This document shows positions 1 through 37,443 of a DNA stretch of 37,443 bases, piece after piece. A program made the position numbers and the translations under genes. The stretch comes from Mailhella sp. GTDB lineage: Bacteria; Desulfobacterota; Desulfovibrionia; Desulfovibrionales; Desulfovibrionaceae. Under the pieces are notes generated by a model, which saw only the letters and a program-made list of their open reading frames with translations, did no database searches and was not told the origin of the DNA. Numbering within the stretch: position 1 is the first letter of the stretch; every line of letters begins with the position of its first letter. The stretch covers positions 1 through 37,443 of the forward strand of contig JARHYD010000151.1 of NCBI GenBank assembly GCA_029258655.1. Direction: 5' to 3'.

Positions 1-2
1 CA

Positions 3-110
3 GATGATAAATTTATATTGCATTTAAAAGAATGTGAATGTAGATTTAATTTTAGAAATGAAAATTTTACAAAATTTATAGAAAAACTTTATTTCAAAAA
101 TAAAAAGTGA
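3..110 (+). CDS. C-terminal tail of an IS1595-like transposase (cut by window edge)
   Basis: An open frame runs in from the left edge and ends at TGA 108-110, giving the last 35 residues of a protein. It contains HLKECECRFNFRNEN followed by a short basic tail. This resembles the C-terminus of IS1595/ISXO2-type DDE transposases, which commonly end in a HLKE-EFRFN-RN-E pattern. A perfect 10-bp palindrome, GGTCTAGACC, lies at 112-121 directly after the stop and could be part of the element's right end. The fragment stops 32 bp from the 3' end of the convergent MFS gene. The family call rests on a short tail only; whether the full gene is intact lies outside the window. Confidence 0.5.
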   Translation, partial: DDKFILHLKECECRFNFRNENFTKFIEKLYFKNKK

Positions 111-141
111 TGGTCTAGACCCTAAAATTATATATAAAAAA

Positions 142-1320
142 TTAATCACAGCTTCTACATTCAAAACGATAGCGTAGGACTTTCAAATAAAGAAAGATAA
201 TAAAAATTACAAAAGCATAACAAGCACCAATAGTCCAAAAAGCAATTTGAAAACCATAACTAACTTTTATATCTGCAAAAAATGCTGTTAAAAATCCTTG
301 TCCTCCTCGAAATAATGTCATACTTAATGTTAAGCCAACAATAATAATCGAAGAAGGCATAATAGTGGATATACTATAATTGATAAATGGAATAACAAGC
401 CCTGAAAGTGTAAAATAAATAAAGAAAATTCCTATAAAACTATATGCAGGAAAACTTGTATACCAAACAAAAATAGCAATATTGATTATTCCATATCCTA
501 AGTAGAGATAGGGAAAATTAGTACTTTTAAGCATTTTACCTAAAATATATGTAGCCCCTATTGTCATTCCTATATTTCCAATAGCATAAATAATCCCAAT
601 AGTAGCAGTTGAAAAATTAAATATCTGATTAGAATACAATGAAAAGAGGCTTGGCATTGACATATCAATACCACCAATAAAAAATATGGCAACAAATAAA
701 GCAATAGCTTCTGGACTAATTAAAATAACTTTTACTTCATGAAAATTAATTTTATTTTGTGGAAGATCAAATTTTGGGGTTAAATCTGTTAATGCGAGAA
801 TAACAAGTGTAATAAGTGATGGAATTTGCAGAACAACAAGAGATAATTTCCAAGAATAATGCCCTAAAAATCCAGATAAAGCAGGCAAAACCGTCAATCC
901 TAATGCACAGAAAGCAAAAGCTTTACCCATTATTTTTGCTCTATCAGTTCCTTTAAAATACTCACTGGGTAAAATAGTCATCAAAATATTAATGCCACCA
1001 GATCCAATTCCTTGTATAATTCTAAAAAGAAGAAAATTATAATAAGTATCCACAGAAATTGTACCAATAGCACCTATAAAATAAAAGCCAACTAAAATTG
1101 TAATAAACCATGTTTTAGAAATTTTTTTATATAAATATCCACTGATAGGTGTAGCAATTAAAGCAGCATAAGAAAAATAAGCCATAGCATTACTCACTTC
1201 AGCAGCATTTAATTGAAAATGATCACGTAATATTGGTAATAGAGGAATAATACCAGGAACACCATGAGAAACAATAAAGCTTAAAATATAAATAAGATAT
1301 AATGGATTAAGTTTTTTCAT
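142..1320 (-). CDS. MFS-family membrane transporter
   Basis: The 392-residue protein is hydrophobic almost throughout, with about twelve membrane segments, the usual size for the Major Facilitator Superfamily. The N-terminal half carries RIIQGIGSGG (helix 4 region) and a loop GYLYKKISKTW after helix 2, in the place of MFS motif A. The loop lacks the usual acidic residue. The start is ATG 1320, two bases after the lpxI stop (TAAAAATG), with no clear Shine-Dalgarno, so translation is probably coupled to lpxI. It is the last gene of an rnpB-ispDF-lpxI-MFS run. The substrate cannot be read from sequence. A drug or metabolite exporter is the default guess, and a role connected to the envelope genes upstream is only suggested by position. 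Confidence 0.85.
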   Translation of the reverse strand: MKKLNPLYLIYILSFIVSHGVPGIIPLLPILRDHFQLNAAEVSNAMAYFSYAALIATPISGYLYKKISKTWFITILVGFYFIGAIGTISVDTYYNFLLFRIIQGIGSGGINILMTILPSEYFKGTDRAKIMGKAFAFCALGLTVLPALSGFLGHYSWKLSLVVLQIPSLITLVILALTDLTPKFDLPQNKINFHEVKVILISPEAIALFVAIFFIGGIDMSMPSLFSLYSNQIFNFSTATIGIIYAIGNIGMTIGATYILGKMLKSTNFPYLYLGYGIINIAIFVWYTSFPAYSFIGIFFIYFTLSGLVIPFINYSISTIMPSSIIIVGLTLSMTLFRGGQGFLTAFFADIKVSYGFQIAFWTIGACYAFVIFIIFLYLKVLRYRFECRSCD

Positions 1321-1322
1321 TT

Positions 1323-2138
1323 TTACACTGCTATAATATGAAGTTTATGTTTATTAGCTAAAGCAATGGCTTTTTCTCTGTCAAAAAAAAGTGTTTTATT
1401 AGCTTCTATTGCAAGTCCAGCATATTTATAAGCAATCAAATTTTCAATGGTTTTTAAACCAATAGAAGGCAAATCTATCCGTTCATCTTGGTTAGGTTTT
1501 ACAACTTTTATTGCAATACAACCAGTTCCTGCAAGCTCATAAGCACGTTTTAAAGTTGCATCTGTTCCTTCTAAGCATTCAACAGCTATAACCATTTTAT
1601 TTTTTACAACAAGACATTGCCCAATATCATAACTTCCCATACTTTTAGCAATAGGAAAACCGTAATGTATATTTTCCTCTATTTCCAATGGTACGCTATT
1701 TTTTGTTAAAACTCCTTGTGGAGCTTTTAAATCAGGTAAAAAATGTGATGCCGAAATTGCAGTAAAACCTTCTTTTTCAAATTCACCTATAATTGCTCGT
1801 AAAAGAACATCATCACCCTTTGTTTTTAAACTAAAAATAAGTTTTGCTGCACGTAAATCAGGACGAATATCTAATGCTTTAGGTTTATTAATAGAACCTG
1901 CAAAACAAATCTCATGAATATTATTATACTTATAAAAATTAATTAATTTATTTAATTGTCCTAAAGCTAGGATTTGAAATTCATCACAAAAATCTTTAAG
2001 ATTTTCATTAGTATTATTCACAAATCCACAGATAGCGACATAATATCCTTGTTTTTTTGCTTCAATAGCAATAAGCTCTGGAAATTGCCCACCACCTGCA
2101 ATAATTCCTAATCTTTTTTCCTGCATAAGATTATCCAT
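1323..2138 (-). CDS. lpxI: LpxI-type UDP-2,3-diacylglucosamine pyrophosphatase (DUF1009)
   Basis: The 271-residue protein has the full length of the LpxI family. It has the N-terminal GIIAGGGQFPELIA segment, a central FAGSINKP segment and the C-terminal substrate domain with EGTDATLKRAYELAG and VKPNQDERIDLPSIG. LpxI hydrolyses UDP-2,3-diacylglucosamine to lipid X and UMP at the cytoplasmic membrane, the fourth step of lipid A synthesis, in bacteria that lack LpxH. The gene overlaps the end of ispDF by 8 bp and ends 2 bp before the MFS gene, so it sits inside an operon. The start at ATG 2138 is supported by that overlap; a second ATG four codons later (2126) is a possible alternative. The family call is firm; activity is inferred from the family. 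Confidence 0.93.
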   Translation of the reverse strand: MDNLMQEKRLGIIAGGGQFPELIAIEAKKQGYYVAICGFVNNTNENLKDFCDEFQILALGQLNKLINFYKYNNIHEICFAGSINKPKALDIRPDLRAAKLIFSLKTKGDDVLLRAIIGEFEKEGFTAISASHFLPDLKAPQGVLTKNSVPLEIEENIHYGFPIAKSMGSYDIGQCLVVKNKMVIAVECLEGTDATLKRAYELAGTGCIAIKVVKPNQDERIDLPSIGLKTIENLIAYKYAGLAIEANKTLFFDREKAIALANKHKLHIIAV

Positions 2139-3351
2139 TATTTACGTTTTGTTTTTTTATGGCACTAACTAATGCTACGGCTTTTATTCCTTGTAATTGC
2201 CCTGTAAATCCAAGTCCCTCTTCAGTTGTTGCTTTTACATTAACTTGTGTTTCTGATAACTGCAAAAGCCTGCACATATTTTTTTTAATTTGTAATACAT
2301 AAGGAGCAATTTTAGGTTTTTGACAAATAATTGTTAAATCAACATGGCAAAGCTGCAATGAAGATTTTTTCCATTTATCCATAACCTTATCTAATAAAAT
2401 AAGCGAAGAAATATTTTCATACTGTTTATCTGTATCGGGAAAATAATGTCCAATATCTCCATCTGCCATACAAGAAATAAGAGCATCCATTAACGCATGA
2501 ACTAAAACATCGCCATCAGAATGAGCAGAAATTTTTAAATCTGTATTAATTTCTATACCACCTAATATAAAAGGTCTATCACCTTGATATTTATGAACAT
2601 CATAGCCATAACCAGAAACAGGAATAAAAGTATTTTGCATAGATTCTATGAGCGATAAATCTTGTTTAACAGTTATTTTTACATTATGAGGATCTCCATC
2701 AATAAGATAAACAGATTCCCCGATTTCTTCCATAAGCATAGCATCATCTGTAAAAGTTTTATTTTTAGATCGAAGATTTTGATGAGCTTGAAAAAGTGTT
2801 TGAAAATGAAAAGCCTGTGGCGTTTGAACAGTTCGTAAAAAATTTCTATTTGGTGTATAAGTAACAATTCGCTCTAATACATTATTCACTGCAAATTCTT
2901 TAATCGTATCTGTTAATACTAAAGAAGGAATAACAGCTTTTTTCTTTTCAGATAACTTTTCAAGAAGGTCAGTAATAAGAATAGGTGAAAAAAAAGGTCT
3001 AGCACTATCATGAATAAGAACATTCTGTACATCTTGTGGAACTATTTGTAATGCAGAAAAAACACTGTCTTGTCGTAATTTTCCACCTTTTACAAAAAAA
3101 ACAGGAATAGTATAATTATGCTCTTTAATAAGTTCTTTTGCTCGTTGTTGAGCATTTTGAAATTCTTGTTCTTGCTCTGGAAAAACAACTATAATACCAT
3201 GAATAAGTGGGGAATGATAAAATTTTTCAAAACTATGCCACCAAAGTTCTTTACCTTGATACAGCAAAAATTGTTTTTTAATATTATCCTGTAATTCCAT
3301 ACGGCTACCACTTCCAGCCGCTAAAATAATTGCATAATTTTTTATATTCAT
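2131..3351 (-). CDS. ispDF: Bifunctional IspD-IspF enzyme of the MEP isoprenoid pathway
   Basis: This 406-residue fusion joins two enzymes of the non-mevalonate pathway. Residues 1 to about 230 are IspD (MEP cytidylyltransferase), with the nucleotide-binding loop AIILAAGSGSRM and the HDSARPF motif. Residues from about 245 are IspF (MEcPP synthase), with the metal site GYGYDVHKY, AHSDGDVLVHALMDAL and the C-terminal TTEEGLGFTGQ. IspE is not in the window. IspDF fusions are typical of alpha-, epsilon- and delta-type proteobacteria. The start at ATG 3351 fits because IspD proteins begin only a few residues before AIILAAG. It lies just 7 nt beyond the 3' end of rnpB, with no Shine-Dalgarno in between. 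lpxI overlaps its end by 8 bp. Confidence 0.96.
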   Translation of the reverse strand: MNIKNYAIILAAGSGSRMELQDNIKKQFLLYQGKELWWHSFEKFYHSPLIHGIIVVFPEQEQEFQNAQQRAKELIKEHNYTIPVFFVKGGKLRQDSVFSALQIVPQDVQNVLIHDSARPFFSPILITDLLEKLSEKKKAVIPSLVLTDTIKEFAVNNVLERIVTYTPNRNFLRTVQTPQAFHFQTLFQAHQNLRSKNKTFTDDAMLMEEIGESVYLIDGDPHNVKITVKQDLSLIESMQNTFIPVSGYGYDVHKYQGDRPFILGGIEINTDLKISAHSDGDVLVHALMDALISCMADGDIGHYFPDTDKQYENISSLILLDKVMDKWKKSSLQLCHVDLTIICQKPKIAPYVLQIKKNMCRLLQLSETQVNVKATTEEGLGFTGQLQGIKAVALVSAIKKQNVNNG

Positions 3352-3358
3352 AATTTAT

Positions 3359-3697
3359 GAGTTGGGCATAAGCCGGGTTCTGTACACAATGTGTGACTGT
3401 CATTCCTCTAGGAGTAATGTTACCATTACCCTCAAGCAACCTACCCGAAAACCATAGATCGGGCAAATCGGTTTTCCTATTTGGTCTTGCTTCGAGTGGG
3501 GCTTGCCTAGCTTATTGTGTTACCACAATAACTGGTGGTCTCTTACACCACCGTTTCACCCTTACCATAATGGCGGTTTGCTTTCTGTTGCGCTTGCCAA
3601 AGATCACTCTTTCTGGGGGTTACCCAGCACTCTGCCCTATGAAGCCCGGACTTTCCTCCCCATATCTTTTGATATGCAGCGACAGTCTGCCCAACTC
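3359..3697 (-). ncRNA. rnpB: RNase P RNA, bacterial type A
   Basis: On the minus strand the 339-nt segment shows the conserved RNase P RNA blocks in order: GAGGAAAGTCCGGGC near the 5' end, CATAGGGCAG, GGTAAGGGTGAAA in the middle, AGACCAAATAGG, GGGTAGG-TTGCTTGAG, and ACAGAACCCGGCTTAT at the 3' end. The ends pair as a perfect 9-bp P1 helix (GAGTTGGGC at 3697-3689 with GCCCAACTC at 3367-3359), which fixes both ends to within a few bases. The RNA is the catalytic subunit that trims tRNA 5' leaders. There is no terminator between it and ispDF, so the two are probably co-transcribed. Two plus-strand open frames in this region are antisense to the RNA and are not genes. Confidence 0.97.
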
Positions 3698-3706
3698 AAA
3701 GTATGC

Positions 3707-3712
3707 ATTATA
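3707..3712 (-). promoter_or_regulatory. Probable -10 element of rnpB
   Basis: A perfect TATAAT on the minus strand at 3712-3707 sits 9 nt upstream of the rnpB 5' end (3697), where a sigma-70 -10 box would be expected if transcription starts at the mature end. No good -35 hexamer is present at 17 bp, so only the -10 is called. Confidence 0.55.
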
Positions 3713-3908
3713 AATAATTTAATCAAAAAAGATTTTCTATTTTTTATCAAATAAGAAAATTCATATAACACATTCTAGCAACATAGCATACATAAAATAA
3801 AAAAATCTTTGTAATGCTAATAGGTTAATATAATCCCTATGTTAACCAATAGAAAACTTATTATAAAATTCTTCTAATTAGATAAAAATTTCTTTATAAA
3901 AAGATATT

Positions 3909-4721
3909 TTAAAAATTACCAGAATCTCCACCAAGATTTAAATCTTCAGCAAAAACCATTGGCTTTTCTTGTTGTGCTTTTTTAGATTGTTGATGTGTAT
4001 CTTGGAAATGCTCTGCCCAATAAATTAAACGCTGACAATTTGGACAACTCCAAATTTGCTGACCACGTTGAATTTCAATAAAAGTTTGAGGAGGAATAGC
4101 AATATTACAGCCAGTACAAATACTATTTTTTACTGGAACAATCACAGGGTGTTCAAGACGACGACGAATAAATTCATAACGTTCTAAAATACGCTCTGGA
4201 ACATCATTACCTGTATCTCTACGTATTCTATTTAATTTACCAAGTTCATCATTTGCTGTTTCAATACGTTCTTTTAAACTTGCTTCTTTGGTAGCAAGAT
4301 CAATTTTTAAATCATCACGAATAGCTTCAATTTCATGTAAAAGCTCTTCTTGAGAAGTAATTTCTTCTCTTAAAGTAATTCGTTCTTCTTCAAAGTTTTT
4401 TGTGGTTCGTTCCATATTATCAATTTCTCTTGAACCAGCTTGAAACTCTTTATTATTGCTAGCTTGCATGAGCTTACTTTTACTTTTCTTTAAACGGCTT
4501 GCTTCATCTTCTAAATCCATATCAAGACGTTTTTGCTGTTCTCTCATGTGTTGCAATTTATCATTAATTTTTGCTATTCTTGCTTCCTCTTCATTAAAAC
4601 GTTCTCTAAGAGCTTCAACTTGCAAAGGAGCTTCTTCAAGTTCTTTTTTTACATCATGAATTTGATCATCAACGTGTTGTAATTCAACTAATTGTTTAAT
4701 TTGGTTTAGATATAAGCTCAT
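3909..4721 (-). CDS. Coiled-coil protein with C-terminal C4 zinc ribbon (CdsZ-like, PF02591 type)
   Basis: The 270-residue soluble protein is predicted coiled coil from about residue 10 to 190, very rich in Glu, Lys, Arg and Leu. A zinc ribbon follows with C202-x2-C205 and C226-x2-C229 (ICTGCN and SCPNC). The proline- and lysine-rich tail is poorly conserved in such proteins. The fold resembles bacterial and chlamydial CdsZ zinc-ribbon proteins; their nucleic-acid-related role is not settled. The start at ATG 4721 has a good ribosome binding site (GGAG, 7 nt spacing) lying inside the end of the preceding Nif3 gene. The two genes are 4 bp apart, so they form one operon and are probably translationally linked. 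The family is clear, the function is not. Confidence 0.85.
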   Translation of the reverse strand: MSLYLNQIKQLVELQHVDDQIHDVKKELEEAPLQVEALRERFNEEEARIAKINDKLQHMREQQKRLDMDLEDEASRLKKSKSKLMQASNNKEFQAGSREIDNMERTTKNFEEERITLREEITSQEELLHEIEAIRDDLKIDLATKEASLKERIETANDELGKLNRIRRDTGNDVPERILERYEFIRRRLEHPVIVPVKNSICTGCNIAIPPQTFIEIQRGQQIWSCPNCQRLIYWAEHFQDTHQQSKKAQQEKPMVFAEDLNLGGDSGNF

Positions 4722-4725
4722 AATT

Positions 4726-5523
4726 TTACTCCATAATTTGGATAAAAGGATCTTGTGATTCTATAAAACTAATACGAAGTTCTGGTAATCTTTTTTCTAA
4801 GATAAAACAAAACCGACGCATCATTTCTTCTTCAAGGCTATGATGTCCTACTTCAATAACAGCAAAAGGTTTAATTTCTTGTGTTAAATCAAGAGCTGTA
4901 TGATATTTTGTATCACCAGTTATAAGACAATCAGCACCAAATTTTTTAGCTTCATCAAGTAGTGATGAACCTGATCCACCACAAATAGCAATATGATGTA
5001 TAAAATCTGGTAAATTTCCTAATTGAAAAAAAGGTCTTGTATGTGGAATAAGAGAACAAATTGTATGTATAAATTCTTTCCTAGCAAGAGGTTTTACAAG
5101 CTTACCACAAACACCTATACCTCGTTTCACTTCATCTATTATTCCAGTAGGTTCTAAAAATTCGCGCTCAACTAAACCTAATGCATCAGCAAGCCAAAAT
5201 GCAATAGGCATACTATCTAAATTTGTATGTGCTGCATACAATGAAACATCATTTTTTATTAAAAGTGAAACAATTTTAAAATAAGAATCTTCTAACTTAT
5301 TGATATATTTAGGAGAAAGTAAAATTGGGTGATGGGTATAAATTAAGTCTGCCTCAATATCTAGGGCTTTTTGGACCGATTCAAGACTTGGATCTAAAGA
5401 AACTGCAATATGCTGTATTTCTTCTCGTTCCGAAGCTATTTGCAAGCCTGAATTATCCCAAGGAGCGGCAAGAGCCGTTGGTGCTAACTCTTCAAATATT
5501 GCCAAAAGTTCGTTTTGTTGCAC
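4726..5523 (-). CDS. Nif3-like dinuclear metal protein (DUF34, YbgI/YqfO family)
   Basis: The 265-residue protein carries the Nif3 metal-ligand motifs: THHP (residues 63-66), AHTNLD with H99 and D103, and GHHSLE (226-231). A glycine-rich GGSGSS loop and ITGDTKYH are also typical. Members form toroidal hexamers with two metal ions per subunit. They are often annotated as GTP cyclohydrolase I type 2, but the cellular role is unresolved. This is the short form without the PII-like insert found in some Gram-positive homologues. It is the first gene of a two-gene operon with the zinc-ribbon protein, and divergent from the DsbA-like gene at 5659, so 5524-5658 should hold both promoters. I do not see a confident hexamer pair there. 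Confidence 0.92.
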   Translation of the reverse strand: MQQNELLAIFEELAPTALAAPWDNSGLQIASEREEIQHIAVSLDPSLESVQKALDIEADLIYTHHPILLSPKYINKLEDSYFKIVSLLIKNDVSLYAAHTNLDSMPIAFWLADALGLVEREFLEPTGIIDEVKRGIGVCGKLVKPLARKEFIHTICSLIPHTRPFFQLGNLPDFIHHIAICGGSGSSLLDEAKKFGADCLITGDTKYHTALDLTQEIKPFAVIEVGHHSLEEEMMRRFCFILEKRLPELRISFIESQDPFIQIME

Positions 5524-5658
5524 TATTCCTCATCATTCTTATAAAAACTTGTTTGTATTTGCCCTATTTTTTTTACTTCGTCAAGCGAATTTTTCTTGCT
5601 TTTTTCAAATATCTATTTATGTTAGATTTATAAAAATTAAAAAGAAAAAGGATTTTTT

Positions 5659-6369
5659 ATGGCTCACTTTTTATATATTTCTGATGTTTTTTGTCCTTGG
5701 TGTTATGGTTTCTCAAAAAATATTGCTCAAATAAAAAAAGAATTTAATTTACCTTTTGAAGTTTATGGTGGTGCTTTAGTAGAACCAGCAGTAAGTTTAG
5801 CACATCGTTTAAAAAACAATCCTAACTTATCAATTTTTATAGAAAAAATGTATAATATTACTGGAATTAAAATTTCTGATGCGTATGAAAGGCTTATGCG
5901 TTCTGATATATCTCATACTATTTATATGGATTCAAGAAAAGCAAGTCATTTATTTTATGTATTAAAACATTTTAAACCAGAATTTGCTTTAGAAATAATA
6001 GAATTTTTACAAGATATTTTTTATGAACAAGGAAAAGATGTTTTTTTAGATGATACAATTATTGAATTTTCTAAACAATACCAAATAAATAGTGATGATA
6101 TTTTTACTTATTATAAAACAAAAGAAAGTGAAGAATTATCATATAATGAAATAGAAAAAGGTTTTGAAATTTTAGGTGAAGTTATTCTATACCCTACACT
6201 TTATTATGTAGAAAATGGAAATAATCATTTTATTTCTCGTGGTTATGTACAATATGAAGAATGTAAAAACAAAATCATTGAAGTAATGAATAAAATAAAA
6301 ACAGGTAATACAACTATTTCACCTGAACTTATGGGAAAATCTTGTACTCTTGATGGGAAATGCGAATAA
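5659..6369 (+). CDS. DsbA/FrnE-family thioredoxin-fold protein (cytoplasmic)
   Basis: The 236-residue protein has a CPWC redox motif (C12 to C15) right after the first beta strand, an all-helical insert, and the cis-proline region LYPTL near residue 178. This is the layout of DsbA-like and FrnE-type oxidoreductases. No signal peptide precedes the motif, so it should act in the cytoplasm, unlike classic DsbA. The C-terminus ends with a second cysteine pair, CTLDGKCE, which could be a resolving or metal-binding pair. The start is ATG 5659 behind AAAGGATTTTTT. The gene is followed after 12 bp by the 160-aa unknown gene, so they are likely co-transcribed. Substrate unknown. Confidence 0.85.
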   Translation: MAHFLYISDVFCPWCYGFSKNIAQIKKEFNLPFEVYGGALVEPAVSLAHRLKNNPNLSIFIEKMYNITGIKISDAYERLMRSDISHTIYMDSRKASHLFYVLKHFKPEFALEIIEFLQDIFYEQGKDVFLDDTIIEFSKQYQINSDDIFTYYKTKESEELSYNEIEKGFEILGEVILYPTLYYVENGNNHFISRGYVQYEECKNKIIEVMNKIKTGNTTISPELMGKSCTLDGKCE

Positions 6370-6381
6370 CACGAGAAAAAC

Positions 6382-6864
6382 ATGGATAAAAAAGAATTAT
6401 CATTAAAAGAAGCTCTTGAAGTATGTTTTATTTTATTTCAAAAAAATATTGAAAAACAAGCTTTAGAAGAATTTAAAATAATTGTTGCACCAGAAATTGA
6501 AGAAAAAAACTTTCTGAATGAATGGTATGGCTTTGTTTTATCAGCCATTTATTATGGCTTTGCAAAGTCCGCACCAGCATATATGGTACTAGAATTTATA
6601 CGTTCTATAAAATATATGTTGCAAACAATTCATTATACAGAAGAAGAAATACTTTCTTTTTTAGATAATCAATTTCAAACATATATTGCTTTGGCTATTG
6701 AAGATAAATTACAGCAATACCCTGCTGAATTTTATCTAAGATTAATACAAAAAAAGATAGAAGAAATTGATAAAAAACAAGTTGCTATCCTCTCTAGTGC
6801 TATGGCAATGTTTGTAGCTACCAGTGTTGATACATTTGAAAAATATCAATATAAAATTGAATAA
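6382..6864 (+). CDS. Uncharacterised all-helical cytoplasmic protein, 160 aa
   Basis: I do not recognise this protein. It is acidic and appears to be entirely helical, with no cysteines beyond C16, no signal peptide and no clear membrane segment. A moderately hydrophobic stretch lies around residues 48-62 (YGFVLSAIYYGFAKSAP), and a C-terminal helix contains ILSSAMAMFVATSVDTFE. It starts 12 bp after the DsbA/FrnE-like gene and probably shares its transcript, so a link to redox or protein quality control is possible but only positional. Codon use is AT-rich like its neighbours, which gives no sign of recent transfer. That it is a real gene is supported by length, spacing and neighbour composition. 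Confidence 0.7.
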   Translation: MDKKELSLKEALEVCFILFQKNIEKQALEEFKIIVAPEIEEKNFLNEWYGFVLSAIYYGFAKSAPAYMVLEFIRSIKYMLQTIHYTEEEILSFLDNQFQTYIALAIEDKLQQYPAEFYLRLIQKKIEEIDKKQVAILSSAMAMFVATSVDTFEKYQYKIE

Positions 6865-7050
6865 GATAATCAAACTATAATTTGCTATAATTTATGATAC
6901 AATATCGTATAAGAAAATTTTTATTATAACGCTTACAATATAAAGACAGTTATACATAATAATTAACACAAATACTATACAATATGTTTTGCTTATCATT
7001 ATAAAATATATCATACATAACCATTCAAAAATAAAAGGATTATATCTTTT

Positions 7051-8181
7051 ATGAAATATATTTTAACAATTTTTACTTCCTTAATATATCTCAATATTTT
7101 CTTTACTTCCAGTTTTGCAAATGCACAACAAATAAATAACGAACAATTAAAATCTATTGATAATAATCTCCATGCCATGATAGGGCAAATGCTTATGGTT
7201 GGTATGCGTGGACAAAGTCTTGAAGAAGATCAAGAAGTAAAAAAAATGCTCAAACAAGGTAAATTAGGAGGAATAATTTTATTTTATTCGCATGGAGAAA
7301 GAACCCCATACAATTTAGCTAATAAAACACAAATTCAAAACCTTATTAAAGAAATAAAACAAACAAGCAAATACCCTCTTTTTATTGGTGTTGATCAAGA
7401 AGGAGGAAAAGTTCAACGGTTAAGTAGTAAAAATGGTTTTACAAATTATCCAACTGCCCTTTCTCTTGGAAAAAAAGACAGTACAAATACCTATAATGTA
7501 GCCAAAAAAATAGCCTTAGAATTACAAGATTGTGGTTTTAATTTAAATTTTGCACCAAGTGTTGATATTCATAATCCCAATTCTCCTGCAATTGGAGCTA
7601 AAGAAAGAGCTTTTAGTCCTATTGCAATGGAAGTAATTGATCATGCCTACGCGTATGCAAAAGCAATGAAAAAAACAAAAATAATTCCAACATTAAAACA
7701 TTTTCCAGGACATGGTAATGCTTTAAAAGATAGTCATTTAGGGTTTACTGATATAACAAAAAATTGGCAAGAAAAAGAAATTCTTCCATACAAACGCTTT
7801 ATCGAAAAAAACTACGATGGTATGATAATGGTAGCTCACGTTTATCATAAACAAATTGACGATAAACCAGCAAGCCTTTCCTATAAAACTATTACAAAAC
7901 TTTTACGTGAAAAATTACGTTTTAATGGTGTTGTTATTACTGATGATATGCAAATGGGAGCAATCAATAAACATTATTCCTTAAAAGAGAGTATTTACCT
8001 TGCTATCCAAGCAGGCAACGATATTTTACTTTTCAGCAATAATTTTAAATACGACCCCATGCTACCACAAAAAGTTTATAATTGTATTCTTGAATTAATA
8101 GCAGAAGGCAAAATAAGTGAACAAAGAATAAAAGAATCATGGCTAAGAATCCGTAAAATAAAAACTGACTATTTATATTAG
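7051..8181 (+). CDS. nagZ: GH3 beta-N-acetylhexosaminidase, NagZ-like, with signal peptide
   Basis: The 376-residue protein has an N-terminal signal peptide (about residues 1-25, ending ANA before QQ) and a single glycoside hydrolase family 3 domain. Landmarks are GVDQEGGKVQR, the NagZ signature KHFPGHG (216-222) with the following D-S-H triad segment (227-229), and the nucleophile motif ITDDM, with D298 as the catalytic Asp. NagZ removes N-acetylglucosamine from anhydromuropeptides in cell-wall recycling. The classic enzyme is cytoplasmic, so a secreted form points to periplasmic turnover of peptidoglycan or another GlcNAc glycan. The start is ATG 7051 behind AAAGGATTATATC. It is monocistronic or followed by galE after 183 bp. 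Confidence 0.9.
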   Translation: MKYILTIFTSLIYLNIFFTSSFANAQQINNEQLKSIDNNLHAMIGQMLMVGMRGQSLEEDQEVKKMLKQGKLGGIILFYSHGERTPYNLANKTQIQNLIKEIKQTSKYPLFIGVDQEGGKVQRLSSKNGFTNYPTALSLGKKDSTNTYNVAKKIALELQDCGFNLNFAPSVDIHNPNSPAIGAKERAFSPIAMEVIDHAYAYAKAMKKTKIIPTLKHFPGHGNALKDSHLGFTDITKNWQEKEILPYKRFIEKNYDGMIMVAHVYHKQIDDKPASLSYKTITKLLREKLRFNGVVITDDMQMGAINKHYSLKESIYLAIQAGNDILLFSNNFKYDPMLPQKVYNCILELIAEGKISEQRIKESWLRIRKIKTDYLY

Positions 8182-8315
8182 AAATCTTGACAATTATCTT
8201 TTTCTAAGATCATAATTAATAATAAAATTCAATATATTAAATAGGGTACACTTAAATTGACAATTCAATATTAATTATTTAATTAAAAAAAATAACTTCT
8301 TGATATTTTTATTTC

Positions 8316-8343
8316 TTTACAATAAAAGCAAAAAATCTATTAT
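8316..8343 (+). promoter_or_regulatory. Probable sigma-70 promoter of galE
   Basis: TTTACA (8316-8321) and TATTAT (8338-8343) are separated by 16 bp. They lie upstream of the galE ribosome binding site (AGGA) and ATG at 8365, giving a short leader of about 15 nt. Confidence 0.5.
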
Positions 8344-8364
8344 GCTTATTTATTAGGATATATT

Positions 8365-9378
8365 ATGCAAATACTTTTAACTGGTGGATTGGGATATATA
8401 GGTTCACATACAGCTGTTGAGCTTTTAAATGAAGGACATGAAGTAATTATTCTTGATAATTTATCAAATGCTTGTTCTTCTGTTATTCAAAAAATCCAAA
8501 ATATAACAAAAAAAGACATTGTTTTTTATCCTTATGATATTAGAGATATAAAAAAAATTGAAGAAATTTTTCAAAAGCATCATATAGATTGCTGTATTCA
8601 TTTTGCAGGATTAAAAGTTGTTAATGATTCTATTTATCAACCACTAGCATATTATGATAATAATCTTGTGGGAACATTACATCTTTTAGAAATTATGCAA
8701 AAATATTATTGTAAAAATATTATTTTTTCTTCTTCAGCTAGTGTATATGGTGATACGAATCAAATTCCAATTACCGAAGAAGTTTCAAAAGGTGAATGTT
8801 CCAATCCGTATGCATGGTCAAAAAGTATTATAGAACAAATTTTGTCTGATTTACACCGTGCAGATAAAGATTGGAATATTGTTTTATTAAGATATTTTAA
8901 TCCTGTTGGCTCTCATTTTAGTGGACTTTTAGGTGATATTCCTGTGGGAGTTCCTACCAATATAATGCCTTATATTTGTCAAGTTGCAAGTGGAAAACGA
9001 GAGAAAGTTTTTGTTTTTGGTGATGATTATCCTACAAAAGATGGAACAGGAATACGAGATTTTATTCATGTGGTAGATTTAGCTAAAGGACACGTAAAAG
9101 CTTTAAAAGCTATAACAAATAAAACAGGTCTTTCATTATATAATCTTGGTACAGGAAAAGGATATTCAGTTTTAGAATTAATAAAAACCTTTGAAAAAGT
9201 GAATAATATTAAAATAAATTATGAAATAGCACCTCGTAGAGCCGCTGATATTGCAATAAGTTATGCAAATCCAAATAAAGCAAAAGAAGAGCTTGATTGG
9301 GAAGCATTATATGATTTAGAGCAAATGTGCCAAGATGCTTGGAATTTTGAACAAAAAAACAAAAAAGAAGAAAAATAA
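8365..9378 (+). CDS. galE: UDP-glucose 4-epimerase
   Basis: The 337-residue protein is a full-length extended short-chain dehydrogenase. It has the NAD-binding GGLGYIG (residues 7-13), the SSSASVYG strand-turn with the active-site Ser near residue 124, and the catalytic pair Y149 and K153 (YAWSK). It also has the GalE-specific RYFNPVGSH and RDFIHVVDLA segments. It interconverts UDP-glucose and UDP-galactose in the cytoplasm, supplying galactose for LPS or other glycans. The start is ATG 8365, with AGGA seven bases upstream and a promoter at 8316-8343. It ends in a lysine-rich tail. Galactose catabolic genes are not next to it, which favours an envelope-glycan role. Confidence 0.95.
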   Translation: MQILLTGGLGYIGSHTAVELLNEGHEVIILDNLSNACSSVIQKIQNITKKDIVFYPYDIRDIKKIEEIFQKHHIDCCIHFAGLKVVNDSIYQPLAYYDNNLVGTLHLLEIMQKYYCKNIIFSSSASVYGDTNQIPITEEVSKGECSNPYAWSKSIIEQILSDLHRADKDWNIVLLRYFNPVGSHFSGLLGDIPVGVPTNIMPYICQVASGKREKVFVFGDDYPTKDGTGIRDFIHVVDLAKGHVKALKAITNKTGLSLYNLGTGKGYSVLELIKTFEKVNNIKINYEIAPRRAADIAISYANPNKAKEELDWEALYDLEQMCQDAWNFEQKNKKEEK

Positions 9379-9448
9379 ACATTATATACTTAAACAATAA
9401 AAATAGTTTTCTCCTAATCTAAAATTCTTTGTAAGACATAATATTATC

Positions 9449-9964
9449 TAGGGTGTGTTTCCAAATTTTTTGGAATTACTTTAATAAACTAGGATTGTAA
9501 AACAAAAAATATTTTCATAAAATTATTGGCTTAATAAGTTTCACTCTCTGAAAACGAAGAGCAAAGCGACTTGCTGAAAAAGTGTGAAACTAGGGGGCAT
9601 TACTTGGGGTGCAGTGGTAACCGTTGGCGAAGAATGAGCTTTACGGATAGCGACAGTGATTTATGTAACTTAATTTTGCGTAACTAATTACTTTTTTTAT
9701 CCGTAGCTTCCTGTGTCACAACGGCTAAAGCGAGAGTAAGAACTACTACCCAAAGGGCGACGAAGTCGTTTCCTTTATACCAAGTTTACGAGATTTAAGG
9801 AAATAGACAGCAACGCTAGGGAGGATTTCCCCCTATTAACTTATCCCCTGCTTAGGTCAAAGGGGTGAACCCCCTTATAAAACTTGATACTATGTAATAG
9901 TATAATAAATAAGAAAATATTATATAAGTTAGAAAAAATAAAAATTAATTTAGAAACACCCCTA
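9449..9964. repeat. MITE-like inverted-repeat element, long form (516 bp)
   Basis: The element starts TA-GGGTGTGTTTCCAAATT (9449-9467) and ends AATTTAGAAACACCCC-TA (to 9964), so it has terminal inverted repeats of about 18 bp flanked by TA. Its left 150 bp, read as reverse complement, match the right halves of the elements ending at 20965 and 27464. The shared parts include AGAGAGTGAAACTTATTA and TTTTGTTTTACAATC. The middle carries an inverted pair of a unit (around 9625-9655 and 9696-9738, TATCCGTAGCTTCC) that occurs once in the 27195-27464 element. The core is visibly richer in G and C than its surroundings. No open frame of note. It occupies most of the 9379-9994 intergenic stretch. Confidence 0.7.
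9545..9592. repeat. Hairpin core module of the repeat family
   Basis: AGTTTCACTCTCTG at 9538-9551 and AAAGTGTGAAACT at 9580-9592 are imperfect inverted copies around CGAAGAGCAAAGCGACTTG. The same module recurs in inverted orientation near 20830-20885 and 27325-27372. It would form a long foldback in single-stranded DNA or RNA. Confidence 0.55.
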
Positions 9965-9994
9965 ATATCATAACAAAATATAAATTTTTTATAA

Positions 9995-10205
9995 TGCTAA
10001 ATTGTAAACTCAAATGCGACACTTCACGTAGAAAAACTTTAATGGAGAGTTTTTCAATTTAAACATTTTCCCTGGTGTAACAGATTTCATAGCTCCTTTA
10101 GGTAAAATAGAAAAAAATAGATTATTGCTTTTTTCATTGCATAGGCTATTTTTTTATTATTTGTAAATGCTGTAAGTAATCTTAATTTTCTTTCTACATA
10201 AGTAG
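9995..10205 (-). pseudogene. Decayed IS30-family transposase remnant
   Basis: Reading the minus strand downward from 10205 gives TYVERKLRLLTAFTNNKKI and AYAMKKAI, close to the VERK-R segment of IS30 transposases. A frame shift then leads into LKELPKGAMKSVTPGKMF, matching the LPKGAMKSVT-DRGKEF catalytic-Asp region. After a further deletion and shift, KVFLREVSHLSLQF follows, matching the C-terminal TP-EVF-VALQ end. At least two frame changes and a large internal deletion make it non-functional. It lies between two outward-facing ends of the MITE-like repeat (9964 and 10203). The family assignment is by eye from three collinear motifs and deserves a translated search. Confidence 0.6.
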
Positions 10206-10228
10206 GGTGTATTTCTAAATTAATTTTT
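10203..10228. repeat. Solo end of the MITE-like repeat family
   Basis: TA-GGGTGTATTTCTAAATTAA at 10203-10223 matches the left end of the 27195-27464 element. No matching inverted end is visible before the ABC operon terminator at 10288, so this is a lone or truncated end. Confidence 0.5.
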
Positions 10229-10287
10229 ATATTAAACTACTTTTTTATTTAATACTATCACACGTTATTTTACAATTAAAAACTGTT

Positions 10288-10330
10288 AAAAAAATTAGGG
10301 TAAGAATATTATCTCAATAATTCTTACCCT
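10288..10330 (-). terminator. Rho-independent terminator of the amino-acid ABC operon
   Basis: On the minus strand a perfect 11-bp stem (AGGGTAAGAAT at 10330-10320 with ATTCTTACCCT at 10307-10297) is followed after two A residues by seven T residues. It lies 25 bp after the ATPase stop codon. Confidence 0.85.
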
Positions 10331-10354
10331 ATAAAATGTAACTATATATAGTTA

Positions 10355-11131
10355 TTATAAAATTTGCTTTAAAAATTGTTGTAAACGTGGATTTTGTGGA
10401 TAATCAAAAACTTGCATAGGTGAACCTTGTTCTAAAATAACACCTTGATCCATAAAAATTACTCTGTCCGCAACTTGACGAGCAAAACTCATTTCATGTG
10501 TTACTACAACCATTGTCATACCTTCTTTAGCAAGATTTACCATTACATCTAAAACTTCCCCAATCATTTCAGGATCAAGAGCTGATGTTGGCTCATCAAA
10601 AAGCATAATATTAGGTTGCATTGCTAATGCTCGAGCAATCGCAACACGTTGTTGCTGTCCACCTGATAATTGAGAAGGATATGCTTTAACCTTATCTGCC
10701 AATCCTACTTTTTTTAATAAAAATAATGCCCTATCTTCTGCTTCACTTTTTGCAACTTTTTTGAGTTTCATAGGAGCAATAGTTAAATTTTTCAATACAT
10801 TCATATGTGGAAAAAGGTTAAAATTCTGAAAAACCATTCCCACATCTTGACGCATTAAATTAATATCATTTTTAGAATCACAGATATTTTTTCCAGAAAC
10901 ATAAATTTGCCCAAGATGAATATCTTCAAGTTTATTTATTGTTCTTAATGCTGTGGATTTACCAGAACCAGAAGGTCCAATAATAACCACTTTTTCACCT
11001 TTTTGAATATCAATATTCAAATCTTTTAATGCAACCACATCACCATAAAGTTTCCAAACACCACGCATAGAAATAGCGGCATTAAAATCAGGCTCTTTCA
11101 AAGCACTATAAGAATTAACGGGATTTGTCAT
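10355..11131 (-). CDS. Polar amino-acid ABC transporter, ATP-binding protein (GlnQ/HisP type)
   Basis: The protein (258 aa from ATG 11131) has all nucleotide-binding motifs in order: Walker [11 protein letters not shown]-loop [12 protein letters not shown], signature [15 protein letters not shown], Walker [13 protein letters not shown] and the switch His in VVTHEM. The FNLFPH segment and PEMIGEVL are characteristic of the polar amino-acid uptake family. It powers uptake through the inner membrane with the permease encoded just upstream. An earlier in-frame TTG at 11152 is possible. ATG 11131 is preferred, giving a 17-bp overlap with the permease gene and an AAGGGAGA ribosome site inside that gene. 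The substrate (glutamine, glutamate, histidine, arginine or similar) is not decidable here. Confidence 0.93.
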
Positions 11132-11924
11132 AATGAGATAATCTCCCTTCAATAATACTCATACCTTTTGATAAAAGTAATGTTATAACAAGGTAAACAA
11201 GAGCAATCATTGTATATGTTTCAAAATATTCAAAAGTTTGAGAAGCATATTCACGTCCACGACGTAAAACATCAGCAACGGCAATAACAGAAACTAAAGA
11301 AGTATCTTTAAGAAGTGCTATACATTCATTTCCAATAGGTGGAATAATAGTTTTTAATGCTTGAGGCAAAATAACTAAAAACATTGTTTGTGTCTTATTA
11401 AACCCTAAAGAACGGGCAGCTTCTGTTTGCCCCTTTGAAATAGACAAAATACCTGCTCTAAAAACTTCTCCCATATATGCACCAAAACAGAAACTCAAAG
11501 AAGAAATTGCTGCAACAGTAGGAGAAACTTGTAAAATACTTCCTAATGCATAATAAATATAAAATAATTGCATTAAAAGAGGAATACCACGAATAACTTC
11601 TACATAAATTGATGTAATAGTATTAATCAATCTATTTTTAGATAAACGTCCAAGTCCTGTAAGAAAGCCAATAGGAACAGCAAATAAAATAGATATAGCT
11701 GTAATTTTAAAAGTAATCAAAAGACCATCAGGAATAAAAAGCATAATATTCCAATATGGATCTGGCTTATAAAGACAAAGCCCAATCATAAGACCAGTTG
11801 CACCTAAAAAAGAAAGCATCCATGCTGTAAAAATTTGGTTCTTTTCTTTAATAATAGGAGCAGGACCTTCGGTAAAAATAAGAGAAGCTTTTTGCTCTTG
11901 CTGCATCTCGTTGGAATGTTCCAT
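11115..11924 (-). CDS. Polar amino-acid ABC transporter, permease (GlnP/HisM type)
   Basis: The protein (269 aa from ATG 11924) has a cytoplasmic N-terminus of about 35 residues, then membrane helices. The BPD permease coupling motif is [15 protein letters not shown] followed by [16 protein letters not shown], typical of HisM/GlnP proteins. A longer reading from 11996 exists, but the -10 and -35 boxes at 11968-11996 fall inside that extension. The start at 11924, with GGAGTGTGTTGAAG upstream, is therefore chosen. Only one permease gene is present, so it probably works as a homodimer. The periplasmic binding protein that must deliver the substrate is not in the window. Confidence 0.92.
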
Positions 11925-11964
11925 CTTCAACACACTCCATAATAAACTAAATAAAAACTGAATA

Positions 11965-11986
11965 ACTTTTGTACAATTACAAAAGT
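11965..11986. promoter_or_regulatory. Inverted repeat over the -10 box, possible operator
   Basis: ACTTTTGT (11965-11972) and ACAAAAGT (11979-11986) form a perfect 8-bp inverted repeat with a 6-bp centre. It covers the -10 hexamer and most of the spacer of the ABC promoter. The position suits a repressor. The regulator is unknown. Confidence 0.45.
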
Positions 11987-11996
11987 AATTAGTCAA
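11968..11996 (-). promoter_or_regulatory. Promoter of the amino-acid ABC operon
   Basis: On the minus strand TTGACT (11996-11991) and TACAAA (11973-11968) are separated by exactly 17 bp. Transcription should begin near 11961, which excludes translation from the upstream in-frame codon at 11996. Confidence 0.65.
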
Positions 11997-12021
11997 TCAA
12001 AAATCCATATAATCAATTTAT

Positions 12022-12053
12022 AAAAAAAAGAGTTACATTTCTGTAACTCTTTT
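12022..12053 (-). terminator. Rho-independent terminator after the tRNA-Leu pair
   Basis: On the minus strand AAAGAGTTACA, loop GAAA and TGTAACTCTTT form an 11-bp stem running into a tract of eight T residues. It lies 3 bp after the CCA end of the second tRNA in transcription order and upstream of the ABC promoter. Confidence 0.85.
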
Positions 12054-12056
12054 ATA

Positions 12057-12141
12057 TGGTGCCCAGGGGGAGACTCGAACTCCCACGCCTCGCAGCGCTA
12101 CCACCTCAAAGTAGTGTGTCTACCAATTCCACCACCTGGGC
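12057..12141 (-). tRNA. tRNA-Leu(GAG), distal copy
   Basis: The 85-nt gene folds as a class II tRNA: acceptor GCCCAGG pairs with CCTGGGC, the encoded CCA is present, the D-arm region is GTGGAATTGGTAGACAC, and the T-loop is GTTCGAGTC. The anticodon stem CTACT/GGTAG encloses TTGAGGT, which gives anticodon GAG, reading CUC and CUU. A long variable arm follows. It is identical over its whole length to the copy at 12172-12256. The pair shares a promoter and a terminator, with a 30-bp spacer. Confidence 0.95.
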
Positions 12142-12171
12142 AAATTTAATTATATACCAAAAATTTTTTTG

Positions 12172-12256
12172 TGGTGCCCAGGGGGAGACTCGAACTCCCA
12201 CGCCTCGCAGCGCTACCACCTCAAAGTAGTGTGTCTACCAATTCCACCACCTGGGC
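12172..12256 (-). tRNA. tRNA-Leu(GAG), promoter-proximal copy
   Basis: Same sequence and fold as the copy at 12057-12141: class II tRNA, anticodon GAG in loop TTGAGGT, CCA encoded. This copy is transcribed first, from the promoter at 12266-12294. Confidence 0.95.
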
Positions 12257-12265
12257 ACGAAGAAC

Positions 12266-12294
12266 TATTTATGTTATTTATGCATAAATTGCAA
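12266..12294 (-). promoter_or_regulatory. Promoter of the tRNA-Leu pair
   Basis: On the minus strand TTGCAA (12294-12289) and TAAATA (12271-12266) are 17 bp apart. The -10 ends nine bases before the tRNA 5' end, so the precursor leader would be very short. Confidence 0.6.
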
Positions 12295-12324
12295 GCTTTT
12301 TTTTCGTTTTTTTTTATTTTCTTT

Positions 12325-13026
12325 TTATTTTGATTTTATCCCTATATAAATACTTACAATTCCAAAAGTTAATTTTTTATATTTGATAAATTCAAAACCA
12401 GCTTTTTTCATTTCCTCCATAAAATCTTCTGTTTTTGGAAAATTTTTAATTGAAGAACTTAAATACTCGTATGCATCAGATTTTGCTCCCAAGAAACCAG
12501 CTATTTTAGGCATAACTGTTTCTAAATACCAATAATATACTTTTTGTAAATATTTATTTTGAACTGGTGCAAATTCCAAAATATGAAGCTGTCCACCTAC
12601 ATTTAAAACTCTATGCATTTCTGATAATGCTTTTACTCTATCTTCTACATTTCGTATTCCAAAAGCAATGCTAACAATATCAAAGCTCTTATCATCATAA
12701 GGAATTGCCATTGCATCAATTTCTTCACAACAAATTCTATCTATTTCTGATCCACGAGTTTTATTTTTTCCATATTCAAGCATATCAAGACAAATATCCC
12801 CAGCAACAACTTGTACATCTTTATATGTACGTAACGTTTTTAACGTTACATCTAATGTACCTGCAGCCATATCCAAGACATTTTTTTTAGATCCAAAAAT
12901 AAATCCATTCACAAGAATATGTCGCCACCAATAATCAATACCTAAACTTAGTACATGATTTAATAAATCATATTTTTTAGTAATATCACTAAACATTTTT
13001 GAAACTTTTTTACTATGTTCACTCAT
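12325..13026 (-). CDS. ubiE: UbiE/MenG-type quinone C-methyltransferase
   Basis: The 233-residue class I SAM methyltransferase has the family N-terminus VSKMFSDITKKYDLLNHVLS, the SAM loop VLDMAAGTLDVTL, AGDICLDMLEYGK, and the UbiE-specific FGIRNVEDR followed by HRVLNVGGQLHILEF. The SAM loop has Ala and Leu where the family usually has GGTGD. UbiE/MenG methylates demethylmenaquinone (or the ubiquinone precursor) on the cytoplasmic side of the membrane. In an anaerobic delta-type bacterium the menaquinone reaction is expected. It lies 48 bp downstream of the DUF3781 gene. No other quinone gene is adjacent. The start is ATG 13026 behind GAAGAGAAAAAT. Confidence 0.93.
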   Translation of the reverse strand: MSEHSKKVSKMFSDITKKYDLLNHVLSLGIDYWWRHILVNGFIFGSKKNVLDMAAGTLDVTLKTLRTYKDVQVVAGDICLDMLEYGKNKTRGSEIDRICCEEIDAMAIPYDDKSFDIVSIAFGIRNVEDRVKALSEMHRVLNVGGQLHILEFAPVQNKYLQKVYYWYLETVMPKIAGFLGAKSDAYEYLSSSIKNFPKTEDFMEEMKKAGFEFIKYKKLTFGIVSIYIGIKSK

Positions 13027-13074
13027 ATTTTTCTCTTCTTTTCAAAATTTAATAATATGCTAACTAACGTATAT

Positions 13075-13320
13075 TTATTTGCCACCATTATGTGCTGTTA
13101 TAATAGTAAAACTTTTAGAATGAATAGTTATGATTATTTTTCCATTTTTACAATAAAAATTTTTTCCTTTTTGAGTACAAAAACAATCTTTATCTTTTAT
13201 TTTTTCAATACAAAATTCAATTACATGGTCTTTTAAAAATAAATTTCGTTTAATTCTCTCCATTCCTTTTTCTGTTGTATGAATTGAACTAAGATTATTT
13301 AATAAAAATTCTTTAATCAT
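13075..13320 (-). CDS. DUF3781-family small protein, 81 aa
   Basis: The protein shows the DUF3781 pattern: a LLNNLSSIHTTEKGMERIKR N-terminal part (His-Thr-Thr-Glu then a basic helix), a central VIEFCIEKI, then KGKNFYCKNGKIIITIH and a C-terminal SFTIITAH. The domain spans nearly the whole protein. The function of the family is unknown. The gene lies between the 59-aa gene (with a terminator in between) and ubiE, all on the minus strand. The start is ATG 13320 with GGAATAATTA upstream. The family call is from memory of its pattern, not a search. Confidence 0.7.
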   Translation of the reverse strand: MIKEFLLNNLSSIHTTEKGMERIKRNLFLKDHVIEFCIEKIKDKDCFCTQKGKNFYCKNGKIIITIHSKSFTIITAHNGGK

Positions 13321-13337
13321 TAATTATTCCACATACA

Positions 13338-13367
13338 AAATAAGGGAAAACTTTTAAAATTTTCCCT
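13338..13367 (-). terminator. Hairpin terminator after the 59-aa gene
   Basis: On the minus strand AGGGAAAA and TTTTCCCT form an 8-bp stem around TTTTAAAAG, followed by TATTTTGT. It separates the 59-aa gene from the DUF3781 gene. Confidence 0.6.
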
Positions 13368-13383
13368 AGTATTGTATTATAAT

Positions 13384-13563
13384 TTACTTTTTCTTATTAT
13401 TTTCTTCAAAAGCCTTATGTCCCTGTAAAACAGTATCTAGCACCACTTTATAAACATTAGGAAAAATTTCAGAAAAACTTGAATGAGAAATACGTTGTAC
13501 CTCTATAAATTTTACTGCAATTTCTTTACTTACCTGTAAAACTTCTTTTTCTAATTTATCCAT
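13384..13563 (-). CDS. Small uncharacterised protein, 59 aa
   Basis: The frame from ATG 13563 encodes an amphipathic, charged 59-residue protein starting MDKLEKEVLQVSKEIAVKF and ending in a Lys-rich tail (ENNKKK). It is preceded by ATGAGGATATT (AGGA, 6 nt spacing) and followed by a hairpin terminator, so it has the signals of a real gene. It is probably a helical soluble protein, and I do not recognise the family. Its position is unusual: its ribosome binding site begins only a few bases after the T tract of a strong hairpin at 13577-13629, so any transcript from upstream must pass that terminator-like structure. Confidence 0.65.
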   Translation of the reverse strand: MDKLEKEVLQVSKEIAVKFIEVQRISHSSFSEIFPNVYKVVLDTVLQGHKAFEENNKKK

Positions 13564-13576
13564 AATATCCTCATAT

Positions 13577-13629
13577 AAAAAAACCCGTCTTGGGGAATGG
13601 CACCAACCACCATGCTGGAACCGACGGGT
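13577..13629 (-). terminator. GC-rich hairpin terminator or attenuator between PBP1A and the 59-aa gene
   Basis: On the minus strand ACCCGTC (13629-13623) and GACGGGT (13589-13583) form a 7-bp stem followed by seven T residues. The 33-nt interior is rich in G and C (GGTTCCAGCATGGTGG and following) and can form further small helices. A weaker hairpin (AAAAGGG with CCCTTTT, 13636-13659) lies just before it, directly after the PBP1A stop. It ends about 4 nt before the ribosome site of the 59-aa gene, so it may act as an attenuator as well as the mrcA terminator. Confidence 0.7.
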
Positions 13630-13662
13630 AAAAAGAAAAGGGTATCCCCCTTCCCTTTTTTG

Positions 13663-16218
13663 TTATTCAAAATTAAAATCTTGCATTAAAAGTTCTTCAG
13701 CAGAATGAGATCCTGTTACATTATCTACTTGTACAGCATTAATACTATTTTCTACTGATGTTCCTACCTTAAATGGTAAAGATATTCCATCAACAACTTT
13801 GAAATAAATATTAGGAGGTCTTTCAAAATCAGTTGGTGGATATAAATTCAAAACCTTATCAGCATAATATTGATAAATAGGAAGAGCAGCACCTGTACCA
13901 GTTTCCCCTCTGCCTAAAGATTCTATTTGATCATATCCTATATATGTAGCTGTAACAAGCTCAGGAGTAAATCCAACAAACCATGCATCTACTTCATTAT
14001 TTGTTGTACCAGTTTTTCCTGCTAACGGTCTTCCAAGATATTTTAATTTTGATGCTGTACCATATTGTACAACACCTTGTAGTAACTTAGCCATAATATA
14101 AGCATTTTCTGGTGAGATAACTTCTTCCGAACGTGGTTCTTGCTCATAAAGAGTATTGCCGTAAGGACCAACAATTTTTTGCACAAAACGAGGTTCAGGT
14201 CTTTTACCTAAATTAGCAAATGCACTATAAGAGCAAGCAACATCAAGAGGAATAAGCTCTAATGCACCTAAACTTACAGCTAACGTAGGTAATGGAAAAT
14301 CCTTTCCAAGCTTCATATCTCTTGCTCTATTTAAAACTGCGTCCATACCAATTTCTTGGGCAATTCTAATAGTAGATAAATTTCGTGAACGAGCTAAAGC
14401 ACGATTAAATCGTAAAGGTCCATCAAAACCACCACCATAATTTTGTGGTCTCCAAACATTTGCTGCATTAGTATCTATAATCATAATAGGAGCATCTAAT
14501 GTCATAGAACCAGCCGTAAATCCAGCATCTAATGCAGCAGAATATACAAAGGGTTTAAAAACAGAACCTGGTTGTCTTTTTGCTTGAGTTGCTCTATTAA
14601 ATTCCTCTTCACCATACGAAAATTCATATCCACCAACAATGGCAACAACATCACCTGTTTTAGGCTCCATAGAAACCATAGCGCCTTGCACTTTAGGAAT
14701 CTGCTCTAAAGCCAAAGGAATAGTATTAGTTACAGTTAATTCTGCTTGTGTTAATGCTAACTGATAAGGATTATTTGCTTGTATTCTTTTTGCTTCTCTA
14801 TCTGTTGGTAATTTTAAAGAAACCCAAATAACATCACCAAGCTGTAAAACTTTATGAGCATCTTTAATAGAATCTGCTAAATAACGACCATTATAAGCAG
14901 GATTTGGTTTTCTAGCCCAACCCATAGTAGAAACAGAAACAAAGCCCTTATAATCTCCCAGTTTAACTATTGCACCATTTGTTGCAACATCAAGAACAAC
15001 AGCTTTTTGCCATTCGCCCTTTTTTAATTTTTCAAGATTAAAAGGATTTTGTTTAAAATAATTTTCTACGGTATCAAGAGGAATATTTTCTATTGCTCCT
15101 TCAAAGCCATGTCTTTTAGATGCTTCAAGCAAACCTTTACGCAAAGCAGCATCAGCTGCTAATTGTTGGACAGGATCCATAGAAGTATAAACAGTTAAAC
15201 CCTGTTCATACACAACATCTTCACCATATAAACCATAATCAAAGCCAAGTTCTGCTGATTTTTCTTCTGTAAAAAATTCGATTAATTGTCGTCTTACTTC
15301 TTCTAAATACCAGCCACCTTCTCTGCCCATAAAAGTAGGCATGGTTTTATATTCAAGTTTTTGATAAAAAGCCTGATCAAATTCTTGATCTGTAATCCAC
15401 CCTAAATCACGCATACGACGCAAAACGTGTTCTTGTCTTTTTTTTGCATTTTCAGGATGACGAAAAGGATTATTAGCAGATGGTGATTGTGGCAAACCTG
15501 CTATCATAGCACATTCCGCAATAGTTAATTCATTAGCGTGTTTACCAAAATAGGTACGTGCCGCTGCTTCAACCCCATAAGCATTATTACCTAAAAAAAT
15601 CTGATTTAAATAAATAGTTAAAATATCATCTTTTGATAATTGCTTTTCAAGACGATAAGCAAGAATTGCTTCTTTTAATTTACGTTCATAACTTTTTTCA
15701 GGAGTAAGCATTAAACGCTTAACTACTTGCTGAGTAATAGTACTTCCCCCTTGAGAAATACTACCAGAATGTAAATTGGCTATAAAAGCACGAAAAATCG
15801 CCTTAACATTTACGCCTGGATGTTCATAAAAAGCAGAATCTTCAACAGCTAAAAAAGCTAATGGAAGATGTTTTGTCATTTCATTCATGCCAATAACATA
15901 ACGCTTTTCACGGTAAAATTGACCAATCAAACTCCCATCACGAGCTAAAACAGTTGTAACTTGTGCAGGTTTATAATCTGCAATTTTACTAAAACTTGGT
16001 AAATCATTAATAGCCCAATAATATAAAGCAAAACCTAATACAACACTACCAAGTACGCCAAAAGTAAATAAAAACGTTATTGTTTTTATAAAACGTTTTA
16101 TTTTACTTTTCTTTTGTGTATTTTTTTTATTATCTTTATTATTTTCTTCGTTATTCGAAGTATTTTTTTTATCAGTTTCTAAAACAACATTATTTCCATT
16201 ATTTAAATCTAATGACAC
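13663..16218 (-). CDS. mrcA: Class A penicillin-binding protein 1A (glycosyltransferase/transpeptidase)
   Basis: The 851-residue protein has a charged, Asn- and Lys-rich cytoplasmic tail (1-42) and one membrane anchor (about 43-68). The GT51 domain follows, with catalytic E126 in VEDSAFYEHPG, then GGSTITQQ and YLNQIFLGNNAYG. The transpeptidase domain has the SxxK serine S552 (GSVFKPF), SRN and KTGTTNNEVDAWFVG. It polymerises and cross-links peptidoglycan at the outer face of the inner membrane. An OB-like insert between the domains, as in Gram-negative PBP1A, fits the segment from about 395 to 480. The gene starts 13 bp after gatB and shares its transcript; a GC-rich terminator follows. The N-terminal poly-charged tail is longer than in E. 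coli. Confidence 0.95.
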   Translation of the reverse strand: MSLDLNNGNNVVLETDKKNTSNNEENNKDNKKNTQKKSKIKRFIKTITFLFTFGVLGSVVLGFALYYWAINDLPSFSKIADYKPAQVTTVLARDGSLIGQFYREKRYVIGMNEMTKHLPLAFLAVEDSAFYEHPGVNVKAIFRAFIANLHSGSISQGGSTITQQVVKRLMLTPEKSYERKLKEAILAYRLEKQLSKDDILTIYLNQIFLGNNAYGVEAAARTYFGKHANELTIAECAMIAGLPQSPSANNPFRHPENAKKRQEHVLRRMRDLGWITDQEFDQAFYQKLEYKTMPTFMGREGGWYLEEVRRQLIEFFTEEKSAELGFDYGLYGEDVVYEQGLTVYTSMDPVQQLAADAALRKGLLEASKRHGFEGAIENIPLDTVENYFKQNPFNLEKLKKGEWQKAVVLDVATNGAIVKLGDYKGFVSVSTMGWARKPNPAYNGRYLADSIKDAHKVLQLGDVIWVSLKLPTDREAKRIQANNPYQLALTQAELTVTNTIPLALEQIPKVQGAMVSMEPKTGDVVAIVGGYEFSYGEEEFNRATQAKRQPGSVFKPFVYSAALDAGFTAGSMTLDAPIMIIDTNAANVWRPQNYGGGFDGPLRFNRALARSRNLSTIRIAQEIGMDAVLNRARDMKLGKDFPLPTLAVSLGALELIPLDVACSYSAFANLGKRPEPRFVQKIVGPYGNTLYEQEPRSEEVISPENAYIMAKLLQGVVQYGTASKLKYLGRPLAGKTGTTNNEVDAWFVGFTPELVTATYIGYDQIESLGRGETGTGAALPIYQYYADKVLNLYPPTDFERPPNIYFKVVDGISLPFKVGTSVENSINAVQVDNVTGSHSAEELLMQDFNFE

Positions 16219-16231
16219 GACAAAAAACCTT

Positions 16232-17671
16232 TTAGTTTGAGAGATGTTTCATTAAAAGTTCATTAACAACAGCAGGATTTGCTTTTCCTTTCATTTCTCT
16301 CATAATTTGTCCAACAAAAAAGCCCATAAGCTTTGTTTTTCCACCTTTAAAAGCTTCCACTTCTGTTGGATTTGCATGAATAACCTTTAAAACAGCTTCC
16401 TCTATTGCCCCAGTATCAGAAACTTGCACAAGTCCACGTTCTTTAACTAATGCTTCAGGCATTACTCCCCCATTAACAAGATCTGGGAAAATATCTGTTG
16501 CTATTTTAAAGCTAATCAAACCATTATCAATAATTTTTACTAACTCTGCCAAAGCTTCTGGTTGAATAGCAAGTTTTCCATCTTGTCCCTCAGCAATACG
16601 CTGATTCATTTCACGAAGTAATGGACCTAAAATAAGATTTGCTATTTTCTTTGGTTCATTATAAATTTTAACTGATTTTTCAAGTAATTGTGTCAAATAT
16701 GGATCAAATGCAATAAGTTCTGACTCTGACTCTGCTATTTGCCATTCACGTTGAAAACGCGTTTTTCTTTCAGCAGGAAGTTCTGGCATTTGTGATTTCC
16801 ATAAAGCCAATTCTTCATCACTTATGCACACAGGGAGTAAATCTGGATCAGGAAAATAACGATAATCTTCTGCATCTTCCTTACTACGCATTGCAAGTGT
16901 TATATTTTTTACACTATCATATAAACGTGTTTCTTGACGAACTTTACCACCATCTAAAATAACATCTTCTTGACGGCCAATTTCATACTCAATAGCTTTT
17001 TGCACATGACGGAAAGAATTTAAATTTTTAAGTTCCGTTCTTGTACCAAATTCTTTTTGCCCACGTGGACGAATTGAAACGTTTGCATCACAACGAAAAC
17101 TTCCTTCTTCCATATTTCCATTAGTAACACCAAGATTAACAACGATTGCGTGCAAAGCTTTAAGATAAGCAACAGCTTCTTCTGCACTACGCATATCAGG
17201 CTCACTTACAATTTCAATAAGTGGTGTTCCTGCTCTATTTAAATCAACAAAACTTTGATTTTCTGTTGTTGAATGAATATTTTTACCTGCATCATCTTCT
17301 AAATGGATACGCGTAATACCTATACGTTTTTTTTCATTATTTACAGTAATATCTAAATATCCATGTTCACACAAAGGTAAATCATATTGTGAAATTTGAT
17401 AATCCTTTGGCATATCAGGATAAAAATAATTTTTACGAGCAAAAATAGATTTTTGATTAATAGTTGCATTAATAGCTAAAGCTGTTCTTGTTGCATATTC
17501 CACAGCTTTCTTATTAAGCACAGGTAAAACACCCGGCATACCAGAACATACTTCACATACATTACTATTAGGTGCATCTCCAAACGAATTTGGACAAGAA
17601 CAAAAAAGCTTACTTTCTGTATCTAAATGCACATGGACTTCAAGACCAATAACAACTTCAAAATCTGCCAT
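16232..17671 (-). CDS. gatB: Aspartyl/glutamyl-tRNA(Asn/Gln) amidotransferase subunit B
   Basis: The 479-residue protein is full-length GatB. It opens with [20 protein letters not shown], has a zinc-binding cysteine set (C24, C26, C39, C42), and carries the family motifs [29 protein letters not shown] and [11 protein letters not shown]. The C-terminal YqeY-like tRNA-binding tail is present. GatB phosphorylates misacylated Glu-tRNA(Gln) or Asp-tRNA(Asn) within the GatCAB complex, and GatA supplies ammonia. gatA and gatC are elsewhere. The start is ATG 17671 with a strong AGGAG site. It is first in a gatB-mrcA operon, with a promoter at 17717-17745. Confidence 0.97.
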
Positions 17672-17716
17672 ATATTTATACTCCTAATAATCCAGTATTA
17701 TTATTTGAAAAAAATA

Positions 17717-17745
17717 TCTATAACATAATCTTTTTCGACCCTCAA
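17717..17745 (-). promoter_or_regulatory. Probable promoter of the gatB-mrcA operon
   Basis: On the minus strand TTGAGG (17745-17740) and TATAGA (17722-17717) are 17 bp apart, about 45 bp upstream of the gatB start codon. Confidence 0.5.
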
Positions 17746-17841
17746 GCAAAAGCAAGTAAGAAAATTTTTATAAAAAGAATTTTCTTCTTATTTTTGAGAG
17801 TAGTTCTCATATAGTACACTATAATAAATTTTTAACGTTAT

Positions 17842-18107
17842 TAGAGTGTTTTTCTAAATTAATTATTTTATTTTTTTCTTTGGGGGAAATGATTTCCCCC
17901 AAGCCCCCTCAATTAGGTAAGTTTATTGAAATATAAATTTTAATAAACTTACCTATTTTAACATATTAATAAAAGTCTTTTTTCTTAAAAAAAGTTATTT
18001 ATTTTGTATATTGAATATAAATATTTTCTAGCACTACTACATTGAAATTTTTTGATTTTCATTAATTAAAAAATAAAACTTAATTATAACTAATTTGGAA
18101 ACACTCT
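17842..18107. repeat. MITE-like inverted-repeat element
   Basis: It begins TA-GAGTGTTTTTCTAAATTAAT and ends TAATTTGGAAACACTCT (18107), so the terminal repeats are inverted with a few mismatches. The first 45 bp match the left end of the 27195-27464 element, including the TATTTTATTTTTTTCTTT tract. It contains a perfect palindrome, GGGGGAAATGATTTCCCCC (17882-17900), that recurs near 21030. There is no coding potential. With the next element it fills the stretch between gatB and the gene at 18354. Confidence 0.6.
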
Positions 18108-18109
18108 TT

Positions 18110-18255
18110 TAGAGGGTATTTCTGAATTTTTACAATATTAATTTATTAAAATAAGTATAAATTAAGTTCCCCCATACTTATTAATTTATTTTCAATTTTT
18201 CTTATAATTCGCTTTATAAAACAATATCTAACTCATTTTATTAAAAACACACCTA
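18110..18255. repeat. Short, diverged inverted-repeat element
   Basis: TA-GAGGGTATTTCTGAAT at 18110 and AAAAACACACC-TA ending at 18255 are related to the family ends but mismatched. It abuts the preceding element with two bases between, which suggests tandem insertion into a similar target. There is no open frame. Confidence 0.4.
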
Positions 18256-18353
18256 GTCTAATAATACTTACTATATAAAAATTTAATTGACAATATATAT
18301 ATATATAAGGTAGCAACTTTCATATTATATATTTATTAATAGTTGGAAAATAT

Positions 18354-20690
18354 ATGAGTAAAGTAATACCATTCTTTCTATTTTGTATTGGGCTATCTCT
18401 TATTATAAAAAAATCAACAAAATTACAATTCTCAACAATGATTGCAATTTTTTTATGGTATGAAATTGAAACATTCTGTTTCGTCAAACCATACAAAGAA
18501 TTTACCTTATTACTTGCTGCTATATTAATGACAGTTACATTCATTATCCCTCAAAATAAAATAGGAAAAGCATTATCCATTATTTATTCTATCGGCTTAA
18601 TTTTTCTTGCAATATATTTAGGTTGTCTATTAAACTATTTTACAAATTTTGGTGAATTTGGATATGAACAATTATTAGGAATAATGCAAACTAATTTCAA
18701 AGAACTATTTGAAAATACAACAAGTTTTCTTGACTGGAAAGCATTTTTATACTCTATTGTAATTATTTTTATTATTTTTATTCCATTTCTATTTCCTAAA
18801 AAATATATTAATCTTATTGATAAATTATTTAATAAATATGTACTAATAAAATATGCTTTATTATTATTTCTTATTATTCCAATTTTATTTTTAATAAAAC
18901 AAGATACATTAATTATAACACATCGACTCTATGATTTATTTTTATTAAATAAAAATTATAAAGAAACATTAAATAATAGAATAAAACCACAATTAAAATT
19001 CTCTAATATAGCAAAAGATATGAATATAATTCTAGTTATTGGAGAATCTGCTACTAAATCACATATGAGTGCTTATGGATATTATAGAAATACAACCCCA
19101 TGGCTTAATCAAGAAATTCAAAAAGGCAATATTATTTTATTTGAAAATGCATTTTCTTGCCATAGCCATACAGATTTAACAATTCCTTATATATTAAGTG
19201 AATTAAATCAAACTAACTTGGGTAATTTATCAAATTCTACTACAATTATTAATAAACTTGCAAGTAAAGGTTATGAAACATGGTGGATTTCTAATCAAGA
19301 AAAACAAGGTATTTATACAACTAACTTTACTCAATTTGCTTTAGAAGCTCAAAATATATATTTCTCTAGAAGCACAGAATTAAATCAAACCCAATATGAT
19401 ACCATACTATTACCACATATTAAAAATGCAATTAATAAAAAAAATACTCAACAAAATAATACAGGTAAATTTATCATTATACATTTACAAGGAAGTCATG
19501 GAGCATACCATCATAGATATCCTAACTCCTTTACCCCTCATCTTGAAAACTATGGTACAAACTACTGGGGAAATAGTGATATAGAAAAACTTTCACGAAT
19601 TAATGCATACGATCATAGTATAGCATATACTGATTACTTCCTATCAGAATTAATTAAAAATATTCCTAATAATCAAAAAACAATTTTAATTTATTTAAGT
19701 GATCATGGTGAAAGTACTATAATTCCATATTACCATGATTCATCACATGAACTACATTACAATATTTTTGCAATTCCTCTTTTTATATGGAGTACAAATA
19801 CTTTTAAAAATGAATACCCTAATATACTAGAAACATTACAAAATATTTCTCATCGCTATATAACAAATGATAAAATTTATGATTTAATATCTTTTATAGA
19901 ATCAGGACAAGGGGATTTAAATCATATCACTCATAATACAAAACATGAAACTCTTATACGCTATGGACAGTATTCAGTAGATAATTTAACTTGGTATGAA
20001 ACAGAAAAAAAAATTAAAAGACTGAAAAAAATTACTAATAAAAACATACTATTACATAGAGTAAACTCTTTAGAAAAATTACGTATTGCAGAACATTGTG
20101 GCTTTGATGGAATAGAAATTGATCTTATATTTGACGAAACTCAAAAAAAACTTTTTATTGGTCATGATGAAATAAATAATAAATTATCACTTGAAAAATT
20201 TTTACAGCAAATGAAAAATTGGCAATACAAAAAAATTTGGTTAGACATTAAAAATGTCAATAAAAAAAATGCAAAAAACATACTTTACTACTTAGAAAAA
20301 ATAAATAATATATATCAATTTAAAAAGAAATGTATTGTTGAAACATCATCTTTAGAAAATATTTATTCTTTATTTAAAGATAATGATTGGTTTATTTCTT
20401 ATTATATTCCTACACAAAACAAAGAAAAAATTAATCAACTATGTGATAATATAGGAATAATAAAAGATAATTATAAACCTTCTGGATTAAGTTTTGATCT
20501 TGAAACATATGACCTAACCCAAAAAATTTGTCCTAAAATATATAATAATATTCCAATAAATACATGGATATTAATCAATGATATTAATGAAAAAAATACC
20601 ATAACTTCTCACCTTTTTACTCATTCAATTTTTATGCATCACTTATTAGACTCTATTATTATTCCAATGCCTACCGAAGCAGATATATAA
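18354..20690 (+). CDS. Phosphoethanolamine-transferase-like enzyme fused to a GDPD-like domain
   Basis: The 778-residue protein has about five membrane segments (1-185). A periplasmic alkaline-phosphatase-superfamily domain follows, with VIGESATKSHMSAYGYYR (metal ligand E231), the nucleophile candidate T273 in SHTDLTIP, LQGSHGAYHHRYP and the metal site SDHGE (450-453). These are marks of lipid A or core phosphoethanolamine transferases (EptA/CptA group). From about 560 to 778 an extra domain follows, with HR (568-569), EID (588-590) and GHDE (603-606). That is the residue pattern of glycerophosphodiester phosphodiesterases. By topology the extra domain would also be periplasmic. The first module probably transfers phosphoethanolamine from phosphatidylethanolamine to a surface glycan; the role of the second is unknown. 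The start is ATG 18354 behind TTGGAAAATAT. It is flanked by repeat elements. Confidence 0.8.
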   Translation: MSKVIPFFLFCIGLSLIIKKSTKLQFSTMIAIFLWYEIETFCFVKPYKEFTLLLAAILMTVTFIIPQNKIGKALSIIYSIGLIFLAIYLGCLLNYFTNFGEFGYEQLLGIMQTNFKELFENTTSFLDWKAFLYSIVIIFIIFIPFLFPKKYINLIDKLFNKYVLIKYALLLFLIIPILFLIKQDTLIITHRLYDLFLLNKNYKETLNNRIKPQLKFSNIAKDMNIILVIGESATKSHMSAYGYYRNTTPWLNQEIQKGNIILFENAFSCHSHTDLTIPYILSELNQTNLGNLSNSTTIINKLASKGYETWWISNQEKQGIYTTNFTQFALEAQNIYFSRSTELNQTQYDTILLPHIKNAINKKNTQQNNTGKFIIIHLQGSHGAYHHRYPNSFTPHLENYGTNYWGNSDIEKLSRINAYDHSIAYTDYFLSELIKNIPNNQKTILIYLSDHGESTIIPYYHDSSHELHYNIFAIPLFIWSTNTFKNEYPNILETLQNISHRYITNDKIYDLISFIESGQGDLNHITHNTKHETLIRYGQYSVDNLTWYETEKKIKRLKKITNKNILLHRVNSLEKLRIAEHCGFDGIEIDLIFDETQKKLFIGHDEINNKLSLEKFLQQMKNWQYKKIWLDIKNVNKKNAKNILYYLEKINNIYQFKKKCIVETSSLENIYSLFKDNDWFISYYIPTQNKEKINQLCDNIGIIKDNYKPSGLSFDLETYDLTQKICPKIYNNIPINTWILINDINEKNTITSHLFTHSIFMHHLLDSIIIPMPTEADI

Positions 20691-20839
20691 TCTATGCTAT
20701 AACTAAGAATAATTATTTATTTTTTACAAAATTATAGATGTACAATGTTGCTACACTGATAATTTATTATAATATTACATATTATTCATATAAATAGCTT
20801 TTTCTTGTTTTATACAATACCTCCTAATATTACACTCTT

Positions 20840-20965
20840 TCAATAAATCGCTTTGCTCCTCACTTCCAGAGAGTGAAACTTTTTAAATCAGTAACTTTTA
20901 AAGATACTTTGTTTTACAATCTTAATTTGTTAAAGTAAGTATAACTAATTTGAAAACATACCCTA
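20840..20965. repeat. Truncated copy of the MITE-like repeat (right half)
   Basis: AGAGAGTGAAACTTTTTAAA through TTTTGTTTTACAATC to AATTTGAAAACATACCC-TA (20965) matches the right half of the 27195-27464 element and, inverted, the left half of 9449-9964. The hairpin core module is present just to the left (20832-20885). No left terminal repeat is seen, so the copy is partial. It takes up much of the 20691-21056 stretch between the convergent transferase and nrdG genes. The part before it (20691-20830) is AT-rich with nothing recognised. Confidence 0.6.
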
Positions 20966-20970
20966 ATTTA

Positions 20971-21014
20971 AACCAAAAACTCTCTTTGAATATTTTCAAA
21001 GAGAGTTTTTGGTT
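20971..21014. terminator. Bidirectional hairpin terminator between convergent genes
   Basis: A perfect 20-bp inverted repeat, AACCAAAAACTCTCTTTGAA and its complement, encloses a 4-nt loop (TATT). Each arm ends in a run of five T residues on its own strand (AGAGAGTTTTTGG). It lies after the plus-strand transferase gene and after the minus-strand nrdDG operon and can serve both. Confidence 0.8.
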
Positions 21015-21025
21015 ATTGAGGGGGG

Positions 21026-21047
21026 GTGGGGGAAATCATTTCCCCCA
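21026..21047. repeat. GC-rich palindrome shared with other intergenic repeats
   Basis: TGGGGGAAATCATTTCCCCCA is a near-perfect palindrome 10 bp beyond the nrdG stop. It closely matches GGGGGAAATGATTTCCCCC at 17882-17900 and a decayed version near 27288-27300. In the minus direction it is followed by more G/C and then the terminator. Confidence 0.5.
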
Positions 21048-21056
21048 CAAAAAAAA

Positions 21057-21611
21057 TTATAAAATATCTTTCCAAGGATTATTAATAGCTAATTCATATA
21101 ATTCTTGATTAGAACTACCCACAAAAGGTTTTTCTACTGTTTTTAATTCTACCACAAAACGTCCTGTAATAACTAGATCTGCGTACATTAAAATTTCTTG
21201 CCGAATTTTTTTCTTTTGTTCAGTAACAGCAAGTAATTCATCTACTTCATGTCCTGTATAAATAGTAATATGTCGTCCTTTTGCTTTACAAACTTTTGCT
21301 AATACACAAAGAGCTTGCTCTTGCAAAAATGGTTCGCCACCAGAAAAAGTAACACCACTTGCGAGTTTACTTTCATATATTTCTTGATAAACTTCTAAGG
21401 CTGTTACAGTTTTTCCTGCTTTTTTATCATGGGTTGTTTTATTATGACACCCTTTACAATGAAAATCACAGCCTTGAAAAAAAACAACAGTTCGCACTCC
21501 TGGACCATCAACAACACTTTCATGCTGATACCCTGCAAGCTGAACTGTTGTATTTTTTAGAAGTTGTATTTCATCAGTAGATAAATCAAATCCTAATGTC
21601 TGCATGAGCAT
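21057..21611 (-). CDS. nrdG: Anaerobic ribonucleotide reductase activating enzyme (radical SAM)
   Basis: The 184-residue radical SAM protein has the cluster motif C48-x3-C52-x2-C55 (GCDFHCKGCHN), preceded by DGPGVRTVVFFQGC. The SAM-binding TFSGGEPFLQ and YTGHEVDEL follow. NrdG uses a 4Fe-4S cluster and SAM to place the stable glycyl radical on the class III reductase under anaerobic conditions. Two start codons are close: ATG 21611 and ATG 21605, both overlapping the end of the small glycyl-radical gene, so translation is likely coupled. The N-terminal extension of about 25 residues before AGYQHES is longer than in E. coli. It is the last gene of the nrdD operon. Confidence 0.94.
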   Translation of the reverse strand: MLMQTLGFDLSTDEIQLLKNTTVQLAGYQHESVVDGPGVRTVVFFQGCDFHCKGCHNKTTHDKKAGKTVTALEVYQEIYESKLASGVTFSGGEPFLQEQALCVLAKVCKAKGRHITIYTGHEVDELLAVTEQKKKIRQEILMYADLVITGRFVVELKTVEKPFVGSSNQELYELAINNPWKDIL

Positions 21612-21769
21612 TCTTTATCAGTAAAGTGCTTAACACGATCAGCTTCTTCTGCACGTTTTGCATCATTCCATCTATCCATATCACCAACTAAATATCCAGT
21701 AATACGACGTATTCTTGAAAAAGAAACTCCTTCACCAATACGTTCTTCAGTAGCAATTTGTTCTTGCAT
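21593..21769 (-). CDS. Separate glycyl-radical subunit of the class III ribonucleotide reductase, 58 aa
   Basis: The 58-residue protein contains SRIRRITGYLVGDMDRWNDA followed by KRAEEADRVKH, which is the glycyl-radical motif normally found at the very C-terminus of NrdD. G25 is the expected radical site. The C-terminal ECSCRH adds two cysteines. It has its own strong AGGAG ribosome site, 6 nt before ATG 21769, and an in-frame TAA (21772-21770) immediately before the ATG. It lies in a different frame from nrdD. It is therefore translated separately rather than as an extension. It sits 13 bp after nrdD and overlaps nrdG. I infer that it docks onto NrdD after activation by NrdG. Confidence 0.85.
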   Translation of the reverse strand: MQEQIATEERIGEGVSFSRIRRITGYLVGDMDRWNDAKRAEEADRVKHFTDKECSCRH

Positions 21770-21782
21770 TATTTATTCTCCT

Positions 21783-24137
21783 TTATTTATTAGGTAATGT
21801 GTCCATTTCTTCTTGCAAATTTACATGAACACGAGCATATTTTGGATCAGGACTATACCCTTTTACCTTTTTTAATACAGATAAAGGCAAACCTTCTCCA
21901 TCATGTCGTCCACAACGAGGACAAGTATCTCCTATAATTCCCACATAACCACAAACAGGGTCACGATCAACAGGGTGATTAATGGAAAAATATCCCATAT
22001 TTGAATCTGCCATAGCACTTACAATAGTTTCAAAAGCATCAATATTTGCAGATAAATCTTCTGCAACCTCAATATAACTAATTGCACCTGCTAAGCAGTA
22101 TTGATGATATTGTGATTCAATTTGAATTTTATCCCAAGCACGAATAGGATAAAAAACAGGAACATGAAAAGAATTAGTAAAATAATCTCGATCAGTTATA
22201 CCTTTAAGAATCCCAAATCTACCTCGAGTAATACGCAACAAACGACCAGAGCAACCTTCAGCTGGACTTGCAATTAAGCTAAAATTCAAACCAGTTTTTT
22301 TTGTTTGTTCTTTACAACGATCGTAAAAATATTTAATAATACTTACTCCAATTTCATTAAGAACCTTATCTTCACCATGATGTTTTCCAAATAAAGCCAC
22401 TAAACATTCTGCTAATCCTATAAAACCAATAGATAATGTTCCATGTTTAATAACTTCACGAATTTCATCATCTGGATGTAATTTTTCACTATCTATATGA
22501 ATACCTTGTCCCATAAGAAAAGGATAATTTTTTGCTTTTCTTTTAGCTTGAATTTCAAATCGATCAAGTAATTGTTCAAAAACAAGACTAATATAATGAT
22601 CTATAATTTTCATAAAAGCTTGAAAAAGATCTTGTCCTGTTACATTAGGATTTTCTTCCTTTGTTAGCAAAGCAAGATAAGGCAAATTAACAGTAGTAAA
22701 AGATAAATTACCTCGTCCTGGTGTAATAGAACGAGAAGGATCATAATCATTTCCTAACACACGTGTACGGCAACCCATAACAGCACAAATTGTTTCTGGA
22801 CGTCCTTCTTTATAATATGGCTCATTAAACGTAGAATCTAAATTATTAAAATTAGGAAAAAGACGTTTTGCAGAACAACGACAAGCTAAACGGAATAAAT
22901 CATAATTAGGATCACCTTTTCTATTAACCCCTTTTTTCATAGTAAAAATAGAAATAGGGAAAATAGGTGTTTCACCATTACCAAGCCCTGCCTCTGTGGC
23001 AAGAAAAAGATTTTTTGTTACCATTCTACCTTCTTCACTTGTATCCATTCCTGTATTTAAAGAAGAAAATGGAACTTGACTACCAGCACGAGAATTAAGA
23101 GTGCAAAGATTGTGTACAAGAGCTTCCATTGCTTGATATGTATCTTTATCCGTACGGTTATAAGCAAATTCTAAAGCTTTTTCTGCATCAAGGGTATAAC
23201 CAAATTTTTGTGTTTTTTCTTGTAATAATGCGATAAGATATGCTCTTACTTCATTATTCATAAGATGTGTATGTGTTTTATTATATTCTTTTAATGCTGC
23301 TTTTACTTCATCAATCAAAGCTGTATCACCAATCATTGCCTCTAAATAAAGTAAAATATTTTTAATATAAGAGCGTGCAACATAAGGAGCAAGACTAAAA
23401 TCTAATGTTGGCACAGATTGCCCACCAAACATCTCATTTTGATTACTTTGTATAATGATACAAACAAGTGTTGCTGCTGCTCCAATAGTACTTGGAGAAC
23501 GCAAAGCCCCATGCCCTGTATTAAAACCAGAATTTAATAATTTACCAACATCAATTTGCATACAATTTATTGTTAATGCATAAAATTCCATGTCGTGAAT
23601 ATGAATAATACCAGATTCGTATGCTTGTACGTGGTCAGGCTTAATTAAAAACTTTTTATTAAAATCTTTTGCAATTTCACTACCATATTTTAACATAGTT
23701 CCCATAGTGGAATTGCCGTCAATATTAGCATTTTCGCGTTTAATCTCACAATTTTTACTATCTGAAAAAGTCAATTCTTTCATTAACTTCATCAAAGCAC
23801 CAGAAGCATCACGCACATCACTTCTTTGTTTTCTATAAAGAATATACGCCTTAGCTGTTCTTGCGTGTTGATTTTCTATTAAGACTTTTTCCACAGTATC
23901 TTGTACATCTTCAATAGCTACTTCATAATATTCCATTCCATTTTCTGTTTTTACAAGACTTCCAATACCGTTTTCAAGTATATAAGAACAAACTAAACTT
24001 GCTAAATATTTTGCTCTCTCTGTATCTATTCCGCCAACAGACTTTGCAGCCTTAAAAATAGCTGATTGAATTTTTTCTTCATTATAAACTTCGCTTTTTC
24101 CATCGCGTTTAATAATGTTTGAAATACATTTTTGCAT
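21783..24137 (-). CDS. nrdD: Anaerobic (class III) ribonucleotide reductase large subunit, lacking the C-terminal glycyl-radical segment
   Basis: The 784-residue protein has an N-terminal ATP-cone (about 1-95, IIKRDGKSEVYNEEKI). The class III barrel carries HIHDMEFYALTINCMQ (C192), RAGSQVPFSSLNTG, the presumed thiyl cysteine region RCSAKRLFPNF (C419/C421), TVNLPYLA and GFIGLAE. A C-terminal zinc knuckle CGYVGIIGDTCPRCG (C729, C739, C742) shows only three of the usual four cysteines. The chain ends LPNK, about 40 residues past the knuckle. It has no RVxGY glycine motif, which is encoded next door (21593-21769). The enzyme makes deoxyribonucleotides without B12 or oxygen. The leader is a cobalamin riboswitch. 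The start is ATG 24137 behind GAGAGATAAAA. Confidence 0.95.
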   Translation of the reverse strand: MQKCISNIIKRDGKSEVYNEEKIQSAIFKAAKSVGGIDTERAKYLASLVCSYILENGIGSLVKTENGMEYYEVAIEDVQDTVEKVLIENQHARTAKAYILYRKQRSDVRDASGALMKLMKELTFSDSKNCEIKRENANIDGNSTMGTMLKYGSEIAKDFNKKFLIKPDHVQAYESGIIHIHDMEFYALTINCMQIDVGKLLNSGFNTGHGALRSPSTIGAAATLVCIIIQSNQNEMFGGQSVPTLDFSLAPYVARSYIKNILLYLEAMIGDTALIDEVKAALKEYNKTHTHLMNNEVRAYLIALLQEKTQKFGYTLDAEKALEFAYNRTDKDTYQAMEALVHNLCTLNSRAGSQVPFSSLNTGMDTSEEGRMVTKNLFLATEAGLGNGETPIFPISIFTMKKGVNRKGDPNYDLFRLACRCSAKRLFPNFNNLDSTFNEPYYKEGRPETICAVMGCRTRVLGNDYDPSRSITPGRGNLSFTTVNLPYLALLTKEENPNVTGQDLFQAFMKIIDHYISLVFEQLLDRFEIQAKRKAKNYPFLMGQGIHIDSEKLHPDDEIREVIKHGTLSIGFIGLAECLVALFGKHHGEDKVLNEIGVSIIKYFYDRCKEQTKKTGLNFSLIASPAEGCSGRLLRITRGRFGILKGITDRDYFTNSFHVPVFYPIRAWDKIQIESQYHQYCLAGAISYIEVAEDLSANIDAFETIVSAMADSNMGYFSINHPVDRDPVCGYVGIIGDTCPRCGRHDGEGLPLSVLKKVKGYSPDPKYARVHVNLQEEMDTLPNK

Positions 24138-24173
24138 TTTTATCTCTCAAAAAATAAAATCATACGAGGATTT

Positions 24174-24207
24174 AAATAAAAAAACCTGCATATTAAAAGC
24201 ATACAGG
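24174..24207 (-). terminator. Riboswitch-controlled terminator before nrdD
   Basis: On the minus strand CCTGTATG (24207-24200) pairs with TATGCAGG (24192-24185), using two G-U pairs, followed by seven T residues. Its 5' arm, extended as TTTTCCTGTATG (24211-24200), can instead pair with CATACAGGGAAA at 24256-24245 as a 12-bp antiterminator. Confidence 0.85.
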
Positions 24208-24408
24208 AAAAGATGATCGCGAAAAATCTCTGTTTCCCGAAAGATTTCCCTGTATGTGGACAATGAGATCGGTCTTCTGGCTCCTCTTCATCTATTTTTT
24301 ACACCTTCCCGAAATTATCAGTGGTTTTTGTAAAAAATATCCAAGTTACAGCGGCGGGTCCCGCTACGGATTTACACCGTATTCCCTGAAACAATAGTTT
24401 CATCTCAT
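24174..24408 (-). promoter_or_regulatory. Cobalamin (B12) riboswitch controlling nrdD
   Basis: The aptamer runs from 24408 to 24263 and is closed by P1 (ATGAGAT with ATCTCAT). It contains the B12-box core in order: GGGAATACGGTGTAAATCC, GCGGGACCCGCCGCTGTAA, CCACTG, CGGGAAGG and GAGGAGCCAGAAGACC. The expression platform has P13 (AAATCT 24247-24242 with AGATTT 24229-24224). Its loop CGGG (24239-24236) complements CCCG in loop L5 (24358-24355), the kissing pair known for this class. P13 shares its first three bases with the antiterminator, so ligand-stabilised P13 should free the terminator. Expected effect: B12 present, nrdD off. Confidence 0.95.
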
Positions 24409-24415
24409 GCGTATT

Positions 24416-24443
24416 TTTATAGCCTAGTATGGTAAAAAGTCAA
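24416..24443 (-). promoter_or_regulatory. Promoter of the riboswitch-nrdD operon
   Basis: On the minus strand TTGACT (24443-24438) and TATAAA (24421-24416) are 16 bp apart. The predicted start near 24409 coincides with the first base of the riboswitch P1 helix. Confidence 0.7.
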
Positions 24444-24651
24444 ACTCCTCTATAAAAATTTAAGTCTTTATTATTAGCTAGTTATTATTAATATTAATCA
24501 AAATTAAAGCCATTTAACACTATTAAATTAGCTAATTAGTAACAATTATTACTTAATCATAATTTTTTTTAAAATAAAAATGAATAAAAAAATTTCTCTA
24601 ATTATTTAGCGTACAAAACAATTTTATAACTTCTCAAAAAACTTCCTAGTA

Positions 24652-24675
24652 ATTGCAAATAATTTGAAAACATAA
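24652..24675. repeat. Solo end of the MITE-like repeat family
   Basis: AAATAATTTGAAAACATAACC-TA resembles the right ends at 20965 and 27464. In the minus direction a short CCTAG/CTAGG hairpin next to it could weakly terminate pbpC. The rest of 24444-24651 is AT-rich and I see nothing else in it. Confidence 0.45.
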
Positions 24676-24691
24676 CCTAGCAATAAATATA

Positions 24692-27025
24692 CTAGGGAAG
24701 CATTTCTACTTGTATAGTTATACGTGCAGATCTGCCAAAATCATCAACAGCATAAATTGTATGTTCCCCTGCTCGAGGTTTAATATAAAATGGTATATTT
24801 TTTTCAGATGATCCTAAATATGTTGTATTAATAAACCAATGTACTATATTTGTATCTGCCTCTAAATCAGCTATTAATGCAATTTCTTGTGAAAAATTTT
24901 TATCTTGTTGATAAATAATTCCCTTTACAGGAGATTCTATTTTAGGATTTTTTCCTAATAATGCAATATGTTCATCTAAGCAATGTAATGCATAAGGTGG
25001 AATTTTCTTTTTATAAATACCCGCTTTTTCGAAAAGTTTTTGTAACTCTACTGGCCAAAATTCATAAATCTGTTTTTCTGTAACTCCTGCTATTTCTTTA
25101 CATTCTCGTAATCCAGTTTGTTTATTAACTAAAATTTCTCGCAATACACCAGTATTTTTTATTGGTGAAACACCAGGAATAAAATACGCCATATCTTTAA
25201 TCATATCTGGACAAAGTGAAATATCTGTATCTCCCGTTGCTTGACATACTGGTATTTTTTTTACATTTAATCCTTTTGCTGTATACTGTATCTTTTCTAA
25301 ACCACCCACTATTTCCTGTAATTTCTCTGCAAGTAAAAAATAAAGTGGTAATGCAGCTTTTGCTCCTATAAAATTAGGATTAGGGCTTGTATCAAAATTT
25401 CCTATCCACGTAATCAAAACATAAGGACCAATAATTCCAGCACAAAGAGCATCTCTCATACCATTTGAAGTACCTGTTTTCCATGAAGAACGTACTGTAC
25501 TAAATGGAAAAGGTGATTTTGTTTCAATCATTTTTAATGTAATATAACTTGCTTCTGGACTAAGAATTTTTTTTATAGGTAAATTTTCTCCTGTATAATA
25601 TGTTAATTGACGAAATATTCCATTATTAGGCAACGCTGCATAAAGATTTGCTAACTCACGCAATGTTATTTCTGCACCACCTAAAACAAGAGCTAAACCA
25701 TAATGTTTTTTTGTTTTTAAAAAATTGACATGAGCATTTTTTAAAAAATCAAATAAATCAGGGTGATGAATTTTATTAGCCAAATAAATCGCAGGAATAT
25801 TTCTACTAAAATGCAAAGCATTATCTGCTGGTATTGGACCTTGAAAATCTCCATCAGAATTTTCTGGCTCATATCCAGCAAAACTTTTTTTTGTATCTAA
25901 TAAAATACTTTTTGAATGAATAAGTCCTTGCTCCAAACTTAATGCATAAATAAAAGGTTTTAAGGTAGATCCCGGAGATCTTCGTATATTTGTTCCATCT
26001 ATTTGACCACTTATTTTTTTATTATAAAAATCCCCTGACCCTATAAGACTTATAATTTCTCCTGTTTGCCAATTTGCTAATAACATTGCCGCATTTTCAA
26101 TACCATACATTCTTTTTTCAGCTAAATAGTTAGTAACAATATGTTCTAATTCTTTTTGAATAGCTAAATCAAATGTTGTTTTTATTTCATTTTTTAATGT
26201 TTTGTCTTTTCCTATGCGAGAATAATATTGTTCCCGTTCTTGATAAATTTCCATTACAGCATGAGGAATTTCTAAAGGTAAATCTTGTGGTGAATATAAC
26301 TTTAATACATAATTATTATAAAAGACATTAAATTCATGGGGATATTTTTTATTCCAAAGATTTTGCAAACGTTCTCTTGCTTTTTTCCATGCTTGATTAT
26401 TTTTCTTCAATGGATTCCGTGTTACAGGATTTTGCGGAATAGTAACAAGAGCGATACTTTCTGCAACATTTAAACTATGTGGTCTTTTATGAAACCAAAC
26501 ATAAGACGCTGCACCTATACCTTCAATGTTTGCTCCGTATGGAGCAAGATTTAAATACGCTTCTAAAAGATCATTTTTAGAATAATGATATTCATAAATA
26601 AAAGCACGCCAAATTTGATATAATTTTCCTAAGATATTACTTGTATCTTGTTTTTCCACTAATCGCACTAGTTGCATAGTAATTGTAGAAGCACCTAAAC
26701 GCCGTTCTCCTTTTGCCATACTATACATAGCACGAAAAAGTGAAAAAAAATTTACCCCAAAATGCGAATAAAAATCTCTATCTTCATACAATAACGTTGC
26801 TTTTATAACTTCTTTTGAAATATTATGATATGGTACAAAAAAACAATATTTTTCATCAGCACTTAGGCTAAGCCAAAGCACTTCACCATGTCTATCACTA
26901 ATTACCCATGAAAAATCATTTTCTTTATATAAAGAAGGTTTAGTACTTAGCACTATACTTAAAAGAAAAATAAAAATTGGTAGTATTACTGCTATAAAAA
27001 ATTTTTTCTTTATATTCATAACCAT
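24692..27025 (-). CDS. pbpC: Penicillin-binding protein 1C
   Basis: The protein (777 aa from ATG 27025) has one N-terminal membrane anchor. The GT51 domain has its catalytic Glu in LYEDRDFYSHFGV, then GASTITMQLVRL. The transpeptidase domain has SPGSTLKPFIYAL, SRNIPAIYLA and SSWKTGTSNGMRDA. The C-terminal BiPBP_C domain (about the last 85 residues) is typical of PBP1C. Such proteins are commonly paired with a bacterial alpha-2-macroglobulin, as here: the A2M gene lies upstream on the same strand. The start is uncertain. ATG 27025 or 27019 (MNIKKKFF) are both possible, and a TTG at 27055 extends the frame. None has a convincing ribosome site. Confidence 0.95.
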   Translation of the reverse strand: MVMNIKKKFFIAVILPIFIFLLSIVLSTKPSLYKENDFSWVISDRHGEVLWLSLSADEKYCFFVPYHNISKEVIKATLLYEDRDFYSHFGVNFFSLFRAMYSMAKGERRLGASTITMQLVRLVEKQDTSNILGKLYQIWRAFIYEYHYSKNDLLEAYLNLAPYGANIEGIGAASYVWFHKRPHSLNVAESIALVTIPQNPVTRNPLKKNNQAWKKARERLQNLWNKKYPHEFNVFYNNYVLKLYSPQDLPLEIPHAVMEIYQEREQYYSRIGKDKTLKNEIKTTFDLAIQKELEHIVTNYLAEKRMYGIENAAMLLANWQTGEIISLIGSGDFYNKKISGQIDGTNIRRSPGSTLKPFIYALSLEQGLIHSKSILLDTKKSFAGYEPENSDGDFQGPIPADNALHFSRNIPAIYLANKIHHPDLFDFLKNAHVNFLKTKKHYGLALVLGGAEITLRELANLYAALPNNGIFRQLTYYTGENLPIKKILSPEASYITLKMIETKSPFPFSTVRSSWKTGTSNGMRDALCAGIIGPYVLITWIGNFDTSPNPNFIGAKAALPLYFLLAEKLQEIVGGLEKIQYTAKGLNVKKIPVCQATGDTDISLCPDMIKDMAYFIPGVSPIKNTGVLREILVNKQTGLRECKEIAGVTEKQIYEFWPVELQKLFEKAGIYKKKIPPYALHCLDEHIALLGKNPKIESPVKGIIYQQDKNFSQEIALIADLEADTNIVHWFINTTYLGSSEKNIPFYIKPRAGEHTIYAVDDFGRSARITIQVEMLP

Positions 27026-27157
27026 ACCAACTTTACACAATAGTTCCAATTTCAATTACTTATTAACTTGTTTATAAAAATTTTCTTTCTTATTATCCAA
27101 TATATTAATTTAACAACATAAAAAACAAGACTATTTTGCTATACTATTAAGACCAAT

Positions 27158-27186
27158 AAGAGGAAAAAACTTTCCTCTTTTTTTAT
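27158..27186 (+). terminator. Hairpin with T tract on the plus strand
   Basis: AAGAGGAAA, loop AAAC and TTTCCTCTT form a perfect 9-bp stem followed on the plus strand by a T run (TTTTTTTATCC). No plus-strand gene ends here. In the minus direction it lies between the A2M gene and pbpC but lacks a T tract, so its role is unclear. Confidence 0.45.
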
Positions 27187-27194
27187 CCTTTAGT

Positions 27195-27464
27195 TAGGGT
27201 GTGTTTCTAAATTAATCTTATTTTATTTTTTTCTTTAGAGGTTACACTGTCTTTATCCGTAACTTCCTTTGTCGTAACGGCTAAAGCGAAATGATTTCCC
27301 TCAATCCCCCTAGCAATGCCCCCCAGTTTCACACTCTTTCAGCAAGTCGCTTCCAGAGAGTGAAACTTATTAGGTCAGTGACTTTATGAAAATATTTTTT
27401 GTTTTATAAGTCTAATAAGTCTAATATGTTAAAAGAATTATAAATAATTTGAAAACACACCCTA
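27195..27464. repeat. MITE-like inverted-repeat element, best-preserved copy (270 bp)
   Basis: The terminal inverted repeats GGGTGTGTTTCTAAATTAAT (27197-27216) and ATAATTTGAAAACACACCC (ending 27462) are flanked on both sides by TA, consistent with a TA target duplication. The interior has a TATCCGTAACTTCC unit, a decayed GAAATGATTTCCC palindrome and the hairpin core CAGTTTCACACTCTTTCAGC to GAGAGTGAAAC (27325-27372). All of these recur in other copies in the window. No open frame. It interrupts what is otherwise a standard A2M-pbpC gene pair. Confidence 0.75.
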
Positions 27465-27490
27465 TTTTAACCTATAAAACAATTACTAGC

Positions 27491-30400
27491 TTATTGTACA
27501 TTTATTTTCTTTTGTTTTGCCGTATCATCACTACCATATACAAGAGGATCTGTAACTTGTTCTGCTGTTAAATCAGGAAGAACAAACTCACCTTTATTTG
27601 CAACCCGTACTTTATAACGGAAAACACTTTCTTGTTCTGATAAATTTGCAAATAAAATAAGTCTATCTTCTTGAGCCGTTGCAAAATCTACATTCATATC
27701 CCATTCTTCTTGTAATACATCTTGATTGCTTTTACCTTGATTAGTTCTAATATACATTGCTGTATTTTGTTTTAAAGGCATAAATTCAAAACCAGCAGGC
27801 AATATATCTGTAATAATAACATTATCAATATCACCCACACGAGATTGTGCTTTTATTACAACAACAACTTCATCACCAAGATGAAAATCTTTTATTTCAT
27901 ATCCATCTACATCTCTAAATTCACGACTAATATTAATACGTTGGTCTGCTACTTCCTTTCTATCTTTATCATAACCTATTGTAGTAATTTGGTAATAAGC
28001 AGGAATACTTGCTGTAAACTTTACAGAAGAAGAAAGATTTGCAATAGTATGTTCATCTTTTATCATTTCAGCTAATAAAGTACTATTTTTTACTTTTTCA
28101 ATACCTTTTTGTAAAGCATTATTTGCTGTATCAACAAACGCTATGTGATAATTTGCATTTTTATTTGTTGCTTTTTTACTATACAAAATCATTGCTCTAG
28201 CTGCAAAAGAATCTGTGATTAAAGAATGTGGTTTTGCAAACAACGTATTCATATCTTGTAAAAGACTTTGTGCTTTTTCTTGATTTAATTTTTCTGGAAA
28301 AGTGTTAACAAGCAAAGTTAAATACATGGCTCTTTCTGCTAACCCATCAAATTCATAAGAATATTTCCAAGCCTTTAATGTATTTGGCATATAACTACTA
28401 ATAAGTTTTTCTGCTAATTCATCTTGCATCATAAGCTTCATAGAACCAGCCATTAAACTTGCTACTATATCTTTTTCCCAACCTTGATGATTATCCATTA
28501 AATATGTGCTTAAATTTGCCATAATAGAAGAAGTAATTATTCCATTACGTGTTAATACATACGCACCATAAGCAAAAACTCTTGCTTCTTCTAAAGAATT
28601 TGGCAATCTTGAAAGTTTTTGCTCTAAATTATTTAATGTATTATGGAAAAGATAATCAGGAACTCCAATACCACTTTCCTTTGCCATTGTAAGAAAATCT
28701 GCAATAAAGACTTGCTCATAAAGACTTAAACTTCCATATCCATTATAACGATAATATAGGCTATCATTATTGGTTACTCTGCGAGAAAGCATTTCTATTG
28801 TTTCAACAAGAGCTTTTTTCATATTTTCTTTAGTAAATTCATTACCAATAGGAGCAAATTCCGTATTATCAAAAACTAATAATTTAACCATTGCTTTTGC
28901 TACTATTTCATTAGAACAAGGATAAAAAGCATTTTCCATACGCAACAATAAACTATGTACATAAGGAAGTGGCAATGCAGATATAGTTGTGGAAATTTCT
29001 GCAAATTGTGGATAAAGATTACGTGATAATGTTATATTTGCTTGATATTCATTTCCTACCTTTTCTAATTGACCTATTTGGACAGTTGTATATCGACTTG
29101 AAGCAGGACGAACAGATATTGCAGCAGGCATAATAATATGCTCTGGCAAATTATCATCTATTAAAATGAATTTTATATGCTGTTCGCCAAGACCTTCATT
29201 AATATCTTTTACTTTCACTTTATAATGGACAATATTTTGCTTTTTAGAATCAAGTGTAATATCTTGAATTTTTTCAGATAAAAGTTCAAAAGTTTGTGGA
29301 AATTCTGCTACAAGCTTAACGTTTGGATTACTTTTATCTTTACGCATATCTGTTAAAAATACGCTTACATCAAACACATCATGTGGAGAAACAAATTGAG
29401 GCATAACAGATTGAATAATAACATCTGATTGACATAAAACATCTTTTTCTACCATATTCACAGCACTTTCAGAACTTGCAAGCACAAAAACTCGCAAATT
29501 TCCATTAAAAGTATCAGGTACAGGAATATTAATTACTTTACCCTTTTCATCAATATCTACAATACCAGACCAAAATACTGCTGGTTTATGATCTTTAACT
29601 TTAAAAGGATTACTTGCACTATCCATTGCTTTTGCCATAGCATTTTCTAATCTAAAACCACCACCAAACTTTGCTAAATGCTTTTGCACTAACGTAAATT
29701 CTGGCATAAGCAATTCTAAATATTGGTATGTATGAACTTCTAACGCTCTATCTAATAGTAATTCATACAATGGTTTTGGTGCATTATATTGGGTAAGTTG
29801 CAAAATCCCCTCATCAACAGCATAAACAATAGCTTTTGCTCTTTCTTTACTTGTAACAGTAACAGAAAAATCTTTTCCTGGTTTTGCAATGAAATTTTCA
29901 CTTCCATCACCTATTTTTACATCAACAGCAAGTTTTCGTTTAGAAATATCCGCTGTAAATGGTAAAACAACACTTACACAAGGTTCTGTAAAAATATCTT
30001 CATCTTCAATATTTCTAAAATAAAGAACATTGATATATGCTTTGCCTTCTAAACCTTTTGGAATTTCGATTTCTTCTACACTATCCCCTTTATCAGCAGT
30101 AAACCATTTTTGTGTATACACTTTTTCGCGTTCAATAGTAATAAGCCCAGCTCCCTCATAAGGAAGTTTCATTGCAACTTTAATACTATCACCTTCTTTA
30201 TATTCTTTTTTATCTAAGTATGCTTGTAAATTAGCTTTATTATAGGTATCAAATTGAACTTGACTATCGCCTACCACATTATATGTTATACGTTGCAATA
30301 CTCTTTCTTCATTATCTTTAAATACAAGAACTTTCTCACCAATATTATCAGTAGTTAAATCAAAATCTTGTATCGAATCTGCAAGGGTTATCTCTTCTTT

Positions 30401-33214
30401 AGACAATAATTTTTCCTTAGGCATTTGTGTATAACGATATTGCCCATTAGAATCTTTTATCAATGTTTTAACTCTATCAACATGATATAATTCCACATTT
30501 ACTTTTCCTAATGCAACTTTCTTTTCCATTGCATCAAGAGCTATAAGAGAAATTTTTGCTTTTTCACCTTTTGTTAAAAATTGTAAATTACTAGTTGTAG
30601 TATAACCAAGTACAGCTTTTAAAGGAGAAACAATTAAAGAACTATCAACTTTTACATTAGAACTACCAGAAGCATCATATATTTGTGCAGTTAAACGAAG
30701 TATAGCACTTTGATTTCCCCAAAACTGATTATCAATATTAATCTTCACTTTACCATTTTCATCTGTTTCATGCACACCTAAATCATGTTTTATTGATTTT
30801 TCTAATTTTGCTGCATCAAAAAAAGACCAATCATCATATCCTTTAAAATGGAAAGAAACAGGATTTGCACTAATAGATGCTTTTACGGTACTATTTATCG
30901 CAGGTGAGCCAAAAAGATTATTAGCTGTTATATTATATACTAAATCAACTATTTCATCTTTTGTGTACCATAATTTTTTAACACCTAAATTATTTTCAAT
31001 AGTTGCTTTAATTGTATCTGGTTTAAAATCAGACACATGAAATGTTTTATTAAGAATAACCTGTCCATCATCAGCTTGCTCTAAGAAAAATTCATACATA
31101 CCACTTTCGGCATTTATATCAAGTTGATAATCAATTTCTCCAAGTCCACCTGTTGTTAATTGAATTTTCTTTTTTGTTAAAATTTGTCCACGACTTGAAC
31201 GAATAACTGCATTTAAAGGCATTTTATTTACAAGCGTGTTATCAAAAGAATCTTGTTTTAACATAAAACCTAAATAGACTTTTTCACCGGGACGATAAAT
31301 ATCTCTTTGGCTAAATGCAAAGCCATATAATCCCGTATTGAACAACATTTTTCCTTGTGTATTAACTCTATTTTGCGGAAGTATTTCTGTATTATATAAT
31401 CCATACGGAATAAACGCTAAATCATCTCCATAAGACGCAACAAAAGCAACAACTTGTTTTTCATTAGTATATGAAGAAAAATCAGGCAAAGAAACCACAC
31501 CATTTTCATCAGATATTCCCGTATAAACAGCTATACCATTTTTTCCAATGGCTTCAAATTTAACACCTTTTAATGGCTTATTGGTTTTAAGAGAAACAAG
31601 ATACGCTGATGAATTTATATCATTATTATTACTTTTTAAAATTATTCCAATATCCGTTAACATAATAAAACGGGTATCCGAAACAATTTCACCGTCTTTT
31701 TTCTCTGCCATAACATTAAGATAAAAAATACCTTTATTTTTATCTTTAAGAAATTGACCTAAATCTAATGAAGAAAATTGTGCTTTTGAAGGATTTTCAT
31801 AATGTAAAGGTAATTCCCCTTTACTTACAATACTTGCTTGTGAAAAATCAAAATAACTATCCATTCTTGAATAAAATAAAGAAGGAACAAAAATATTTAA
31901 TAATTCAGGACGAATTTGTCTTACTTCATAAAGAATTTTATCTGCATTTCGTGCATAAAGAGAAATCTTTTTATCACCACTTAAAGAAAGCAAAGAACCT
32001 TGTTGCATAATTTTTATGCTTGTTCCAAGATTTTTTACTTTAGATAATATTTGTATATTATCATTTATTTGATAATTTTCAGGACCAGCTAACGGAGCTT
32101 TTATAGTAAGAAAAAGAGATCTCCCTTCTTCAATATCTTGTTCTGGACTAAAAATAATAAAACGACTTTTTTCTTTTGGAGCATTTACAAGTTTTAATTT
32201 AACAGTTTTTGCTACTTTTTTTACATCATTTGTTATTTCAGCCAATGACCACCAATCATAAGGTTCTTTTTTCATATCATTATCAGATAAAACCTTATTT
32301 CTTGGCAATAAAAGAGCGGATAAATTTTGTGCAACATCTTGAGGTACAACTGGCAAAGTAAATTCAAGGATAACAGTTTGCTTGCGAGACATATCTGCCA
32401 TTTCTTGCAAATCAGACTGACTACCAACAAATTTGAAAATTTCAGAACGAGGAGGAATTTTTGCAGTATATGAATAATTAGAAGTTATTTTTCCACCATA
32501 AATAGCCTGTACACCAGAAAAAAGTTGAATTTTTACATTTTCTTGTTTATTAGATACTTCCCCTACTGGAATAGAATACATATAATTTTTTGATCTATTA
32601 TCAAAATTACCTGTTAATTTTCCTATTGTTACATTTGTACTTTCTTTTGCATTGACAGAAAGACGAGAAAGCAAAGTTTCTGCTTTTACTGGATAGTTAA
32701 ACCGAATACTACCACTTATTACTTTTGTATTAATATTTTCAGGGTCAAATTTAAAATTACCTTCAAAATTTAATATTTTAAAAGGTTGTGTTTTAAATTG
32801 TACAGGTTTAGTAATCACCGTATATTTTGGTAACGATTCATTCCCAAATTTAACTGTAAATTGTGTATCAGCAGGCCAAGGTTTACTTGGATAAAATGTT
32901 AAAGAAAAATTATCATTCCAACGCCATGTACCTTCATATTTTGGGGTCATTTCTATTTGTTTTACAGAAGGTAAACGATCATTATTTGCTCTTCCACAAA
33001 TTTCAAAAGCTTGATCACCATATTTTTCTTTGCAAATATTCTTATCAATAGAAAAATAAAATTCCACAGGCATACTATCTTCAACAACAGGAGAAGATGA
33101 ATTATATACATAACGAATTAATTCTACTTGCGATTTTTGTTCTGCAAAAGCTTTTTGCTCAAAACAACATAAAAAGAGAAAAACAAATATCAAAAACTTT
33201 ACTAATCGCAACAT
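27491..33214 (-). CDS. Bacterial alpha-2-macroglobulin family protein, thioester motif lost
   Basis: The 1907-residue protein has a signal peptide (about 1-24, ending AFA before EQ) and a succession of MG beta domains. The A2M core has VFWSGIVDIDEKGKVI, RVFVLASS and SVMPQFVSPHDVFDVSV, followed by an alpha-helical thioester-type domain. At the thioester site, where active members have YPYGCxEQ, this protein has YPCSNE (C1433 to E1436), so the thioester Gln is missing. No lipobox is evident, so it should be a soluble or peripherally held periplasmic protein. A2Ms trap proteases, and their pairing with PBP1C suggests defence or wall-repair duty. The lack of a thioester recalls the YfaS type. Upstream promoter at 33256-33283. 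Confidence 0.92.
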   Translation of the reverse strand: MLRLVKFLIFVFLFLCCFEQKAFAEQKSQVELIRYVYNSSSPVVEDSMPVEFYFSIDKNICKEKYGDQAFEICGRANNDRLPSVKQIEMTPKYEGTWRWNDNFSLTFYPSKPWPADTQFTVKFGNESLPKYTVITKPVQFKTQPFKILNFEGNFKFDPENINTKVISGSIRFNYPVKAETLLSRLSVNAKESTNVTIGKLTGNFDNRSKNYMYSIPVGEVSNKQENVKIQLFSGVQAIYGGKITSNYSYTAKIPPRSEIFKFVGSQSDLQEMADMSRKQTVILEFTLPVVPQDVAQNLSALLLPRNKVLSDNDMKKEPYDWWSLAEITNDVKKVAKTVKLKLVNAPKEKSRFIIFSPEQDIEEGRSLFLTIKAPLAGPENYQINDNIQILSKVKNLGTSIKIMQQGSLLSLSGDKKISLYARNADKILYEVRQIRPELLNIFVPSLFYSRMDSYFDFSQASIVSKGELPLHYENPSKAQFSSLDLGQFLKDKNKGIFYLNVMAEKKDGEIVSDTRFIMLTDIGIILKSNNNDINSSAYLVSLKTNKPLKGVKFEAIGKNGIAVYTGISDENGVVSLPDFSSYTNEKQVVAFVASYGDDLAFIPYGLYNTEILPQNRVNTQGKMLFNTGLYGFAFSQRDIYRPGEKVYLGFMLKQDSFDNTLVNKMPLNAVIRSSRGQILTKKKIQLTTGGLGEIDYQLDINAESGMYEFFLEQADDGQVILNKTFHVSDFKPDTIKATIENNLGVKKLWYTKDEIVDLVYNITANNLFGSPAINSTVKASISANPVSFHFKGYDDWSFFDAAKLEKSIKHDLGVHETDENGKVKINIDNQFWGNQSAILRLTAQIYDASGSSNVKVDSSLIVSPLKAVLGYTTTSNLQFLTKGEKAKISLIALDAMEKKVALGKVNVELYHVDRVKTLIKDSNGQYRYTQMPKEKLLSKEEITLADSIQDFDLTTDNIGEKVLVFKDNEERVLQRITYNVVGDSQVQFDTYNKANLQAYLDKKEYKEGDSIKVAMKLPYEGAGLITIEREKVYTQKWFTADKGDSVEEIEIPKGLEGKAYINVLYFRNIEDEDIFTEPCVSVVLPFTADISKRKLAVDVKIGDGSENFIAKPGKDFSVTVTSKERAKAIVYAVDEGILQLTQYNAPKPLYELLLDRALEVHTYQYLELLMPEFTLVQKHLAKFGGGFRLENAMAKAMDSASNPFKVKDHKPAVFWSGIVDIDEKGKVINIPVPDTFNGNLRVFVLASSESAVNMVEKDVLCQSDVIIQSVMPQFVSPHDVFDVSVFLTDMRKDKSNPNVKLVAEFPQTFELLSEKIQDITLDSKKQNIVHYKVKVKDINEGLGEQHIKFILIDDNLPEHIIMPAAISVRPASSRYTTVQIGQLEKVGNEYQANITLSRNLYPQFAEISTTISALPLPYVHSLLLRMENAFYPCSNEIVAKAMVKLLVFDNTEFAPIGNEFTKENMKKALVETIEMLSRRVTNNDSLYYRYNGYGSLSLYEQVFIADFLTMAKESGIGVPDYLFHNTLNNLEQKLSRLPNSLEEARVFAYGAYVLTRNGIITSSIMANLSTYLMDNHQGWEKDIVASLMAGSMKLMMQDELAEKLISSYMPNTLKAWKYSYEFDGLAERAMYLTLLVNTFPEKLNQEKAQSLLQDMNTLFAKPHSLITDSFAARAMILYSKKATNKNANYHIAFVDTANNALQKGIEKVKNSTLLAEMIKDEHTIANLSSSVKFTASIPAYYQITTIGYDKDRKEVADQRINISREFRDVDGYEIKDFHLGDEVVVVIKAQSRVGDIDNVIITDILPAGFEFMPLKQNTAMYIRTNQGKSNQDVLQEEWDMNVDFATAQEDRLILFANLSEQESVFRYKVRVANKGEFVLPDLTAEQVTDPLVYGSDDTAKQKKINVQ

Positions 33215-33255
33215 ATAAAAACCCCATATTAATATTTTATTAAATATAGCTAGTT

Positions 33256-33283
33256 TTTATAAGCTATGCAAGTTAATTAACAA
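33256..33283 (-). promoter_or_regulatory. Possible promoter of the A2M gene
   Basis: On the minus strand TTGTTA (33283-33278) and TATAAA (33261-33256) are 16 bp apart and 42 bp upstream of the A2M start. The rest of 33284-33530 is AT-rich. Confidence 0.4.
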
Positions 33284-33382
33284 TATAAAAATGAACAAAT
33301 ACAAATAACTATATTTAGTTTCATGCATTATTTATAAAGATTTTTCAAAGTATTTTCTTATTGCTAACATAATATGATAATG

Positions 33383-33507
33383 TATTTCTTTTAAAAACAC
33401 ACTCTAATATGAAAATTTATAATATTACCCTATTTATAACTTATTATAATTATTTATAAAATATTTTATTATTGATAATTATAAATTATTTAAAAACACA
33501 GCTTATT
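33383..33507. repeat. Two decayed repeat-family ends
   Basis: TTTAAAAACACACTC-TA (33385-33402) and TTTAAAAACACAGCTTA (33491-33507) resemble the right end of the intergenic element, in the same orientation about 105 bp apart. No left ends are seen. The 33215-33530 stretch between the A2M gene and the ABC ATPase otherwise holds nothing I recognise besides the promoter. Confidence 0.35.
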
Positions 33508-33530
33508 TTATCAACTAACTAAATTTATTA

Positions 33531-34472
33531 TTACACACAAATACAGCGTACTGACCTTGTATCACTTATTTTTCGTAATGATTGTTGCTTATTACATTTT
33601 TCTTGCTTATATGGACAACGATCCATAAATGCACAAGATACTCTTTCTGCACTAGGTTTTGGAACTGTTCCCATAATAACATTTAATCGTTGTGGATTAT
33701 CATATAAACTAGGTAAACATGATAATAATGCTTTAGAATAAGGATGAATAGGATTCTGAAAAAATTCTTTTGCATTGGCAAGTTCCACTAATTCTCCAGC
33801 ATACATTACTCCAATAGTATCTGCTAACTCACTCACAACACCTAAATCATGGGTAATAAAAAGCATTGCCATATTATTTTGCTTTACCAGTTTTTTCAAT
33901 AATAGTAATATTTGCCCTTGAATGGTTACATCAAGAGCTGTTGTTGGTTCATCAGCAATAAGAAGTTGAGGAGAGCAAGCAAGAGCCATAGCAATCATTA
34001 CACGCTGTCGCATTCCCCCAGAAAGTTGATGAGGATAATCTTTTATTCTTTCCTTAGCAATACCAACTTGTTCAAATAATATTTCACATTTTTCAATAGC
34101 TTGTTTTTTTGATACCTTTAAATGGTATCGCAAAACTTCAATTACTTGATCTCCTACACGAAAAACAGGATTTAAACTTGTCATTGGTTCTTGAAAAATC
34201 ATTGCAATTTCTTTGCCACGAATAGAATATAATTCTTTATCATTAGCAATTAACATATTTTTATCAAGAAATTGAAAAGTTTTTGCTTGAAAACGTGCTT
34301 GTTCTGGTAAAAGTTTTAATAAAGAAAGAGCTGTCATACTTTTACCACTACCAGACTCCCCCACAAGACAAAAAATTTTTCCTTTTTCTAAATTAAAACT
34401 TACATCATGGACAACATAATTTTTGCCAAATAAAACAGAAAGTTCATTAATTGTATATAGTATATTATTCAT
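33531..34472 (-). CDS. Peptide/nickel-type ABC transporter ATPase (DppD/OppD family)
   Basis: The 313-residue ATPase has Walker A GESGSGKSMT, Q-loop MIFQEPMTSLNPV, signature LSGGMRQRVMIAMAL, Walker B LLIADEPTTALD and switch FITHDLGVV. The C-terminal oligopeptide extension has the conserved cysteines SCAFMDRCPYKQEKC and a further Cys near the end (RCICV). These mark the D-type subunit of dipeptide/oligopeptide importers. The extension usually follows 'P-GCxFxxRCp'; here Ser replaces Gly before the first Cys. No permease, binding protein or F-type ATPase is adjacent. It overlaps the sensor kinase gene by 4 bp (ATGA), so it is co-expressed with it, which is an unusual partnership. Confidence 0.93.
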   Translation of the reverse strand: MNNILYTINELSVLFGKNYVVHDVSFNLEKGKIFCLVGESGSGKSMTALSLLKLLPEQARFQAKTFQFLDKNMLIANDKELYSIRGKEIAMIFQEPMTSLNPVFRVGDQVIEVLRYHLKVSKKQAIEKCEILFEQVGIAKERIKDYPHQLSGGMRQRVMIAMALACSPQLLIADEPTTALDVTIQGQILLLLKKLVKQNNMAMLFITHDLGVVSELADTIGVMYAGELVELANAKEFFQNPIHPYSKALLSCLPSLYDNPQRLNVIMGTVPKPSAERVSCAFMDRCPYKQEKCNKQQSLRKISDTRSVRCICV

Positions 34473-36808
34473 CGTATTATTGGTAAACGTATGCTAATGG
34501 TTGTTTGATTATTATTGCGATGAGCAGTAATTGTACCCTGATGATCCGTTATAACAGAATGGACAATGGCTAATCCAAGCCCTGTACCTGTTGCTTTTTT
34601 AGAATAATAAGGCTCAAAAATACGTGCAAGCTCTTCTTCATCTACCTCTTTTCCATTATCAGTAATATCAATAGCAAGTAATGGTTCTTCCACCCCTACA
34701 AGATAAACATGAACCAAAACTTTTCCTTCATAATCAGCTAACTTACTAGCTATTATTGCTTCCGCAGCATTTTGCAAAATATTATAAATAGCTCTATGCA
34801 TAGATTTTTTATCTAGCATAATATCTGGCAAGGTTGTGTCTGTTTGTAAAATCCATTCTATTCTTGAATGGCTTACTTTAAAAACTTCTAATAACTCTGA
34901 AAGTAAAGGTATAATATTTTCTTTTTTTAAATCAATACTAGGCATAACAGAAAAACTTGAAAAATCTGCAACCATTGATTGTATTCTATTAACCTCTTTT
35001 ATAATTAATGAAGTACATTGCTGAAAAATAGGATCATCAATTTTATTGGCAAATTTCCGTTCCATTCTTTCCACAGAAAGTTTAATTGGTGTTAAAGGGT
35101 TTTTAATTTCATGGGCAATACGTTTTGCCACCTCTTTCCATGCTGCAAGCCTTTGCTCTTGTGATAATTCTGTAATATCCTCAAGAACAATAATAAGATT
35201 TCCATGTAAAAGATTTTCATCATAAATAACATAACCAGAATTATTTACACCAACAGAAACATCTTGCATAAAATTCCTTAATGGAACGGCTTGCATATAA
35301 ACTTTTAAATATTGTCCTTTATGAATAACTTCAACTTCTTTTGTCCATGTTTTATTAGGATTTTTATTGATTTCTTCATACATTTCATCAATAATACTAG
35401 AATATTTTACCCCCAAAACAGCTCTAGCTGACAAACCCAATATACTTTCTGCTCGCATTTGTAAAATATCACAGGCAGCTTTATTCATAGTAATAAGTCT
35501 GCCATCTTCATTTAATGTAATAACCCCAGTAGTAATATGTTCCAAAATAGCTTCAATATATTGATTTCTTTCTGTTAAATTTTCATTTTTTGTTTCAATA
35601 AGCTTATTAAGCATTTTTAATTTTTCTTGGCTTGTATAAACTTCTTTTGCCATAGCATTAAAAGAGTCAACTAAATTTCCAAGTTCATCTTTTCCTTTAT
35701 CCTCTACTTGTGTTGTCCAATCACCTTCAGCTATTTTTTTTGTTCCTTTTGATAAGGCTAAAATAGGTTGAATAAGTTCACGTGAAAGCCTAAAAGCTAA
35801 CCACACAGACGCAAAAAGAACAATTAAACTCAATAGCCCCAATATCAAAGAAAAAGAAAATTTTAAAGGTTGTTTTAAATTCTTTAAAGCTTGATACTCT
35901 TCAAATCCATCAGAAATTTTTTCTAACTGATTAATAACACCTTTTCCTATAATTTCCGCACTAATAATAAAATAATCCTTATCCCCTTTTAACGGAATAG
36001 TTGTAATAACAAAATCTCCTTTATCATCTCCCCATAATAATGGCTCAAAACCATTTTTACTCGCATTTGCAAAATTAATAGACAAAGAAACTTGTTTCCA
36101 ACTAGCATTAAAAATAGGGTCAATATCCCATATTTGATAAGAAATGTAATTAGGATAAGTAACTGACACAATACCAAGTAAAACTAAGTTATTTTCTTTT
36201 TTATTCTTTTTTATCAAATTTTCCCATTTCTCAATATTTGTTTGGGATAATTTACTTCGCAATATTTCTGCATTTGCCTTTAATCGTAATGTTGCAGAAC
36301 TATAAAAACTTTGTCCCACATTTAAAGCTGCCTGCATAGAATTTTCTACTTGTGTTGTAAACCAATAATTAACACTTGTAGTTAAAATTTTATTTGTTGC
36401 CAAAAACATCAAAATAATTGGTAAAAATGTTACAGAAATAAAAGCTAAAACAAGACGTGTTCTAAGTCTTGCCCCAAAAACTTTTCTCTTTCGCTCTAAA
36501 ATTAAACGGATAACATTTCTTGCTACTAAAAAAAGCACTACAAGCATTAATATTGCATTAATATTTATTAATACAAAAAAAATCCACGAATCAGCACCAA
36601 AAGTATTTAACTGCCCCCATGTTACAAAAAAAACAACACTTGAAATAAAAATAATAAAAAAAAGCTCAAGCAAGCGTTTATTTTTTACATTTCCTACTTT
36701 AGCATTAAATTCATCAGAAAGAGAAACTTTTTCAAGAAAAGGTATTTCAGCCTCTTTTGCTTTTTCTTGTTGATTTATGGGAGGAGTTTTTTTTCTAAAA
36801 CCAAACAT
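34469..36808 (-). CDS. NtrY-like membrane sensor histidine kinase
   Basis: The 779-residue kinase has three N-terminal membrane helices (about 47-67, 76-98, 119-141), a periplasmic sensor region of about 170 residues, and a fourth helix (about 317-340). HAMP, a PAS domain (about 415-530), HisKA with the phospho-acceptor H566 (RIAHEIKNPLTPIK), and the HATPase domain (NILQNAAEAI, FEPYYSKKATGTGLGL) follow. This order is that of NtrY. The G1 box reads DNGKEV, where most kinases have DNGPGI. NtrY senses nitrogen, redox or envelope conditions in different bacteria; the signal here is unknown. The partner NtrX-like regulator is not in the window. It lies 19 bp after the DUF4390 gene and overlaps the ABC ATPase. 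Confidence 0.93.
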   Translation of the reverse strand: MFGFRKKTPPINQQEKAKEAEIPFLEKVSLSDEFNAKVGNVKNKRLLELFFIIFISSVVFFVTWGQLNTFGADSWIFFVLININAILMLVVLFLVARNVIRLILERKRKVFGARLRTRLVLAFISVTFLPIILMFLATNKILTTSVNYWFTTQVENSMQAALNVGQSFYSSATLRLKANAEILRSKLSQTNIEKWENLIKKNKKENNLVLLGIVSVTYPNYISYQIWDIDPIFNASWKQVSLSINFANASKNGFEPLLWGDDKGDFVITTIPLKGDKDYFIISAEIIGKGVINQLEKISDGFEEYQALKNLKQPLKFSFSLILGLLSLIVLFASVWLAFRLSRELIQPILALSKGTKKIAEGDWTTQVEDKGKDELGNLVDSFNAMAKEVYTSQEKLKMLNKLIETKNENLTERNQYIEAILEHITTGVITLNEDGRLITMNKAACDILQMRAESILGLSARAVLGVKYSSIIDEMYEEINKNPNKTWTKEVEVIHKGQYLKVYMQAVPLRNFMQDVSVGVNNSGYVIYDENLLHGNLIIVLEDITELSQEQRLAAWKEVAKRIAHEIKNPLTPIKLSVERMERKFANKIDDPIFQQCTSLIIKEVNRIQSMVADFSSFSVMPSIDLKKENIIPLLSELLEVFKVSHSRIEWILQTDTTLPDIMLDKKSMHRAIYNILQNAAEAIIASKLADYEGKVLVHVYLVGVEEPLLAIDITDNGKEVDEEELARIFEPYYSKKATGTGLGLAIVHSVITDHQGTITAHRNNNQTTISIRLPIIR

Positions 36809-36827
36809 ACAATCCTAACAAATAAAT

Positions 36828-37376
36828 TTATTTATATTTAAAATCATAAACTATTTCTAATGGTTGAATAATATTATCAGAATTAAAAAATAAATTATTT
36901 TTTATATAAGGTTGGTTAGAACTTTGACTAAGTTGAATTTTTGTTGTTAATGTATAATCATTATTTTTTATTAATTTTGTTGGAATAGAAATACTTATGT
37001 TTTTAATAATAACATCAAGTAAAAAATTTGCATCAATATTTCTTGCAATAGTTTGTGCTTCTTGCATAATTGTATACTGACGAGTTAAAGGATCATATCG
37101 TAAATAATATACTAATTCCAACTGTGAAATCAATTTTGAAGGTAATAATAACCGCTTTTCATAAACAAAGTTATTCACAGATAATTTAAGAATAATACCT
37201 TTTTTTAAAACTTTTTCTATTTGATTATCCTTTGGTTTATCTAAAACTAATTCCAAATTAATAGCATTATTAACTGGTTGTACACTTTGATACGTTAAAA
37301 TAAAACTATCAAAATCACTTGCAAATACAAAATTTGCATAAAAAAAGAATAAAAAAGACAATACCAAAGATTTCAT
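36828..37376 (-). CDS. DUF4390 periplasmic protein
   Basis: The 182-residue protein has a signal peptide (about 1-19, ending VFAS) and a mostly beta mature part with alternating hydrophobic residues, including LELVYYLRYDPLTRQYTI. A YxLRYDxLTRQY pattern and the neighbouring NtrY-like kinase are typical of DUF4390 proteins. The function of the family is unknown. Its position just upstream of the kinase, 19 bp apart, suggests a periplasmic accessory of that sensor. The start is ATG 37376. The family is assigned by pattern and context. Confidence 0.8.
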   Translation of the reverse strand: MKSLVLSFLFFFYANFVFASDFDSFILTYQSVQPVNNAINLELVLDKPKDNQIEKVLKKGIILKLSVNNFVYEKRLLLPSKLISQLELVYYLRYDPLTRQYTIMQEAQTIARNIDANFLLDVIIKNISISIPTKLIKNNDYTLTTKIQLSQSSNQPYIKNNLFFNSDNIIQPLEIVYDFKYK

Positions 37377-37443
37377 GCCGTTTTTTTGACATATTCAAAG
37401 AAAAAAAACAAGTAAAAAATAAAATTTATAAATTAATATTTTT

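Follow-up and report, generated by a model that had tools for sequence, protein, structure and literature searches.

The window, by which we mean the whole 37,443-nucleotide stretch of DNA analyzed here, carries the genes for a class III (anaerobic) ribonucleotide reductase on its minus strand, preceded by a cobalamin riboswitch (Table 1). Read from 24443 to 24174 on that strand, the leader consists of a promoter, a cobalamin aptamer, the P13 hairpin, an antiterminator and an intrinsic terminator with a U7 tract, and nrdD begins 40 nt beyond the end of this tract, placing the riboswitch directly upstream of a B12-independent isozyme. The NrdD protein of 784 aa contains an ATP cone and an NRDD domain and ends short of the glycyl-radical segment, which is encoded as a separate small ORF between nrdD and nrdG (window 21593-21785). 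Most of the Desulfovibrionaceae loci that we examined (L006-L052) are split in this way, as is L044 (labelled Christensenella), while the segment is fused to NrdD in L023, L043 and L045-L048. We considered a chance frameshift as the origin of the split and rejected it on account of this recurrence; a literature search turned up no description of an NrdD glycyl-radical segment encoded on its own. The NrdG match to TIGR02491 (124.0 bits) is slightly below the cutoff of 126.1, and nrdG overlaps the 58-aa ORF by 19 nt. We did not find a convincing terminator between nrdD, the glycyl-radical ORF and nrdG. A long perfect inverted repeat 3' of nrdG (about 21014-20971, read by eye) is likely the operon terminator. 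Because the ORFs overlap or lie close together and share one putative downstream terminator, all three are likely repressed together by B12.

Table 1. Leader elements and genes of the nrdD operon, with their positions in the window
Feature	Positions	Strand	Details
Sigma-70-type promoter, TTGACT/16-nt spacer/TATAAA	24416..24443	-	-35 at 24443-24438, -10 at 24421-24416
Cobalamin riboswitch aptamer, RF00174	24250..24422	-	90.4 bits, E 2.7e-21, full model 1-189
L5 CCCG, kissing-loop half	24355..24358	-	CCCG also in L5 of the leaders compared
L13 CGGG, kissing-loop half	24236..24239	-	CGGG in other genera
P13 hairpin, up to 11 pairs	24221..24250	-	24250-24240 with 24231-24221; first to form in prefix folds, -9.1 kcal/mol
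Antiterminator, 12 bp	24200..24256	-	24256-24245 with 24211-24200; ~9 pairs at the corresponding position in relatives from the genus
Intrinsic terminator	24178..24207	-	Hairpin 24207-24185, U7 24184-24178; 5' arm within the antiterminator 3' arm
nrdD, class III (anaerobic) ribonucleotide reductase without glycyl-radical tail	21783..24137	-	PF13597 E 1.4e-165; ATP-cone E 1.3e-15; PRK07111 926 bits
58-aa ORF with the NrdD glycyl-radical segment (RRITGYLVGDMDRWNDAKRAEEADRVKH)	21593..21769	-	Matches C-terminal ends of PRK14704, PRK07111 and TIGR02487
nrdG, radical-SAM activase	21057..21611	-	Fer4_12 and Radical_SAM; TIGR02491 best

An earlier note on this DNA, made from the sequence alone, had proposed a complete cobalamin riboswitch with all core motifs lying just behind a -35/-10 promoter, and both parts of this proposal were confirmed. 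The aptamer scored above the curated gathering score of RF00174 (31.5), and the same match was recovered in an Rfam search of the whole genome. The transcription start is predicted on the 5' side of P1, at about 24408, which explains why the first bases of the Rfam match (from 24422) overlap the -10 region. Within the genus this promoter is conserved: five leaders share TTTGACTTTT and TATnAAAA without variation. A consensus promoter scan of the sequence did not list it; the scanner requires T as the last base of the -10 element. We did not accept this miss as an argument against the promoter, given that its -10 is TATAAA and the site is invariant within the genus. P1, which the earlier note had listed, pairs AUGAGAU (24408-24402) with AUCUCAU (24269-24263), and the CCCG/CGGG match that it had pointed out between L5 and L13 is present and kept in relatives. 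This kissing loop, identified by base matching only, would link the aptamer to the expression platform. In four same-genus relatives L5 is CCCCG and L13 is CGGUGG or CGGCGG, so that pairing needs a one-base bulge; the match is kept unbulged in the leaders of other genera examined.

The 12-bp antiterminator and the terminator with seven T residues described in the earlier note were both recovered. It also had P13 and the antiterminator sharing bases, which holds, although an 11-pair P13 overlaps the antiterminator by six bases rather than three. The antiterminator and the terminator are mutually exclusive, since CCUGUAU is common to both. In prefix folds, P13 formed first and gave way to the antiterminator as the 3' arm of the latter emerged (-22.0 kcal/mol). 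The predicted energy of this ON fold compares with -17.0 kcal/mol for the OFF fold containing P13 and the terminator, and antitermination is therefore favored without ligand. The energy of the 85-nt platform (-22.0 kcal/mol) was well below the mean of its dinucleotide shuffles (-13.4, sd 2.8, z -3.1), with 6 of 1,000 shuffles as low; a 12-pair helix of any kind was present in 21 of 1,000. The comparative evidence is stronger support for the platform structures than these shuffle statistics. Four other genomes of the genus have the promoter, P1, the antiterminator and the terminator as well, with the promoter hexamers, P1 and the antiterminator 5' arm invariant or nearly so. In each of the five leaders from the genus, antiterminator and terminator contend for one shared arm. 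Within the genus, the terminator has AUGCAGG, AUACAGG or AUACGGG as its 3' arm, each of which pairs with CCUGUAU. Terminator and antiterminator were located in each sequence by motif, because the MAFFT alignment A1 shifts the terminator of this leader by a few columns. In the leaders of G039 and G113, little energy separates the computed ON fold from the OFF fold, and the terminator is already present in the free fold.

Judged by NrdD relatives at 81-82% identity, which are in MAGs labelled Desulfovibrio, Mailhella and Desulfovibrionaceae, the genome belongs to the Desulfovibrionaceae. The earlier note's expectation that it should also encode a class II reductase and B12 uptake or synthesis was borne out. 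NrdJ is present at G000:C136 (PRK08665 1192 bits, TIGR02504 720 bits) and is the sole PF02867 reductase of the genome, with no class I reductase found in the PF02867 search. The corrin-ring and cobamide assembly genes cbiK, cbiL, cbiC, cbiD and cobS are also present, and the second of the two cobalamin riboswitches in the genome precedes cbiK. Elsewhere in the window, two tandem tRNA-Leu(GAG) genes with Rfam alignments identical in sequence occupy 12057-12256. A dispersed repeat with a core of ~40 bases occurs in many places in the genomes of the genus (for example L105:9217-9416 in G039, and more than 10 places in G000), and no copy of it was found in the window.

The arrangement at nrdD is not new, having been predicted in 2004 for nrdDG of Desulfovibrio vulgaris (PMC545781). 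Rodionov et al. 2004 placed B12-elements upstream of nrdDG in both Desulfuromonas and D. vulgaris, reported NrdJ in all genomes studied, proposed B12 repression of nrdDG and described a B12 element on cbiK-cbiL in Desulfovibrio (PMC545781). As far as that account goes, the locus studied here resembles the one in D. vulgaris in its aptamer family, operon, bacterial family, the NrdJ in the genome, the second element on cbiK and its proposed logic; it differs in belonging to another, AT-rich genus and in that the terminator and antiterminator are traced in detail and compared across relatives (PMC545781). The B12 riboswitch of the class Ia nrdABS operon of Streptomyces coelicolor has been studied experimentally (Borovok et al. 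2006, as cited in PMC4991794). It likewise controls a reductase that does not need B12 and that coexists with NrdJ in the cell (PMC4991794), but that enzyme is class Ia and oxygen dependent, whereas a class III enzyme would be controlled here.

We consider it very likely that the leader is a class-I type cobalamin riboswitch that responds to plentiful adenosylcobalamin by terminating transcription prematurely, which turns the nrdD-glycyl-radical ORF-nrdG operon OFF. We infer the binding, the identity of the ligand, the change in termination and the physiology of this riboswitch. Transcription would begin at about 24408, with the aptamer synthesized before P13. With B12 bound, L13 CGGG would kiss L5 CCCG, holding P13 in place and making the antiterminator 5' arm (24256-24245) unusable. 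The CCUGUAU arm would then be free for the terminator, and RNA polymerase would halt at U7. Ligand and kissing loop together would thus hold P13 and tip the balance toward the terminator. In the absence of B12, the antiterminator strand would displace P13 and capture CCUGUAU, and nrdD would be transcribed. The folding, which favors antitermination without ligand, fits an OFF switch. A cell with scarce B12 would depend on the B12-independent NrdD, and one with B12 on NrdJ.

The distribution of the riboswitch agrees with this role. All five nrdD-bearing genomes of the genus carry the riboswitch ahead of this gene, as do 20 of the 41 genomes in the family whose nrdD locus was usable. This table was compiled by hand from coordinates; it leaves out G049 and G099, where contig ends interrupt nrdD, as well as G067, which is without nrdD. 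NrdJ was found in 19 of the 20 genomes with an nrdD riboswitch versus 9 of the 21 that have none there (p 0.0005 by Fisher's test; permutation stratified by genus, p 0.006), the p values serving as guides only, since the genomes share ancestry and many of them are incomplete. These counts, together with the publication on D. vulgaris nrdDG (PMC545781), support the earlier note in its reading of nrdD as a B12-independent isozyme under B12 control. The nine genomes that have NrdJ and nrdD with no riboswitch at nrdD indicate that the coupling is not obligatory. In G008 (L099, G008:C1, about 2613593-2613797), which was counted among genomes without the nrdD riboswitch, a cobalamin riboswitch stands ahead of another nrdD-like gene far from the nrdD orthologue, and not ahead of the orthologue itself. 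G067, of the same genus and 96% complete, has NrdJ and three cobalamin riboswitches, and no nrdD was found in it. The same-genus genome G086 has the riboswitch at nrdD, and NrdJ, CbiC and CobS were undetected. We do not take it as a refutation of the link to NrdJ, as the entire 9-kb nrdJ neighborhood kept by its genus relatives is absent as a block, probably through an assembly gap. Genera g42, g13, g7 and g20 each contain genomes with both riboswitch and NrdJ beside genomes with neither. On balance, we favor the view that the riboswitch has been gained or lost together with NrdJ within one bacterial family, over short evolutionary times.

In Gram-negative bacteria, many cobalamin riboswitches work at the level of translation, and the aptamer could bind B12 and mainly block initiation of nrdD translation by occluding the ribosome site, the terminator being incidental. 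The leaders of G012 and G053 (L010 and L013), which are without a T run of at least 4 in the part examined, are consistent with such a mode. In the leader studied here, however, the antiterminator and the terminator with U7 are in competition base by base, the changes seen within the genus preserve the pairing of the terminator, and 30 nt separate the U tract from the nrdD ribosome site downstream (about 24148), all of which make translational control very improbable. We give almost no weight to the possibility of a degenerate riboswitch retained without a present regulatory role. G086 could be read in this way, but a gap in its assembly is the simpler explanation, and five species with ~81% NrdD identity all retain the core motifs, promoter and platform intact.

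The OFF switch might also work with another corrinoid as its main ligand, such as hydroxocobalamin, methylcobalamin or a pseudocobamide. Sequence is an unreliable guide to the ligand choice of cobalamin riboswitches, and gut Desulfovibrionaceae may produce other cobamides. The RF00174 match is nevertheless full length, with peripheral arms that we take to be typical of adenosylcobalamin-binding class I aptamers, and adenosylcobalamin is the cofactor of NrdJ, which leads us to regard a different main ligand as unlikely.

In summary, our analysis supports termination control of the nrdD operon by adenosylcobalamin. The general knowledge of riboswitches is unchanged by this example. The family-wide link between riboswitch and NrdJ supports the 2004 prediction, which had been drawn from few genomes, and the pattern of riboswitch and NrdJ presence provides a ready set of natural gain-and-loss cases. 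The riboswitch probably halts the synthesis of the B12-independent reductase when B12 can serve the B12-dependent NrdJ, and would represent a clean, traceable case, in gut relatives of sulfate reducers, of enzyme choice set by the cofactor supply of one of the enzymes.
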